Source of the DNA: Planctomycetales bacterium 10988
GTDB lineage: Bacteria; Planctomycetota; Planctomycetia; Pirellulales; Pb10988
Reading direction: 5' to 3'
Assembly (NCBI GenBank): GCA_009664345.1
Contig: CP043547.1
Span: 3,314,709 to 3,378,708 of the forward strand
DNA: 64,000 bases
Positions 1 through 64,000 of the stretch are shown here, in pieces; position 1 is the stretch's first letter, and every line of letters starts with the position of its first letter. The position numbers were made by a program, and so were the translations under genes. The notes under the pieces were generated by a model. It did not search any database. It was not told the origin of the DNA and worked only from the letters and a program-made list of their open reading frames with translations.

Positions 1-1
1 C

Positions 2-280
2 AGCGTCGGCGACATCGGTTTTCAGAAGAAAGCCCATGAACGCATGCTAGAGATGATGGACCGTGCCAAGATCATGGTCATGGTCAGCCACGATCTCGGG
101 GCCATTCAAGATGTATGCAATCGAGCGATTTGGATGAATCGCGGAAATATCCATGCCCAAGGAGATTGCAAGACGCTGATCGAGCAATACTCCGAAGCCA
201 TGAAACCGGCGGAACCAGCCCCGGCCCCCAGCGAGCCAGAGGCCACTTCCACGGAAGACTCGACTGCCGCGGCAGCCTAA
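2..280 (+). CDS. ABC transporter ATP-binding protein, C-terminal part (polysaccharide-export type)
   Basis: The reading frame is open from base 2, so the gene begins before the window. The visible part starts with SVGDIGFQKK, the stretch that follows Walker B in Wzt/TagH-type ATPases, and continues to the switch histidine in MVSHDLGAIQDVC and the closing MNRGNIHAQGD segment. The last 25 or so residues are a Pro/Ala/Glu-rich tail. By family knowledge such ATPases drive export of O-antigen or teichoic-acid-like polymers through a two-subunit permease, which would lie upstream outside the window. Its stop codon overlaps the stop of the convergent kinase gene by 3 bp within the sequence CTAA. Family is clear; the exact substrate is not. 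Confidence 0.85.
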   Translation, partial: SVGDIGFQKKAHERMLEMMDRAKIMVMVSHDLGAIQDVCNRAIWMNRGNIHAQGDCKTLIEQYSEAMKPAEPAPAPSEPEATSTEDSTAAAA

Positions 281-2307
281 CCGAGAACCGCCCAAAGGAT
301 CGCAAGCACGGCCAACGTGGTGCAAACAATGCCTGCGATCGCGGCCAAGATCAACATCGTCGGGGTAATCATCAGCCGCCCTTCGACCATTTGGATCGAA
401 GAATGCGAGGCGGTTGCATCGGATTGTCGAGCCGTTGAAAGACTTCCAGCGACACTTCCTGTCCCGATCAGTTCTGGTTGAATCTTAAAGTTCCCGGTTG
501 AAAGCATTAACTCAGGGTCCAATTCTTCTTGCCGGATTCCCAAGAATTCGTCCAAGGCCGAGATCATTTCCTCCGCGGAAGCGAATCGCTTTGCAGGGTC
601 TTTCGCCATCGCTTTGGCAACAATCTGACGAATCTCTTCCGGGACTTCCGGACAAAGCTCATCGAGGGATGTCGGCTCGCTTCCGATCACTTTCCACAAG
701 AGCATCGGCATCGGATCATCAAAAGGAAGCCGACCGGAAAGCATCTCGTACATAATCGCCCCGAGACTATACAAGTCTGAGGAAGGCCCCATTTCCGAAA
801 TCTCTCCCTTGGCTTGCTCCGGCGGCATATAAGCTGGTGAACCCATGATGTCTCCCGCTTGCGTCAGCCGCGTTCCAGAGGCATCTTCGGCTTGAGCCAA
901 ACCGAAATCCATAATCACCGGCTCGCCACGGCGATCGATCATCACATTGCCCGGCTTCAAATCTCGGTGAGTAATCCCGCCTTGATGGGCTTCGGAGAGA
1001 CCACTTGCCATCTTCCGGGCGAGAACCGCGACCGTCTTTGGCTCGACCTTCACCCCTGGCCGCATTCGCTCAGAAAGTGCTTTTCCGTCGATATAAACCA
1101 TGCTGAGATAATGGATACCGTCGATGGTTCCAACGTCATGCACCCCACAAATGTTGGGATGCCGCAAGGTCGCCGCCGTTCGGGCTTCCCGCTGGAATCG
1201 TTTGTAAAGGACTTCCACTTTTTGAGAACTGAAGATCGGAATCTTCAAAGCGACTTCACGGCCAAGAACCACATCTTCCGCCAAGTAAACCGTCCCCATG
1301 GCCCCTTTCCCAAGCTTACGCAAAATCTTGTAACGATCGAATTGCTCGGGAAGTTCTTCAGCGGCTTTACGCTGTTTTTCTTGTAATACCGCCGTATCAT
1401 GCGGATTAGCGGATTCCGAACTTTGCCCAACAACCGCTTTAAGAACCTCCTGAACTTTCGGTTGCTCACTCTCACTGATGATGGTCTGTGCGGCTTGTGG
1501 TTGTTCAATGGGAGATTCGTCCGGCTCCTGTTGTTCTGTTCCTTGCTCCTCTTTCAATGATTGAAATTCCTCAGAATGGGCTGGCGAGGAAGGAGAAATC
1601 ACCTTGGATTCGACAATCGTTTGATCATTTTGTACGGTGGCTTCCGCCTGTGGAGTGGAGTCGGAACCCTCCTCATAGTCCAAAGCAGGAAGTTGCATCG
1701 TCTCCTGGCGTTTGAGCATCGAGTCCGTAATGCGGAGCAACTCATCATCATTTGAGCCTTGCTTAGGCGACGGGTCCTCTGCCGAGAAATCGATCGTCTT
1801 GGTGGTGTCTTGGTCGGAAGACATATCTACATCCTGTGGGGTTGTTTCGTCCGAGGATTGTCGCGGCGTCCCCTGCTTGGGTTGCGGCGAGAAGAGCCGA
1901 TCTTTCCGGCGGAGTGTGCGATGGTATTGTTCCAACCACTGCTTTCGACCGGGAAACCGCTCTTCAAAATCCTCGACTTGGGGATTCAATCCCAGTTGGG
2001 ACCGAATGCGAAACTCTTCTCCGATCAACTCAGAATCGACGGAAAACTTCGTTCCTAAGTTCGGATAGTTTTTTAAATAATGTTCCAACGAAAGTTGGTT
2101 GCCTGCTTGCCATTGTCTCGGCAAATCAAGCCGGACTGCCTCGGAGAGCAGGCAAAAAGCAAGGTCTGAATTCTCAATTGCCAACGCTTCATACCAAGTT
2201 GTCAGATACGATTCTGACCAGTGGTTTTGAAAATGCCTGAGTTCCTTTTCTAAAAAAGCCAAATCCTCTTCGGTCAGATTCGCCAAACGAGGATTTAGAT
2301 TAGGCAT
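277..2307 (-). CDS. Membrane-anchored Ser/Thr protein kinase
   Basis: A 676-residue Hanks-type kinase. Residues about 325-590 carry the kinase fold: glycine loop LGKGAMGTVYLAE, the lysine in VALKIP, catalytic loop HRDLKPGNVMID, DFG motif MDFGLA, and GSPAYMPPEQ in the activation segment. The first 320 residues have a helical start and then a long acidic, Ser/Thr/Gln-rich linker of low complexity. One hydrophobic segment near residues 645-673 (LMITPTMLILAAIAGIVC...) would anchor it in the membrane with the kinase on the N-terminal side and almost nothing beyond. This resembles the many planctomycete STPKs without a recognisable sensor domain. GAGG lies about 8 bases before the ATG. The target is unknown. 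Confidence 0.93.
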   Translation of the reverse strand: MPNLNPRLANLTEEDLAFLEKELRHFQNHWSESYLTTWYEALAIENSDLAFCLLSEAVRLDLPRQWQAGNQLSLEHYLKNYPNLGTKFSVDSELIGEEFRIRSQLGLNPQVEDFEERFPGRKQWLEQYHRTLRRKDRLFSPQPKQGTPRQSSDETTPQDVDMSSDQDTTKTIDFSAEDPSPKQGSNDDELLRITDSMLKRQETMQLPALDYEEGSDSTPQAEATVQNDQTIVESKVISPSSPAHSEEFQSLKEEQGTEQQEPDESPIEQPQAAQTIISESEQPKVQEVLKAVVGQSSESANPHDTAVLQEKQRKAAEELPEQFDRYKILRKLGKGAMGTVYLAEDVVLGREVALKIPIFSSQKVEVLYKRFQREARTAATLRHPNICGVHDVGTIDGIHYLSMVYIDGKALSERMRPGVKVEPKTVAVLARKMASGLSEAHQGGITHRDLKPGNVMIDRRGEPVIMDFGLAQAEDASGTRLTQAGDIMGSPAYMPPEQAKGEISEMGPSSDLYSLGAIMYEMLSGRLPFDDPMPMLLWKVIGSEPTSLDELCPEVPEEIRQIVAKAMAKDPAKRFASAEEMISALDEFLGIRQEELDPELMLSTGNFKIQPELIGTGSVAGSLSTARQSDATASHSSIQMVEGRLMITPTMLILAAIAGIVCTTLAVLAILWAVLG

Positions 2308-2716
2308 TGAATTGCCTCAATGAAGGAGCAGCCAGAAATGCAAACGATATTGAAACCTCAAAAAGTCAATTCCCAACGGCATTACCTTGAGGGAATCAAC
2401 AGTCAAACTCATTAAAAGGAATCTGCATCCTGGTTGACCTGATCAAGCAGTCTACTTCCCTAAAACGATGCCTTGTACCAAAAGGTTCACTCTATTTAGT
2501 AAGAAATGGAATATGGCACAATTCGGCACTATCAAAATTTTAATAAAAGTCGCCCGATGAAGCAAATAGAAGCGAAAAACAAACCTTTGGATTACAGAAA
2601 TAATTGACAAAGAATAAAAGAAATAATTTGCATAAAACGGCATAGAGGACACTCTATCCATAATCGGATGGTGCCGACGGGAGAAAGCGACAAAAACCAG
2701 AGAGGATTAAACGCAA
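2308..2716. other. Intergenic stretch between kinase gene and 16S terminator
   Basis: AT-rich. It should hold the kinase promoter close to 2310-2360. I see no credible gene; a 69-codon frame at 2452-2661 on the minus strand has no ribosome site or protein-like composition. Confidence 0.5.
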
Positions 2717-2753
2717 AAACCCCGCTGGTTTTTGGCTCATTCCAGCGGGGTTT
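2717..2753 (-). terminator. Rho-independent terminator of the 16S rRNA transcript
   Basis: A perfect 12 bp stem (2717-2728 paired with 2742-2753, core CCCCGCTGG/CCAGCGGGG) with a 13-base loop. On the minus strand it is followed by a run of T. It lies about 150 bases past the 3' end of the 16S gene, which supports a transcript that ends after 16S with no 23S or 5S. Confidence 0.85.
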
Positions 2754-2894
2754 CTGTGGTCGGTGATAGCTTCTTTTGGCTTGTCTGCGAGAAGGTTGTT
2801 CTCGGAGGGCCTTGTGCTCTAGTCTTGTAGGGAGATGCCCAAGGTGCGGTGGTAAGTTTCTTCGTGAGAGAAGAAGCTTGAACCGTACCTGTTT

Positions 2895-4424
<1,530 letters not shown>

Positions 4425-4930
4425 GTTATTTTGATGCGAATGAAATCTCAACTTCTCAGTGACAAGCACCAAAAAGTTAACACCCCCTCGCCTTAGAGCC
4501 AACAGAGTTTGTTAAAGTTAGTTTGACGGTAACATCTTTAATAGCAGAACCCTGGAGAAGACCCTACTTCACTCAAACAAGCCCAACCTTACTATCAATA
4601 CAGCGAACCATATCCATAGAAAAGCGAACTGTCCAAGCTCCGCAGAACCCAACCTCGCAAAGCTCTTTGTCGCCACCAAAAATGCGACCTCATCTCCAAG
4701 CTACAATTTTGTCTTAGAGTACAAAAAGCTATCAACCAACATGTCAAAGATCAAAAACTCGGGGCTTCACCCCAAGCCACTCCAGGACTCTCGCCCCAGA
4801 AAACCCAAGGCCGAAACCTCAGGTAAATGTCTGTTTTATGAATCCACTTTGCTTATTCCTTCAGCCGACTCAGCCCGATGGTTACTACCCCATCTCCTGA
4901 ATCCAGCTTGCGAAAGCCACTCGGCGGACC
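4425..4930 (-). other. Long 5' leader of the 16S transcript
   Basis: About 500 bases between the promoter at 4937-4965 and the mature 16S 5' end. It contains no gene. It is expected to hold processing stems and antitermination signals, but I could not define these by eye. Confidence 0.55.
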
Positions 4931-4936
4931 ACTGAA

Positions 4937-4965
4937 AATATATTCAGTTCATAAACACTTGTCAA
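4937..4965 (-). promoter_or_regulatory. Sigma-70-type promoter for 16S rRNA
   Basis: On the minus strand TTGACA (4960-4965) is separated by exactly 17 bases from TATATT (4937-4942). The bases just upstream (4966-5010) are rich in A and T tracts, like an UP element. This is the best consensus promoter in the window and points at the 16S gene. Confidence 0.75.
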
Positions 4966-5245
4966 GTTGCAAAGTAAAGAAAATTTGAAAATTTCCTCTA
5001 ACCCGCAAATCCAGTGAAATCTTAACTCGCCGACACTCTATTATATAGAGGCACCTGCGAATTAAAAAGTTCACCGAAGCACCTGAAAATCAGGCGTTCC
5101 GCTTGGCGAAGATCAAAGTTTCTCGCTCAGCGGGAAGAGTTAGTCTACCACAACAATCCATTTCAGCAACCCCCTCGACACTTCTTTTTTGAAATTTCCG
5201 ACTCGAACTATCATTCGAGTTGTGAGAGGCTTGATTCATTGCGGA

Positions 5246-5282
5246 AAAGAAAAAAGCGTAATCCGCAAAAGAGATTACGCTT
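5246..5282 (-). terminator. Terminator of the DUF1549/DUF1501 operon
   Basis: A 10 bp perfect stem AAGCGTAATC/GATTACGCTT (5254-5263 with 5273-5282). On the minus strand it is followed by six T. It lies about 45 bases beyond the stop of the DUF1501 gene. Confidence 0.85.
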
Positions 5283-5325
5283 ACTTGATTTAGGTTGTTC
5301 ACAAAATCTTGACGAGCTCTACTTT

Positions 5326-6717
5326 TTAGGCAAGGACATCATGAACGATGCGGCCGTGAACATCGGTCAGACGGAAATCCCGCCCAGAGTACCGATAGGT
5401 CAGGCGTTCATGGTCGAGGCCGAGCAAGTGCAACATCGTCGCGTGAAGGTCGTGAAGATGGACAGGGTTTTCTTCGCATTGAGCCCCGTAGTCGTCCGTG
5501 GTTCCGTAGGCCATTCCGCCTTTGACGCCGCCTCCGGCCATCCAGAGCGAATAACCCCCGGCGTTGTGACCACGTCCGTCGCCGTTTTCAATTTCCGGCT
5601 GACGGCCAAATTCCCCGGACCAGACAATGAGGGTATCTTCGAGCATTCCTCGCTGCTTCAAGTCGGTCATCAACGCGGCGATCGGCTGATCCGTTTCGCG
5701 GCCATTTCTACGAAGGGTATTGGTTAAGCTCCGATGTTGGTCCCAGTTGGTATGAGCAAGCTCAATGTAACGGACGCCAGCCTCGGCAAAACGGCGGGCC
5801 AGCAGACATTGCCGACCGAAATTATCCGTATCTTTTCCGCCAATGCCGTACATATCGAGCATCGCTTGCGGCTCGGTTTCAAGATTCATGATCTCCGGCA
5901 CGGCATCTTGCATGCGAGCGCCTAGCTCCAGTGAATTGATCACGCCGTCGACGTGGGCATCGGCTTCGCGTCGTGCCAAGAGGCTCTGATTCATCGCCTG
6001 AACCAGTTCGAGTTGCTCGCGTTGAGTATGCCGGCTGAAACGGCTATTGGCGATGTTCGGTACATCGAGGTTCTTGACGGAGCGGCCAAGTTCACCCAGC
6101 GGCGTCCCTTGATAAGCGGCAGGCAGGAAGGCATTGCCGTAGTTTTGGGCTCCGCCGAGGATCTTCGGGGGATTAATCGTAATGAAGCCAGGAAGGTTTT
6201 GATTTTCCGTTCCCAATCCATACAGAATCCAACTCCCGACCGAAGGCCGCGTGAATTGAAAACTTCCTGTATGTAAAAAGGGGACCGCCTGAGGATGCGA
6301 CGCGGTATCCGTGTGCATGCTGCGAATGACACAAAGATCATCAATGTGTTTCGAAGCAATTTCGGGAAAGAGTTCCGAACACCACAACCCACTTTCGCCA
6401 TGTTGTTTAAATTTAAAAGGCGAACCAAGGAGCTTTGATTTCTTCCGACGGCCTTCTTTTCCGTCATCTTTCGACAACTTGGGTTTATAGTCAAAAGTAT
6501 CCATGTGCGAAGGGCCACCATCCATAAAGAGGAAGATGACACGTTTCGCTTTAGGGGTAAAATGTGGCTGTTGAATGGCAAGCGGAGATTGCACACTCGC
6601 TTGACTTTTGGCTGTCAGACCTAAGAAGGCTAAATATCCAAAACCGCAGGCCGCAGACTTTAACGCTTCACGGCGAGTGACGGGGTTGATGGTCGGGTTG
6701 TTAAAGGAGTGAATCAT
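5326..6717 (-). CDS. DUF1501 protein with Tat-type signal
   Basis: 463 residues from the ATG at 6717, chosen because GGAGG lies six bases before it; an in-frame GTG four codons upstream would overlap that site. The N-terminus has TRREALKSAACG followed by a hydrophobic segment, a twin-arginine type leader. The body matches DUF1501, a sulfatase-like alkaline-phosphatase-fold family: VIFLFMDGGPSHMDTFDYKP near the start, HTNWDQHRSL and IVWSGEFGR in the middle, and GRGHNAGGYSLWMAGGG towards the end. It follows the DUF1549/DUF1553 gene by about 100 bases on the same strand, the standard planctomycete pairing. The reaction is not known; a role in extracellular polymer breakdown is inferred from co-occurrence with sulfatases. 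Confidence 0.93.
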   Translation of the reverse strand: MIHSFNNPTINPVTRREALKSAACGFGYLAFLGLTAKSQASVQSPLAIQQPHFTPKAKRVIFLFMDGGPSHMDTFDYKPKLSKDDGKEGRRKKSKLLGSPFKFKQHGESGLWCSELFPEIASKHIDDLCVIRSMHTDTASHPQAVPFLHTGSFQFTRPSVGSWILYGLGTENQNLPGFITINPPKILGGAQNYGNAFLPAAYQGTPLGELGRSVKNLDVPNIANSRFSRHTQREQLELVQAMNQSLLARREADAHVDGVINSLELGARMQDAVPEIMNLETEPQAMLDMYGIGGKDTDNFGRQCLLARRFAEAGVRYIELAHTNWDQHRSLTNTLRRNGRETDQPIAALMTDLKQRGMLEDTLIVWSGEFGRQPEIENGDGRGHNAGGYSLWMAGGGVKGGMAYGTTDDYGAQCEENPVHLHDLHATMLHLLGLDHERLTYRYSGRDFRLTDVHGRIVHDVLA

Positions 6718-6821
6718 GGTCGCCTCCACGGTGATGGTGTTTATCTATTATTTTGTTTATTAAACTATAATTTTTTTTGTTTCTGACACTTTTTGTTTGT
6801 CAGGATTCTATTGTGTAGTAA

Positions 6822-9260
6822 TTAAAAAATATAGCGGAATTCGGCACTGGTAAACATCGCCTGACAGAAGGAAGTCCAGGCATAACGCTCGGATTGTTTC
6901 TCCGTAAAGCCTTCCGTTTTAAATTGCTGTTCCATTTGAAGAACATAATCTTCCACCATGGCAGCTTCGGAAGGATCAGCTTCTCTTGTAAAAGTTAATC
7001 GATAGGCGAGTTGAATCCTTGCTTGAATGTCAGAACGTTCTTCTGTCAGCAATCTTCTGGCAAACTCTTCCGCCAAGTCCATCACTCGTTCATTATTTAA
7101 TAAATAGAGCGATTGACTGGGAATGGTAGTAACACTGCGGTTTCCAACAACAAGGCTGGAAGAAGCCCCATCAAAAAGGTCCAATGCATCTTGGGCATAG
7201 TAACGGCAATGCGGTAAATAAACACTGCGGAAATTATAAGCACTGAACAAGGGATCGGTGTTGATTTGCCGTTCTAAACAACCATTGCCAAGCTTGGAAA
7301 CAATCGAGCCGTATTCCGGAACGCCGTCATTGAGTTGATGACTGAGTGTCAGAATCGTGTCACGGATGGCTTCACCTTCGAGGCGTCTTGCTCGCATTCG
7401 CCACAGGAGTTTATTGTCAGGTTCTTGTTGATATTGCTCTTCACTATAAACACTACTTAGTTGATAAGTGTGTGAAAGAACTAAATATTTAATCATCCCT
7501 TTGGTAGACCAGCCGTCTTCTTGAAACTTTGCGGCTAGAAAATCTAACAGTTCAGGATGCGTTGGGCGTCGTCCGGTGGCACCGAAGTTATCCACCGTTT
7601 CTACAATTCCTACTCCAAAGAGATGGTGCCAAATGCGGTTGACCATCACTCGACTAGTGAGAGGATGATCCGCTGCGGTAATCCACTCCGCCAATTGCAA
7701 GCGGCCACTGGCATTTTTGGGAATATTTAAAGTGTCAGAAACGGTGATGGCCGAAAGAAAACCACGGTCAACCTTTGGCTCTCGATTGCGAATATTTCCA
7801 GAGAGATAAAGATTGCAATCGGTGATCTCTTTTGCTTCACGGACGCCCATTGCCAAGTTGGGTTTCGGCGGAGCATTTTTGGTTAAATCGTCAACTTTGC
7901 TTTCGATCGTAGCAATTTGTTTTTTTAACTTTTCAGAATAACTTTCTTGATCAGCTCGCAAGGCTTCTTCCAATTTCTTTTCGATGCGGAAGAGGTCCTT
8001 TTCCAAGTTTCGTTTTTTGTCAAGATAGTCGCTCCACGGCTTTTCATCTTTTGGGGTGCTTTTACCCAAGGCAAGCAAGTCCGAAGGGTGACGATTCTGG
8101 CCGCCCCCGCTTCCTTTGACCGTTCCGTAGAGATTTTCGGTGCTGAGGAAAATCCCCGCCATCGAGTAATAATCCTTGGTAGGAATCGGATCAAATTTAT
8201 GATCATGACAACGGGCACAAGCCACGGTCATGCCCATGAAGGCCAACGAAGTGACATTGATTTGATCGTCGATGGTATCCAATTCATGTTGGGTATTATT
8301 GCCTTGCAGCAAGTCACGAGGGCCAATCGCCAGGAAGCCCGTCGCGATTTTTTGTTCTTCCTCCTGCTTGATGTTTTTGCTGGGAAGCAGATCGCCGGCG
8401 AGTTGTTCACGCACGAATTGATCGTAGGGTTTGTCTTCGTTGAACGACTCAATAATATAGTCGCGATATCGCCAAGCATAAGGATAGGTGAAGTTCCGTT
8501 CGTGACCGCTCGATTCGGCGAAGCGAACGACATCCATCCAGTGACGGCCCCAACGCTCACCGAAAGGGGGCGAGGCCAAGAGGCGATCCACGACTTTTTC
8601 GAAGGCATTCGGGCTTTGATCGGAGAGAAAATCAGCGACTTCTTGCGGAGTCGGCGGAAGTCCGGTTAGATCATAAGTTACTCGTCGAATTAAGGTTGCG
8701 CGATCAGCATCGACCGTCGGAGTAATGCCAGCGGCTTCTTGCTTGGCCAAGATAAAATGATCCGCTTCGTTGGCGGGCCAATGTCGATGTTCAACTTCGG
8801 GAACTTCCGGTTTTTGCACCGGTTCCAAGGACCAAAGACCACCTTCGGGTTGCGAAGATTCATTCCACTTCGAGCCTTCGTAGCGAGGATCGGGAGCCCC
8901 TTGATTGACCCAAATCGCAAAGTCGGCGATGACGTCCTCCGGGAGTTTTTCATCCGGCGGCATCTCATAGCTTTCGTAGCGGAGGGCTTCTAAAAGCAAG
9001 CTTCTACCGGGGTGTTCTCCATCAATTGAAGGCCCGGAATCGCCACCTTCGAGCATGCCATCTCGCGTATCGACGCGAAGGCCACCTTTCCAATTTTCCG
9101 CATCTTCCCCAGAATGACAATGGTAACATCGTTCAACCAGGACGGGGCGGATCTTGGTCTCAAAAAATTTGACTTGGTCATGATCCAGGTCTTCAGCCCA
9201 AGTTTGTGAGCAAAAAAGCGCGATCATGCTGCAAAATAGGAACAGTCCAGTAGTTCTCAT
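6822..9260 (-). CDS. PSCyt1/DUF1549/DUF1553 secreted cytochrome-like protein
   Basis: 812 residues from the ATG at 9260, which begins a clear signal peptide (RTTGLFLFCSMIALFC) and has a G-rich stretch upstream; an upstream in-frame start at 9308 gives 16 non-signal residues. Domains in order: planctomycete cytochrome C-type PSCyt1 with the haem motif CYHCH at residues 45-49, DUF1549 (PSCyt2) from about 150 to 370 including a second CARCH motif, a charged coiled-coil-like linker around 420-470, and DUF1553 (PSD1) to the end (RVMVNRIWHHLFGVGIV, LLNNERVMDLAEEFARR). These proteins are predicted periplasmic or extracellular and nearly always neighbour DUF1501. Their enzymatic role is unproven. Confidence 0.93.
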   Translation of the reverse strand: MRTTGLFLFCSMIALFCSQTWAEDLDHDQVKFFETKIRPVLVERCYHCHSGEDAENWKGGLRVDTRDGMLEGGDSGPSIDGEHPGRSLLLEALRYESYEMPPDEKLPEDVIADFAIWVNQGAPDPRYEGSKWNESSQPEGGLWSLEPVQKPEVPEVEHRHWPANEADHFILAKQEAAGITPTVDADRATLIRRVTYDLTGLPPTPQEVADFLSDQSPNAFEKVVDRLLASPPFGERWGRHWMDVVRFAESSGHERNFTYPYAWRYRDYIIESFNEDKPYDQFVREQLAGDLLPSKNIKQEEEQKIATGFLAIGPRDLLQGNNTQHELDTIDDQINVTSLAFMGMTVACARCHDHKFDPIPTKDYYSMAGIFLSTENLYGTVKGSGGGQNRHPSDLLALGKSTPKDEKPWSDYLDKKRNLEKDLFRIEKKLEEALRADQESYSEKLKKQIATIESKVDDLTKNAPPKPNLAMGVREAKEITDCNLYLSGNIRNREPKVDRGFLSAITVSDTLNIPKNASGRLQLAEWITAADHPLTSRVMVNRIWHHLFGVGIVETVDNFGATGRRPTHPELLDFLAAKFQEDGWSTKGMIKYLVLSHTYQLSSVYSEEQYQQEPDNKLLWRMRARRLEGEAIRDTILTLSHQLNDGVPEYGSIVSKLGNGCLERQINTDPLFSAYNFRSVYLPHCRYYAQDALDLFDGASSSLVVGNRSVTTIPSQSLYLLNNERVMDLAEEFARRLLTEERSDIQARIQLAYRLTFTREADPSEAAMVEDYVLQMEQQFKTEGFTEKQSERYAWTSFCQAMFTSAEFRYIF

Positions 9261-9747
9261 GGTGTGATTTGACCCCCCGCCTTGACGCCTGTATTGATTG
9301 TTTACCAAATAATAATTCCGTTTATGAAAGAAGAAAAATAAGGTAAACGCATATTTTACAATAGTTTATGTTCGTTGTTGGCTGTCGATTCATAGATGAC
9401 AACCCTTTTAATATAATGATACGTTGATGCGTTACTATAGTATCGTATAAAAATTCGCCGATCATTTCAAGAAAAATCTTCTCCGCTTTATCGATACTAC
9501 GCAAATAATCAGTCTCTCTTTATATGATCGATTCAAACGCGAAGTTACTTGAAATTTGGTTTATATTCCCTCTTGTGAGGATCAATAGATACGAATACGC
9601 CGGATGAATAGTTTGCAGAGATGACCATTTCCTGCTTCCGAGCAGTGCTTATATAACAGTGCAGCAAGAAAAACAGCCAAGGCGAAACGAGCCGCCATGG
9701 CTGAGAGTACGAATGCAGATTAACAGGAAATACTGGTTATTTCCCGC
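9261..9747. other. Intergenic region between DUF1549 gene and sulfatase cluster
   Basis: AT-rich, 487 bases. It must hold the promoter of the minus-strand DUF1549 operon and the 3' end of the sulfatase cluster transcript. I could not identify a convincing promoter pair or a terminator hairpin, and there is no plausible gene. Confidence 0.4.
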
Positions 9748-11157
9748 TTACTTTTCGGAAAAGAACAGTGGGAAGTTCGGGGCCGGGGTGCGGGCGGAGT
9801 GCATCACTTGTAACAACTGCTCGACGACATCGGGGTGTTCCTCGGCTAGGTCGGTTGTCTCGCCGGGGTCTTTGGCCAGATCATAGAGTTCGGGGGCTTT
9901 GGGCTTCTTTTGAGCAATCTTTCGCTGCACCAATTTCCAATCACCATGACGAAGTGCCCAGGAGCCGCCTTGTTCCGAAAATTCCCAATACAGATATTCA
10001 TGCGTTTTTTGCTGCTTTGACTTTCCCAGCATGGTTGGCAAGAAACTGATGCCATCCAGCGAGCGATTCACTTCGACCTCGGCTAGTTCCGCCATGGTCG
10101 GTAGCAGGTCTTGAAAGCCGGAGAGATGATCGGTCGTCGAACCGGCTTCAATCATGCCGGGCCAAGTGGCGATCATCGGGGTGATCACGCCGCCTTCGTA
10201 CAGGTCACGCTTAATCCCACGATAGGGTCCGTTACTGTCGAAGAATTCCGGGTCAGCTCCACCGGCCGCGGTCGCTCCATTGTCGCTGGCAAACATGACC
10301 AAGGTGTTTTCCCTTATTTCTAGGGCCTTCAGCAACTCGACGATGTTCCCGATGTCGCGATCCATTCGCGTGATCATCGCGGCGAAGGTTGCACGGGGAT
10401 GTTCCTCGGCCCGGTAATGCTGCTGGCCGGGATTGCCGTAAGGCGTCTCTTCCCATTTTCCTAAATACTGCTTTTTGGAATCTTCCGGCACATCCAAGTC
10501 GACATGCGGAATCGTGTAGGGCAGATAAAGGAAGAACGGGCGATCTTTATTGTCGAGAATGAAGTTCAACGCGGCATCCGTGAACAAGTCGTGACTGTAA
10601 TGCGTCCGCTTGGTCGGGTTGTCGGCGTAGTAAACTTTCTCCCCATTTCGATAGAGAAACTCAGGGTAATAATGGTGAGCGTTGCTCTGATTGAGATATC
10701 CGAAGAACTCATCGAACCCTTGCTTCCAAGGAGTCCCGTCGGTCTCCTCTTCTCCGAGTCCCCACTTGCCGAAACATCCGGTGACGTACCCAGCTTTCTT
10801 CATGACTTCCGCCACGGTGAGGTCTTCGTCCTTTAGATAGCCGCCTGCTTTGTTCCCCCGTTTGCGGGCATGGCCGGTGTGCAGGCCCGTCATCAAGACA
10901 CATCGCGACGGGGCACAGACCGTGCTGCCGGAATAGTGCTGAGTGAACTTCATTCCGCTGGTACAAAGGGCATCGACGGATGGCGTTTTGATCTTGGTTC
11001 CGCCATAACAGCCAAAATCCCCGATGCCGGCGTCATCAGCCAAGATATAAATGACATTCGGCTTTTCTTGGGCTAAAACGGCCTCCATCCCCGTGATCGG
11101 CAAAAGCCAACCGGCGAGCAAGAGCAGCATCAGCCCCGGAAGAGTAACGAAACGCAT
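9748..11157 (-). CDS. Secreted sulfatase, arylsulfatase A type (third of three)
   Basis: 469 residues from the ATG at 11157, selected because it starts the signal peptide (RFVTLPGLMLLLLAGWLL). Sulfatase signature: metal-binding NVIYILADDAGIGDFGC, then CAPSR, where the Cys is converted to formylglycine by the family's maturation enzyme. Later come GKWGLGEEE, the Ca-binding VMFASDNGATAAGG and a C-terminal LYDLAKDPGETTDLA block. It would hydrolyse sulfate esters of polysaccharides outside the cytoplasm. It is the last gene of a same-strand run of three sulfatases, 75 bases after its neighbour. The substrate cannot be read from sequence. Confidence 0.95.
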   Translation of the reverse strand: MRFVTLPGLMLLLLAGWLLPITGMEAVLAQEKPNVIYILADDAGIGDFGCYGGTKIKTPSVDALCTSGMKFTQHYSGSTVCAPSRCVLMTGLHTGHARKRGNKAGGYLKDEDLTVAEVMKKAGYVTGCFGKWGLGEEETDGTPWKQGFDEFFGYLNQSNAHHYYPEFLYRNGEKVYYADNPTKRTHYSHDLFTDAALNFILDNKDRPFFLYLPYTIPHVDLDVPEDSKKQYLGKWEETPYGNPGQQHYRAEEHPRATFAAMITRMDRDIGNIVELLKALEIRENTLVMFASDNGATAAGGADPEFFDSNGPYRGIKRDLYEGGVITPMIATWPGMIEAGSTTDHLSGFQDLLPTMAELAEVEVNRSLDGISFLPTMLGKSKQQKTHEYLYWEFSEQGGSWALRHGDWKLVQRKIAQKKPKAPELYDLAKDPGETTDLAEEHPDVVEQLLQVMHSARTPAPNFPLFFSEK

Positions 11158-11199
11158 AACCGTACCTATTTCTGATAAGTGGAGTTTCTTGGACAAGAT

Positions 11200-11238
11200 A
11201 AAAAGTAGTTTTTGGGTTGAATTCAAAAAGCACTATTT
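11200..11238. repeat. Paired A5-SYRS-T5 element (copy 1)
   Basis: Two A-tract/T-tract palindromes, AAAAAGTAGTTTTT and the degenerate AAAAAGCACTATTT, with centres 25 bp apart and the 11-base spacer GGGTTGAATTC. The same design recurs at 35365, 49079 and 51461. It lies between two sulfatase genes and runs into the stop codon of the upstream one. Confidence 0.7.
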
Positions 11239-12780
11239 GATATCTTTGGCATAAGGTCCTAATGCAGGAGCGTGATAAAACCAATCGTCAGGGCGATTTT
11301 TCAAATCCTCGTCATAAGTTTCGCTCAGTCGTTGATCCCATTCTTTCAACATCTGCGGGTCTTCCGGGATGCGGCCTTGGTCATCGATCTCTTCGATCCA
11401 CTGATCAAGGACTTGCGAAAGCCGGGCCTTCACGTCGGCATACTCGGGATTGTCCGCGAGATTCACGACCTCCCAGGGATCGCCTTTGACGTAATAAAGT
11501 TCCTCTTTCGGTCGGGTCGGATTCATCAAGACCAGCGGCGGCCCGGTGAGTTCGCCCTGTTCATGCAGCGATCGCAGCAAGCCAATGATCGGATATTGCC
11601 GCTCCTTGTAACGATTAAGTTGCAAGAATGGCCGCTCCGGATACCCATTGCGAATGTAGCGATAGTGCGAATCGCGGACGGTGCGGATGTAGTCAACCGT
11701 TTCGTCGCCACGGTCCCGCCCGGCAAAGAGATACTTGCGAGCCGGTTCGCGTTGCTCTCCGAGGAAGACACGGCCTTGCATCTTCTCCGGTTTATCGAGG
11801 CCCGCCCAAGCCAGCGTGGTCGCGCTGAGGTCGGTCGAGGCAATCAGCTGCTTGTTCTCGGTTCCCCGCTTGTAACCTTCCGGCTCCGGCAGGTCCGCGT
11901 TCCCCTCCGGCCAATAAATAATGAGCGGGATATGCAAACCGCTATCGTACGGCCATTGCTTCCCGCGGGGCATCGCACGGCCATGATCGCCGAGGAAAAC
12001 AACGATCGTGTTCTTGGCAAGACCGTCTCGCTTGAGCAGGTCGAGGATGTACTTCACTTTCTTGTCGGCGGCCATCACGGTGTTGAGATACTGTGCCCAC
12101 ACCGCCCGCGAAACGGGATGGTCGGGGTAATACGGCGGCAGTTCAATTTCCTCGGGATCGGCGATCTCGTCGATATATTTATGGGCATCGTTCCAGGCCC
12201 CGCCGCGATGGGTCTCGGAAAAATTCACCTGGGCGTAGAAAGGTTGGTTCGCTTTGAGTTCCTTCCAATCGCTGATGTCGAACGGCTTTTTCCTGTTGGG
12301 ATAGTTGAAATTCCAGTCGGTTTTACCAGTCCCTTTATAAAATTTTCCGTCTTGTCGATCATCGGTGAGCTTACGAATATTCGCCGCGGCATAGCCTGCC
12401 GGTCGCAGCCAATCGGTCAAGACACGCACGCCATCGGGGAGCGGATTGGTGCCATCGCGATGCGAACGGTGGTTCTGGGCATCGATCGCCATCGCGTACA
12501 TGCCCGTCATGAACGAAGAACGGCTCGTCGAACAAACCGGCGTCACGGTAAACGCATTGCGATAGAGAACCCCGCGTTCGGCCAAGCTGTCGAGCGTCGG
12601 CGTGTTGACGCCCGGCGTTCCGTAGCAACTCAGCTCCGGCCCCAGGTCTTCCCCGATGATCCACAGGATATTCGGCTTCGTTTCCGCATGCGATGGAGAG
12701 GCAGCGGCAACAATCATGAAAAAGCTAGCAGCCAGCCCAAGCAGGCCATGGACGGTCAACTTTCGAAAAGTAGTTATCAT
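11233..12780 (-). CDS. Secreted sulfatase, N-sulfoglucosamine sulfohydrolase-like (second of three)
   Basis: 515 residues with a signal peptide (LLGLAASFFMIVAAASPSHA) and then KPNILWIIGEDLGPELSCYG, the N-terminal metal motif. The modification motif reads CSTSR at about residue 82, not the usual CxPxR or CxAxR: threonine replaces proline or alanine at the third position. Other sulfatase blocks are intact (VVFLGDHGRAMPRGKQWPYDSG, ELYYVKGDPWEVVNLADN). The order of motifs resembles heparan N-sulfatase relatives, so N- or O-desulfation of glycosaminoglycan-like sugars is possible, by inference only. It lies 54 bases from the upstream sulfatase and is probably co-transcribed. Confidence 0.92.
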   Translation of the reverse strand: MITTFRKLTVHGLLGLAASFFMIVAAASPSHAETKPNILWIIGEDLGPELSCYGTPGVNTPTLDSLAERGVLYRNAFTVTPVCSTSRSSFMTGMYAMAIDAQNHRSHRDGTNPLPDGVRVLTDWLRPAGYAAANIRKLTDDRQDGKFYKGTGKTDWNFNYPNRKKPFDISDWKELKANQPFYAQVNFSETHRGGAWNDAHKYIDEIADPEEIELPPYYPDHPVSRAVWAQYLNTVMAADKKVKYILDLLKRDGLAKNTIVVFLGDHGRAMPRGKQWPYDSGLHIPLIIYWPEGNADLPEPEGYKRGTENKQLIASTDLSATTLAWAGLDKPEKMQGRVFLGEQREPARKYLFAGRDRGDETVDYIRTVRDSHYRYIRNGYPERPFLQLNRYKERQYPIIGLLRSLHEQGELTGPPLVLMNPTRPKEELYYVKGDPWEVVNLADNPEYADVKARLSQVLDQWIEEIDDQGRIPEDPQMLKEWDQRLSETYDEDLKNRPDDWFYHAPALGPYAKDIK

Positions 12781-12791
12781 AAGTTTTCCTG

Positions 12792-12804
12792 AAAAGTACT
12801 TTTT
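12792..12804. repeat. A4-GTAC-T5 palindrome
   Basis: Single copy of the AAAASYRSTTTT motif (AAAAGTACTTTTT) in the 54-base gap between two sulfatase genes. Confidence 0.6.
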
Positions 12805-12834
12805 GTTTTGAGGGAGGGGAGCGATGAGGTAGGA

Positions 12835-14445
12835 TTACTCGTCAAGCGGGCCATCTTCAAAGTCGGAGAGATTGACCCAACCCGCTTTGATGTCTTCGCC
12901 GCTCATGTACCGTTCGTAAAAATTGCGTGTTGCTTCGCTGGAATAGACATAATTGTCGAAAACCTCGCCCTTGCCGAACATGCGAGGGTCTTGCTGATCT
13001 TGCAGCATCTGCGTCATGCGGTCGGCGAGTTCCGTGCGGACCTGGTGAAAATCAGGGCGATCGATCAGGTTGTCGAGGCAATCGGGGTCGTGCTGAACAT
13101 TATAAAGTTCCTCGGCAGGACGCTTCCCAAAACACCACTGCCAAAAACGGTGACGATCCGTCTCAGTCCGCATGTTCAGGACGATTGTCTTCGTAGGGCT
13201 GGCATCGGTGTTGAGATAACCCGTCTCGGGATTGCAGGCCGGCCAGCGACTTGTCTCGTAATTTTTCAGGTAGAGCATGCCATCTTGGACAATCCCGCGA
13301 ATGGGATAACCTTGGTCATGCGGTCGGCCGACATCATGACGTTCCTTGCCGATCAAGACAAAGTTCCGTTCCGGCACCACGCGGCCATCACGCTTAGAGC
13401 CAAAGATATCTGTAAGGCTACGACCTGGAGTCGGGGCCATGCCGGACCTCTTCCACTTCAGGCCGGCCGCCTCTAAAAAGGTCGGGGCGAAGTCGATGAA
13501 GCTGACATAATCATTCACCGTGCGGCCAGGGTTCTTGATCCCTTTCGGCCACATGATCGCCAGCGGCAAGTGGTTCGACATCTCATATTCTTGCCCTTTA
13601 ACTCGTGGGAAGGGCATGCCGTTGTCGGCGGTCACTACGACGAGGGTGTTTTCGAGCTGGCCGGTTTCTTCGAGCAAATCAAGCATTTGGCCGAGGTGGC
13701 GGTCGAAGTGTTCGATCTCGAACGCATAGTCGAGCATGTCATTGCGAACCGTTTTGTTGTCGGGCCAAAAGCCGGGAACGCGGTCAACATCGTCCGGAGA
13801 CTTGCCGCCGAGTTTCGCCCCGGTGCCGTATTCATAGCTGCGGTGCGGCTCATAGCCACCATACCAGAAACACCACGGCTTACCCTCGGACGCTTCGACG
13901 AAGTCTTCAAAATTTCCAGCATAATTCACGGTAGAAATACCCGTTGTCGGGCGTTTGATGCGTTTCTTATTAAAGGGAGTGCCGGCTAAGTTGCGGGGTT
14001 TGCCATTCGCATCCTTGGCCATGCCGGGTGCCCAACCCTTGGCGGTTTTTCCGACGAAATAGCCATATTCACCCAACGCTTCGACATAACTTTTAAATTC
14101 TTGGGGGAAATAACAGAAGTGATTGGCAGCCTCTTTGAGTTGCCACGAATTCCGCCCGGTGAGAATCGCCGCCCGCGACGGGGCACATTTCGCATTCGGA
14201 GTGTAAGCATTGGTGAAGAGGATTCCCTCGGCGGCCACGCGGTCGAAAGCCGGTGTCTTAACCCAATCGCAACCATACGCGCCCATGTGCGGGTAAGAGG
14301 CATCATCGGCAATACAGAACAGGATATTCGGAGCGTCTTTGTCCGGCTTGGCCATCACGGCCTCGGCCCAGAGCAGGCCAATGACAAGAAAACACGCCAC
14401 GCCGAGACGTGAAAATGTTAGGAAGGAAAAGGTTTGCAAATGCAT
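12835..14445 (-). CDS. Secreted sulfatase (first of three)
   Basis: 536 residues from the ATG at 14445, the one that precedes a signal peptide ([22 protein letters not shown]). Motifs: [19 protein letters not shown], the formylglycine site [32 protein letters not shown] and the closing [17 protein letters not shown]. The C-terminus is rich in acidic residues. It is the first gene of the run of three, so it should be nearest the promoter, which I expect in 14446-14600 but could not define. It is longer than many bacterial sulfatases because of insertions around residues 190-240. The substrate is unknown. Confidence 0.94.
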
Positions 14446-14603
14446 GGCAACTCGCCCAAAAGGTAGGTCATCCGAACGACCGCAAGCAGCCGCCGGAGAG
14501 AAAAACAAAGTAGAAAGAAGCAATCGCCCATTCTACTTCCCCCCGCTGGCCCTTGCAATGAAGGGGTAAGATGACAAATAGCCTACTCTCTCGATTGACT
14601 CAC

Positions 14604-16145
14604 TAGTCCTCCCTGAAAAAGTCTTAAAAATTCAATTTTTCCTGGGTATGATAGCTTTAACACCGGCGAAGGGTAGGGTAAACTTTGCCAGGATTTTCGG
14701 CCTTGACCTTGCAAACCTTGCAAACGGAGAACGGTGATGAAGCCGCCTTTGAACCCAGAGTCGAACCAGCAGGACCTGTTTCGGGCGTCGTTCGAGCAGA
14801 TTCTCAACCCCGAGCATCCGCTTGTTCGTCTCGCCGAGCGGATCGATTGGCGGCGGTTTGAGGCGGCGTTCGAGGGCTGTTATGCCGCCGACTTCGGGGC
14901 TCCGGCGAAGGCCACCCGGCTGATGGTCGGGCTGCATTATCTCAAGCACGCCTTCGGCGAGTCGGACGAATCGCTGCTGGATCGTTGGGTGGAAAACCCG
15001 TACTGGCAGTGCTTTTGCGGCTTCACGACGATGCAACATGTGCCGCCGATTCATCCCACCGCGCTCATCAAATGGCGGCAACGCGTCGGGGCCGAACGGC
15101 TGCAACAGCTGCTGGAAGAGACCCTCGCTCTGGCCGTTCGTAGCAAGCAAGTCCGGCCTCAAGAGCTGCGGCAGGTCACCGTCGACACGACCGTGCAGGA
15201 GAAAAATATCACGCCGCCGACTCGAAGTTGCTGCTGAAGGCGATCCACAAACTCGGCAAGGCGGCCAAAACGCGGGGCATTCGCCTGCGGCAATCGTATG
15301 TCAACGTCGCCAAGCAGGCCGCCCTGCAAGCGAGTCGTTATGCCCACGCCAAGCAGTTCAAGCGGATGCGACGCCGCCTCAAAAAGCTCCGCACTTGCCT
15401 CGGTCGGGTGATCCGCGACGTCCGCCGCAAGCAGCCGAAGCCCGATTTTTCCCTGGAAAAACTGCTGTTCTTGTGCGAACGCGTCCACCGGCAGCAGCCG
15501 CATGATAAGCAAAAACTCTACAGCCTCCACGAGCCGGAGGTGGTTTGCATCAGCAAAGGCAAGGCCCACCGGCGGTACGAATTCGGGCAAAAGATCGCCC
15601 TCGCGACGAGCAATCGCGGCAATTGGGTCGTCGGCGTGCGGCTGTGCGAGGGCAATCCGTACGACGGCCACACCCTCGCCGCGACGCTGCAAACGGTCGA
15701 GTCGACGACCGGCCAAGCGGTGAGCGACGCCTTCGTTGACAAGGGATATCGCGGCCATGATTACCGTGGTCCAGCGAGGGTTCACTTGGCCGGCAGCAGC
15801 ACGCGAGGCCTGAGTCGGACCCAGAAAAAACGCCGCCGACGCCGCAACGCGATCGAGCCAAAGATCGGCCACCTCAAGTCGGACCACCTTCTGGGACGTT
15901 GCTTTCTCAAGGGCTTGGCCGGTGACGCGATCAACGCGGTCTTGGCTGGAGCGGCGGCGAACATCCGAAAACTACTTTTGGCTTTCGGGCCTGCGCGGAT
16001 TGGTTGGCCGTGGCAACAGCTCGCCCTGCTCCTCAAGCTCCTCAAAGAAGCGTTTACCTGCCCAGCAATGGCTCCCCCCCGAACCCGCACTCCCCTCCTC
16101 GCTTGATAAAAGCGAGAAAAAAAGACCTTTTTTCAGGGACGACTA
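14604..16145 (+). mobile_element. IS5-family insertion sequence, disrupted
   Basis: About 1.54 kb bounded by imperfect inverted repeats: TAGTCCTCCCTGAAAAAG from 14604 on the left and, on the opposite strand, TAGTCGTCCCTGAAAAAAGG ending at 16145 on the right. No convincing target duplication is visible. The transposase inside is frameshifted, so the element cannot move on its own. It sits between the sulfatase cluster and a second IS, at the edge of the accessory island. Confidence 0.85.
14737..16106 (+). pseudogene. IS5-family transposase, frameshifted
   Basis: The reading frame starts at ATG 14737 (GGAGA six bases upstream) and stays intact to about 15215 (LFRASFEQILNPEHPLVRLAERIDW ... QVTVDTTVQEKNIT). 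It then ends at 15237, while the rest of the protein continues in another frame from about 15213 (SKLLLKAIHKLGKAAK ... FVDKGYRGHDY ... EPKIGHLK). Judged against the usual spacing of EKNIT...PTDSKLL in this family, about four bases are missing near 15210-15225. The DDE residues are present across the two halves (VDTTV, VDKGY, and the Glu of EPKIGHL). A decayed copy is more likely than programmed frameshifting because the bases between the halves look deleted, not slippery. Confidence 0.85.
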
Positions 16146-16212
16146 ATTCAAGGTGGGAGAAAGCAGAAGCAAATTGTTTGATTGTTTTATTCGACGCGAA
16201 GCTTTTATGTTA

Positions 16213-17120
16213 GAGCGTGTTTGCGAATTGACATTTGACAAAAAAATCGGTACGACCCCTTGTGAATTCACCACAAAACCATAACCAAGGAGCCGCACCG
16301 ATGTCACGACCTCACGATTACACCGACCTCAGCGATCGTCAATGGCGTTTGATTCGTCCCCTTTTGCCGCCATCGGCGAAGGTCGGAGCGAAGCGACAGC
16401 TCGATTACCGCGAAGTGGTCAACGCGATTTTCTACGTCCTGCGGTCGGGCTGTCCTTGACGGTTGTTGCCGCATGATTTTCCCAACTGGAATTCGGTTTA
16501 CCACCTGTTTTGGGCGTGGCGGAACCTCGGCGTTTGGGAGAAAATTCACCGTAAACTTCGAGCGAAAATACGAAAAAAAGAGGAGCGATCCGCGAAGCCC
16601 TCGGCGGCGATTCTCGACAGTCAATTGGTCAAAACCACCGAGGCGGGCGGGCCTCGTGGGTACGACGCCGGCAAGAAAATCAACGGGAGAAAACGGCATT
16701 TACTCGTCGATACACTGGGCTTGGTCCTGGCGATCGTGGTGCATTCGGCGGACCTTCAGGACCAGGAGGGAGCCCGCTTGGTGTTGCAAAAAGCGAAGCG
16801 AGACGTTCCTCGGCTTCGGGTGATTTTCGCGGACGGTGCCTACGCTCGTAGCGGGCTGCCGACGTGGGTGAGAAGTACCTTGCACTGGACGCTGGAAATC
16901 GTCAAACGCGTGTCAGGCCGAGGCGGTTTTGAGGTGTTGCCGAAGCGGTGGATCGTCGAGCGAACCTTCGGTTGGCTGGGTCGCAGCCGCCGGTTGAGCA
17001 AGGATGATGAACGCGAACCTTCCACCAGTGAAGCGATGATACAAATCAGTATGATTCACTTAATGCTCAAACGTCTGTGTCCTTAAAAAAGGGAAGCTTT
17101 GGGGATTCGTAAACACGCTC
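16213..17120 (+). mobile_element. Second IS5-family insertion sequence (IS1031/ISL2-like), disrupted
   Basis: About 0.9 kb bounded by inverted repeats GAGCGTGTTTGCGAAT (from 16213) and its near-complement ending at 17120. The flanks read TTA and TAA, in keeping with the TNA targets of this group though not an exact duplication. The transposase has one nonsense codon. It lies 67 bases from the first IS, and the orphan gene island begins immediately after it. Confidence 0.85.
16301..17086 (+). pseudogene. IS5-family transposase with a single premature TGA
   Basis: From ATG 16301 (AAGGAG upstream) the frame is open in phase to 17086 apart from TGA at 16457-16459. The context is SGCP-stop-RLLPHDFPNW; related transposases have Trp here (CxWRxLPHDFP), so one TGG to TGA change explains it. 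The rest looks intact: ILDSQLVKTTEAGG with the first catalytic Asp, VIFADGAYA with the second, and VERTFGWLGRSRRLSKDDE with the Glu. An internal TTG at 16463 could only give a protein without its N-terminal region. Confidence 0.88.
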
Positions 17121-17176
17121 TAATAAAAAAATGGTTAAGTCTAATGTCGAAAGACTGAATAATAAAATAGGAGCAA

Positions 17177-17779
17177 ATGATGGGTTGCTGGTATGAAGCA
17201 GTTGGAGTTTGTGATGTGAAGCCCGAGGAGGCAGAAATGTTGGCACAGCGGGTGATCGATCGGTTTATAAAGGAAGAGATTATTATGCCCGAGCTTGATC
17301 TGGAAGCTGCCCTTGGTGAGAAAGGTGGTTATCGTCCCGGTCCCAGCATCCCTTCACTATACAAGTTAAGCTTTGAAAACGAAGCTCGATTCTGGGAAGG
17401 CGGAGTGAATGGAATGGAAGTATGTATTGAAAGATGGTTTAATGTATATGGCTTTCCACTCTTTGATGGCTTTACGTGCTCTGGCTGTGAAGCAAAATTT
17501 GCAAAGGACGATCAAAGGATTATAGAGCCATTTTATCAAGCCTTGGAAAGTTTTTTTGTCAAGAAAGAAGATGACCCACCTCTATTCTGTCCACAATGTA
17601 AACAGGATTATTCAATTCGTGACTGGCGAACGAGACCAGCTTTCGGATTTACAAATCTCGCTTTTAAATTTTGGAATTGGACTTCAATGGACTGCACGGA
17701 TACTTGGGAGATCGACCTGCTAAAGACGATCCGCGAGATCACCGGACATGACATTATCTACACTTTTGGAAAAGTATAG
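17177..17779 (+). CDS. Hypothetical protein with two CxxC pairs, putative polymorphic-toxin-island gene
   Basis: 200 residues, start fixed by AGGAG four bases before ATG 17177. I do not recognise the family. It has CSGCEAKF near residue 100 and CPQCKQDYSIRDW near residue 140, suggesting one structural zinc site, and is rich in Trp and Phe around them (FKFWNWTSMDCTDTW). No signal peptide or membrane segment, so cytoplasmic. It is followed 15 bases later by a SUKH-like gene, and base composition drops to AT-rich compared with the sulfatase region. By position it could be an immunity or accessory gene; that is inference only. Confidence 0.7.
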   Translation: MMGCWYEAVGVCDVKPEEAEMLAQRVIDRFIKEEIIMPELDLEAALGEKGGYRPGPSIPSLYKLSFENEARFWEGGVNGMEVCIERWFNVYGFPLFDGFTCSGCEAKFAKDDQRIIEPFYQALESFFVKKEDDPPLFCPQCKQDYSIRDWRTRPAFGFTNLAFKFWNWTSMDCTDTWEIDLLKTIREITGHDIIYTFGKV

Positions 17780-17794
17780 TTTCGAGTAAGGAAG

Positions 17795-18445
17795 ATGATT
17801 CAGACAATCGAGGACTTGATAGAATTCTTAAAGATGTTTTATGCACCCTGGGGCGATTATCGTCCTGCTGAATCGATCCCGGATTATTTACCGTATGCTT
17901 TGAAAGAACTTTATCAATCTTTTGGAAATCTTATTGATTACGACTTACAATCATATCGAGCGCCATTTGGATCCCAAGATTTCTTACTGCCTGCTCAAAG
18001 ATTAGAAATTTCAGAGGGATGGATTGAATTTGTTATAGAAAATCAACACTGTTGGACCTGTCGAATTCCAGTAGGTCAAGATGATCCCCCTGTGTATTCG
18101 AATTCGCTGGAGTTGTTTCAATCTTCCATTTCTGGTTATGTTGAGGTCAGTGATTCTTTAGAGCAATTCTTAATAACTTTTTGTTTGCGAGAGGCAGTCT
18201 ATAGTTGCCCTCAACTTCTTGCTGGAGAATCAGCGAATCCGGAAATGATCATCCGAGGAGCAATCCCAGAGCTTCTTTATCAAGATGGTGTATATGTGTT
18301 TGGAGAGCCTTCTCATAACTTTTTCTATTACAATAATCACAGAACACTTTTGATGTTTGAATATGATAAACTTTGGATTGGCTCCCACAACATTAATATT
18401 GAGCGTGTAGTGAATAATGAACTAAAATTCAGTTTGATTCATTAA
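17795..18445 (+). CDS. SUKH (SMI1/KNR4)-like putative immunity protein
   Basis: 216 residues. The pattern PDYLPYALKELYQSFGNL near residues 28-45 followed by GWIEFVIENQHCWTCRIPVGQDDPPVY around 72-98 matches the SUKH fold, where a helical start leads to the W-x-F-x-x-ENQ-x-x-x-W strand block. By family knowledge many SUKH proteins neutralise nuclease or deaminase toxins of contact-dependent systems. Here there is no toxin gene next to it. AAGGAAG precedes the ATG. It is cytoplasmic and AT-rich. The family assignment rests on motif spacing seen by eye. Confidence 0.65.
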   Translation: MIQTIEDLIEFLKMFYAPWGDYRPAESIPDYLPYALKELYQSFGNLIDYDLQSYRAPFGSQDFLLPAQRLEISEGWIEFVIENQHCWTCRIPVGQDDPPVYSNSLELFQSSISGYVEVSDSLEQFLITFCLREAVYSCPQLLAGESANPEMIIRGAIPELLYQDGVYVFGEPSHNFFYYNNHRTLLMFEYDKLWIGSHNINIERVVNNELKFSLIH

Positions 18446-18514
18446 ATAAAAATTAGTGAAACCAAATGACGTTTGCCACTACTTATGTCGTAAGTTACAA
18501 GGAAAGTAAGTCAG

Positions 18515-19075
18515 ATGAGACTAGAATAACAGCTTGAAGAACTTGAAAAAGTGGGGTTGAAGTTGGAGGAGAATGTCTCGATTGATGACTTGCTTTATTC
18601 TTTTGATCGGGAGGCCTATGAAGAAGAGCCGTTTGATTTACTGTTGTTTATGTTATGCAGTGAAGTTGAGCGAGAACCTTGGGGAAGAGATTTTTGCCGG
18701 AACGTGTGGAATTTTGACACGGAGTGTATTGCGAAAGATGGTGATTATGTTGCCATCGTGAAGAAGCTTGCCGATTTGTCAGGTCGGAGTGAAGAGCTTT
18801 CAGACCTCGAAGATCATCTCGACTTTGAAGAGAACACCGGGTGGTTAAAATACAAATTGGCTGGGAAAGAGCAAACCTGGGACCTTGAGATCATGGACGA
18901 CTGGGCGGATACCTTGACTTTATGTTATGTCATGGAACATCTTGAACAGAAGAACTGTTATTTTTACTCCAAAGACAATGGTCAGGCGATGATCCTCTTC
19001 TACCTTCCTCAAGAAGTTGCCGAACAATTAAATATTTTAACCAACGGAGCCCTCGAACGAAGAACTGCAGGATAG
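18515..19075 (+). pseudogene. Putative immunity-family gene with a stop at codon 5
   Basis: An ATG at 18515, preceded by AAGGAAAG, opens M-R-L-E and then hits TAA (18527-18529). The frame resumes as QLEELEKVGLKLEENVSIDD and runs to 19075 with DLLYSFDREAYEEEPFDLLLFML and EVEREPWGRDFCRNVWNFDTECI, a conserved pattern I associate with small proteins found beside polymorphic toxins. The residues after the stop continue the natural helix, so one substitution (for example GAA or CAA to TAA) probably killed the gene. A shorter product could start at GTG 18551, but no ribosome site precedes it. Confidence 0.6.
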
Positions 19076-19112
19076 TTTTTAACGTTCAAGGTTACTCTTT
19101 TATTTAGATGCC

Positions 19113-19469
19113 ATGTTTAGTTTTCAGAATCGGAATAATGTCTATAGTATTATCAAAGTGAATGACATAGAAAAATTTTATGAAGCATTCGTTATGATAC
19201 TAAAAAATGATCATGGAACAATTTCTATTTCAACGAAGGATGGAGTTAAGTTTCTTTATGTGGATTGCAACTGTTATGAATTCGAGTCGACTGCCCTTGA
19301 GGAACCCTATAGTTATTTGTTAAATGGTGAAGTTGTAGGGTCGATCGATGAACAGCTTTTCTTTCTTCGTCGACTTGCTAAATCCTTCGATCAGCATTCG
19401 GTCGAGTACCAGATTGAACTCTACGACAATGAAGATCAGCTCGTCGAGGTACTAAGAGCCTGGGGTTAA
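19113..19469 (+). CDS. Small hypothetical protein
   Basis: 118 residues, not recognised. It is acidic and mixed alpha/beta by appearance, with no signal peptide, membrane segment or metal motif (MFSFQNRNNVYSIIKVNDIEKF ... YELYDNE-like end). It follows the broken immunity-type gene by 37 bases on the same strand. No good ribosome site precedes ATG 19113. The size and setting suit another immunity-like orphan; nothing more can be said from sequence. Confidence 0.55.
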   Translation: MFSFQNRNNVYSIIKVNDIEKFYEAFVMILKNDHGTISISTKDGVKFLYVDCNCYEFESTALEEPYSYLLNGEVVGSIDEQLFFLRRLAKSFDQHSVEYQIELYDNEDQLVEVLRAWG

Positions 19470-19596
19470 AAGTAGTTTGAAAGTCACTTTTTCCAACTGT
19501 TTACTTGGTTCTGAAGATTTATTGAATGCGGGCATAACTCCCGACGAATCGTTTTATATTTCTTGACTAATTGTAGTAAAATCCTTTACGAATAAA

Positions 19597-20391
19597 ATGA
19601 AATTACTGGGTTCTGCTCTTCATCCGTCGGCCAGAATTGCAATCGTAATGTCACAGAATCATGATTGCAGGTGGCCTCTGTTTATGACACGGGCCTTTGT
19701 GGAGATTGACCCTCATGAGCTTGTTCGGTGGAGTTCAGAGTATGTTATTTCCTATTATGAAGATCGTAGAATACAAGATGAAGTGATTCGAGATTGTACT
19801 GTTTATTTACATCAGATTTTGAAGAAACCTACCTCGATCGATGTTGTTGAGATGGATGAGTTTCTTTTGAAACCTTGGGTTTGGCGAGTTGGCTGCCCTA
19901 GTAGTATCACCGCCAAGCCTTTTGCTCAACTATTGTGGGGGGCATTGGGGTTGGTTGAACTCGTTCGTCCTGGTGAGTTGTTAAGAACCGATCGATTTGC
20001 AAATGTTAATCCAGATAGAAATGATTATCTATATAGATTAAAAAGGATGATTGCAAATGGCTGCGAGGCCGCCTTGTCCTTGTTGGAAACCGAACATCAA
20101 GGAACTGCTTTTAATGCAAATATGCGTAACGCTGAATATGTATCTAAGGTTGTCAGGAGCTTTACTGATAGGATCTGTTTTTCAAAGCTTCCGTCAGATT
20201 GTATTGTGTTGAATCGAGAATTGTGGGAACGGACTTATGAAGAGACATCTATTCGCTATGAAGTTTGTACACTGAAAAATAACTCAGGCTTTTATTTACA
20301 ATTTAAAGATTTGTGTACCAATGAAGTAATCTTTAGCGGCCCCTTTTCGACGTCGAAAGAACTGTTAGAATTTTGGCAAGCCTCGTTTTGA
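19597..20391 (+). CDS. Hypothetical protein of the orphan island
   Basis: 264 residues, not recognised. Cytoplasmic by appearance, with helices rich in Trp and charged residues (HELVRWSSEYVISYYEDRR, FAQLLWGALGLVELVRPGELL). The C-terminal 60 residues look like a beta-rich module (YEVCTLKNNSGFYLQFKDL). AT-rich like its neighbours. ATG 19597 has no clear ribosome site. The 127 bases before it contain only a short open frame (19477-19566) that reads like a fragment of a lost gene. Confidence 0.6.
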   Translation: MKLLGSALHPSARIAIVMSQNHDCRWPLFMTRAFVEIDPHELVRWSSEYVISYYEDRRIQDEVIRDCTVYLHQILKKPTSIDVVEMDEFLLKPWVWRVGCPSSITAKPFAQLLWGALGLVELVRPGELLRTDRFANVNPDRNDYLYRLKRMIANGCEAALSLLETEHQGTAFNANMRNAEYVSKVVRSFTDRICFSKLPSDCIVLNRELWERTYEETSIRYEVCTLKNNSGFYLQFKDLCTNEVIFSGPFSTSKELLEFWQASF

Positions 20392-20512
20392 TAGAGCCGT
20401 TGACGAACCTTTGTTTATTTTACGTCTTAGAGCCAGTGGTCGAAACCCGGCAGAAATCGTTAGGCACTTGGAAAAAGTGGCCCTCGAAATGCTTTTGACC
20501 ACAAACTCTTAG
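20369..20512 (+). pseudogene. Gene remnant without start codon
   Basis: A 47-codon frame that overlaps the end of the preceding gene in another phase and reads FDRAVDEPLFILRLRASG and EIVRHLEKVALEML before its stop at 20510-20512. The sequence is protein-like, yet there is no start codon or ribosome site. It is probably the tail of a gene lost by deletion. Confidence 0.35.
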
Positions 20513-20545
20513 TAAATTCTATATCGTGTCAAATAAAGGAAAAGT

Positions 20546-21406
20546 TTGAACGAAATAAAGAAGCATCTTGATCAAGCGGCGGAACGCAAGGGGCCGTGGC
20601 CTTTTGTGACGCACTGGGTTAAGCGGAAGGGTTCTCGTGAAAGGATTGTTTGGGAATCACGAAGCCATCGGAAGCGGGTGCCGCTGGTACGCCGTCAGCG
20701 GTTGTTTGACTTTTCTACGCTGATGGTTCGATCACTTTGGATGCCGCAGGAAGCGAATTGGTGGATCGGGTTGTTGTTCGCCATCGGTGCAGGCTTCTTT
20801 GCCGGAGCAAGTTGTTTCGGGCTTTCGACATGGCTTATGGATTTCTTTTCCTTGCCGCCGGAAATGGTGAACTTTCTTTATTTCCTAGGTTCCATTCCTT
20901 TTACGATGGCGGCTTTCGGGCAGCTCCGACAGTCCGCTACGGCGATCGTAGGCGAGAAGCGATCTTTCCTTCTAATAGGATGGTATCCCGAGCAAATTGG
21001 TTGGCTCAGTTGTGCCTTGCAGTTTTGCGGAACGATCCTCTTCAATATCAACACTTTGGCCGCGATGAAGCCGGGACTTTCTTGGTACTTGGAAGACCTC
21101 GAAGTTTGGGTGCCGAATTTTCTAGGTTCGGTCCTCTTTTTGGTTTCCGGCTATTTGGCCGTGATGGAAACGTGTCACGCTTATTGGCGGTGGCAGCCGA
21201 AAAGCCTTGCTTGGTGGATCACGATGATCAACCTCTTGGGGTGCCTCGCCTTCATGGGGTCCGCAGTTTCCTCCGTGACACTTCCCGATGATTCGCTCCT
21301 TGCCCCGGCATTTATCTCGATAAGCCTTACTTTGACAGGAGCCATTTGCTTTTTGATCGGTGCCTTGCTTCTTCTCCCCGAGGCCGCCTTGGCAAAGCGA
21401 TCGTAG
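20546..21406 (+). CDS. Six-helix membrane protein of unknown function
   Basis: 286 residues starting at TTG 20546, supported by AAAGGA about six bases upstream. The first 60 residues are basic and cytoplasmic. Six hydrophobic segments follow, roughly at residues 73-100, 108-128, 150-175, 187-207, 215-238 and 250-275, with short loops. I do not recognise a catalytic or transport signature. GC content returns to the level of the core genes, so it is likely outside the accessory island. Confidence 0.75.
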   Translation: MNEIKKHLDQAAERKGPWPFVTHWVKRKGSRERIVWESRSHRKRVPLVRRQRLFDFSTLMVRSLWMPQEANWWIGLLFAIGAGFFAGASCFGLSTWLMDFFSLPPEMVNFLYFLGSIPFTMAAFGQLRQSATAIVGEKRSFLLIGWYPEQIGWLSCALQFCGTILFNINTLAAMKPGLSWYLEDLEVWVPNFLGSVLFLVSGYLAVMETCHAYWRWQPKSLAWWITMINLLGCLAFMGSAVSSVTLPDDSLLAPAFISISLTLTGAICFLIGALLLLPEAALAKRS

Positions 21407-21508
21407 TGGTCATTTACAGAGTCTATCGCTAAAAAGAGTGTAGCAATGACGCACAAATGGTAGCATTGAACATTTTATGTAAATAGAAAACGGTTCTCTG
21501 TGGACGCG

Positions 21509-22417
21509 ATGAAATTTTATTATTGTGACGAATTTGTGCTGCCGCTGCCGGATCGGCACCGTTTTCCTATGCGGAAGTATGCCATGTTGCGGGAGCGGAT
21601 TTTGGCGGAGGGCGTTATTCCGGCGAATCGACTGGAAGTCCCGCCGGCGGCTACGGATGACGAGATGAAGCTGGCCCACGATGCGGAGTATGTCGAGCGG
21701 GTGTGTTCGGGAACTTTAACACCTGAGCAGGTGCGGCGATTGGGTTTTCCTTGGTCGCCAGAGTTGGTGGAACGTTCGCGGAGATCGGTCGGCGGGACCA
21801 TCGCAGCAGCACGGAGCGCTTTGATGTATGGTGCCGGGATGAATCTGGCGGGAGGCACGCATCATGCCTTTCGTGATCGGGGCGAAGGATTTTGCGTGTT
21901 CAACGATAGTGTCGTCGCCGCGCGGACCTTACAACAGCGAGAAGAAATTCAAAAGGTGTTGATCCTTGATTGCGACGTGCATCAAGGAAATGGCACGGCC
22001 AAAATTGTGGAAGCGGACCCGACGATCTTTTCCTTTTCAATTCACGGTGCTCGGAATTATCCGATCCAAAAAGAGGTGAGTGACCTCGATATTGCGCTAC
22101 CGGATGAGGCGGACGATGCTCTCTATTTGGAAGCATTAGAAGAAGGGATGGAGGAGGCTCTCGCGGCGAGTGAGCCGGATTTGGTATGCTATTTGGCCGG
22201 GGCGGACCCTTATCACAAGGACCGCTTCGGGCGATTGGGGCTGAGCCGGGAAGGGCTGGCTCGCCGGGATCGGATGGTCTTGGAGCGACTGGCCCAGGCA
22301 AACATTCCGGTTTCCATAAGTATGGCAGGGGGGTATGCCCCAGAGATTGAGGACATCGTTGCCTTGCATTACCAGACCGCTTGCATTGCCTGGGAGCTGT
22401 TTGGCACCTCCTTATAA
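21509..22417 (+). CDS. Histone deacetylase family protein (AcuC/HDAC-like)
   Basis: 302 residues from ATG 21509; an in-frame GTG three codons earlier is possible. HDAC signatures are all present: LAGGTHHAF with the charge-relay histidines, VLILDCDVHQGNGTA with zinc ligands Asp and His, and AGADPYHKDRFGRLGLS with the third ligand Asp. The length fits the small class II-like bacterial deacetylases. It should remove acyl groups from lysine or small amines such as polyamines, in the cytoplasm. The substrate is not shown by sequence. It lies just upstream of the thiE fusion gene. Confidence 0.92.
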   Translation: MKFYYCDEFVLPLPDRHRFPMRKYAMLRERILAEGVIPANRLEVPPAATDDEMKLAHDAEYVERVCSGTLTPEQVRRLGFPWSPELVERSRRSVGGTIAAARSALMYGAGMNLAGGTHHAFRDRGEGFCVFNDSVVAARTLQQREEIQKVLILDCDVHQGNGTAKIVEADPTIFSFSIHGARNYPIQKEVSDLDIALPDEADDALYLEALEEGMEEALAASEPDLVCYLAGADPYHKDRFGRLGLSREGLARRDRMVLERLAQANIPVSISMAGGYAPEIEDIVALHYQTACIAWELFGTSL

Positions 22418-22442
22418 GCTAAAAGTGTTTTTTTGAAAGTGA

Positions 22443-24146
22443 TTGGCGGTTCCATTGCACACACGATCCGAACGTTTTACTGCTGGAGCGAAACGGGCGA
22501 TACAGGAGGCTGCTCGCTGGCAACGTGCGCTCGACAATCCAAAAACTACTTTTGACGAGATGGCGTATGAGGACCGGCCACCGATTTCATTGTTGGCCAT
22601 GCTCCTCGGTTTGTTCGATCAACCGGAATGCAAGGCCGCTCGATTGCTCAGTGAAGCAAAGATCGATCAATCCTGCATACTTGATACTTGGAGTTCCCAT
22701 AAAGATTTGGAAAAGCCGACCTTCGCAGTGGAACAACCAAAGGCTTTCTTTCATTGGGAGTTTACCACGGAAGTGGAAGATGCCTTGCAACGGGTTGAAA
22801 GTCATCTCTGGGCGATGCCGCAGCCATTGGAGCTTGCGACCGAACATCTACTTTTTGGTTTGCTATTAACTGAAGGAAAACTGAGCCAGTGGCTGTTGGA
22901 ACAAGGGCTTTCCCGAGAAAGCGTCGAAGCGGAAGTCCAGCAAACGCAAGGGTACGATCCAACTCCGATTGATATCGATTGGCTAGAAGATGTCCCTTCG
23001 CAAGAGAAAATTTCTTCGAGTTCTGTTGTAAAAAGTACTTTTGAAGAGTCGCCGACTGCATCTGTCTCGAATCAATCTTTAGAGGATGAAACGAAGCGAG
23101 GTCAAGTTTTACGCCTCATCGATGCGGCAGCGAATCGAGCACGCGAGGCATTGCGCGTCTTGGAAGATTTTGCCCGGTTTGTGCTGGACGATGCGTTTCT
23201 CTGTGGGGAATTGAAGCAAGCCCGACACGGGTTCGAAACCGCGATGAAGGTTTTTCCGATGGGCGAACGTTTGCGAGCCCGGGAAACCGAGGCGGACGTT
23301 GGTACCCGGATTTCGACAAGGCAAGAACAATCGCGAGCGGGTTTGGCCGAGATTCTCCATGCGAATGCGAATCGTTTCGCAGAGGCCGTGCGGAGCTCGG
23401 AGGAATATAGCAAGTGGCTCGCGCCCGAGGTCGCCCCGCAGTTGGAAGCGTTACGCTATCGGATGTATACGCTGCATCGGGCCATGCTCACAGGTCAAGA
23501 TGCTCAGTCGCGGCTGCGAGAGGTTCAACTTTATGTCTTGTTGGATGCGGGGCCAAGCGAGGAAGTGTTCGTTGAACGCGTGAAGATGTTGCTGGCAGCC
23601 CCGGTGGATGCCATTCAACTTCGAATCAAAAATTTGCCTGATGGTGAGGTCTTGCAGCGGGCACGTTTGCTGCGGCGGTTGATGAACTCCTCAAAAGCAC
23701 TTTTTATAATGAATGATCGCCCTGATTTGGCGGTCTTGGCGGAGGCCGATGGCGTCCATGTCGGGCAAGAGGAGCTTTCGGTTAAAGATGCCAGAACAAT
23801 TGTTGGCCCGCGGCGGCTCGTCGGTCTTTCGACGCATTCGATCGAACAAGCCCGTCAGGGGGTGTTGGCCGGTGCCGATTATCTGGGCGTGGGACCGACT
23901 TTTCCTTCGGAAACCAAGCAATTTTCCGAGTTCGCGGGGCTTTCGTTTTTAAAAGAAGTCGCCGCGGAGATCGCGCTTCCTGCCTTTGCTATCGGGGGGA
24001 TCACGTTAGAAAATCTTCCGCAAGTGCTGCAAACCGGTCTTCAACGTGTTGCTGTAAGTGGCGGGATTCATCGAACCGACAATCCTCTGGCGACGGCGGA
24101 AGCCTTTCATCGGCGACTCCGGGCCTCGCGAACTTCTTCTTCTTAA
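22443..24146 (+). CDS. thiE: Clp_N-like, ThiD2 and ThiE fusion protein (thiamine phosphate synthase)
   Basis: 567 residues. The C-terminal 210 residues are ThiE, which joins HMP-diphosphate and thiazole phosphate: AIQLRIKN, FIMNDRPDLAVLAEADGVHVGQEEL, LVGLSTHSIEQA, ADYLGVGPTF and FAIGGITLENL. Residues about 220-345 match the ThiD2-type domain found before ThiE in some bacteria (RLIDAAANRAREALRVLEDFARF, ETEADVGTR). The first 180 residues look like two Clp_N repeats (RFTAGAKRAIQEAARW and LELATEHLLFGLLL with LLEQGLSRESVEAEV). The TTG start at 22443 is uncertain, with no strong ribosome site. Three AAAASYRSTTTT motifs lie inside the gene (22541, 23030, 23693). Confidence 0.88.
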   Translation: MAVPLHTRSERFTAGAKRAIQEAARWQRALDNPKTTFDEMAYEDRPPISLLAMLLGLFDQPECKAARLLSEAKIDQSCILDTWSSHKDLEKPTFAVEQPKAFFHWEFTTEVEDALQRVESHLWAMPQPLELATEHLLFGLLLTEGKLSQWLLEQGLSRESVEAEVQQTQGYDPTPIDIDWLEDVPSQEKISSSSVVKSTFEESPTASVSNQSLEDETKRGQVLRLIDAAANRAREALRVLEDFARFVLDDAFLCGELKQARHGFETAMKVFPMGERLRARETEADVGTRISTRQEQSRAGLAEILHANANRFAEAVRSSEEYSKWLAPEVAPQLEALRYRMYTLHRAMLTGQDAQSRLREVQLYVLLDAGPSEEVFVERVKMLLAAPVDAIQLRIKNLPDGEVLQRARLLRRLMNSSKALFIMNDRPDLAVLAEADGVHVGQEELSVKDARTIVGPRRLVGLSTHSIEQARQGVLAGADYLGVGPTFPSETKQFSEFAGLSFLKEVAAEIALPAFAIGGITLENLPQVLQTGLQRVAVSGGIHRTDNPLATAEAFHRRLRASRTSSS

Positions 24147-24238
24147 TTGGTCGGTAGCCACTGTTGAAACCCGCCGCTATAGTTGCCAAGATAGGAACCC
24201 GTCATTTTTGCAGCGACTCCTTTTAGATGGAAACGAAT

Positions 24239-25186
24239 ATGCGAAGCTTTGCCCCCATTGTCTGTACGTTGTTAGGTTGTGCGATTCTTTTTAGCGGTCA
24301 TCTGTCGGCATTCGCCCAGGAAGATGAGGAACGAATTATCAAAGAGACGCCTCTTTGGGATTTGGAAGAGTACCAAGCCGGAGCCCCGACGGAAGGCAAG
24401 CTGGCCGAGGCTTGGACCGAGGAGAACATGCCGGACCTGCCGAGCCTGACTTGGTTCCCTCCGTTCACGGAAGAGACGGCCAAGACCGCCGTGGTGGTTT
24501 GCCCAGGGGGTGGATATCGCGGACTTGCCACTGACCATGAGGGTTTTCAGATCGCTTCGTGGTTGAATTCGATGGGGGTTTATGCGGTGATGTTGAAGTA
24601 TCGCCGCTCGCCGCACTATATGCACCCCGCTCCGTTGCAAGATGTCCAGCGTGCCCTGCGGACGGTCCGTTCGCGGGCGGACGAGTTGGGCGTTTCCCCC
24701 GATCGCATCGGCGTGATGGGTTTCTCCGCCGGGGGGCATTTGGCTTCTTCCGCTGGAACGCACACTGTCGAAGGGGACCCGGATTCCGAAAATCCTATCG
24801 AGCAAGTGGGCAGTCGCCCCGACTTCATGATCTTGGCCTATCCGGTCATTTCGTTTGTGGATGACAATGTCACGCATGGTGGTTCGAAGCGAAATCTGCT
24901 CGGCAAGAATCCCAGCGAGGAATTGATCAAGAAAATGTCGAGCGAACTTCAGGTGAATGCCGACACACCGCCGACCTTTTTATTCCATACAACGACGGAT
25001 GCCGCGGTGCCCGTGCAAAACAGCTTGCTCTTTTTCATGGCCTTGCAGGAAGCGGGCGTCTCGTCGGAATTGCACGCCTATCAAGAAGGAAAGCATGGCG
25101 TCGGCCTCGCCCCGGAAGACCCGATCCTTTCCTCTTGGCCCTCCCGCTGTGCCGATTGGCTCCGCCTCCACGGCTGGGTGAAGTAG
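24239..25186 (+). CDS. Secreted alpha/beta-hydrolase, acetyl-xylan-esterase-like
   Basis: 315 residues from ATG 24239, preceded by GGAAA; an ATG four codons earlier is the alternative. A signal peptide (FAPIVCTLLGCAILFSGHLSAFA) is followed by the esterase fold: oxyanion motif VVVCPGGGYRGLATDHEG, nucleophile elbow GVMGFSAGGHLASS, acidic residue region FLFHTTTDAAVP, and the catalytic His in YQEGKHGVGLA. This arrangement is typical of BD-FAE/AXE-type carbohydrate esterases that remove acetyl groups from polysaccharides. It fits with the other polysaccharide-degrading enzymes in this window. Confidence 0.9.
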   Translation: MRSFAPIVCTLLGCAILFSGHLSAFAQEDEERIIKETPLWDLEEYQAGAPTEGKLAEAWTEENMPDLPSLTWFPPFTEETAKTAVVVCPGGGYRGLATDHEGFQIASWLNSMGVYAVMLKYRRSPHYMHPAPLQDVQRALRTVRSRADELGVSPDRIGVMGFSAGGHLASSAGTHTVEGDPDSENPIEQVGSRPDFMILAYPVISFVDDNVTHGGSKRNLLGKNPSEELIKKMSSELQVNADTPPTFLFHTTTDAAVPVQNSLLFFMALQEAGVSSELHAYQEGKHGVGLAPEDPILSSWPSRCADWLRLHGWVK

Positions 25187-25377
25187 GATTCGAAAGGTAT
25201 AAAAACTGGCCGCCCTGCTGAATTCGCTATCCCTACAATCTGCATAACCCTATTGATCGTTTATTCAATTGGCGATAGGCTGAAAATCTGAATAGGTTTG
25301 ATGCAAAGTTCGCCAGAAGTCGGTCAAGGATCGGGTGACCGGGTCGATGGCAAGGACGCAAGACAGGGGCGGCCAGG

Positions 25378-26634
25378 ATGAGCACGCCAGGATTATTTGC
25401 CCAACGGCGATTTCATGGCTTTGGCAGAAGTCTGCTGGAGCCGACCAGCCGCACGCCGGATTGGCAGGAAATACAGGGGAATTCCTGGGCACAGCTTCGT
25501 GAGGGAGTTTGTGCCGAAGCCGAAAATCAGTCGGGCGTGTATGGCATGCTCGATGACGACGATCAACTTCTTTATGTCGGCAAAAGCAAGCAACTGCGAA
25601 CACGTCTCTTGAGCTACTTTCGGGCGAAAGACCCGCAAGAGAAAGCTCACCGCATTCTCGATCGCACGCGGACGATTGTTTGGGAAGAAACTTCCGACGA
25701 GTTTTGTGCCTTGCTCCGCGAGTTGGAACTCATTCGCCGCTTTCAACCGCCGATGAATGTGCAAGGGCAGCCGCAACGGCAACGCCGGGTTTTTCTATGT
25801 CTTGGGCGTTCGCCGGCCCCTTACTTTTATCTTTCCAAGGAACTTAATCGCCGCACGTTGGCCCACTTCGGCCCTTTTCGACCAGGCTTACGCTTACAAG
25901 AAGTCGTGCGGCACCTCAACAACTGCTTTCAACTGCGGGATTGTTCCGATTCACAGCCCTTGCAATTTGCTGATCAGCAGCAGCTTTTCCCGATTCTGCA
26001 AACGCCGGGATGTCTTCGGTATGAGATCGGGACTTGCTCCGGTCCTTGCATGGCGGCGGTGACGCGGAAGCAATACGAAAAGCGGATTTTGAAAGCGCAG
26101 GCGTTTCTGCATGGCCTCGATGAGGGAATCCTTGAGCAGATCGAAAAAAAGATGACGGCTGCGTCGGTCGCTTGCCAGTTTGAAAAGGCAACGGTTCTTC
26201 GCGATAAGATGATTGATCTACGGTGGATCAAACGGCATTTAAAACGCCTCGATACCGCCCGGCAGCATTTCTCCTTTATTTATAATACGACGGATACGAA
26301 GTCCGCCCGCAAGGCCCGGTGGATTTATTTGCATCGCGGTCAGGTCGTGGCGGTCTTGCCGGCACCACGCGGTCCGCGGCAGGCGGAAACGGCCTTCGAG
26401 CAGCTTTACCAAACCTATGGCGATCCAACGTCCGAGCAGAGCAAAAGTCCAGAACCAATGGGACCGGCCTCGGGAATCCATGATGATATCGACGCCCTCT
26501 GGCTGGCGGTTCGCTGGTTCAATCAAAATCCGGAAGAGCTACAACAAACATTGACCCCGCTGGAAGCCTTGAACCACTGTCAGGAACGATTGCAAAAGAC
26601 AAAGCGCTTCGTCGTGCCAAAGAAACCTAAATAG
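25378..26634 (+). CDS. Cho-like UvrC homologue (GIY-YIG nuclease with UVR domain)
   Basis: 418 residues. GIY-YIG domain with GVY at 53-55 and YVG at 66-68, followed by KSKQLRTRLLSYF, as in the N-terminal incision half of UvrC. The UvrC cysteine block CLRYEIGTCSGPC is present, then a UVR coiled-coil (QIEKKMTAASVACQFEKATVLRDKM). The C-terminal RNase H-like nuclease and helix-hairpin-helix domains of full UvrC are missing; the last 130 residues are unique. So it could make only the 3' incision, as Cho does in nucleotide excision repair. The ATG at 25378 is weakly supported. Confidence 0.88.
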   Translation: MSTPGLFAQRRFHGFGRSLLEPTSRTPDWQEIQGNSWAQLREGVCAEAENQSGVYGMLDDDDQLLYVGKSKQLRTRLLSYFRAKDPQEKAHRILDRTRTIVWEETSDEFCALLRELELIRRFQPPMNVQGQPQRQRRVFLCLGRSPAPYFYLSKELNRRTLAHFGPFRPGLRLQEVVRHLNNCFQLRDCSDSQPLQFADQQQLFPILQTPGCLRYEIGTCSGPCMAAVTRKQYEKRILKAQAFLHGLDEGILEQIEKKMTAASVACQFEKATVLRDKMIDLRWIKRHLKRLDTARQHFSFIYNTTDTKSARKARWIYLHRGQVVAVLPAPRGPRQAETAFEQLYQTYGDPTSEQSKSPEPMGPASGIHDDIDALWLAVRWFNQNPEELQQTLTPLEALNHCQERLQKTKRFVVPKKPK

Positions 26635-26766
26635 TGGTTTTTGGATTTTTTATTTTGTGACATGGGGAAGCATCTCGCTCCCGATGCTGGAAGGCGTGGC
26701 GGAAAAGATTAAACTAAGAAGACGAAATCCTTTCTTTCAGCCAGCCCTCTTTTGATGGAGCAAGCA

Positions 26767-26988
26767 ATGAGTGACGTTCAAATTCGCTGCCGCCGCAATG
26801 GTCCGCTGTTGGTGACCGGCCCGATTACCCTGGTCGATCATGAAGGCAATCCCTTTCCGATCAATCCAGAGTCGAAAAATGTGGCCCTATGCCGCTGCGG
26901 AGCGACGAAGAATCGCCCGTTTTGCGACGGTGCCCACAATGGTTGTAACTTCATGGCGGAAGACTTGGCCCCAACTCCGGCGGAATAG
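26767..26988 (+). CDS. CDGSH-type iron-sulfur protein
   Basis: 73 residues from ATG 26767, which has GGAG six bases upstream; an ATG at 26755 overlaps that site. The motif CRCGATKNRPFCDGAHN is the CDGSH signature that binds a 2Fe-2S cluster with three Cys and one His. It is a single-motif bacterial form, cytoplasmic. The role in the cell (redox sensing or Fe-S handling) is not known. Confidence 0.93.
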   Translation: MSDVQIRCRRNGPLLVTGPITLVDHEGNPFPINPESKNVALCRCGATKNRPFCDGAHNGCNFMAEDLAPTPAE

Positions 26989-27119
26989 CCGATCTTCATG
27001 AGAAACTCGTGGAATCGCCCTTTTCCTGCCCGGCAAAAGCTGTCAAAATACGCAACCTTGGACCCCGAGGATTGCTCGGATGATGGAATAGTGAAACTAG
27101 GTAGGCCAGGAGGAATGGG

Positions 27120-27947
27120 ATGCCAACTTCTACCGAACAAGAGGAAGCCTTGCGACAACTCATTGACCGTTACCTAGGGCAATGGAGTCGTCTGGTCAGC
27201 ACGACGAATTGGGAAAAAGGCCGCATTATCGCTCAGTGGCGGGATGCGATGATCGCCTCGGGGCACTCCGCGCGGGAGTATTCCGATGAGGCCTGGAGCC
27301 AACGCGTTCATAATGTGAGCAGTCAGCATACCGGGCGATTGCGTCGAGTGTTCGATCAGTTTGGGCAAACCTATCGTAATTATGAAGGGTTGTACTGGAG
27401 TCATTTCGCGGCCGCCCTCGATTGGGAAGATGCCGATTTTTGGCTGCAAGGGGCTTCGCAAAATAGTTGGTCGATCTCGGCCATGCGTCGCAAACGCTGG
27501 GAATCCCTGGGGCTTTCGGAAGAGGAAGAACCCACCGAGAACGAACGAGAACTCGAATCCGAATATGACGAGGATTCCTCTCAACCGGGGTCGGATGATT
27601 TCTATTCCGATTCGTTGGAAGAGGAAGATAGCGACTATCCGCCTGAAGGTGCCGGGGAGTCGTTCGATACAGCCGCTCCTTGGGAAGACGAAGACGGACC
27701 TTCACCCGAAGAACAGGCGATCCTCGATGGAGCTGGCGAAGCGGTCGAGCAAGAATCCCCTCCGCCATCGCAAGTCCGACCTTTCGAAAGCCTGCCTGAC
27801 TTGCCGGAAGATTTGGCGGAAGCCTTCGATCAATTCAAGCTGGCGATCCTCCGGCATAAAGTCAATCGTTGGCAAGACGTAGCCTGCGATGACATCCTCG
27901 CCACTCTCGACGCCCTCAAGCAAATGATTTTGGCTTCGAATGAATGA
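27120..27947 (+). CDS. Hypothetical acidic protein
   Basis: 275 residues, start supported by CAGGAGG six bases before ATG. Residues 1-125 form a conserved-looking helical domain (WEKGRIIAQWRDAMIASGHS, LRRVFDQFGQTYRNYEGLYWSHFAAALDWEDADFWLQGA), the middle 100 residues are an acidic Glu/Asp/Ser/Pro-rich linker, and the last 50 form a helical end (EDLAEAFDQFKLAILRHKVNRW). I do not recognise a named family. The lack of a signal peptide suggests a cytoplasmic protein. Confidence 0.7.
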   Translation: MPTSTEQEEALRQLIDRYLGQWSRLVSTTNWEKGRIIAQWRDAMIASGHSAREYSDEAWSQRVHNVSSQHTGRLRRVFDQFGQTYRNYEGLYWSHFAAALDWEDADFWLQGASQNSWSISAMRRKRWESLGLSEEEEPTENERELESEYDEDSSQPGSDDFYSDSLEEEDSDYPPEGAGESFDTAAPWEDEDGPSPEEQAILDGAGEAVEQESPPPSQVRPFESLPDLPEDLAEAFDQFKLAILRHKVNRWQDVACDDILATLDALKQMILASNE

Positions 27948-27977
27948 GGATTCGATCTTCAGCAGCCGAAATTTGCC

Positions 27978-28403
27978 TTAGAACCAGCTGGTTTGATATC
28001 CAATTACAGTCATTTTGGGGAAGCGTTTTTGAAGATACCATCTGTTAGACAGCAGCCAAGGACAGTTTGTCAAATACACGCTTTCAGGTAAATCCGCCGC
28101 CCCTAATATGAGAGAATAATCGCCTAGGTCTTCGAGATCACATTCCTCAATCCACCAGACGCTTCGATGTCCATTGCTTATTTCGACGAATAGGATTCCT
28201 TCCCCTCTTTCAGCCTTCTCTTTGACGACTTGCCATTCGATTGTACGTACCAACTTTCTTATTCGCCTCAAGAAGAACCAATCTGAGATAGGGTCTACTA
28301 TAAGGTGGAGTACAAATCCTAGCGCAAACAGTCCAATCGTAAGGACGATCGCAAGTCCTACGGAAATGATGAGATTGATGATTTGATCGAGAATCTCGTT
28401 CAT
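27978..28403 (-). CDS. Small single-pass membrane protein
   Basis: 141 residues with one hydrophobic segment at about 8-38 (INLIISVGLAIVLTIGLFALGF) followed by a basic stretch (FLRRIRKLVRTIEW) and a soluble C-terminal 90 residues. Not recognised. It converges with the acidic hypothetical gene, with 30 bases between stops. No clear ribosome site was found, so the call rests on protein-like composition. Confidence 0.5.
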   Translation of the reverse strand: MNEILDQIINLIISVGLAIVLTIGLFALGFVLHLIVDPISDWFFLRRIRKLVRTIEWQVVKEKAERGEGILFVEISNGHRSVWWIEECDLEDLGDYSLILGAADLPESVYLTNCPWLLSNRWYLQKRFPKMTVIGYQTSWF

Positions 28404-28657
28404 ATTCCATCCATAAGAGGGTGATGTCTCGAAGCACTCATCTATTCGGAAGTTTTGAGATAATCTTGCTGAAAAAGCTGTCTTTCAGATTGCGGCAGCA
28501 TAAGCGGCTTAATCGTGGCGATCCTTCGGGGTTGTAGTGGTTTGTGCGACGGACAACTTTATTTTTTCGATACAAGTAGACCGGGTTGAGATACAATCGA
28601 TTGGAGACCCTTCTCCAAAAGAGACAACCGGAACCGCTTGTATTGGAGCAACCCCCG

Positions 28658-31252
28658 ATGTGGCCGCACCTTTTTTCCGCTCAATCCTCCGCTCGCCAGG
28701 ACACGAACTCGCTGGAAGGAATGCAGCAAAGCCCGCTACAGATCGAAAAGCTGGAACCCCGTTTGCTGCTGGCGGGTGATCCGATCTTGCTGGATTTAAA
28801 TCCCGGCGTCAATCCTTCCAATCCGCAGGCCTTCGTGGAGATGAATGGGCTGCTCTTCTTTACGGCCAACGGCGGTACGACCGGGCAAGAACTGTGGCGG
28901 AGCGATGGCACCGCAGGCGGGACGTTCCTAGTCAAGGATATTTATACCGGCAGTCCGTCGTCGTATGCCTATTATTTAACGAATGTGAATGGCACGCTCT
29001 TCTTTGCGGCCAACGATGGCACCAATGGCGTCGAACTATGGCGAAGTGATGGAACTTCCGCCGGGACGCAACTTGTCAAAGACATCCAAATCGGCGGAGG
29101 AAGTTCATCACCGACTTATCTCACGAATGTGAATGGTGCCGTCTATTTTTCCGCTTCCAAGTTCGATGCCGGTGGGAGCTTCGGGCGGGAACTTTGGATG
29201 AGTGATGGAACTTCCGCCGGAACGGTGCTGATCAAAGATATCAATCCGGGGATCAGTAGTTCCAATCCTTATTCCTTGACGAATGTCAGCGGGAATTTGT
29301 TCTTTGCGGCGACCAACGGTTCCGTCGGCGTGGAGTTGTGGAAGAGCGACGGGACCAACGGCGGCACGGTTCTGGTGAAAGATATTTATAATGGAGCGTT
29401 TAGCTCGTATCCCACCTACATCACTAATGTCAATGGGATTGCTTTCTTCCAAGGGGCCAATGCAAGTGTTGGGCAAGAATTATGGAAAAGTGATGGCACT
29501 TCCGCCGGGACGGTCTTGGTGAAAGATATCAACATCGGTGCGGGATTTTCTTCGCCATCGTGGCTGATCAATGTCAACAATACCTTGTTTTTCTCGGCTT
29601 CCAATGGAACTTCAGGCCAAGAGCTGTGGAAGAGTGACGGCACTTCCAGCGGGACACAGTTGGTGAAAGACATCAACTTTGGTTCGGGATTTTCCTCGCC
29701 CTCCTATTTGACGAATGTCAATAACACCTTGTTCTTTCGAGCAACGGACGGAACAAACGGCGTTGAACTCTGGCGAAGTCAGGGAGATTCCGGCAATACC
29801 GTGTTAGTGAAAGACATTTATAGTGGGGCCCTGGCTTCCAATCCGAGATATTTAGCGAATGTCGGCGGCACGCTTTATTTTTCTGCTGACAACGGAACGC
29901 AAGGGACCGAACTTTGGATGAGCAACGGAACGCTTGCCGGAACGATGCTTGTCGGTGACCTTCGGCTCGGGGCAGTTGGTTCGTATCCTGTTTATATGAG
30001 AAATGCCGGAGGGCGGCTTTTCTTTACTGCCGATAATGGTTCAGTCGGCCAAGAGTTTTGGATTTTATCGACCGATGTGACTCCGCCGAGCTTGAACATT
30101 ACGCCTGATGGAGTCGGGGCGAACAGTAGCCCGATCGTTTTCACCTTCCAATTCTCCGAAGCGGTCAGCGGGTTTACTCAGGGGGATATCGCTCTGGCGA
30201 ATGGGATTGCCGGGACGTTTACCACGGTGAATGTAGCGACATATACCTTGCAAGTCACGCCCGCCGCCGATGGAAATGTTTCCGTCACGGTAGGAAATGG
30301 AGTCGCGTTTGATGGGGCCGGCAACGGAAATCTTGGGGATATGGCGACGGTCTTCTTTGATGCCTCTCCGCCGAATTTGCAAATCACGCCGAATAATACC
30401 ACGACGAACGTTTCTCCGGTGAACTTCACCTTCCAGTTTTCTGAGGCCGTTTCCGGCTTTGCCGTGAATGATATCGTGATCACGAATGGAACCGCGGGCA
30501 CCTTTACGGTCGTGGATGGCGATACGTATACCTTGCAAGTCCTGCCGACAACCGATGGACAAGTGACCGTCAGTGTGCCGATGGGGGCCGCTTTCGATGC
30601 TGGGGCCAATCCGAATCCCGCTGCTTCCGCCAGTATCACGTTTGGAACCGTGGACACGGTCGCAAAGGCGTTTGCCGAAATCCTGCGGCGGGCCGCGGAC
30701 CCAGGTGGATATGCCTATTGGAGTCAAATCGAAGCCTCGCAAGGGACCAAGGCCATGGTCGAGGGACTCTTGCGATCGGGAGAACGCTACGGCATTGTCG
30801 TGGAAGATGCCTATCAGGGTTACCTTGATCGAACCTCCTTTGGTGACAGCGGTCGAAATTATTGGATTCAAAATCTCGTCAATCGTAATTTGACGATCAC
30901 GCAATTCCAGTCGCAGATTCTGGCTTCCGGCGAGTATCTTGCCAACAATCCCGTTAACTTTCCTTTTATTGGTAGCCTCTCGATTGATGTCTGGGGCCGG
31001 CCGATTACCACCGCGGAACAGGATTATTTTGCGAATAAGCTGAACACCGGCACCCCGCCGGGGGGAATTGTGGAGGAATTCTTCGCCAATGAAAACTGGC
31101 GGCACTATGCGATCAACATGAGTTATCTGGAGTTCTTGGGCCGCCCGGCCGATCCAGGCGGGGATGCTTTCTGGGAAAACTATCTAGAAACAACCGGACC
31201 TCTTATCGCAATGTTGATAGCGATTCTGAATACCGATGAATTTTTTAGTTAA
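28658..31252 (+). CDS. Surface protein with ELWxxDGT repeats, Ig-like domains and DUF4214
   Basis: 864 residues from ATG 28658, chosen because GGAG lies nine bases before it and because LEPRLLLAGD then falls at residues 32-41, the usual place for this planctomycete export motif. About eight repeats of roughly 47 residues follow, each with an ELWxSDGTxxGT core and a beta-rich LTNVNGTLFFxAxxG segment (hyalin/ELWxxDGT type). Two Ig-like Bap-type domains (TFQFSEAVSGF in each) span about 480-680, and DUF4214 covers the last 170 residues (AFAEILRRAADPGGYAYW). Probably cell-surface, possibly adhesive. A paralogue follows directly. Confidence 0.9.
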   Translation: MWPHLFSAQSSARQDTNSLEGMQQSPLQIEKLEPRLLLAGDPILLDLNPGVNPSNPQAFVEMNGLLFFTANGGTTGQELWRSDGTAGGTFLVKDIYTGSPSSYAYYLTNVNGTLFFAANDGTNGVELWRSDGTSAGTQLVKDIQIGGGSSSPTYLTNVNGAVYFSASKFDAGGSFGRELWMSDGTSAGTVLIKDINPGISSSNPYSLTNVSGNLFFAATNGSVGVELWKSDGTNGGTVLVKDIYNGAFSSYPTYITNVNGIAFFQGANASVGQELWKSDGTSAGTVLVKDINIGAGFSSPSWLINVNNTLFFSASNGTSGQELWKSDGTSSGTQLVKDINFGSGFSSPSYLTNVNNTLFFRATDGTNGVELWRSQGDSGNTVLVKDIYSGALASNPRYLANVGGTLYFSADNGTQGTELWMSNGTLAGTMLVGDLRLGAVGSYPVYMRNAGGRLFFTADNGSVGQEFWILSTDVTPPSLNITPDGVGANSSPIVFTFQFSEAVSGFTQGDIALANGIAGTFTTVNVATYTLQVTPAADGNVSVTVGNGVAFDGAGNGNLGDMATVFFDASPPNLQITPNNTTTNVSPVNFTFQFSEAVSGFAVNDIVITNGTAGTFTVVDGDTYTLQVLPTTDGQVTVSVPMGAAFDAGANPNPAASASITFGTVDTVAKAFAEILRRAADPGGYAYWSQIEASQGTKAMVEGLLRSGERYGIVVEDAYQGYLDRTSFGDSGRNYWIQNLVNRNLTITQFQSQILASGEYLANNPVNFPFIGSLSIDVWGRPITTAEQDYFANKLNTGTPPGGIVEEFFANENWRHYAINMSYLEFLGRPADPGGDAFWENYLETTGPLIAMLIAILNTDEFFS

Positions 31253-31288
31253 TTCATGAACCAACTTGGTCGCTCCCGCGTTCAACTC

Positions 31289-31317
31289 AAAAGCCCTGCC
31301 ATTTTCGGTGGGGCTTT
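31289..31317 (+). terminator. Terminator after the first ELWxxDGT gene
   Basis: Stem AAAGCCC/GGGCTTT with an inner CC/GG and a short loop, followed by TTGTTC. It lies 36 bases after the stop at 31252. Confidence 0.6.
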
Positions 31318-31498
31318 GTTCATTTTCAAAGACGGTAAGTATTGCTCGGCAAGTGAAGAGGAATGGCTCTCACTCTTTTCTTTTCTGGGGCAAAAGGATA
31401 CAACCGCATTCAGCTAGGATAGATGTTCATCAAGTTTCTAAACGCGGGCTGAACATATCGCGGAACCACCAGCCGTATCTACCTTGAGGTTATGACTT

Positions 31499-34030
31499 AT
31501 GCTATGGCAGCAATTCCTTCCATCGACGTTCAAGCAATCCCAAGTTCAAAAGGAACGTGATACTCCACTTCGGCTCGAACAACTTGAATCCCGACAACTC
31601 TTGGCTGCGGACCCGTTGTTGATCAACGTCAACCCGGCGGGAAATGGCTATCCGAGTGGTTTCGAAGAGGTGAATGGCACGGCCTTCTTTGTCGCCAACG
31701 GAGGCACGACCGGGATGGAGTTGTGGCGAAGCGAAGGAACTTCCGGCACCACGCAACTGGTCAAAGATATCCGGGTTGGGGCGAACAACTCTTATACCGG
31801 AGGCTTGACCAATGTCAGCGGTACGCTTTATTTCACCGCCGATTCCGGCAGCGGTTCGCATCTCTGGAAAAGTAATGGAACTTCCGCTGGGACCGAACTC
31901 GTCAAGGATATGGATGGCGATACGATTGACTTTCCCTCGGGAATGACGAATGTCAACGGCACCCTCTTCTTCCGTGCGTTTCAGGGATCGACCGGGTTTG
32001 AGCTTTGGAAAAGTGATGGGACTTCTGCCGGGACATCGATTGTCAAAGACATTGTTGCAAAGGCAAGTAACTCGGACCCTCAAGACCTCATCAATGTGAA
32101 TGGAACCCTCTTCTTTCGGGCAACTACACCTGGAATAGGTTTTGAACTTTGGAAGAGCGATGGGACTTCCGCCGGCACTCAACTCGTGAAGGACATTCGG
32201 TCAGGGGCATATGGCTCCTATATTTATCAAATGACGAACGTCAACGGCACCCTCTTCTTCTCTGCCAATGATGGTACAAACGGACATGAACTGTGGAAGA
32301 CCGATGGAACTTCCGCCGGGACGCAACTTGTCAAAGATATTGCTTCTGGCCTCACTTCTTCGGTCCCTACTGAGTTGACCAATGTGAATGGGACCTTATT
32401 TTTTGGAGCCTACACAGCTTCGAGTAACTATGAACTCTGGAAAAGTGATGGAACTTCCGCTGGCACCGAGCTTGTCAAAAATATTCATACTGCCGGTCCC
32501 GGCGATGTTCAGAATCTAACGAACGTCGATGGCACCCTCTTCTTCAGTGCGAATAATGGCACCAATGGCCGCGAGCTTTGGAGAAGTGATGGGAGTAGCG
32601 CCGGTACTCAACTGGTCGAAGACATCGATCCCGGAACGGATGATTCCAATCCTAATGAGATTGTCAACGTCAATGGCACCCTTTTCTTTACGGCCAACGA
32701 TGGACTCTATGGGTCCGAACTCTGGATCAGCGATGGGACTTCCTTCGGGACGTACTTAGTGAAGGACATTCGGGCCGGAGGGAATGGCTCGCAATCCACT
32801 GGTTTAACCAATTTGAATGGCACGCTCTTCTTTGCCGCGAACAACAATCTCAACGGAACCGAACTCTGGGTCGTTGATTTAATCGAAGAAACCCCGCTCA
32901 TCGTGACGGGAACCGATGCCGGGGGGCCGGGCACCTTGCGGGTGTTTGACACGGCGGGCAATGAACTTTGGAATGCTTTTCCCTACACGGTGGACTTCAC
33001 CGGGGGCGTTCGTGTAGCGACCGGAGATATTAACGGCGATGGCATCCTCGATATCGTCACCGCGGCCGGACCGGGCGGAGGACCGCATATTCAAGTCTTT
33101 GACAGTGAAACCGAAACCTTGATCACCGGCGGGCCGAATAATTTCTATGCTTATGCTCCGAATGTAACCGTCGGGGTTTTTGTTGCTGTCGGCGATGTGA
33201 ACGATGATGGCTTCGACGATATCATCACCTCGGCGGATGCAGGCGGCGGTCCGCATATCAAGGTCTTCAGCGGGGTCGATGGTTCAGTCATCACCGAGTT
33301 TTATGCCTATGCCCCCGAGGTCACCGTCGGCGTTCGCATTGCCACTGGCGATATTGATGGAAATGGAACGGCGGAAATCATTACGTCTCCCGGCCCAGGT
33401 GGCGGCCCGCATATTCGCGTCTTCAGCGGAACAACAGGGATGCAAATGCCCGGCGCAGCGACGAACTTTTATGCCTATGCCCCGAATGTGCTGACCGGGG
33501 TTTACGTGGCATCGGGCGATCTCAATAACGACGGTCTCGATGATATCATCACCGCACCGGGAGCCGGCGGCGGCCCCCATGTCTTGGCCTTTAGCTCGGC
33601 GGATGCCAGTATTTTGCAAAACTTTTATGCCTACGATCCAGCCTTCACGGGCGGGGTCCGGGTGGCTTCCGCGGATATCAACTTGGATGGCTTTGCTGAT
33701 ATCATCACGGTCCCTGGCCCTTCCGGCGGCCCGCATGTTCGAGTCTTTGACGGAACGGATGCTTCGGATGTTTCCAACTTCTACTCTGGATTGCCAGATG
33801 TCACCGATGGCCTCTTTGTTGCCGGGGGAGTTGGCATGACTCCCTATGAATCTCCGGTACTGTTCTCAGCCCCGTTCCCCTTGGTTCTCGAAACGCAGAA
33901 CTCCGATCCTCCGCAAGACCTTGTGGTTGATCCTATTCAAAAGAAAAAATCTTGGCTCGATGAGGCCGATGAATTTTATGCTTCCACCGAAGAAATCGAT
34001 AAACTTTTCAGTGGATTAGGAATTGAATAA
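31499..34030 (+). CDS. Surface protein with ELWxxDGT and FG-GAP-like repeats
   Basis: 843 residues. LESRQLLAAD at about residues 28-37 is the planctomycete export motif. Nine ELWxxDGT repeats cover residues about 45-460. Then come five repeats of about 65 residues with GGGPHIxVFSG and a calcium-type loop (GDINGDGILDIVT, GDVNDDGFDDIIT, GDIDGNGTAEIIT), as in FG-GAP/VCBS beta-propeller proteins. The end is an acidic charged tail. It shares the first module with its upstream neighbour but has a different second half, which suggests duplication followed by domain swap. GAGG lies ten bases before the ATG. Confidence 0.9.
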   Translation: MLWQQFLPSTFKQSQVQKERDTPLRLEQLESRQLLAADPLLINVNPAGNGYPSGFEEVNGTAFFVANGGTTGMELWRSEGTSGTTQLVKDIRVGANNSYTGGLTNVSGTLYFTADSGSGSHLWKSNGTSAGTELVKDMDGDTIDFPSGMTNVNGTLFFRAFQGSTGFELWKSDGTSAGTSIVKDIVAKASNSDPQDLINVNGTLFFRATTPGIGFELWKSDGTSAGTQLVKDIRSGAYGSYIYQMTNVNGTLFFSANDGTNGHELWKTDGTSAGTQLVKDIASGLTSSVPTELTNVNGTLFFGAYTASSNYELWKSDGTSAGTELVKNIHTAGPGDVQNLTNVDGTLFFSANNGTNGRELWRSDGSSAGTQLVEDIDPGTDDSNPNEIVNVNGTLFFTANDGLYGSELWISDGTSFGTYLVKDIRAGGNGSQSTGLTNLNGTLFFAANNNLNGTELWVVDLIEETPLIVTGTDAGGPGTLRVFDTAGNELWNAFPYTVDFTGGVRVATGDINGDGILDIVTAAGPGGGPHIQVFDSETETLITGGPNNFYAYAPNVTVGVFVAVGDVNDDGFDDIITSADAGGGPHIKVFSGVDGSVITEFYAYAPEVTVGVRIATGDIDGNGTAEIITSPGPGGGPHIRVFSGTTGMQMPGAATNFYAYAPNVLTGVYVASGDLNNDGLDDIITAPGAGGGPHVLAFSSADASILQNFYAYDPAFTGGVRVASADINLDGFADIITVPGPSGGPHVRVFDGTDASDVSNFYSGLPDVTDGLFVAGGVGMTPYESPVLFSAPFPLVLETQNSDPPQDLVVDPIQKKKSWLDEADEFYASTEEIDKLFSGLGIE

Positions 34031-34057
34031 GACCAGTAGCGGACAATTGAACTTTCT

Positions 34058-34094
34058 AAAGAGACGATGCTTCTTCGGGGGTGTCGTCTCTTTT
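34058..34094 (+). terminator. Terminator after the second ELWxxDGT gene
   Basis: Stem AAAGAGACGA/TCGTCTCTTT (34058-34067 with 34084-34093), followed by T-rich TCTTTTG. Confidence 0.8.
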
Positions 34095-34189
34095 CTTTTG
34101 AAATCATAAATTTAACGAAACTATTTCTTCCTTCTCTGGGTTAAAATGATGCACCGTATTCTCAAGACACCATCAGATAAGGAGAGAAG

Positions 34190-35344
34190 ATGCGATTTCA
34201 AAACCGCTTGATTTTAAAAAGTGCTTTTTGTTTTTTAGGGGTCGTTAGTAGTTGTTTATGCCTGGGGTTCTTTGTGGAATCGCTCTTTGCCCAGCAAAGG
34301 AATAAAACCACCGCTCGCTTTGAATTGCTGGATCAGAACAACGATCAAAAGGTTACCCTCGACGAAATGGATCGTCCGTTGCTTTTCAAGCAGATCGACA
34401 AGAACAACGACGGCGCGATTACCCTCGACGAGGCAAGCTCTTTCTTCCAGGAAGCCAACCCACCGGCTCGCATTCAAACCCGGCAGCAAATGCCAAAGAA
34501 GGCAGACTTTCGCTCTGCCTTGGATGTGGCTTACCTTCCGCAAGCGAAAAAGCGGGGCGACTTGCAAACCCTCGATATCTACACTCCCTCGGAAGCGAAA
34601 AATGGCGAGTCCCGCCCGGTCATGGTCTTCGTGCATGGCGGCGGTTGGGCAATCGGAGACAAGAAGAGTGCCGGTTCCCGCAGTGCCAAGATGCATCATT
34701 TTGTCAACGAAGGCTATGTCTTTGTCAGTGTCAATTACCGGCTTTCGCCCAAAGTAAAACACCCTGAACACGTCAAGGATATCGCGGCGGCGTTGGCTTA
34801 TGTGCATGATCATATCGCGGAATATGGTGGCGATCCCGAAGAACTTTGGCTGATGGGGCATTCCGCCGGGGCTCACTTGGTCGCCTTGGTTTCAACCGAC
34901 GAGCAACATTTGAAGGCTTACGATAAACCGCTCTCCATTCTCAAGGGGACCATTCCGCTCGATACATTGGCTCTCGATATCACCTATGTTCAGCGGCAGG
35001 AATATACTCGACCTTCTCAGAAAAAGATGTTTACCCAGGCGTTCGGCGAGCCGGAAGAATGGAAGACCGCTTCGCCGGCCTATTTCGTAGAAGAAGGCAA
35101 AGGCATTCCGCCGTTTTTGATTTTCTCGACCGGCAGTCGAACTGATGTTGCCGAAGTTTCGCAGGCCTTTGTTGAAAAGCTGAAAACAATCGGGGTCTCC
35201 GGCAAATTTATTCGTGCCTCGGATAAAACGCATGGTTCCCTCAATAAGGAAATCGGCATGCCCGGCGATGCCCCTACGGAAGCCATTATGCAATTTATCG
35301 AAAAGCATCGCCCCGAACCATCGACGGCCAGCTCGCAACATTGA
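34190..35344 (+). CDS. Secreted esterase with N-terminal EF-hand pair
   Basis: 384 residues; AAGGAGAG precedes the ATG. Signal peptide in the first 35 residues. Two EF-hand calcium loops follow at about 48-60 and 71-83 (DQNNDQKVTLDE and DKNNDGAITLDE). The rest is an alpha/beta hydrolase of the HSL/kynurenine-formamidase-like type: HGGGW oxyanion motif, nucleophile elbow GHSAGAH, and C-terminal His in DKTHGSLN. It probably cleaves carboxyl esters of polysaccharides or aryl compounds outside the cytoplasm. EF-hand plus esterase fusions are common in planctomycete secretomes. An AAAASYRSTTTT motif lies inside the signal-peptide codons. Confidence 0.9.
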   Translation: MRFQNRLILKSAFCFLGVVSSCLCLGFFVESLFAQQRNKTTARFELLDQNNDQKVTLDEMDRPLLFKQIDKNNDGAITLDEASSFFQEANPPARIQTRQQMPKKADFRSALDVAYLPQAKKRGDLQTLDIYTPSEAKNGESRPVMVFVHGGGWAIGDKKSAGSRSAKMHHFVNEGYVFVSVNYRLSPKVKHPEHVKDIAAALAYVHDHIAEYGGDPEELWLMGHSAGAHLVALVSTDEQHLKAYDKPLSILKGTIPLDTLALDITYVQRQEYTRPSQKKMFTQAFGEPEEWKTASPAYFVEEGKGIPPFLIFSTGSRTDVAEVSQAFVEKLKTIGVSGKFIRASDKTHGSLNKEIGMPGDAPTEAIMQFIEKHRPEPSTASSQH

Positions 35345-35364
35345 AAGACCTGAAAAACGAAATC

Positions 35365-35403
35365 AAAAAGCAGTCTTTGGATTCATCATAAAAACTGCTT
35401 TTT
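35365..35403. repeat. Paired A5-SYRS-T5 element (copy 2)
   Basis: AAAAAGCAGTCTTT and AAAAACTGCTTTTT with centres 25 bp apart and the 11-base spacer GGATTCATCAT. It lies between convergent genes, 20 bases after a stop codon. Confidence 0.7.
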
Positions 35404-35437
35404 GTATATTGCAAACTTTTGTCTCTCATCCAACGAA

Positions 35438-35465
35438 AAAAGCCGGTCCCGGAGGATCGGCTTTT
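35438..35465. terminator. Bidirectional terminator between convergent genes
   Basis: Stem AAAAGCCGGTCC/GGATCGGCTTTT (35438-35449 with 35454-35465) with A-run on the left and T-run on the right, able to end transcription from both sides. Confidence 0.8.
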
Positions 35466-35517
35466 CTCGCTTTCTTATTGTCACCCGGTCATCGAGGCCG
35501 GTGGTCGTCGGCTTCCT

Positions 35518-36390
35518 TTAGCGTCCGAAGAAAGACCCCGGATTGAACTTGAAGGAAGGTGTTTGCGGTCGAGAAGATTGCGAAGGCTTTTTCTCTGGTT
35601 GACTCGTCGAATGTGATGGTCGTCGTTGCCAGGGATACTGAATTTCAAATTTCGGTTGCGGATGACTTGGCCGCGATTCCGGCTTCGGTTGCGGTTTGAA
35701 ATCAGGTCGCTTGGTCGGGTGTTGATATTTCGAAGGATTTTTGAAGTACGGTTCGAATTTCTTACGAGCCTCTTCGAACATCAAAGAAGCACCAGGCTTC
35801 TCCTTTTCGGTTTGAATTCTGGCTTCCATGCGTTGCGGGCCTTGCGGCTTCTTCGACATGGCTTGCGGACTCTTTGGCCCCTGACTCGGAGACTGCTTGT
35901 AATATTTCGGGCCGGGATTTTTCGAGCCCGGATAAGAAGCGACCGGGGACCCTGGTTGGTACGAGGGGTATTCCTCGTACACGGGCTGCTCGGATTCGGC
36001 TGAATAGGCGGCCGGTTCGGTTTCGATTGGCAAGAACTCGACCCACAGATAGATCGTTCCCTGTCCCGGTCGAAAGACTTCGATGGCCGCTTGCTGAAAA
36101 GGGCCGATGCGGTCCTTTGCATATTCCAAGGCGAGCAGCGAAGGGGTTTCGTACAACTCTTCCCCATCGGTAACCCGAACGACTTCATCGTTAGGCATCA
36201 ATTTTCCATGAGCGGAAAAACCTTGAATCGTGTTGGTGACTTTCAAACCTTGCTGTCCAGGAAGAGCATAAATGCCCAAGAGCATGCCCGAAGGCGTATC
36301 GTATTGTTGAGCAAAAAGCGAAGCGGAGCAGATCGAAGCGAGCAGCAATCCCAACCCCAGTTGTTTCCCAATAGCACTTAAAATGGACAT
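35518..36390 (-). CDS. Secreted PDZ-like protein with Pro-rich tail
   Basis: 290 residues. Signal peptide (LGLGLLLASICSASLFA) then a PDZ-like domain at about 30-118 (LLGIYALPGQQGLKVTNTIQGFSAHGKLMPNDEVVRV). The remaining 170 residues are low-complexity, rich in Pro, Lys, Ser, Gln and Tyr, with no other fold visible. No protease domain accompanies the PDZ, so it may be a scaffold. It converges with the EF-hand esterase gene. No known family name can be given. Confidence 0.75.
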   Translation of the reverse strand: MSILSAIGKQLGLGLLLASICSASLFAQQYDTPSGMLLGIYALPGQQGLKVTNTIQGFSAHGKLMPNDEVVRVTDGEELYETPSLLALEYAKDRIGPFQQAAIEVFRPGQGTIYLWVEFLPIETEPAAYSAESEQPVYEEYPSYQPGSPVASYPGSKNPGPKYYKQSPSQGPKSPQAMSKKPQGPQRMEARIQTEKEKPGASLMFEEARKKFEPYFKNPSKYQHPTKRPDFKPQPKPESRPSHPQPKFEIQYPWQRRPSHSTSQPEKKPSQSSRPQTPSFKFNPGSFFGR

Positions 36391-36682
36391 GGTCTTTTCC
36401 TTCTCTCGTTTGTTTGATTTAAGAAAGCGAACTTGAGAGAAGAGTAACGCAGCCCCCGTGCCAGTTACAGATTGGAAATAATGGATTTATTTCATAAGTT
36501 TATGTTTGGTAGTTACTTATGGAAAATATTTGCAGGCAGGAGCTAGATAGACAAGAAAGAAAAGATGTCCGGAGGTGTATTCAAAATGATAATGTGATAT
36601 CAATAAGATTCGTCAAATTGATTCATAATGATTTACGGAGTAAATCTCAGACTGTTCAAATTATTGTGGTATTCTTTCAAAG
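36391..36682. other. Intergenic, AT-rich
   Basis: Upstream region of the PDZ gene and 3' side of the GH5 gene. An 82-codon plus-strand frame from 36519 runs through the terminator at 36683-36715, so it is not credible as a gene. Confidence 0.4.
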
Positions 36683-36715
36683 AAAAAAGGTTATCCCTAT
36701 AGAGAGGATAACCTT
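36683..36715 (-). terminator. Terminator of the GH5 gene
   Basis: Perfect 10 bp stem AAGGTTATCC/GGATAACCTT (36687-36696 with 36706-36715), followed on the minus strand by six T. It is 44 bases past the GH5 stop. Confidence 0.88.
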
Positions 36716-36735
36716 AATCAAAACGAAAAATAATA

Positions 36736-36749
36736 AAAAGCAGTTTTTG
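36736..36749. repeat. A5-GCAG-T5 palindrome
   Basis: Single AAAASYRSTTTT-type motif, followed by GGATT as in the paired elements but without the second motif 25 bp on. It lies between the GH5 stop codon and its terminator. Confidence 0.6.
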
Positions 36750-36758
36750 GATTTTTGC

Positions 36759-39686
36759 TTAGTCTAGAAAATCTAAGCTGACCGGTTGGCCGTTCAGGAA
36801 GACGTTTTGCGGGGGAAGAATGATATTGCCGCTAACGCCTTGAAAACCAAAGTCGATCGTTTGCCCCGGTTGTATGGTTCCGTTCCAGGCGGCATTCGTG
36901 ATCACGTAGGTGTTGCCGGTATGGCTGACGATCTTGGCCCCCCAGATGTTCGTGATGTCCCGATCGAATTGAAATTCCAAAGTCCACCCGTTCAGGGCCG
37001 TTTCGAAGGGGTTGGTCAATGTCATCCCGGCCACGAAGCCGCTTCCCCAATCATCGGCCACATCAAAGGTCACCGCGGCGTCCGAAGTCGGAGCGCTGTC
37101 ATCATTCAGAATGGTCGCCAAGGCAGAGGTCTGTGCTAAGGTTGCATTGGAAACATTCGCCAATTGCAGGAAGAAACTTTCATCCGGCTCGACCTCTTCA
37201 TCCGAAAAGACGGCGACTTGCACCGTCTTGACCGTTTCGCCGGCGGCAAAAGTCACGGTTCCGTTGAGGGCTTGATAGTCACTTCCCATCAGAGCGGAGC
37301 CATCGGCGGTGTTGAAATCGACCGTGACCGTTTCGCTCGAAGCTTCCGAAAGCGTCAACTCAAACGTGACGATCGTCGTTCCGCTATCGCCTTCGGTGAC
37401 GGTAGCTCCTGCCAGCGAAAGAATCGGCAATTCAACCGGCGTTTCGGTGTCATTGTCAAGAATCGTCCCCAAGCCGGTATCGTCGAGCAGGGTGACTCCC
37501 GAAGGACTAGAGAGTTCGACTTCCAGCGTTTCGTCCCCTTCTACGATGGTATCGCCGAGCACCTGGACCTCGATGGTTTGCATCGTTTGGCCGGGCAGGA
37601 AGGTAAGCGTGCCACTGACAGGATTGAAATCAACCCCGGCAGTGGCACTTCCCGCCACCGTGGTGTAGGCAACCGTGACCGTTTCCGTGGTCACTTCGGA
37701 GAGATAAACTTCGAACACAAGCGTTGTGATTTCCGGGCCGCTGCCGCCGGTGCCTTCGGCGGGAAGCAAAGCGAATTGAACGGCTTCGAGCTTCTCAACT
37801 TTTTCCGTTTGTACATTTTGCCAGTCGTCTTGCAGAATCCCTCCGGTGTCGCCCGAGTTCGGATTCCACGACCACCACGTCCAGCTAATGCCTTGTTCGC
37901 CGGGGCCAAGGTCCAAATCGCCGTCGCCATCGAGGTCCCCTTCGAGATACTCGATCATCTTATCGACCCAAGGTTCGTCGAGGGGATTTTCGAGCGAGCT
38001 GCCGAACTCACCCAACAGCAGCGGGGCGGTTCCTTCACGATAGAGATAACCCCACATCTGATCCCAAATCGCCGGGAGATTGTCGGGGAAATTCGGATCA
38101 CTGAACCAAGGCTGATTGTAAACCCCTGCCGGATAAGCATGCGGCGAATAAACCAAACGATTGGCAACATCCAACCGCACCGGATAATCCCCGGCTCGGC
38201 TCAGGTTCCCACCCCACCAATACGTTCCGGCTTCGGTATTTTGAATCCCTTCCACGAAGATGAGCCAATTCGGATTCACTGCCAAGACAGCATTCCCGGC
38301 ACGTTCGGCAGCGAGTCGCCAATCGGTAGAGAGGTCGCCGGACCCCCACGTTGCCGGGCCATGGGGTTCATTGTGCAAGTCGGCCCCGATGACCGTGGGA
38401 TTGTTCGCATAGCGAGCCGCGAGCATCTCCCAATTGCTGATCCACGCGCTTTCAGGATAGGCACCGGTATACCACAGGCCGGAGAGATTCGGACCGCCCC
38501 CAGCATCACTCCGGTGGTGATCGAGGATGATACGCATATCAAGCTCCCCGGCGTAATCGACGATCTTGTCGAACACTTCCAGGCTAGTCAGACCTTGCAA
38601 ATCAGGGTTCAACCCATAGTTAATCCCGTTGGGCATGGTGCCAGGTTCGAGCATTTGCGAAGAGAAAGGCAAACGAATCGTGTTGAATCCGAGCGATTGC
38701 ATCTGATCCATCATCGATTGCCAGTTGCGAGCCCAAAGGCCATGCGGGGAGAAGTTGGAAGTCTCGCCGCCGAACCAGTTGACGCCGCTGAGTTTGACAT
38801 TATTCCCTTGTGAATCGACGATTTGATTGCCTTGCGTACTGAGCCAACCGCCCGCGACCGAAACCACATCGCCTTCCAAAACGGAAGCGTCCGAGATCGA
38901 AATTTCAGGAATCACCGGCGGAGGAACATCGGTATCGAGAATGGTGATCGTGGTACTGCTCGTTTCCAAAGTAGCCCCGACGATCGACGAAAGCTGCAAA
39001 GTAAACGTTTCATCGCTTTCTACTTCACTATCATCAAGGATGACAATTTCCACCACGGCGGAAGTTTCGCCAGGGTTAAAAGTCGCGGTGCCAGAGGTTG
39101 TTTGGTAATCTTGTCCTGCGGTTGCCGTTCCGGGAGCTGTCGCGAACTCGACCGTGATCGTATCGGTAGAAGGTTTAGAAAGGTTGAGCATCACCTGAGC
39201 GATGGCGTTTTGTGCGTCCAATTCGGTGACGGAAAGATCACTGGTTGTCAGCTCTGGCGGGGTTGGATCGGGGCCGCCCCCGTCATCGAGGGCGATGCCA
39301 TTGAAGATGAAGTTCGTGGCTCCAGTGGTGATATTGCCCGGATTGCCAATAAACCCAAAGGCCACCGTTTGACCGACGGCAAGGTTCCCATTCCAGGAAA
39401 GATTGGAGACTGTATACTGATTCCCTGCTTGGCTTTGCAGGTTTCCATTCCAAAGTTGCCCGATCTGCGAATCGAGATCGAACTGCAAAGTCCAGCCATT
39501 GATGGCCGTTGCTTCGTCATTGGTGATACGAATTTCGCCTTGGAATCCGCCTCCCCAGTCGTTGATGTTGACGAACTCAACGGCAGCGGCCCCATCGCCG
39601 GGAACGCCACTGAGAGCGAGCCGTTCTTCGAGTTGTTCAAGTTGTAATCCATCGTGCGGGCGAGACGGCGCTTGATATTTCCACAT
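36759..39686 (-). CDS. GH5 cellulase-like enzyme with CBM2 and Calx-beta domains
   Basis: 975 residues from ATG 39686, preceding the export motif LEQLEERLALSG at about residues 16-27. Order: CBM2-type domain 35-132 (NGWTLQFDL, SWNGNLAVGQTVAFGF), Calx-beta 150-254, start of a second Calx-beta 260-273 (ISISDASVLEGD), GH5 catalytic domain about 277-642, the remainder of that Calx-beta 653-747, a third Calx-beta 753-863, and a C-terminal CBM2 870-975. GH5 acid/base is Glu440 in LHNEPHG and the nucleophile Glu560 in LLLGEFGS; NTIRLPFS and HAYP are also present. An acidic Asp-rich loop (DLDGDGDLDLG) sits within the catalytic part. Likely a secreted endo-beta-glucanase. Confidence 0.92.
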   Translation of the reverse strand: MWKYQAPSRPHDGLQLEQLEERLALSGVPGDGAAAVEFVNINDWGGGFQGEIRITNDEATAINGWTLQFDLDSQIGQLWNGNLQSQAGNQYTVSNLSWNGNLAVGQTVAFGFIGNPGNITTGATNFIFNGIALDDGGGPDPTPPELTTSDLSVTELDAQNAIAQVMLNLSKPSTDTITVEFATAPGTATAGQDYQTTSGTATFNPGETSAVVEIVILDDSEVESDETFTLQLSSIVGATLETSSTTITILDTDVPPPVIPEISISDASVLEGDVVSVAGGWLSTQGNQIVDSQGNNVKLSGVNWFGGETSNFSPHGLWARNWQSMMDQMQSLGFNTIRLPFSSQMLEPGTMPNGINYGLNPDLQGLTSLEVFDKIVDYAGELDMRIILDHHRSDAGGGPNLSGLWYTGAYPESAWISNWEMLAARYANNPTVIGADLHNEPHGPATWGSGDLSTDWRLAAERAGNAVLAVNPNWLIFVEGIQNTEAGTYWWGGNLSRAGDYPVRLDVANRLVYSPHAYPAGVYNQPWFSDPNFPDNLPAIWDQMWGYLYREGTAPLLLGEFGSSLENPLDEPWVDKMIEYLEGDLDGDGDLDLGPGEQGISWTWWSWNPNSGDTGGILQDDWQNVQTEKVEKLEAVQFALLPAEGTGGSGPEITTLVFEVYLSEVTTETVTVAYTTVAGSATAGVDFNPVSGTLTFLPGQTMQTIEVQVLGDTIVEGDETLEVELSSPSGVTLLDDTGLGTILDNDTETPVELPILSLAGATVTEGDSGTTIVTFELTLSEASSETVTVDFNTADGSALMGSDYQALNGTVTFAAGETVKTVQVAVFSDEEVEPDESFFLQLANVSNATLAQTSALATILNDDSAPTSDAAVTFDVADDWGSGFVAGMTLTNPFETALNGWTLEFQFDRDITNIWGAKIVSHTGNTYVITNAAWNGTIQPGQTIDFGFQGVSGNIILPPQNVFLNGQPVSLDFLD

Positions 39687-40157
39687 CAGCGTACCTACTC
39701 CAAATTTGATTAGCGTAAGATAGGTTCGCAAACATCCCTTCTTGAACCTGCTTCTCCGTAGACCCCGCACGCCCTACTTGACAAGCTTAAGATTCAAAAT
39801 TGTTTGCCAGACTCTTTGAGAATTTAAAGAGACAAAACGTTGTCGGAAACGACATCAATGAATAGATCACGAATCATCATTGACGGGTATTTTAGCGATT
39901 AAACAACTAAAAGTTTGAAAAGTTGGCCCCCGCCAATGCATCTGAATCTACTCAAATTTTTCGAGCTGTCTAGGTTTTAATTCAAAAATTCAAGGATTGT
40001 TCATCAATTTTTTCTTGAACTAATAATACGAATTATCTGCCTGTTAAATTCAGTCTTAGAGAGCAATATGACGATGGTAATTATGGGATTTCTCCCCCTT
40101 TCTGAGGGGAGTATGTTCCTTTTCTTATAGCCCATTAGAGGGGGGGAGGTGGAAGTC

Positions 40158-40170
40158 AAAAAGTGGTTTT
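40158..40170. repeat. A5-GTGG-T4 palindrome-type motif
   Basis: Single AAAASYRSTTTT motif (AAAAAGTGGTTTT) in the intergenic region. Confidence 0.55.
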
Positions 40171-40206
40171 CGCATATCTTCAAAAACATAAATGAAGTAA
40201 TATACT

Positions 40207-40219
40207 AAAAGTACTTTTT
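40207..40219. repeat. A4-GTAC-T5 palindrome
   Basis: Single AAAASYRSTTTT motif (AAAAGTACTTTTT), 14 bases beyond the stop of the OpuF-like gene; 48 bp centre to centre from the motif at 40158. Confidence 0.6.
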
Positions 40220-40232
40220 GGAAATGATAGGC

Positions 40233-41720
40233 TTATAGTCGGAGACCTTTGGGAACGATATAGCCTTCGGCGGCGTCGAAAAGGAGTTCGGCTCCGATCG
40301 CCATGAGGGCAGCGGGGATGGCTCCTTGAAGAATCTGATAGGTGTCTTGTAATCGGATTCCGGTCAGGATCGGCTCACCATAACCGCCCGCTCCGATGAA
40401 GGCTCCCAAGGTCGCAAAGCCGATAGAAAGCACCGTCGAGGTTTTGATGCCAGCCATAATGAGCGGGGATGCAAGGGGAAGTTCGATCTTGAGAAGTTGT
40501 TGCCATGGTGATAATCCGAGAACCTCCGCCGATTCTTGATAGGCGGGGCTGATGCCTGCCAGGCCAGCGTGCGTGTTTCGCACAATCGGCAGCATACTAT
40601 AACAGAAGAGGGCCGCGATCGCGGGAGGGCTGTTAATTCCCAAGAGCGGTACCATCAACGCAAGCAAGGCTAAGGCGGGAACGGTTTGTAAAATGCTCAC
40701 GGTTGCCAAAATGACTTTGCCCAAACGAGGCATCCAATCGGCAAGGATTCCCAAAGGAATCGCAACGAGCGTTCCCAAAAGCATTGCGACGCCGACTAAA
40801 AAGAGATGCTCCTTCGTTCGAAGCCAGAGTTGTCCCCATAGCGTTCGTTGGGAAACTTCGACTTCAATATCAAAAGTACTTTTTAAGAAGGAGGCCGCCG
40901 CCTGTCGATCACTTTCTTTTTCAATTTTCACCAAAGCGTTGAGTTGTTGCATCATTTGAGAATCAATGGTGCCTGTCAACTTCTGCAACACTTCCAGGCT
41001 GCCGGGATAGCGTTCCTCCAAGTCGTTTCGGTAAAGGATCACCGCTTCATATTGAGGGAAATAGTTCTGGTCATCTTCCAGGGAAACCAAATCAAACTTC
41101 ACGATTTCGGCATCGGTGGTATAAAGATCGACCACATCCAAATCCTCATTTTCCAAAGCGACGTATGCCAAGTCGTGAGCCATTCCCCTCGGGTTTGATT
41201 GCGGAAGTTGATAGTGCCGCTGTAACCCCGGCCAACCATCGCCACGATTGAGAAAGGACTCTGTGAAGCCAAACTTGAGCGCGGGATGACGCCGCAAATC
41301 GCTGATCGTTTTAATCTTGAGGGCTTCCGCTTCGTCGGCTTTCATTCCCAGAGCGAAAGAATTTTCAAAGCCCAAAGAATCGGTCATGGAAATACCGTCT
41401 TCCTCCAAGGCTGCGGGAATTTCCTCGTCGGCCTTCAAGTTTTTCCCGTGAAAAATCGATTGGCGAATGGTTCCGGTGTATTCCACATAGAGATCGATAT
41501 TGCCACGGACCAAAGCTTGATAAGTCGACGCATCGCCCAAGGCCCGTTCATGACGGACTTCGAAACCGCGTTCACGCAACAGCAACGTTGCCACTTCGCC
41601 CAAGATGATCGCTTCGGTAAAACTCTTCGATCCAACGACCAGCGGCCCATCGTCGGTTTGAGCATGAACGGGAGAATTCAACAGCGGAAGCAGAGCAATA
41701 ACGCAGATCACGAAACGCAT
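40233..41720 (-). CDS. Osmoprotectant ABC transporter, fused substrate-binding and permease protein (OpuF-like)
   Basis: 495 residues from ATG 41720, which begins a signal sequence (RFVICVIALLPLLNSPVHA). Residues about 25-285 form an OpuAC/OsmX-type binding domain (VVGSKSFTEAIILGEVATLLL, VRGNIDLYVEYTGT, NYFPQYEAVILYRNDL). About 300-495 is a BPD-type inner-membrane domain with five or six helices and the EAA loop SAEVLGLSPWQQLLKIELPLASPLI. Glycine betaine, choline or similar solutes are the usual ligands of this fused type. The order (binding domain first) is the reverse of the common permease-first fusion. No ATPase gene is nearby, so it must be encoded elsewhere. Confidence 0.9.
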   Translation of the reverse strand: MRFVICVIALLPLLNSPVHAQTDDGPLVVGSKSFTEAIILGEVATLLLRERGFEVRHERALGDASTYQALVRGNIDLYVEYTGTIRQSIFHGKNLKADEEIPAALEEDGISMTDSLGFENSFALGMKADEAEALKIKTISDLRRHPALKFGFTESFLNRGDGWPGLQRHYQLPQSNPRGMAHDLAYVALENEDLDVVDLYTTDAEIVKFDLVSLEDDQNYFPQYEAVILYRNDLEERYPGSLEVLQKLTGTIDSQMMQQLNALVKIEKESDRQAAASFLKSTFDIEVEVSQRTLWGQLWLRTKEHLFLVGVAMLLGTLVAIPLGILADWMPRLGKVILATVSILQTVPALALLALMVPLLGINSPPAIAALFCYSMLPIVRNTHAGLAGISPAYQESAEVLGLSPWQQLLKIELPLASPLIMAGIKTSTVLSIGFATLGAFIGAGGYGEPILTGIRLQDTYQILQGAIPAALMAIGAELLFDAAEGYIVPKGLRL

Positions 41721-41819
41721 CGCTGAGTGACAGTGACTATTCACGGAACTTCTCTTCAATAAAATAGTTGCAAAGTAACGAGTCTGAGTGTAGAGAATGT
41801 TTCGCGACTCTGCCAAGGA

Positions 41820-43352
41820 TTAGCGACGCCACGCCAGCCATTTTTCGAAAAGACCTTTGACAAACGGCGTTAAACGCGTGCGTTGGTAGGCATCGGCGGT
41901 CTTCTTGAGCATTTCCGCTTGCGTCGGATAAGGATGGATCACGGAGGCCAATGTCTTCAAGCCTTTCCCGGCGACCATGGCTAGCGTTATCTCGGAGATC
42001 GACTCGCCGGCATGAGCGGAGACGAGCGTTGCCCCGACGATCTTGTCCGTTCCCTTCTTGACATGAATCTTGGCAAGCCCGGATGTTTCCCCATCCAAGA
42101 GCGCTCGATCAACACGATCGAGTGGTTGCTTGAAAGTTTCAATGGCGATGGCTTGCTCCTCGGCCATCCGTTCCGTCAACCCGACGTGGGCGATCTCCGG
42201 ATCGGTATAAGTACACCACGGAATCGTCAAGGAACTCACTTTCTCACGGCCCAGAAAGAGGGCATTGCGAATTACAATGCGGGCCATGGCATCGGCGGCA
42301 TGCGTAAATCTGTACTTCGAGCAAATATCGCCGGCGGCATAAATGTGGGGATGACTCGTGCGAAGCTGATCGTCGACGGTAATTCCTTGCCGAGGATCAA
42401 ACAGAACGCCGGCCTGCTCTAAGCCCAAGTCCTCGACATTCGGTTGGCGGCCAGCACTGACGAGAATGGCATCTACGACACAAGTTTCTTTCTGGCCTGC
42501 GGCACGATAGGTGAGGTGTTTTTCGGTGCCTTGAAGCTCGATGTGTTCGATCTCACTTTCAAAAAGTACTTTTATCTTTTCCCTTTGAAATATCTCTTGG
42601 ATGATGCTCGCGGCGTCTGGGTCTTCTTTAGGTAAAAGTTGGCTATGCTTTTCGAAGAGGGTAACTTCCGAGCCGAACCGCGAGAAAGCTTGTGCGAGTT
42701 CACAGCCGATCGGGCCTCCTCCGAGAATCGCCAGCCGCCGGGGAAGTTCGGTGAGTTGGAAGACCGTTTCGTTTGTGAGATAGCCCGCTTCGGTGAGGCC
42801 GGGAATATTAGGAATCGCTGCCCGTGCCCCAGTAGCGATGACGGCCCGAGAAAACTTCAAAGGGCTGCCGCCGACCTCGATGGTTTCGCCGTCGCGGAAA
42901 ATTCCATCGCCAAGGAAGACATCGACTCCCAGGCTTGCAAATCTCTTGGCCGAATCATGCGGGCTGATCTCGGCACGAAGGGCACGCATTCTCTCCATGA
43001 TTGCAGAAAAATCAACGGTCCAGCCGTTAGGAATCGTCACTCCGAATTCACTGGCTCTTCGAAGTTCGGCAATCGTCCGAGCTGCACGAATCAAGGCTTT
43101 TGAAGGGACGCAACCCACATTTAAACAATCCCCGCCTAGGAGATTACGTTCAATCAACGCGACTTTCGCACCAAGGCCCGCTGCTCCTGCCGCAGTGACT
43201 AGCCCCGCGGTCCCGCCTCCGATAACCACCAAGTTGTAACGCTTCGCCGGTTCGGGGTTCTTCCAATCTTGAGGATGCACGTTCTCTACAAGTCGCTGAT
43301 TGAAGCGGTCGTCGGGCGGCAAAATCAAACGGTCCGCGGCAGAGGACGCCAT
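41820..43352 (-). CDS. Mercuric-reductase-like FAD disulfide oxidoreductase
   Basis: 510 residues from ATG 43352 with AAAGGA six bases upstream. FAD motif VIGGGTAGLVTAAGAAGLGAK, redox pair CLNVGC followed by VPSKAL, NAD motif ILGGGPIGCELAQAFSRFGS, second FAD motif IYAAGDIC, and C-terminal dimerisation domain with HPYPTQAEMLKK. It lacks the N-terminal metal-binding domain and the C-terminal vicinal Cys pair of true mercuric reductase (the end is LFEKWLAWRR). So it is better called a MerA-like oxidoreductase of unknown substrate. It follows the TVP38 gene by 74 bases, a common pairing in bacteria. Confidence 0.9.
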   Translation of the reverse strand: MASSAADRLILPPDDRFNQRLVENVHPQDWKNPEPAKRYNLVVIGGGTAGLVTAAGAAGLGAKVALIERNLLGGDCLNVGCVPSKALIRAARTIAELRRASEFGVTIPNGWTVDFSAIMERMRALRAEISPHDSAKRFASLGVDVFLGDGIFRDGETIEVGGSPLKFSRAVIATGARAAIPNIPGLTEAGYLTNETVFQLTELPRRLAILGGGPIGCELAQAFSRFGSEVTLFEKHSQLLPKEDPDAASIIQEIFQREKIKVLFESEIEHIELQGTEKHLTYRAAGQKETCVVDAILVSAGRQPNVEDLGLEQAGVLFDPRQGITVDDQLRTSHPHIYAAGDICSKYRFTHAADAMARIVIRNALFLGREKVSSLTIPWCTYTDPEIAHVGLTERMAEEQAIAIETFKQPLDRVDRALLDGETSGLAKIHVKKGTDKIVGATLVSAHAGESISEITLAMVAGKGLKTLASVIHPYPTQAEMLKKTADAYQRTRLTPFVKGLFEKWLAWRR

Positions 43353-43370
43353 GGGTGTTCCTTTAATATT

Positions 43371-43384
43371 AAAAAGTGGTTTTT
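43371..43384. repeat. A5-GTGG-T5 palindrome-type motif
   Basis: AAAAAGTGGTTTTT in the 74-base gap between the TVP38 and MerA-like genes, directly upstream of the AAAGGA ribosome site of the latter. Confidence 0.6.
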
Positions 43385-43426
43385 GAGAGCAAGAGAGGAG
43401 GTTCAGCAAGGTCGGAAAGTTCGCTC

Positions 43427-44194
43427 TCACTTGTCGGTTGAAGTTGTTGGCGAATCGGTTCCAAGTGTTTTTCTTTCTTCATCCTGGGAAATTTCGTTGA
43501 AGGGAACTGCCTTAGCAAGGGATTTGCGGGCGATCCGCGTAATCACCACGGTAACAACAAGGGTAGCGAGAAGTCCGATACCAAAAACAACAAGCTCCCC
43601 TACGCCTCCTTCCATCTCTTCGGCTGTAATCGTTGCTATATTCTGAACGGCCGAACCAAGATAAACATAGAGAATCGTCCCTGGAATCATCCCCAACCAG
43701 GAGGCAAAGAAATAATCTCGAAATCGAATATCTGTTAACCCATAGGCATAGTTGAGAAAATTAAAAGGAAAGAGTGGCGAAAGCCGGGTCATCAAAACAA
43801 TTTTAAAGCCATGTTCACGAACGCCTTCATCGAGCGCTTTAAATCTTGATGAATTGGCAAAGCGTTTAAGTAGCAGTCCACGGGCGAGTTTGCGACTGAT
43901 TAAAAAGGATAGACTTGCCCCGGTGATACTTGCCAGTGAGACAGTAATAAAACCGACGATCACCCCAAAAGCAAAACCTGCTCCTAACGTGAGGATCGCC
44001 GCAGGCAAGGCGAAGATCGTTGCAACCACATAAAACAGGCCAAGTGTTAAAGGCCCTAGCGGTCCCAAGGTTTTGACCCACTCCAACAACCCGGTTAAGC
44101 TGGTCTGAAAATCTTCTCGATAGAGCGCAATAGCAATCAATCCCACCAGAAGAAGACCAAGAAACCCCCACCAAAGCCATCTCATCCACTTCAT
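43427..44194 (-). CDS. TVP38/TMEM64 family membrane protein
   Basis: 255 residues, about six hydrophobic segments. The central block matches the VTT/SNARE-associated domain of DedA and TVP38 proteins: LPAAILTLGAGFAFGVIVGF, then ASLSFLISRKLAR, MTRLSPLFPFNFLNYAYGLT, and FASWLGMIPGTILYVYLGS. Such proteins act in the inner membrane, possibly as lipid flippases. The C-terminal 30 residues are polar. It is first in the small operon with the MerA-like gene. Confidence 0.9.
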   Translation of the reverse strand: MKWMRWLWWGFLGLLLVGLIAIALYREDFQTSLTGLLEWVKTLGPLGPLTLGLFYVVATIFALPAAILTLGAGFAFGVIVGFITVSLASITGASLSFLISRKLARGLLLKRFANSSRFKALDEGVREHGFKIVLMTRLSPLFPFNFLNYAYGLTDIRFRDYFFASWLGMIPGTILYVYLGSAVQNIATITAEEMEGGVGELVVFGIGLLATLVVTVVITRIARKSLAKAVPFNEISQDEERKTLGTDSPTTSTDK

Positions 44195-44641
44195 TCATTG
44201 CACTCACTTTAGGATTGTTTTGTTTACCAGCTTCGCGCTGTCTGTTCTATTCTACTCGAAAGTAAAAAATTGTCCGTGGATAAATCAAAGTTGAGGAGGT
44301 TCTTGCTAAATCAATTTCAATATCCCGTAACCGTCTTCGGAAGAAGGTTGATTGTTTGGGAATGGAGCTTCGCAGATGAATTGATGTTCTTATATTTAAA
44401 TATAAAATTTACAATAGTATAGAGTTCTAGAAAATTTCATTGAAAAAGTTTGTTTATTAAATTTATTGAGAGCGTGTGGTCCAAAAGTAATTGAAAAATA
44501 CCTCTTCCAAGTGTTTACTTTTTCGAAAGGTTCTGATCATAAAATTTTAAAAATAAATTCTGCCCATGAAAGAAAGGATCAATAGGTACTCTGAAGGGAT
44601 GGGCTTTCCCATAACGATTCCCCCAATCACAGGAGCAAAGA
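44195..44641. other. Intergenic, AT-rich
   Basis: Divergent region between the TVP38 gene and the hypothetical gene at 44642. It should carry promoters for both; none could be set with confidence. No gene or strong hairpin is visible. Confidence 0.4.
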
Positions 44642-45412
44642 ATGCCAAAAGACTATTTAAGCAGCTGGAAGAACGCAAAGAAAAAATTTACATCTGTTAC
44701 CAATATACAGAAAAAACCTAAAGAGCATTCAGGATTTCGAAGTAAATTTGAAAAGTCTGGTCTTGTGCCAGCTATTAAAGAGGTAATGAAGAAGGAGATT
44801 CCCGAGAATCAAAATATTACTGAGGATGATCTTGCACCTTGGAAAGCTGCCATTAAAGGCTTTACCAAACAGTCTGATAAATATTTTCAAGTTCTTGACC
44901 GAGAGATTAAGTCGAATAAGGCCATCGAAAATGGAGATAAAAAAATCTATTATCGTGGGCTAAAAATTTTAATAACGGAGTTGAACGCGATTAAAGCAGA
45001 GATGCAGAATGCCCATTCTGAAGGAGTCATACGAATCCAATCCGTTCTGCAAGAACATCAAGTGGTTTTGCGTAGGGTAAAGAAAGTGGTTGCGAGCCTC
45101 AAGCGTGCACGAGCAGTGGTGAGTAAAATTAAAGGGGACCCAACCATGGATACCTTCAAGGAGCTCATTCCTGAAATCGTCGCTCAGGTCCGCATTCAAA
45201 TTATCGACGTCAACGATTATTTAAAAAGCCATCCAGATGCGGCGGATGCCCAATTCATCAGAACGACGAGTACACTCGTAAATAGTTGGGACCCTTGGAG
45301 GAAGCAACGAGTTCGAGATGTAGGCATGGATAGCGAAGTGCCTCCGGCGATCAAAGAATTCAGTACTTTAATTAAACAGACAGAGCAGTGGACAAAGTTA
45401 ATTGACATGTAA
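44642..45412 (+). CDS. Hypothetical helical protein
   Basis: 256 residues; AGGAG lies seven bases before the ATG. Lysine-rich and almost entirely helical (AAIKGFTKQSDKYFQVLDREIKS, VVLRRVKKVVASLKRARAVVSKI), cytoplasmic, without recognisable motifs. AT-rich compared with the genes downstream, and possibly acquired. A strong terminator follows. Function unknown. Confidence 0.7.
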   Translation: MPKDYLSSWKNAKKKFTSVTNIQKKPKEHSGFRSKFEKSGLVPAIKEVMKKEIPENQNITEDDLAPWKAAIKGFTKQSDKYFQVLDREIKSNKAIENGDKKIYYRGLKILITELNAIKAEMQNAHSEGVIRIQSVLQEHQVVLRRVKKVVASLKRARAVVSKIKGDPTMDTFKELIPEIVAQVRIQIIDVNDYLKSHPDAADAQFIRTTSTLVNSWDPWRKQRVRDVGMDSEVPPAIKEFSTLIKQTEQWTKLIDM

Positions 45413-45428
45413 TGGGAAAGATAGATAA

Positions 45429-45497
45429 GATCTCCTTTGAGATCAATCTTGATTGGGACCTCCACGGCTTGGGTTTGTTGCCTAAGCCGTTCTTTTT
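45429..45497 (+). terminator. Terminator after the helical hypothetical gene
   Basis: Main stem ACGGCTTGGG/CCTAAGCCGT (45464-45473 with 45481-45490) followed by TCTTTTTG. A small perfect palindrome GATCTC-CTTT-GAGATC precedes it at 45429-45444. Confidence 0.8.
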
Positions 45498-45691
45498 GCG
45501 CATGGATGAACCTCAAGAATCGAGATTGCCCCCAATCGGGATGTTGGGTAGCATAGGCCGCGCTGAATCGGATTCAAGGGAGAATCCGCTGAATTTCCGT
45601 CCGAGATAACGAGAAACCACAATATCAAGGGTTCGCATTGAACCGTTTTACGAACCTTCTCGGATACCCGCCAGCCGCAAGGAAGATGGCC

Positions 45692-47341
45692 ATGTCCCGA
45701 AACACGCTGAAACGAGGAGTCCTGCCCGGACTGCTTGTGGTGATCGTCACTTCTTTTCTTTCCGTGCCTTCGCTGTTTGCTCAACGTACCGGCAACGGGG
45801 TCGAATCTTCCCAAGACGCCACCAGAGGGGTTGCTCTGGAAATTGGCCGGAGCCTGCTACGCTCGTTGATTGAGAAACAGCCCACGAACGCGGAACTGCC
45901 CGTGACCACTTCGCAACCGATGGTCCCGGTGCCGGACCGGAATACTCGCAGCATTCAACCTGTACCCAACACGAACAATTATTATTCGCCTTCTTCCTCG
46001 ACCTCCAATCAACTGCCGTCGCAATTGATCGGCCAAACTCGACCGCTCTCGAACAAAACCGTGCAGCTTGGTCGCGGAGAGGTGGCCGGATTGGCTTTGA
46101 CTCAACGAACTGGAGAAGAGCTAAACGAATGGCTCGATGCCGCGGCTCGTGATTTGAACTTCCAAATGCAGCCACTTTTTGTTCCTGATCAAGAACGGGA
46201 TGAACTGGTTCGACAACTCAACGGTCGAGTTTCACGTCAATATCTTTTGGAATTGCAAGACGCGCTAATCGACGAAGACGCCGATGCTTTGGATAAAGCC
46301 GCCCGGAAAGCGAATCTCCCTCAAGCCCAACGTGAAGAGCTTGTCCGCCGGATTGCCGTGACGGGAACCGCGAAACGAATCTTGCGAAAGCTTCGCAATG
46401 ACGAATCCCCGATCGCGATCAGCTACCAGTCGCGTCAGCTCAAGCGAATGCTGATGGCCAAGGAAATCCCCGCCGAACAACGAGAATCTTTGAACAAAGA
46501 GCTGGATAAGATCATGGCCGGAGCCCGCGCTCGGAAAGCAACCGAGACGGCTTTGATTCAATCCGGTACCAAACTTGATTGGCCGTCTGGAGCAATCCCA
46601 GTAATTTATTCTCCTTCGATGGAACAAGGAAAATATTATCTGCTCAATGATTATGCTCTGTTGGTCGGCGTCGGCGAACAAGGGCAAATGACTTGCGAAA
46701 TGAGTACCGTTGCCCGTGCCATCGGGGTCCCAGTTGCCGAAGGAGAGCCGGTCCCCGAGTACCGACAAACCGATAGCAATCCTCTGAACGGCGTCATGGT
46801 CGTGAATCCGGAACATACGCAAACCGCCGTCAATTTCATGGTGGCAGGGCGTACTTATCGACTCGATCCAGGGCAAACCCAAACCATCAATAGCAATAGT
46901 TATTCGTTGGTCGAGTTCGATCGAGGTGGCAACTATGGCCATGCTCGTTATCAGCTCAACAAAGGCGTTTACATCTTCGTACCGACTCAAAGCGGGTGGG
47001 ACCTCTTCAATATGCCTTACCAGATCACGTTGGATAACTCCGAAAATCCCCACGATTTCCACTATGCGATCGATGGAAAACGCGAGCGAGTGTTGGCTTA
47101 CGAAAGCAAAACCTTGAATTCCGAAAGTCCATTTGTGATCGTTTTCGATCGAGGGAACGGGCAACAACTCTCGCGAAAAATCCTCTTCAACGGGATTTAC
47201 AAAGTGGGAGTTCGCTCCACCGACGAGATGTGGGACCTCTTCGAATCGCAAGAATCAGAGAGCGAAATGCCGGCGACCTTGCCACTCACGATGGCAACGT
47301 TCAAGCCCGTCGCTCCGACTCCACGTACCTTCGGACGTTAA
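45692..47341 (+). CDS. Hypothetical secreted protein
   Basis: 549 residues from ATG 45692, with AAGGA eight bases upstream and an immediate signal peptide (GVLPGLLVVIVTSFLSVPSLFA). Residues 75-125 are Ser/Asn/Pro-rich, about 130-290 helical (QLNGRVSRQYLLELQDALIDEDADALDKAAR), and 300-549 mainly beta strands (VVNPEHTQTAVNFMVAGRTYRLDPGQTQTI, GVYIFVPTQSGWDLF). I recognise no catalytic motif or named family. It stands alone between two terminator-like regions. Confidence 0.75.
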   Translation: MSRNTLKRGVLPGLLVVIVTSFLSVPSLFAQRTGNGVESSQDATRGVALEIGRSLLRSLIEKQPTNAELPVTTSQPMVPVPDRNTRSIQPVPNTNNYYSPSSSTSNQLPSQLIGQTRPLSNKTVQLGRGEVAGLALTQRTGEELNEWLDAAARDLNFQMQPLFVPDQERDELVRQLNGRVSRQYLLELQDALIDEDADALDKAARKANLPQAQREELVRRIAVTGTAKRILRKLRNDESPIAISYQSRQLKRMLMAKEIPAEQRESLNKELDKIMAGARARKATETALIQSGTKLDWPSGAIPVIYSPSMEQGKYYLLNDYALLVGVGEQGQMTCEMSTVARAIGVPVAEGEPVPEYRQTDSNPLNGVMVVNPEHTQTAVNFMVAGRTYRLDPGQTQTINSNSYSLVEFDRGGNYGHARYQLNKGVYIFVPTQSGWDLFNMPYQITLDNSENPHDFHYAIDGKRERVLAYESKTLNSESPFVIVFDRGNGQQLSRKILFNGIYKVGVRSTDEMWDLFESQESESEMPATLPLTMATFKPVAPTPRTFGR

Positions 47342-47487
47342 TCCCCAACTTTCCTTCATCAGCTTACGCTACTCTTCCTTACGTTGACTTATAAAAAATA
47401 CTTTTTAGGTTAACGGTCCAGCGAGTAGCGTAGGTTCTCACTTTCAAAAACTACCTTTTGCGATCCCTTCCCTAAGGAATGAGAAGT

Positions 47488-49074
47488 ATGAGCCAAGAAA
47501 CTTTGCAATTATTCCATCTGTTGGAACGAATGGGCCAACCCCGTGTGTTGGTGCTTGGTGATTTGATTCTCGATCGGTATACCTGGGGAGATGCGGAACG
47601 AGTCAGTCAAGAGGCCCCGGTTCTGGTCATGCGAGCCAATCGCCAGGAGAGTCGCCTTGGCGGTTCGGCGAGTGTTTGCAGGCTATTACGAGGGTTGGAG
47701 GCCGAAGTAACTTCGCTCGGTGTCGTTGGTGAGGATGCCGACGGGGAAGAACTTCGATCGCTGCTTGCTCAAGCCGGCGTTGATCAAGAGCATGTGCTGA
47801 TCGATCCCTCGCGGCCAACAACCACGAAGGAACGCTTCATTGGTTTGGCTCAAAATCGCCACCCTCATCAAATACTTCGTGTCGATCGCGAAGAGCGAAC
47901 GGATATTCATCGCGAACTCGAAGAGCAGTTTTTGGCTCGGCTGATCTCCTTGATCGATCAACATCAAGTGGTGTTGATTTCAGATTATGATAAAGGGGTC
48001 TGCACGCCTTGGCTCTTGAAACAAGTGATGGATGTCGCCAAGCAGGCGAATGTCCCGGTGCTTGTCGACCCGATTCGTTCGAAAGATTATTCGAAGTATC
48101 GCGGGGCCAGCGCGATGACGCCCAACCGCTTGGAGGCCCAACTCGCCACCGGACAGCATATCGGCCAACCGCGGGACGCGTTTCTTTTGGGTAAGCAGCT
48201 CTGTGAGGAACTGGACCTCAAGGCAGCCATTATTACCCTCGATCGAGATGGAATGGCCCTCGTTCCTCCCGACGGTGGCGGCACGATCTATCCGACCCGA
48301 CCGCGAAATGTCTACGACATCACCGGGGCAGGCGATATGGTGCTTGCCATGATGGGGCTTTGTGTTGCTTGTGGAATCAAGCTGAGTCAGTCGATTCAAC
48401 TGGCCAATGTTGCCGGAGGGTTAGAGGTTGAGAAAGTCGGTGTGGTGCCGGTCAGCCGAGACGAAATTCGCGGCGATCTCGAAAAAGCCTTCAAAGCACC
48501 ACTCGGAAAAATTATGTCGCTCGATGAGGCAAAGACATTCAGCCGACAGCAACAACAACAAAACAAAAAAGTAGTTTTTACGAATGGCTGCTTCGACCTG
48601 CTACATGTTGGCCATACGACTTATTTGCAAGAAGCCGCGGAAATGGGCGATTTGTTGTTAGTAGGACTCAATAGCGATGCGAGCGTTCGCCGCTTGAAGG
48701 GTTCGGGTCGACCGATCAACGAAGAACATTCGCGAGCCTCCGTTTTGGCAAGCTTGGCCTGTGTGGATGGCGTCGTGATCTTCGATGAGGATACGCCTGC
48801 CGAATTAATCCAAGCGATAAGGCCCGATGTCCTGACCAAGGGAGGCTCCTACGATCCCGACACCATCGTTGGAGCGGACTTTGTAAAGTCCTACGGCGGG
48901 ACCGTTTGTATCACGGGCTTTGTGGAAGGGATGTCCTCTACAAACCTCTTAGCAAAATCCCAGCAAAAACACACTTCGCTTCCAGGACCACACTTCCAGC
49001 GTATGAAAGAGCGTAGCCTCGAGCTGATCGATTCCGAAGGGGAAGAACTCTTCACTCCCGACGAAGAGGCTTAG
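47488..49074 (+). CDS. hldE: Bifunctional heptose-7-phosphate kinase / heptose-1-phosphate adenylyltransferase
   Basis: 528 residues from ATG 47488, with AAGGA nine bases upstream. N-terminal PfkB-type kinase: VLVLGDLILDRYTWG, GGSASVCRLLRG, DPIRSKDYSKYRGA, and NVYDITGAGDMVLA with the catalytic Asp. C-terminal nucleotidyltransferase from about residue 360: VVFTNGCFDLLHVGHTTYL with the HxGH motif, VGLNSDASVRRLKG, and a closing region with TNLLAK. This fits HldE (RfaE), which makes ADP-heptose for LPS core, length about 470-530. It heads a run with a heptosyltransferase and a glycosyltransferase on the same strand. Confidence 0.96.
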   Translation: MSQETLQLFHLLERMGQPRVLVLGDLILDRYTWGDAERVSQEAPVLVMRANRQESRLGGSASVCRLLRGLEAEVTSLGVVGEDADGEELRSLLAQAGVDQEHVLIDPSRPTTTKERFIGLAQNRHPHQILRVDREERTDIHRELEEQFLARLISLIDQHQVVLISDYDKGVCTPWLLKQVMDVAKQANVPVLVDPIRSKDYSKYRGASAMTPNRLEAQLATGQHIGQPRDAFLLGKQLCEELDLKAAIITLDRDGMALVPPDGGGTIYPTRPRNVYDITGAGDMVLAMMGLCVACGIKLSQSIQLANVAGGLEVEKVGVVPVSRDEIRGDLEKAFKAPLGKIMSLDEAKTFSRQQQQQNKKVVFTNGCFDLLHVGHTTYLQEAAEMGDLLLVGLNSDASVRRLKGSGRPINEEHSRASVLASLACVDGVVIFDEDTPAELIQAIRPDVLTKGGSYDPDTIVGADFVKSYGGTVCITGFVEGMSSTNLLAKSQQKHTSLPGPHFQRMKERSLELIDSEGEELFTPDEEA

Positions 49075-49078
49075 TTCT

Positions 49079-49117
49079 AAAAAGTATTTTTTGGATTGAA
49101 TTCAAAAACTGCTTTTT
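49079..49117. repeat. Paired A5-SYRS-T5 element (copy 3)
   Basis: AAAAAGTATTTTTT and AAAAACTGCTTTTT with centres 25 bp apart and the spacer GGATTGAATTC. It fills most of the 68-base gap between hldE and the heptosyltransferase gene. Confidence 0.75.
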
Positions 49118-49142
49118 ATTAAATTTATAAGGATCGAATCCC

Positions 49143-50225
49143 ATGTCATCTGTCGTACCGGAATTGGCAGACCGAACCGTTGCTCTGTTCTTGCCGAATT
49201 GGGTCGGCGATGCCGCCATGGCTACTCCACTTTTGAGGGCACTTCATCAGGCTGCGCCCCCCGGCACGCGATTCATCGGGGTCATGCGACCTTTAATGGA
49301 GGACCTTTTTGCCGGGAAAAGGTGGTGGGACGAGACTATTTTCTTTGAGCCACATGGCTCCGATCCCCAGCATCATAGCTACGCGGTTGCCCAAAAACTT
49401 AGGGCTCTCGATGTCGAGACCGCCGTTCTGACCACCAATTCGTTACGTCCAGCCGCCGTTGCTTGGTGGGCAGGGGCACGCCATCGCATCGGCTATGCGA
49501 AGTACGGCCGAGGGTTCTTGCTGACAAAGCGAATTAGCGTCCCGCGTGACAAGGGTAAAAAAATCCCCTATCGCATGGTCGATTACTATAACGAGCTAGC
49601 CCGCGTCATGGGCATTTCCACATCTTCGACCCAGCTAGAGTTAGCGACCACCAAGGCAGACGAAGCGGCTGCCGATCGCGTTTGGTTAGACCTTCAATTG
49701 CGGCCTCCACAGCAAACGATCATCTTCAACTGTAGCGGAGCCTATGGGGCGGCGAAGCTTTGGCCACAAGAATATTTCGCGGAACTCGCGCGGCGTGTGG
49801 CAAGCGAGCTTGATCAAGATGTACTCGTGCTCTGCGGACCGGCCGAGCGGGAGCGAGCCCAATTCATCGTCAAAGAAAGCCGTCATCCCCGCGTGTTTAG
49901 CTTGGCGGACCAGCCTGTTTCGTTGGGCTTGAGCAAGGCGTGCGTCAAGCGTTGCCGTCTGATGGTTACAACTGATAGCGGACCGAGGCAGTTTGCGGTG
50001 GCTTTCGAGGTTCCTTTGGTGAGCCTGTTCGGGGCATCGTATGTGATCTGGGGAGAAAACCCGACCGCCAATGAACTTCCGCGAAAGATCGATTTGGATT
50101 GCTCCCCGTGCCAAAAACGGCAATGCCCTCTGCAGCATCATCGCTGCATGCGAAATCTCACGGTCGAGCATGTTTTCGAAGGGGTCGTCCAGCAATGGCA
50201 ATCCACGCAAAAGCAGGCGGCCTAG
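49143..50225 (+). CDS. waaF: ADP-heptose:LPS heptosyltransferase (GT9)
   Basis: 360 residues of the GT9 fold. N-terminal VALFLPNWVGDAAMATPLLRAL is the donor-side loop of WaaF/WaaC, followed by VLTTNSLRPAAVAWWAGARHRIGY and IIFNCSGAYGAAKLWPQEYFAELA. The ADP-heptose pocket region has TTDSGPRQFAVAFEVPLVSLFG. The Cys-rich stretch CSPCQKRQCPLQHHRCM near residue 320 is the usual WaaF C-terminal segment. It would add heptose to the LPS core at the inner membrane. It lies downstream of hldE in the same direction. Confidence 0.93.
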   Translation: MSSVVPELADRTVALFLPNWVGDAAMATPLLRALHQAAPPGTRFIGVMRPLMEDLFAGKRWWDETIFFEPHGSDPQHHSYAVAQKLRALDVETAVLTTNSLRPAAVAWWAGARHRIGYAKYGRGFLLTKRISVPRDKGKKIPYRMVDYYNELARVMGISTSSTQLELATTKADEAAADRVWLDLQLRPPQQTIIFNCSGAYGAAKLWPQEYFAELARRVASELDQDVLVLCGPAERERAQFIVKESRHPRVFSLADQPVSLGLSKACVKRCRLMVTTDSGPRQFAVAFEVPLVSLFGASYVIWGENPTANELPRKIDLDCSPCQKRQCPLQHHRCMRNLTVEHVFEGVVQQWQSTQKQAA

Positions 50226-50235
50226 TCGATCTATC

Positions 50236-50248
50236 AAAAAGTACTTTT
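50236..50248. repeat. A5-GTAC-T4 palindrome
   Basis: AAAAAGTACTTTT in the 63-base gap between waaF and the GT4 gene, 10 bases after the waaF stop. Confidence 0.6.
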
Positions 50249-50288
50249 ATGATTGTTAACTTCTTTACGATTGCGAAACGAGTAAGCA

Positions 50289-51449
50289 ATGCGGATCGGC
50301 CTAGTTTTAGAGTGTTTTAATCCCTTACGGGGTGGGCTTGAGCAATGGTCTTATCAATTTGCGAAGCACATGGCCGATCGAGGACATCAGCTCCATCTCA
50401 TTGCCGAGTCCTTCGGGAACTTCGAAGATCATCCGGCTTGGGTCCGGCATCCCTTGCCGAAAAGCCGCACCCGACTTGCCCGTGCTGAGGCCGCTGCGGT
50501 TTTATTACAACGGCTTCCTCTCGATATCGTGCATGACATGGGAATCGGTTGGTACGGCGATCTGCTTCATCTTCATGGCGGTGCATGGCAGGCGTTGTTT
50601 GAACGTAATCTTGAACTGACCCCGACGCCAATTAGGCAAGTGAAGCGGGCGATTTCACCTCTATTACCGCGATACCGGGACTTTCATCGCCTTCTCGAAA
50701 AGCAATTTCGTTGCCATGGGCCTCTTAAAATTGCACTCAGCAAGCTCGTTGCCGAACACTTGCAACAGTACCACCACGTGCAGGAGGATCAACTCCGTCT
50801 TGTGTACAATGGGGTCGATTGCGAGCGGTTTCATCCGAAAAATAAGGATGCTTATCGGGAAGCAATCCGTGAACAGTACCACATTGCGGACCACGAGACG
50901 TTGTTATTGATTGTCGCCCACAACTTTCGACTCAAAGGTGTCCCGACGCTCCTGGCTGCGATGCGGAACTTGGTAAATGCCGGTCATTCTGTCCGGTTGC
51001 TAGTGGCTGGTGGTAAACGGTTGGATTCTTGGAAGCGGTTGGTTCATCGCCAAGGGATTGGGCATGCGATACAATTTTTGGGCGGGATTTCCGACCCGAT
51101 GCCACTCTATGCAGCGGCAGATGCCTATGTGCATCCGACTTGGTACGACACCTGTAGCCTGGTCGTCTTGGAAGCATTGGCCACGGGCCTTCCGGTGATT
51201 ACGACACGCTGTAATGGCGTCGCAGACTTGATTTCTCCCGGAATTGAAGGCTATTTGCTCACCGATCCAGGGGATGACGTGTTGCTTGCCCAACACATTG
51301 AGCCACTTCTGCAACCTATTCGCCGTGAGGTGATGGGTGTTGAGGCACGAAAGCTAGCCTTGGCCCATAGCTTTGAAAAACAGGCTGAGCAATTCTTAAC
51401 GATTTACGAAGAAATCAAGCAGACTCACCGGCCACGCTTAGCCGCTTAG
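50289..51449 (+). CDS. GT4 family glycosyltransferase (LPS core type)
   Basis: 386 residues of GT-B fold. N-terminus IGLVLECFNPLRGGLEQWSYQFAKHMADRGH is typical of the WaaG branch, followed by DIVHDMGIGWYGDLLHLHGG. C-terminal half has VYNGVDCERFHP, LLLIVAHNFRLKGVPTLL, and the donor-binding VHPTWYDTCSLVVLEALATGLPVITT with the ExxxxxxxE spacing of GT4. Likely transfers a hexose to the lipid A-heptose core. It is the last gene on the plus strand of this cluster and is convergent with the WaaP-like kinase. Confidence 0.9.
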   Translation: MRIGLVLECFNPLRGGLEQWSYQFAKHMADRGHQLHLIAESFGNFEDHPAWVRHPLPKSRTRLARAEAAAVLLQRLPLDIVHDMGIGWYGDLLHLHGGAWQALFERNLELTPTPIRQVKRAISPLLPRYRDFHRLLEKQFRCHGPLKIALSKLVAEHLQQYHHVQEDQLRLVYNGVDCERFHPKNKDAYREAIREQYHIADHETLLLIVAHNFRLKGVPTLLAAMRNLVNAGHSVRLLVAGGKRLDSWKRLVHRQGIGHAIQFLGGISDPMPLYAAADAYVHPTWYDTCSLVVLEALATGLPVITTRCNGVADLISPGIEGYLLTDPGDDVLLAQHIEPLLQPIRREVMGVEARKLALAHSFEKQAEQFLTIYEEIKQTHRPRLAA

Positions 51450-51460
51450 TAGCAGCGAGC

Positions 51461-51499
51461 AAAAAGTGCTTTTTGAATCGAATGCACTAAGCGCTTTTT
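51461..51499. repeat. Paired A5-SYRS-T5 element (copy 4)
   Basis: AAAAAGTGCTTTTT and a degenerate partner with GCGCTTTTT; centres again 25 bp apart, spacer GAATCGAATGC. It lies between convergent genes and covers the stop codon of the WaaP-like gene. Confidence 0.65.
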
Positions 51500-52425
51500 G
51501 AAAGTGGTTCGGACGGGCTTTGGAGATGCTTCCAGTTCTCTTTGGGCATTCCCATGATCAACTTTTGATTGTGCCGATCATATCGTTGGCCTTTACGGAT
51601 CACAGCTTGTAAAAGTCGTCGGTTGGCGGGAGTGAAGCGGGCCGCATTGTGGTATTCGAGAAAGAATCGCATTCGATCCGCAGTGGTAATCCCCTCGACT
51701 CCAAACGTCGAATAGAGAAATTGAGCCAAGTCCTTCACTTGCCACCGTCTTCTTCGCGAAGAGATCAGTCGTAGAAAATCGATCATCGCCAGGTGAAAAC
51801 CTTCTTCTGCGGTCTCGTCAAGTTTGAAGAAGAAATGGCAGAGATAGAAATCTTGATGGAAGCAACGAGCGGCATGCATCGTTTGACCAATCATCGCGAG
51901 ACGATGCAATAAGCGCTTTTTCAATTGCTTCCGCTCAGAAGACATCTTTCCCGCGAAGAGGCGAGGGATGACTTGATGAAGAGGTTCGTACCCAGGCAGT
52001 TCTCGAATGATCAAGAAGCTTTTGTCGGGATGTTCGCGATGCACGCCTGCGGCGATGGGCTCTGGCACAGGGATGCTCAGCGATTGTATCTTGCATAGAT
52101 TTTGCAATTCCAAGGGGCCAGGGAAGCTCGATGCCCTGTTCCATTTCGTCTCCCACCAGGAAAAATTCCGGTATTTCTTGATGAAAACCGGGATCGGCTG
52201 GGATTGCGTTGGCAGAGTATAACGCCCGGTAGATCGCCCTTGCTTTTCGACATATTCATCGCAAGGGGAGAGTTCCATCAGGTTGCTGTAGAGTGTTTCT
52301 GGCAGTCGCTGAGGTTGTCCGCCTGCGAGTTGATCCCACATTTCCGCGTAGCGGGGATTGATCCAAAGAGCAATCTTGCCTGGAAATTCTATTTGATCGA
52401 ACGACGGAGATGAGCCTGCCTGCAT
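51487..52425 (-). CDS. WaaP-like LPS core heptose kinase
   Basis: 312 residues of the Kdo/WaaP kinase superfamily. VFIKKYRNFSWWETKW holds the ATP-binding Lys region, LIIRELPGYEPL the hinge, RCFHQDFYLCHFFF the catalytic loop (HxDxYxxH) and LAMIDFLRLIS the metal-binding Asp corresponding to DFG. By family knowledge it phosphorylates heptose in the LPS core, which stabilises the outer membrane. It sits tail-to-tail with the glycosyltransferase gene. The family call is strong; the exact acceptor is inferred. Confidence 0.88.
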   Translation of the reverse strand: MQAGSSPSFDQIEFPGKIALWINPRYAEMWDQLAGGQPQRLPETLYSNLMELSPCDEYVEKQGRSTGRYTLPTQSQPIPVFIKKYRNFSWWETKWNRASSFPGPLELQNLCKIQSLSIPVPEPIAAGVHREHPDKSFLIIRELPGYEPLHQVIPRLFAGKMSSERKQLKKRLLHRLAMIGQTMHAARCFHQDFYLCHFFFKLDETAEEGFHLAMIDFLRLISSRRRRWQVKDLAQFLYSTFGVEGITTADRMRFFLEYHNAARFTPANRRLLQAVIRKGQRYDRHNQKLIMGMPKENWKHLQSPSEPLSKSA

Positions 52426-52435
52426 AACGCTTCAC

Positions 52436-53209
52436 TTAAAAAGTGGTTTTTGTTTTTGTCTTCTTGGCCTTGAGCCGTAGCCGCACATAATCGGCAGTCC
52501 AATGGCCTTCCGCATCACAAAGCAAAGGTCGAAGCCGCTCGCGGACCGCTTCTAGCAATGCCTGTCGTTGGGTCATCGGCAGCTTCACCAGAAAACTTTC
52601 GCCAAAGGTCGTTAGCCAATCCAAAATATCGCCGGGTAACGGAGTCGGACGTTCAAACAGCTCGATCTGTTCTACCGAGAATCCCTGGCTTTCCAAGATT
52701 TGCTGGTATTCCGCAGGCGTGGGAAAGTACCAAGGGTGATGCCAATCCGCGTCGATCCCTTGATCGGCCATCTCCTCACGAATGGCGGTGGTGATCTGTG
52801 CAACATTGCCGGCCCCGCCGAGTTCCGCTACGAATCGCCCCTCTGGTTTTAAAGCTTGGACGATCTTGGCCACAACGACCTTCGGTGGCTTCATCCAATG
52901 TAAGGCTGCATTGGAAAAGACGGCATCGAACTCTTCATTAAAGTCCATTTCCTCCGAACGAACGACTCGGGCATCTAGCCCCCGCTCCTTCGCTGCGGCG
53001 ATCATGGCGGGGCTCGCATCGATGCCTACGACCGTGCTGCCGACTTCGGCAATCTTCTCGGTCAAGGCACCTTCGCCACACCCTACATCGAGAATTCTCT
53101 CATTTGGCTGTGGATTGAGCCACGCCAGCAAGGATTGACCTAGTTCAGATACAAAACCCGCTTTTTGGGTATATTGCTTGGCATTCCAATGGTCGGCTTG
53201 TTCGGTCAT
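52436..53209 (-). CDS. SAM-dependent methyltransferase (trans-aconitate methyltransferase-like)
   Basis: 257 residues of class I methyltransferase. Motif I RILDVGCGEGALTEKIAEVG at about 38-57, VVGIDASPAMIAAAKERG as the acidic loop, AVFSNAALHWMKPPKVVVAKIVQALKPEGRFVAELGG as motifs IV-VI. The pattern is close to the Tam and BioC-like group; the substrate is uncertain. The last codons (KKTKTKTTF) come from an A5-GTGG-T5 motif that overlaps the stop. Ten bases separate it from the WaaP-like gene, so the two are probably co-transcribed. Confidence 0.9.
   Translation of the reverse strand: MTEQADHWNAKQYTQKAGFVSELGQSLLAWLNPQPNERILDVGCGEGALTEKIAEVGSTVVGIDASPAMIAAAKERGLDARVVRSEEMDFNEEFDAVFSNAALHWMKPPKVVVAKIVQALKPEGRFVAELGGAGNVAQITTAIREEMADQGIDADWHHPWYFPTPAEYQQILESQGFSVEQIELFERPTPLPGDILDWLTTFGESFLVKLPMTQRQALLEAVRERLRPLLCDAEGHWTADYVRLRLKAKKTKTKTTF
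52438..52451. repeat. A5-GTGG-T5 palindrome-type motif
   Basis: AAAAAGTGGTTTTT that overlaps the last codons of the methyltransferase gene, suggesting the motif arrived at, or was extended into, the 3' end. Confidence 0.6.
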
Positions 53210-53300
53210 ACGTCTCTCCTTAGGAATAGAGTTTCACCTTAGTAAGGAGAGCATGGGACCCCGGACAGGTTCGCGGAGTGCCGAGATTTTCTCTGTTCCC

Positions 53301-54713
53301 TTATCGAAGCGAAGGCGGTTGCATTCGAACATTCGAGTTGAAAAGCGCTTGGCGTACTTGATCGGCAGCGGCTGCCGCACGTGGATCAAGGGCCGTTGCT
53401 TTTTGAATGTCTGCTAAAGCCATTGGATAATTCCCAAGTTGGGAATAGGTCCAGGCCCGCGTCAAGTAACTCAAGGCACGATCCGGGTCGAGTTGAATGG
53501 CCCGATTACAGTCATCGAGAATTTGCTGATCAGCAGGACGCAACATCAAATTCGCCGCCGCTCGGCAATAGTACGCCATGCCTGACTTTGGATTGAGCCG
53601 AATTGCCTCGGAGGCATCCGCGGCCGCTTCCGGGAATCGCTGCTGGGCGAGTTGGGCATAGGCACGAAATTGATAAGCATCCGCATGATTGGGGTCGAGC
53701 CGCAGTACTTGGGCAAAATCATCGAGAGCCGGCAAGAACTGATCCTGTTTGAGATAGGCACTTGCCCGTTGATAATAAGCGTTTGCATTTTGCGGATCGG
53801 CCCGTAGCACGGCACTGAAGTCGTCGATCGCTTGAGCGGCGTTGTTTAATTCCGTATGCAACTCCCCGCGTGCCAGCCGGGCTTCCAAATTCTGAGGGTC
53901 TTCCGCCAGGATTTTATTCCAAATTTCAACCGCCTTGCCGGTTTGCTGTCGGGCGGTCAAGAGGCTCGCTTCGAGCTTGTTCGCTTCCAGATTCACCGGT
54001 TCCAACGCTTGCCAAGCACGGATGTCGCGATAGGCGGCTTCCCAATTCTGCTGCTGAAGATAGGTTTCCGCCCGCTGCTTTAAAGCCGCAATCGAGTTCG
54101 GGTCCTTTTGAAGAATGTAGGATAAATCCTCGATCGCCCCGCGTGCGTTTCCTTGGGCTGCCCGAACCTCGGCCCGATACCGATAGGTGGAAAGTTTTTC
54201 GGGACTTAACGAAATCGCCCGCTCCAGGTCCGCTTCGGCTTGCGAATATTGGCCCATATCGAGATACGCCAAGGCACGATTCGCATAGGCACCGCTCGAT
54301 TCCGGGTTGATTTGGATGGCTCGGGAGAAGGCTTGAATTGCTTCTTGTTGCCGATTTTGTTGCAAAAAAACCGTCGCTTGGCCGAGATGGGCTCGCACAT
54401 CCTGGGGGGCAAGTCGCAAGGCTTCGCGAAAATCTTGTTCCGCCAAACCGTATTCCCCAAGCAAGGCTTGCGCCTCGCCGCGTCCGCGATAGGCAACTGC
54501 CAAATCGGGTTGGGCTTGAATCGCAGCCGTGAAGGCGGCAACCGCTTGTGGCAATTGCGAATCATCCTTCAGATATTGCACGCCTTGTTGATAATACCCT
54601 CTGGCCGAGGTATCGAGCGGGGCGAGCGGCTCAAGGCAACCTGCGGAAATCAGGCCAAGTAACGAAAAGACGAGCAACCAACGTTTATCCGACAACCCGG
54701 GATGAATGGGCAT
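53301..54713 (-). CDS. TPR-repeat lipoprotein
   Basis: 470 residues. The N-terminus is a lipoprotein signal (WLLVFSLLGLISAGC) with lipobox SAGC, so it is membrane-anchored outside the cytoplasm. Residues about 40-460 are about a dozen TPR units of 34 residues (for example AIQAFSRAIQINPESSGAYANRALAYLD and ALDDFAQVLRLDPNHADAYQFRAYAQLA). TPR arrays bind partner proteins. No other domain is present, and the partner is unknown. Confidence 0.92.
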   Translation of the reverse strand: MPIHPGLSDKRWLLVFSLLGLISAGCLEPLAPLDTSARGYYQQGVQYLKDDSQLPQAVAAFTAAIQAQPDLAVAYRGRGEAQALLGEYGLAEQDFREALRLAPQDVRAHLGQATVFLQQNRQQEAIQAFSRAIQINPESSGAYANRALAYLDMGQYSQAEADLERAISLSPEKLSTYRYRAEVRAAQGNARGAIEDLSYILQKDPNSIAALKQRAETYLQQQNWEAAYRDIRAWQALEPVNLEANKLEASLLTARQQTGKAVEIWNKILAEDPQNLEARLARGELHTELNNAAQAIDDFSAVLRADPQNANAYYQRASAYLKQDQFLPALDDFAQVLRLDPNHADAYQFRAYAQLAQQRFPEAAADASEAIRLNPKSGMAYYCRAAANLMLRPADQQILDDCNRAIQLDPDRALSYLTRAWTYSQLGNYPMALADIQKATALDPRAAAAADQVRQALFNSNVRMQPPSLR

Positions 54714-54842
54714 CTAAAGGACTCCTTGTCCGAGCGTTTTCTTCCTGAAAAGAATCGACTCATGGTGTACGCGGTCCACGAATTTAGGTCAAGAGGAATC
54801 CCGTACGAGAAGGGGTTGGCTTGGGGATTTAGAAAAGTGATA

Positions 54843-54874
54843 GAAAAAAGGCAGAGGATCGGCTCCCCTGCCTT
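54843..54874 (-). terminator. Terminator downstream of the sulfatase-LamG gene
   Basis: Stem AAGGCAGAGGA/TCCCCTGCCTT with one mismatch (54848-54858 with 54864-54874), followed on the minus strand by six T. It separates this sulfatase gene from the TPR gene. Confidence 0.8.
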
Positions 54875-54945
54875 CTCTAGTTGATGTTAATCACGTTTTA
54901 AAGTTTACAGCGAGTTAACGATTCGAACTTATTAAAAAAATTTGA

Positions 54946-57135
54946 CTATTCAGTGGCCCAAGCTTGCAGCACTTCCCGATCGAGCGGGCCGACATGAAGT
55001 TGGAAATCATCGATCAACCCTTGGAAGGTCGGAATCGATTGATCAACCAGGACTTTGCTGCCGGAATCGGCTCCGATGGTCAGGCCGTCGGCAGGTTGGC
55101 TGGAAAGGACAAAGGCTTTTGCTTTGGCTAAGGGTTTACCGGCCACGTAGATGGTCATTCTTCCTTTGGCATTGACGGCACCAACAACATGAGCCCAGGC
55201 ATTCAGTGGCAACGTCACATCGCCGCGGACTTCAAAAGTAGAACCACTAACACGCACGGTAAACACCGGCACGCCCTCTTCAAGATATAAACAATAACCT
55301 TGCGAGCCACCGCCTTGGGAAGCAATGACCCCGCTGCCGCTCTCGGGTAAACACCAAGCCCCGACCGCGAAAGGACAGTTGGCAACTTCGACGCGTTTAT
55401 TACTGTTTAAAGGAGAAAGCTCCATCCCATTTAAACGGACGGCTTGATTGCTGCGGCCATCTTCCAAGGTCGCTTTGCCCAAACGGAGGCGATGCTTCTT
55501 CTCCGATTGATCAACGACGAGACGAGGGTTTTGGTTTCCGTCAAAAGTGAAATTAACTAAGACTTCTGGCTTCACCTTGGCGGGATCGGCTTTAAAGGTA
55601 ACCACGCTGCCGTCGTCTTTGTATTTCTTTTGAAGACGATCAAGCTCTTTCTTTAAACGCTCGGTAATCTTTTTATATTCCGGGTCCCCATAAACACTTT
55701 TCATTTCGCCGGGGTCTTTTTCTAAATCATAAAGTTCCCATTCATCGAGATTGGGAAAATACATGAGTTTATATCGATCGGTCCGCACCCCATAGTGTTG
55801 TCTGACACTATGCGCCCCGGGATATTCGTAATAACGATAATAAAAACTCTTTCGCCAATCTTTCGGGGTGTTTCCTTTCAAGATAGGAACTAACGACTTG
55901 CCTTGCATATCACTAGGGATTGAAGCATCGGCAACCTCTAAAAAGGTTTCGGCAAAGTCAAGATTGGAAACCATGTCGTTATTGACGGAACCGGGTTTTG
56001 TAACACCGGGCCATTTAACAAGCAGCGGGGTTAACAAAGATTCTTCATACATCCAACGTTTGTCAAACCAACCATGATCACCTAAATAGAAACCTTGATC
56101 GGAAGAATAAATCACAATCGTATTTTCTGACAGTCCTGAATCATCGAGATATTGAAGAACGCGACCTACGTTGTCATCCACCGCGGCGACACAACGTAAA
56201 TAATCTTTAATATAACGTTGATATTTCCAGCGAACTAAATCTTTTCCTTGAAGATTCGCTTCGCGGAAGGCTTTATTCTTTGGTTCGTAGGCTTCGTTCC
56301 AAACCTTCAATTGTTCCGGAGTTAAACCTCTTGGTTCGGTAAGCTTAAGATCATTTCCATTCATATGCTCGGCGATGGTCATTTCTTGCTGTTTGGCAGC
56401 AGAACCACGACCTTCATAATCATCGAAGAGATCGTCTGGTTCGGGGATGGTTACATCGTCGTACATATTTAAATATTCAGGCCCAGGCATCCAATTTCGG
56501 TGCGGGGCTTTATGTTGATACATTAAAAAGAACGGTTGATCTTCTTTACGATCTTCTTTTAACCAACGCAGCGTTTGATCGGTAATAATGTTGGTCGTAT
56601 AGCCTGTGTGTTGAACCACGCCTTCGGGGGTTTTTAAAGGACAATTGTAATAAGGCCCTTGACCGATTAACACTTCGTAATGATCGAATCCGGTCGGGTC
56701 ACTTTTTAAATGCCACTTTCCAATGACTGCGGTTTGATAGCCCGCTTTTTGTAAAAGTTTAGAAACGGTTTGTTGTTCACCATTGAAAGTATTTCCATTC
56801 CGAACAAAGCCGTTTAAGTGGCTATATTTTCCGGTGAGGATCACCGCGCGGCAGGGACCACAAATCGAGTTGGTGACATAACAGCGATCGAAACGCATGC
56901 CTTCATTGGCAATTCGATCAAGGTTCGGCGTTTTGTTGATTTTACTTCCATAGGCACTAATGGAATGATTGGCGTGATCGTCCGTGAAGATAAATAAAAT
57001 GTTTGGACGTTTTGTTTCTTTTTGTGCCAGACTGGTACTCGGTGCCAGGAGATAACAACTTCCCAAAACAGCGAGGCAAATCGCTTGCCATGCCGCTGAG
57101 GTGAGAGAGAATTTTTTCCATACTTTGAGGGTCAT
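54946..57135 (-). CDS. Secreted sulfatase with C-terminal LamG-like domain
   Basis: 729 residues from ATG 57135 with AAGGA six bases upstream. Signal peptide in the first 35 residues. Sulfatase motifs: [20 protein letters not shown], the formylglycine site CGPCR within [48 protein letters not shown], and [17 protein letters not shown]. The last 200 residues form a concanavalin/LamG-like domain ([41 protein letters not shown]), probably for binding polysaccharide. Length is greater than the usual 450-550 because of it. Confidence 0.94.
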
Positions 57136-57219
57136 AAACAATCCTTATTCAATATGTAATGGGGGAATTTTAACACATAAACGAAAGTTGATTATAATGA
57201 TTCGGTAAAAGCGTCTCAA

Positions 57220-58620
57220 CTAGCGGGTTGTTGCTTCTTCGGTCTCTGCTTGGTAGCTGTTTTGTAGAAAGGACCGGAGTTCCTTTCGCATTTCCCGAGC
57301 GACTTTGGGATATTCTTCCGAGAGGTCGGTGGATTCGCTGGGGTCTTGGGAAAGATCATAGAGTTCAACCGTTGTCTTTTTTAAATGGGCCTTCCAATTG
57401 CCATCTCGCATGGCGGCCCAATTCGGGCGGTCACTCCAGAAAAGTGCTTTTCGCTTTCGTAAAGTTTTTCCGAGGAACGCCGCACTCCGATCCATGCCAT
57501 CCAAAGGAGCCTCAGGTAAGGGAGTTCCGGTCATGCCACAAATCGTCGGTAGCCAATCAACTCCGGCGAAAACCGTGGTTTCATCGACTTTCCCCTGTGG
57601 GGTATGGCCGGGATAGCGAACGATCAGCGGCAGGCGAATTCCTCCTTCATAGAGGCTGATTTTGCGTTCGCGGAAAGGGCCGGCGGAACCGACGCTATTT
57701 AACAAGGTGGGCTTTTCCTTGTATCTACGAATGACTTGATTCCAGCCATTGCTTAAAGGGCCGGGGCCGTTATCGCTGGAAAAGACGACCATCGTTTTAT
57801 GATCGAGGCCGAGTTCATCAAGCCGCCGCAAGAGACGGCCAATCGAGTCATCCATGGCGGTGACATCTGCACAATAGGCCCGCATCGCCGCTTGAATATC
57901 TCCATGCTCGGCCACGAATTCAAGAAATTCACGTTGCAGCGGGTTTTCAAAATCCTCAAGCTTGACTTGTAAGCCTTTGTATTTGGCCAGTTGTTCGGGC
58001 GTGGGATCGATATAAGAGTGCGTCGGGGCAATCCAAAGATTCACGTAAAACGGCTCGTCTTGATGATCTTCAATGAACTCGATGGTCTTATCGACCAAGA
58101 GATCCGTCTTTTTCGCTCGATGGAAAGGCTCTCGCATCTCCTCGCGAGTGAAGCCAGGAGAGGAACTCTGAGTTGAGAAACTTTCGTCGATTCCATAAGC
58201 AGAAAGCGGTGGGGCATGCTGCTTTTTGTCTCCGAGATGCCATTTCCCGAAGTGCCCGGTTGCGTAGCCTGCCTCATTTAGTAGTTGCGTAATGCTCGGT
58301 TCGTCCGCCTGCAATAGGTGGGTTTGATTGAATTCTCGGGCAGGGTAAAGACCTCGCATCAAGGCATACCGACTCGGGGCACACCAAGCGGCGGACATAT
58401 ACGCCTGTGTAAAGCGAACGCCTTGCTTTGCCAAACGATCGAGGGTAGGAGTGCGGGCATACGGATGTCCGGTGCAGCCGAGGTCTCCCGCTCCGAGGTC
58501 ATCGGCCAAAATGAACAAAATGTTCGGTTTCGCAGGCTCATCTTCCGCCTTTAAGTCAGCAGAAAACAAACCGAAGACTGTTAAACAACCAACAATGAAA
58601 AGAAGGTTCAACCGCTGCAT
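57220..58620 (-). CDS. Secreted sulfatase, arylsulfatase A type
   Basis: 466 residues from ATG 58620, at the start of a signal peptide (QRLNLLFIVGCLTVFGLFSADLKA). Motifs: NILFILADDLGAGDLGCTGH, formylglycine site CAPSR, GKWHLGDKK, and VVFSSDNGPGPLSNGWNQV with the Ca site, followed by VELYDLSQDPSESTDLSEEY. It follows the hairpin array and precedes another sulfatase on the same strand with about 85 bases between, so the two may share a transcript. An AAAASYRSTTTT motif lies inside (57440). The substrate cannot be named. Confidence 0.94.
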   Translation of the reverse strand: MQRLNLLFIVGCLTVFGLFSADLKAEDEPAKPNILFILADDLGAGDLGCTGHPYARTPTLDRLAKQGVRFTQAYMSAAWCAPSRYALMRGLYPAREFNQTHLLQADEPSITQLLNEAGYATGHFGKWHLGDKKQHAPPLSAYGIDESFSTQSSSPGFTREEMREPFHRAKKTDLLVDKTIEFIEDHQDEPFYVNLWIAPTHSYIDPTPEQLAKYKGLQVKLEDFENPLQREFLEFVAEHGDIQAAMRAYCADVTAMDDSIGRLLRRLDELGLDHKTMVVFSSDNGPGPLSNGWNQVIRRYKEKPTLLNSVGSAGPFRERKISLYEGGIRLPLIVRYPGHTPQGKVDETTVFAGVDWLPTICGMTGTPLPEAPLDGMDRSAAFLGKTLRKRKALFWSDRPNWAAMRDGNWKAHLKKTTVELYDLSQDPSESTDLSEEYPKVAREMRKELRSFLQNSYQAETEEATTR

Positions 58621-58751
58621 GGAGGTCTCTTTCGGCCAAGGAGTGGGAAGGAGGGAGGAAACTCCGATTATGGCCCTCGACAGCGGGAAAGTCAATTTAT
58701 GCCGGAGAACTCGGCGAAGGGAGGAGAGCTTAGTAATGCTCAGCGCATAAA

Positions 58752-59177
58752 TTTGGCGGGTTTATTGAGGTTCCAAAACCCGCCAAAAGACCCCGTTGCC
58801 TTTTTACGCCATGCCGAAGGCGAACCGGGAGAGCTTGCCCGGTTACAAGGAACCGTGAGGTCGTTCAGACACCGTAGATTTCTTAAGGACCCAAAACCTA
58901 CAAAAACCCCGCTGCCTTTTTATGCCATGCCGAGGGCACCTGCAATGACTTGTGCAAGGTCAAGGAACTGTTCAGGCCGCTCTTTCGCCTTCAGGTTTAT
59001 TGAGGCTCTAAAACCTGAAGAAAGACCCCGTTGCCTTTTTACGCCATGCCGAAGGCGCCGGAGTTTACTTGTCCAGGTCAAGGGGCTGAGGGGTAGGTCG
59101 CCCTTTCACCTACGGGTTTATTAAGGTCCTAAAACCCGTGAAAGACCCCGCTGCCTTTTATCGCCATGCCGAGGGCG
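58752..59177 (-). repeat. Four tandem units of about 118 bp with two covarying hairpins each
   Basis: Unit starts, taken at TTRAGG, are at 58765, 58883, 59000 and 59121. Each unit has hairpin 1 with constant GGTTT/AAACC next to the loop and variable lower stems, then a conserved AAAGACCCCGYTGCC-T-run block, then hairpin 2 YGCC-ATGCCGAR-GGCR, then about 50 less conserved bases. Hairpin 1 stems: TTTGGCGGGTTT (unit 1), GTAGATTT (2), CTTCAGGTTT (3), ACGGGTTT (4). Hairpin 2: CGCC/GGCG in units 1, 3 and 4 but TGCC/GGCA in unit 2. The single plus-strand A:C mismatch in unit 2 becomes a G:U pair on the minus strand, so I place the RNA there. It would follow the zinc-ribbon gene. Confidence 0.75.
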
Positions 59178-59216
59178 TCCGGATGCGGTATGATCCAGAT
59201 GATTCTGATATCGCCG

Positions 59217-59525
59217 TTAGTTTTGGCTAAAGCCGATCTGTTCGGCCAAGGCATCTCGACCGAGTGGATTCTCCTCAAACTTACGCGAACATTCCGCACA
59301 GAGTTCGAATTTTAATTTCTTTTGTTCAGGAAAGTGTTGATGATTTCCATTCAGTTCCATTTGCTGAATGATCTCGCCGAGTTCCTCAAGATGATCGACA
59401 TCGGACTCTTCTTCCTCAGTGTTTTCAAGCGGATCATTTACCAAGCGGAATTGCATCTTCACCTCATAATGAGGTTCGCCAGGAGCCAACTTACGACCGC
59501 ATTGATCACACGAGTAATGAATCAT
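59217..59525 (-). CDS. Small zinc-ribbon-like protein
   Basis: 102 residues. CDQCGRKL at residues 6-13 and CAECSRKF near residue 77 give two CxxC pairs for one zinc, with an acidic middle segment (NTEEEESDVDHLEELGEII) between. Cytoplasmic, no other motif. A GAGG stretch lies just before the ATG at 59525. It could be an adaptor or regulator, but function is unknown. The hairpin array begins 40 bases after its stop. Confidence 0.75.
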   Translation of the reverse strand: MIHYSCDQCGRKLAPGEPHYEVKMQFRLVNDPLENTEEEESDVDHLEELGEIIQQMELNGNHQHFPEQKKLKFELCAECSRKFEENPLGRDALAEQIGFSQN

Positions 59526-59756
59526 CTTCCTCTTTCCCTACACAAGATCAAATGAAGTTCACTTGCTTTGAAGCGTTGTCGTGGTGCCTCGAACCGCTTG
59601 GCTCCGCCACCCTCTCAGGCAAGTGTTGAATCGGCCACGGCTTGCCGTCGCCTCGTTCCCATACTTCCATCTTATTCTCAATTCCCATTCCGTAGCAAGC
59701 CGACCTTGGGCAGGAATTGAAATTTTACCGAAAGAGTTTTCATTTTTTTAGATAAG
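59526..59756. other. Intergenic region
   Basis: Holds the upstream region of the zinc-ribbon gene. I see no gene or clear promoter in it. Confidence 0.4.
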
Positions 59757-59797
59757 AAAAAAGCGACAAGGTCTTTGTCATGAAAAACCTTGTCGCT
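59757..59797 (-). terminator. Terminator of the M16 peptidase gene
   Basis: Perfect 11 bp stem AGCGACAAGGT/ACCTTGTCGCT (59762-59772 with 59787-59797), followed by six T on the minus strand. It is about 50 bases past the stop at 59848. Confidence 0.9.
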
Positions 59798-59847
59798 GCT
59801 GGAATCAACAATATTGTCGCTTTTCACGGATTATTTCGATATCGAAT

Positions 59848-62643
59848 TTACTGCGAGAGGGCAGCCGATTGCGGCGGCAAACCCGCGGTTGGATTTGACG
59901 ACGCAGTGACCAAGATATAATCATTGAGGTATTTTTTCGCCACGGCGATCACCTCTTCAATGGTCACAGCTTGAATACGTTCATCGAAGCTCTCTTCATA
60001 ATCGTATCCCAACCCGTACAGTTCATTGACCGCGGCGGTTTGGGCTTGGCTGGAGATCGTCGTATTGCTTTGGGCATGCAAGGCGATGATCATTTGCTGG
60101 GCCTTGATGAATTCCTCTTCGGATATATCCCCGGACTTAGCCCGTTCCATATTGCGTAAGCTTCGCGAAACGACCTCGCCGACGGTATCCGGTTCGGTTT
60201 GAGCAAAGATGGCAAAGTAACCCGGTGACGGCCCAGTAATATTGAAGGCATGGACCATGTAAACCAGCCCCGCGCCACGCAGCTCCGAGTGCAACCAACC
60301 GCCAGGATAATTATAGCCGGAGCTAATCGCATCTAGCACGGTCATCGCGGCGAATTCTTTCTCTTCGAAGATGCTGCACATCGGATAGCCCATCATGACC
60401 ATCCCGGTCGGTTTGCCGGTTTGCTCATGCAGTTGGGTTGTCTCGGGAATGGAATTATCCCGCTGATACTCGATCGGTTCGAAGTTTTCCGCTTTCGGCA
60501 TTTGACCAAAGCGACGCTTCACGGCTTCGAGGGCGGCTTCCGGTTCGATGTCGCCAAAGACCGTGACGATCATGTTCTGCGGCACGAAGTATTTTTGATG
60601 ATAAGCTTGGCAGTCGCTCACCGTCAGTTTGGATACGGTCGCTTCCTTCCCGCCTTGAATCAAGTGATAAGGAGTCGATTCCGGCAAGGCATCGTAAAAG
60701 AGTTCGAAGATTTCACTCTGCGGATTCGTCGCACGGCGGGCAATCGCCAAGAGGGCCAACTGCTGCATCTTGGCGAACTGATCTTCAGGGAAAGTCGGTT
60801 GCACGATGCAATCGGAGAAGCGTTCAAAGGCTTCCGCGAAATCTTCCTTCAAGACAGTCGCCGATCCATAGAGCGTGCTACGGCCTGCGGAAATGCTCAT
60901 CCGTCCGCCGATCGAATCGAAGTAAGTTGCGATTTCTTCGGCAGAAAATTGCTTAGTTCCCTTATCGAGCATCATCGCCGTTAAGTTGGAAAGCCCGGCT
61001 TGCTCCGGCGTTTCGACCAAGGAAGAACCGAGGCTATAAGCCTGCATATTAACCAAAGGCAAATGCGGATGACGCTTGATCAAAACCTTCAAGCCATTTT
61101 CCAGTTCATACTTTTTGATCGATTCTTCGCCGACACTCTCTTTGTCTTCCTCTTCGGCTAGCTGCGAATTGAGGGGAACAATCTTCGTTTCGATTAAGCG
61201 ATCTTCTAAAAAGTACTTTTTGGCAACGGCTTGAATGTCTTCCGGCGTGACCCGCTGAATGGCGGTTGCATAATATTCATCAAAGAGCGGATCGCCAGTG
61301 GAAAGATAACTGCGGGCGAGGCTCTCCGCGGCATCTTGCACGGTTTGCCGCCCGAAGATCACCTCGGAGGCTTTTTGTTTTTTCGCCTTGGAAAGTTCTT
61401 CTTCGCCGACAAGTTCGGTCTTCAAGCGATAAACTTCCGACAAGATCGTTTCGCGAACGGCCTTTTCGCTGTCAGGGGGGAAACTCGCCTGAACGACAAA
61501 GACCCCGCGGACATAATGCGGCGTGTAGCTGGCGGAATTGACGCTGGTGGCCAAAGCTTGATCGTAAACCAAGTCTCGCACCAAGCGGCTACTTTTCCCT
61601 TCGGTCAAGATATAAGCAGCGACATCCAGGGCATAAAGGTCGGGATTGGAGAGTTCAATCGTCGGCCAACCGAGTGTCAGATCGATCGAATCGCCATCCA
61701 TTTCGCGGACCGAGAGGCGAGGCGAAATTTGCTCCGGTTCTTCGGGCATGATGATTTCGGTTTCGCGACCACGCGGCGTGCCGGCATAATTTTGAGCGAC
61801 TTCTTCCAAGACTTTTTCAGTATCGATATCCCCCACAACCACGAAGAGTTGGTTGTTTGGCAAATAGCGTTCACGATAGAAGGCCTTCACATCGTCGATG
61901 GTGATATCATGCAGGACATCGCGATAGCCGATCGTTGGGACTTTGGCAGGGTTTTCGATATAAGCGGTTTCGTTGAGCATCTTCCAGCGAACGCGATTCC
62001 GCTCGACTTCCCCTTTTTCCAACTCTCGCGTGACCACTTCCATCTCGCGGTCGAATTCGTTCTTTTCAAACGTGACATGCTGCATCGAATCGGCAATCAG
62101 TTCGATCGCTGTCGAAGTCTTGTTGGAAGGGCAATCAATATAATAGGCGGTGATATCAACCGAGGTGTAGGCATTCGTTGCCCCGCCAAAGGTGTCAATG
62201 ATCTCTTCAATTTCCTTTTCGGACCGATTCTTCGTTGTCCCGCCGGAGACCAAGTGTTCTACCAAGTGACTCAAGCCCGCACCGAGCCAACGGCCTTCGA
62301 AGGAACTTCCAGTATTGTTGACATAACAGCGAACCGTCGCGACGGGAGCGACGTGGTTTTCTTGCACCAAAATCGTTAAGCCATTGGTCAACTTCGCCAG
62401 AGTAATATCACCCGGCAGCGACTTGCGACTTAAGATAGCAGGAGGTTCGACCGGTTCCGCTTGAGTGTCCGTCCGTGACATGTCTTCACTTTCTAGAGGG
62501 GCTTGGGCTGCAGGTTCCTGATCGGAATCGACCAACCGAGGCGTTTGTGTCGCTTGGGAAAACACCGACCCACTGATCGTGATTCCTACCAAGGCTGCCA
62601 AGCAAGTCCATCGTCTCCAAGGAAAACGCAAAGGGTAATTCAT
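59848..62643 (-). CDS. Secreted M16 family zinc metallopeptidase
   Basis: 931 residues with a signal peptide (RWTCLAALVGITISGSVFSQA). The first M16 module (about 75-500) has the inverted zinc motif HLVEH within GLSHLVEHLVSGG and the downstream Glu region EKEIEEIIDTFGGATNAYTS. The second module (about 510-920) lacks HxxEH (GLSNLTAMMLDKGTKQ at the matching place), as usual for the non-catalytic half of processing-peptidase-like enzymes. Both halves show YxHxxxxGxFxxxA-type blocks (MVHAFNITGPSPGYFAIFA). It likely degrades peptides in the periplasm. An AAAASYRSTTTT motif at 61208 encodes KKYF. Confidence 0.93.
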   Translation of the reverse strand: MNYPLRFPWRRWTCLAALVGITISGSVFSQATQTPRLVDSDQEPAAQAPLESEDMSRTDTQAEPVEPPAILSRKSLPGDITLAKLTNGLTILVQENHVAPVATVRCYVNNTGSSFEGRWLGAGLSHLVEHLVSGGTTKNRSEKEIEEIIDTFGGATNAYTSVDITAYYIDCPSNKTSTAIELIADSMQHVTFEKNEFDREMEVVTRELEKGEVERNRVRWKMLNETAYIENPAKVPTIGYRDVLHDITIDDVKAFYRERYLPNNQLFVVVGDIDTEKVLEEVAQNYAGTPRGRETEIIMPEEPEQISPRLSVREMDGDSIDLTLGWPTIELSNPDLYALDVAAYILTEGKSSRLVRDLVYDQALATSVNSASYTPHYVRGVFVVQASFPPDSEKAVRETILSEVYRLKTELVGEEELSKAKKQKASEVIFGRQTVQDAAESLARSYLSTGDPLFDEYYATAIQRVTPEDIQAVAKKYFLEDRLIETKIVPLNSQLAEEEDKESVGEESIKKYELENGLKVLIKRHPHLPLVNMQAYSLGSSLVETPEQAGLSNLTAMMLDKGTKQFSAEEIATYFDSIGGRMSISAGRSTLYGSATVLKEDFAEAFERFSDCIVQPTFPEDQFAKMQQLALLAIARRATNPQSEIFELFYDALPESTPYHLIQGGKEATVSKLTVSDCQAYHQKYFVPQNMIVTVFGDIEPEAALEAVKRRFGQMPKAENFEPIEYQRDNSIPETTQLHEQTGKPTGMVMMGYPMCSIFEEKEFAAMTVLDAISSGYNYPGGWLHSELRGAGLVYMVHAFNITGPSPGYFAIFAQTEPDTVGEVVSRSLRNMERAKSGDISEEEFIKAQQMIIALHAQSNTTISSQAQTAAVNELYGLGYDYEESFDERIQAVTIEEVIAVAKKYLNDYILVTASSNPTAGLPPQSAALSQ

Positions 62644-63005
62644 CTAGTCATTTCTCCTTTGTTCCATGATCCCGTCCTTGTGTGATGCCGGCGGAATACT
62701 CCCTCCAGACCCTGCGGCCTAGCGGCAATCGACGAAAAGCAAGGGCGATAGAAACGCATTCGAGGTTGAAAACAGGGAGATAGTTGATTGAGCGTGTAAG
62801 AGCCACGGTCAAACGCTTTCATAAAAAGGCAAACACCTGGAAAAGGTGACCCTCCGTTAACGTTTGGCTATAAGCTCCAAAATCCTCCTAACTCCTACAA
62901 TCCTTATTGTGGCATAATCCCCCCCTTCGGCAAAGTGGCGTCCTTGGGGAAATTCTCAGCAGGCAGATAGAGGAAATCGGAAGTGCGAACCTGGGGCGTT
63001 CGGGT
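62644..63005. other. Intergenic region upstream of the M16 gene
   Basis: About 360 bases with no plausible gene. It should carry the M16 promoter and the 3' end of the Nudix transcript; no clear signals were found. Confidence 0.4.
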
Positions 63006-63479
63006 TCAGGAGAATTCTCGGGGGAAGGACTCTTGATATCGCTCTCGATACCAAAGACGGAAAGCTTCCTGAAACTCAACCTTTCTCAAGTTGGCAAACG
63101 TCTCCTCAGGTGAAAACCATTCTCTTTCGCGAGAATTTTCTTCCGACCAATGCTCTGCAATAGAAGTCACTTCCAGCGGAAAGAGGGTGAGATGGCAACT
63201 TCCTTGCCATTTTTTCTTGAAGTAAATGACTTCAAGTAAAGGGCTTAGGGCATTTCCGGTGACTCCTGCTTCCTCACGGGTTTCCCGCAGGGCCGCCTCT
63301 TTTGCATCTTCGCCAGGATCGATGACTCCTTTGGGTAAGGTCCATTTCTTTTCGGTTTCGGTTGAACTAGAGGTTGTAATCAACAGAAATTCTGGCGGAT
63401 TTTCACCTTCCTGCCGAAAGGGAATCGTTCCCGCCTGTTGAAAAAAATGCTCTGGAACAATCGAGAAGAAAGAATGCAT
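63006..63479 (-). CDS. Nudix hydrolase
   Basis: 157 residues. The Nudix box reads GVIDPGEDAKEAALRETREEAGVTG with all key Gly and Glu residues. The N-terminus (QQAGTIPFRQ) and KKWTLPKG before the box resemble the diadenosine polyphosphate or diphosphoinositol-phosphate type Nudix enzymes. Cleaves a nucleoside-diphosphate-linked substrate in the cytoplasm; the substrate is not determined. It is divergent from the marR gene. Confidence 0.92.
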   Translation of the reverse strand: MHSFFSIVPEHFFQQAGTIPFRQEGENPPEFLLITTSSSTETEKKWTLPKGVIDPGEDAKEAALRETREEAGVTGNALSPLLEVIYFKKKWQGSCHLTLFPLEVTSIAEHWSEENSREREWFSPEETFANLRKVEFQEAFRLWYRERYQESFPREFS

Positions 63480-63495
63480 TGTAGATTATAACCAC

Positions 63496-63526
63496 TTGAC
63501 AGGAATTTAATTGATGTATAAATTAA
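63496..63526 (+). promoter_or_regulatory. Promoter and probable MarR operator
   Basis: TTGACA at 63496-63501 with a possible -10 at 63517-63522 (TATAAA, 15 bp spacing) or 63519-63524 (17 bp). The inverted repeat TTAATT-N8-AATTAA (63507-63526) overlaps the -10, a typical place for MarR autorepression. Confidence 0.55.
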
Positions 63527-63555
63527 TATTGTGTCGATTATTTTAAGGGAGAAGT

Positions 63556-64000
63556 ATGAAACGTAAATCACTTCAGGATGACCTAAAAAAACGAGAGCCA
63601 TTTCGTTCCCAGGAACAAGAGGCCTGTTTAAATTTATTACGCACAGCGGACTTGTTTCAACTCAAGATGTCGCGACTTTTTCGGCAGTCAGGATTAACTT
63701 CCTCTCAGTACAATATCCTACGGATCTTGCGTGGAGAAGGAAAACCGCTTCCCTGTTTAGAGATCGCACAGCGGACCGTCACCATGGTTCCAGGGATCAC
63801 AGGCTTGATTGATCGCTTGGAAAAGGCTGGTTTTGTGAGTAGAAATCGCTCCGCGGAAGATCGTCGGGTGGTCTATATCTCGATCACGAAGGAGGGGATT
63901 GATTTGCTGGCAACTTTGGATGAGCCGGTCGAAGAGTTGCACAAGCAGCTCCTCGGGCATTTTACGGCTCACGAGCTGACGTTTCTCAATACGCTTTTGG
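63556..64000 (+). CDS. MarR family transcriptional regulator (incomplete at window end)
   Basis: Starts at ATG 63556 with AAGGGAGAAG just before it, and is still open at 64000 (148 codons). The winged-helix pattern is clear: SGLTSSQYNILRILRG, LEIAQRTVTMVPGITGLIDRLEKAGFVSRNRSAEDRRVVYISITKEG. The DRR wing is present. It should bind DNA as a dimer and probably controls itself and perhaps the divergent Nudix gene, through the inverted repeat at 63507-63526. The ligand is unknown. Confidence 0.92.
   Translation, partial: MKRKSLQDDLKKREPFRSQEQEACLNLLRTADLFQLKMSRLFRQSGLTSSQYNILRILRGEGKPLPCLEIAQRTVTMVPGITGLIDRLEKAGFVSRNRSAEDRRVVYISITKEGIDLLATLDEPVEELHKQLLGHFTAHELTFLNTLL

What the first reader, a model, noticed from the sequence alone, without database searches (positions are those of the whole stretch)
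37760..38910. GH5 catalytic domain inserted inside a Calx-beta domain
A Calx-beta domain starts with ISISDASVLEGD and should continue with the strand that its sister domain shows as EGDSGTTIVTFELTLSEASSETVTV. Instead the whole GH5 domain intervenes, and the matching strand (TTLVFEVYLSEVTTETVTVAY) appears after about 375 residues. So the enzyme is nested in the loop after the first strand. This would fix the catalytic domain rigidly by two linkers between carbohydrate-binding modules at each end.
Basis: partly seen in the sequence, partly recalled or inferred. Interest (0 to 1): 0.55.

Follow-up and report, generated by a model that had tools for sequence, protein, structure and literature searches.

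The report
Cellulase nested inside a calcium-binding domain
In this bacterial cellulase the whole cellulose-cutting domain sits inside a small calcium-binding domain, splitting it in two pieces that appear to close up again around the enzyme, and the same layout recurs in many related bacteria and seemingly in a published enzyme treated as two domains in a row.

Summary
Confirmed. Window 36759-39770 (minus) encodes CBM2 - Calx-beta - [Calx strand A, 288-301] - GH5 (308-666) - [Calx strands B-G, 682-774] - Calx-beta - CBM2. Of 84 near-full-length GH5 relatives fetched, 60 have a Calx lacking strand A just after the GH5; 59 of these carry a strand-A-like segment before it, scoring above all 880 control windows (two of 23 other GH5s also score above zero). 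The segment is conserved between variable linkers. Its glutamate E299 matches a calcium ligand whose partners lie about 415 residues later; 11 relatives lacking it keep 0.9 of 6 acidic partners, the other 49 keep 5.2 (only three losses on the tree, untestable). An AlphaFold model (pLDDT 84.5), built with no intact-Calx strand A aligned to the segment, makes it two strands; their partner is not shown. Crystallised CelE2 (8FC0) begins with the same strand, unmodelled in chain B. 'Rigid' is not supported: both linkers are low-confidence. Best reading: GH5 inserted in the A-B loop of a calcium-dependent Calx-beta. GH5-Calx pairing is published; nesting was not found in the open texts searched.

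The parts
36759..39770 (-). 1003-aa multidomain cellulase: CBM2 - Calx - [A]GH5[B-G] - Calx - CBM2
39291..39587 (-). N-terminal CBM2 (about residues 62-160)
   Evidence: two CBM_2 stretches, only the second one's borders printed; borders here estimated
38928..39257 (-). intact Calx-beta 1 (residues 172-281)
38868..38909 (-). strand-A piece of the split Calx-beta (residues 288-301, PEISISDASVLEGD); E299 = codon 38874-38876
   Evidence: two strands in the model
37773..38849 (-). GH5 catalytic domain inserted in the Calx A-B loop (residues 308-666); putative catalytic Glu in NEP (E468) and GEF (E588)
   Evidence: catalytic assignment recalled from GH5
37449..37727 (-). strands B-G of the split Calx-beta (residues 682-774) with acidic residues D714, D740, E744, E747, D772, D774
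37095..37427 (-). intact Calx-beta 3 (about residues 782-892)
36786..37076 (-). C-terminal CBM2 (residues 899-995)

Best explanation
A GH5 endoglucanase domain (closest solved relatives CelE2 and Acidothermus E1) is inserted in the A-B loop of a Calx-beta domain. Strand A, ending in the calcium-ligand Glu E299, is made before the enzyme; strands B-G with the other ligands come after it. The pieces close into one beta-sandwich (shown only as compatible: conservation, co-occurrence, predicted strands), with calcium at the seam next to the insertion point pinning them together (inferred from ligand identity and co-loss). The enzyme is thereby held at two points on a calcium-stabilised module in a rod of Calx and CBM2 modules; calcium outside the cell would favour closure after export (inferred, untested).
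For: Post-GH5 Calx lacks strand A and a strand A stands before the GH5. Of 84 GH5s, 60 have the truncated Calx, and 59 of those 60 the upstream strand. In a class search with a profile that includes both pieces, 45 of 53 matches span at least positions 18-478 of 487 (44 start at 1-3); 14 of the 45 genomes had given the profile its rows, 31 had not. Of 55 matching plasmid records 18 cover over 80% of the query: Azospirillum 16, Microvirga 1, Roseibium 1. Strand-A columns I290, I292, D294, V297, E299 have 0.9-1.4 bits of entropy, the flanking linker columns 2.2-3.2. Only 11 of 60 have an intact Calx in the 150 aa upstream (my count's listing), so the strand is not an appendix of a preceding Calx. 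Acidic residues invariant in 12 of 12 intact Calx rows are also present in the split domain; D714, D740, E744, E747 align with NCX1 D421, D447, E451, E454 (numbering offset worked out by me), calcium-site residues per PMC3386913 (passages). Where the E299 position is not acidic (11 of 60), acidic partners average 0.9 of 6 against 5.2. AlphaFold: strands at model residues 7-10 and 13-16, i.e. in the N-piece; mean pLDDT 84.5, with no intact-Calx strand A aligned to it. CelE2 construct 8FC0 begins LSISDASATEPGSG; chain B models entry residues 18-379 only.
Against: No coordinates or PAE were available, so the pairing of strand A with B-G is not seen; N-piece pLDDT is moderate (70 and 64 in the first two blocks of ten). 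No Calx chain was among the rows listed by the PDB fold searches, which GH5 filled. Ligand co-loss is three events on the best tree and one on well-supported branches; the sign test cannot reach 0.05. One relative with no recognisable strand A (L124) and others without the calcium ligands persist, and three (L140-L142) keep the strand-A Glu while lacking E744. The mapping of E299 to NCX1 E385 is by position and recall; the printed alignments do not reach strand A.
Confidence: 0.82

Rival explanations
1. The upstream segment is a relic or linker; the Calx after the GH5 folds without strand A.
For: L124 keeps a truncated Calx with no recognisable strand A; Pfam scores the C-piece alone nearly as high as the joined one.
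Against: Conserved island between variable linkers and 59 of 60 retention, strands in the model, shared calcium-ligand pattern.
Confidence: 0.08
2. Strand A is swapped: it completes a B-G piece of another molecule, making a dimer or chain.
For: Linkers of 10-18 and 14-26 aa could permit it; the oligomeric state was not examined.
Against: The monomer model already makes strands of the segment, although their partner is not shown.
Confidence: 0.06
3. Strand A belongs to the preceding Calx as an extra strand.
For: In the window it directly follows an intact Calx.
Against: 49 of 60 nested relatives show no intact Calx in the 150 aa upstream (my count).
Confidence: 0.02
4. Artefact: frameshift, assembly error or chance match.
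For: None found.
Against: One open frame and 59 further proteins with a truncated Calx after the GH5.
Confidence: 0.01

Closest known systems
CelE2, metagenome endoglucanase (PDB 8FC0; Pimentel et al. 2023, Enzyme Microb Technol 165:110206; only its reference was seen, in PMC12120621)
   Same: GH5 close to the window's (Z 56.3, 54% identity over 360 residues) with a Calx-beta (its title); its construct begins with the same strand A.
   Different: Its title names GH5 and Calx-beta domains. From recall of the abstract, not seen here: treated as N-terminal GH5 (1-381) and C-terminal Calx-beta (382-477), the isolated Calx-beta being unfolded, which nesting would explain. CelE2's own Calx sequence was not seen here.
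Azospirillum GH5-Calx-beta cellulases (PMC3245306, passages seen)
   Same: Same pair; the paper calls 'GH_5 - CalX-beta' a unique domain architecture. Five of six Azospirillum loci fetched here (L166, L168-L171) have strand A before and B-G after the GH5; L172 has neither.
   Different: Written as linear; nesting not mentioned in the passages seen.
NCX1 CBD1/CBD2 Calx-beta domains (PMC3386913, PMC9820601, passages seen)
   Same: Sequence from strand C on and four acidic site residues align.
   Different: In tandem in an exchanger's regulatory loop; an enzyme inserted in the A-B loop is not part of them (recalled).
Acidothermus endocellulase E1 (1ECE)
   Same: GH5 fold (Z 53.8, 57% identity).
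   Different: The solved catalytic-domain chain has no strand-A piece: the match starts at its residue 2.
Domain insertions in general (PMC13114784: abstract start from the listing and one passage seen)
   Same: One domain interrupting another; the abstract says insertions occur in 20% of multidomain proteins.
   Different: The word 'calx' does not occur in its main text.

Membership tests
Calx-beta (PF03160) | profile match of the domain | tested here: met
   three stretches, whole-protein score over the cut-off; C-piece alone 70.5 bits, cut-off 27
Calx-beta (PF03160) | complete seven-strand sandwich including strand A | tested here: inconclusive
   six B-G strands and two short strands in the N-piece predicted; pairing not visible
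Calx-beta (PF03160) | acidic calcium ligands | tested here: met
   E299, D714, D740, E744, E747, D772, D774 present; the same positions, D772's excepted, are invariant in 12 of 12 intact Calx rows
Calx-beta (PF03160) | calcium binding | not testable with these tools
   needs protein
GH5 (PF00150) | profile match and fold | tested here: met
   E 2.6e-55; Z 56.3 to 8fc0_B
GH5 (PF00150) | two catalytic glutamates (NEP, GEF) | tested here: met
   both invariant in 20 of 20 rows; catalytic role recalled
GH5 subfamily 1 | CAZy subfamily assignment | not tested
   no CAZy subfamily library at hand; suggested from recall by similarity to E1
CBM2 (PF00553) | profile match | tested here: met
   two stretches, E 5.1e-46

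The most novel reading that the evidence does not exclude
A calcium clasp: the secreted enzyme is threaded through a split Calx-beta that closes only when extracellular calcium bridges strand A and strands B-G, making calcium the switch that folds the Calx and sets the stance of the catalytic domain on its CBM rod; Calx-beta would be an unrecognised host fold for inserted enzymes.
Probability: 0.3. Interest if true: 0.65.

Novelty: new variant of a known kind. Interest (0 to 1): 0.52.

Why it matters
A published domain pair (GH5 then Calx-beta) appears to be misdrawn: one module is nested in the other, so constructs cut at the GH5 end would split the Calx and leave both halves incomplete. It gives a simple test of what Calx-beta does in cellulases and a natural two-point, perhaps calcium-dependent, way to mount an enzyme.

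Tried and rejected

Seven alignments for the second fold put Calx or GH5 rows in wrong columns. I then ran 476 and 367 trial row sets locally and chose one by correct placement of the GH5 rows, the Calx B-G rows and strand B of L095; the N-piece was not part of the criterion. One copy of the query was swapped for another before use. The 28 rows: the query and seven shortened copies of it, nine GH5 rows, one nested relative (L095), nine Calx B-G rows of L002 and one Calx B-G row of the window.

Pfam on the joined pieces did not help: its model hardly reaches strand A. The tree-aware test of ligand co-loss has too few events. Viral scans with L095 and with the window added no new contig. Own-genome Calx search: beyond the three in this gene, one weak match under the cut-off, so no second interrupted Calx was seen there. 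A general search for Calx-beta interrupted by other enzymes was not done. No Calx chain appeared among the rows shown by the PDB fold searches; this shows nothing. Papers: ten searches; nesting of GH5 in Calx-beta was not found in the listings or passages seen, but most subscription papers are not held, Pimentel 2023 among them.

Rows dropped before counts: 4 of 88 distinct GH5s as fragments; 1 of 84 for a short upstream stretch. The set is what was fetched, not a census: best matches of searches, and 10 of 55 plasmid records.

Full report
What is there. The minus-strand gene 36759-39770 encodes 1003 aa. Pfam: CBM2 in two stretches, GH5 (E 2.6e-55), Calx-beta in three stretches. Order: CBM2, intact Calx, a 14-residue segment PEISISDASVLEGD (288-301), GH5 (308-666), a Calx lacking its first strand (682-774), intact Calx, CBM2.

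Is it general? Relatives came from 196 genomes of the order (46 with a GH5 match), 392 of the phylum (27), 397 of the class (51 at E 1e-30), viral contigs (13 loci), plasmids (55 records, 10 fetched) and one named genome contig, Roseococcus. Sorting the GH5s fetched gave 88 distinct, 84 near full length; 60 have a truncated Calx directly after the GH5. 59 of the 60 have a strand-A-like segment within 40 aa upstream scoring above all 880 control windows; medians are 21.9 against -7.8 for 23 GH5s without a truncated Calx. Against: L124 lacks it; two of the 23 score above zero, L090 (10.4, a protein on a viral contig without a Calx) and L035 (4.8); 50 of the 60 exceed L090. Two GH5s inside or beside nested clades (L071, L172) lack both pieces; Roseococcus L002 and L089 have an intact Calx before the GH5 and no extra strand. 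On the GH5 tree nested rows are clustered (7 changes, shuffled mean 21.2; well-supported branches force 3), so one origin with losses and a few independent events cannot be told apart.

Named organisms with the layout: Azospirillum, Microvirga and Roseibium plasmids (seven loci). The genomes of the window's own group are unnamed; the LEQLEERLALS-type N-terminus suggests Planctomycetota, from recall.

Does the split domain work as one? Strand-A columns I290, I292, D294, V297, E299 are conserved (0.9-1.4 bits) between linker columns at 2.2-3.2 bits. In 12 intact Calx rows the invariant acids are the strand-A Glu, the Asp of the DY pair, one D and two E in the D...E..E stretch, and the last Asp; the split domain has all of them. 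D714, D740, E744 and E747 align with NCX1 D421, D447, E451 and E454 (the numbering offset of ten is mine). PMC3386913 (passages) says that E385, D446, D447, E451 and D498-D500 coordinate calcium, that D421 does in isolated CBD1, and that CBD1 loses structural integrity without calcium. That E299 equals E385 is inferred from position. In the 60 nested proteins 49 have an acid at E299's position; the 11 that do not keep 0.9 of six acidic partners on average, the 49 keep 5.2 (D714: 49 of 49 against 2 of 11). These are three losses on the best tree, one on well-supported branches: over random pairings the partner sites went the same way in 0.5-0.9 and the other way in 0.0 (rounded), too few for a test.

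Model. AlphaFold on residues 283-780, with no intact-Calx strand A in the alignment's N-piece columns (only the query, three of its copies and the nested relative L095 have letters there), gives pLDDT 84.5 and pTM 0.73; strands at 7-10 (EISI) and 13-16 (ASVL), six Calx strands at 399-489, linkers under 50. A tail without a partner would be expected to score lower and show no strand, but the pairing was not visible. The GH5 part matches CelE2 (8fc0_B Z 56.3, rmsd 1.4, 360 aligned) and E1 (Z 53.8).

CelE2. The 381-aa chain of PDB 8FC0 starts LSISDASATEPGSGG, aligned to the window's strand A. Chain B has 362 modelled residues spanning entry numbers 18-379. Comparing, entry numbers may run two or three ahead of the sequence, so its first 15-17 residues, strand A, are unmodelled. 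The eight chains have 346-364 modelled residues of 381; where the others begin was not seen. From recall of the 2023 abstract (paper not held): the isolated Calx-beta was unfolded. Both fit a Calx cut in two by the construct border.

Mechanism. Shown: complementary pieces, conservation, co-occurrence, ligand set. Inferred: closure into one sandwich, calcium at the seam two residues before the insertion, a two-point tether, calcium-favoured folding after export. Not supported: rigidity of the linkers.

Known or new? GH5-Calx-beta pairing is published (PMC3245306; CelE2 reference). Nesting was not found in the open library.

Noticed in passing
L092, L094, L096, L100 (viral contigs): GH5 domains related to this cellulase sit in proteins that look to me like phage tail proteins; structure matches of the window's model include GH5 proteins of Klebsiella and Erwinia phages.
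   Followed up: no
L090:2539-4281: A protein on a viral contig has strand-A-like repeats (SLSIGDATLTGD, ALSVGDASLEGD) before its GH5 and a DDDD-rich tail after it, but no Calx domain was found in it.
   Followed up: partly
L132, L133, L135, L136, L161 and L143-L146: Nested relatives that lack the strand-A Glu and most of the acidic calcium ligands after the GH5, yet keep the split layout.
   Followed up: partly
L071 (G091) and L172 (Azospirillum brasilense plasmid): GH5s grouped with nested ones that lack both Calx pieces: apparent loss of the whole host domain.
   Followed up: partly
L178 (own genome, contig position 426723-426896, outside the window): Weak Calx-beta match, under the cut-off, in an open frame of 7563 aa.
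   Followed up: no
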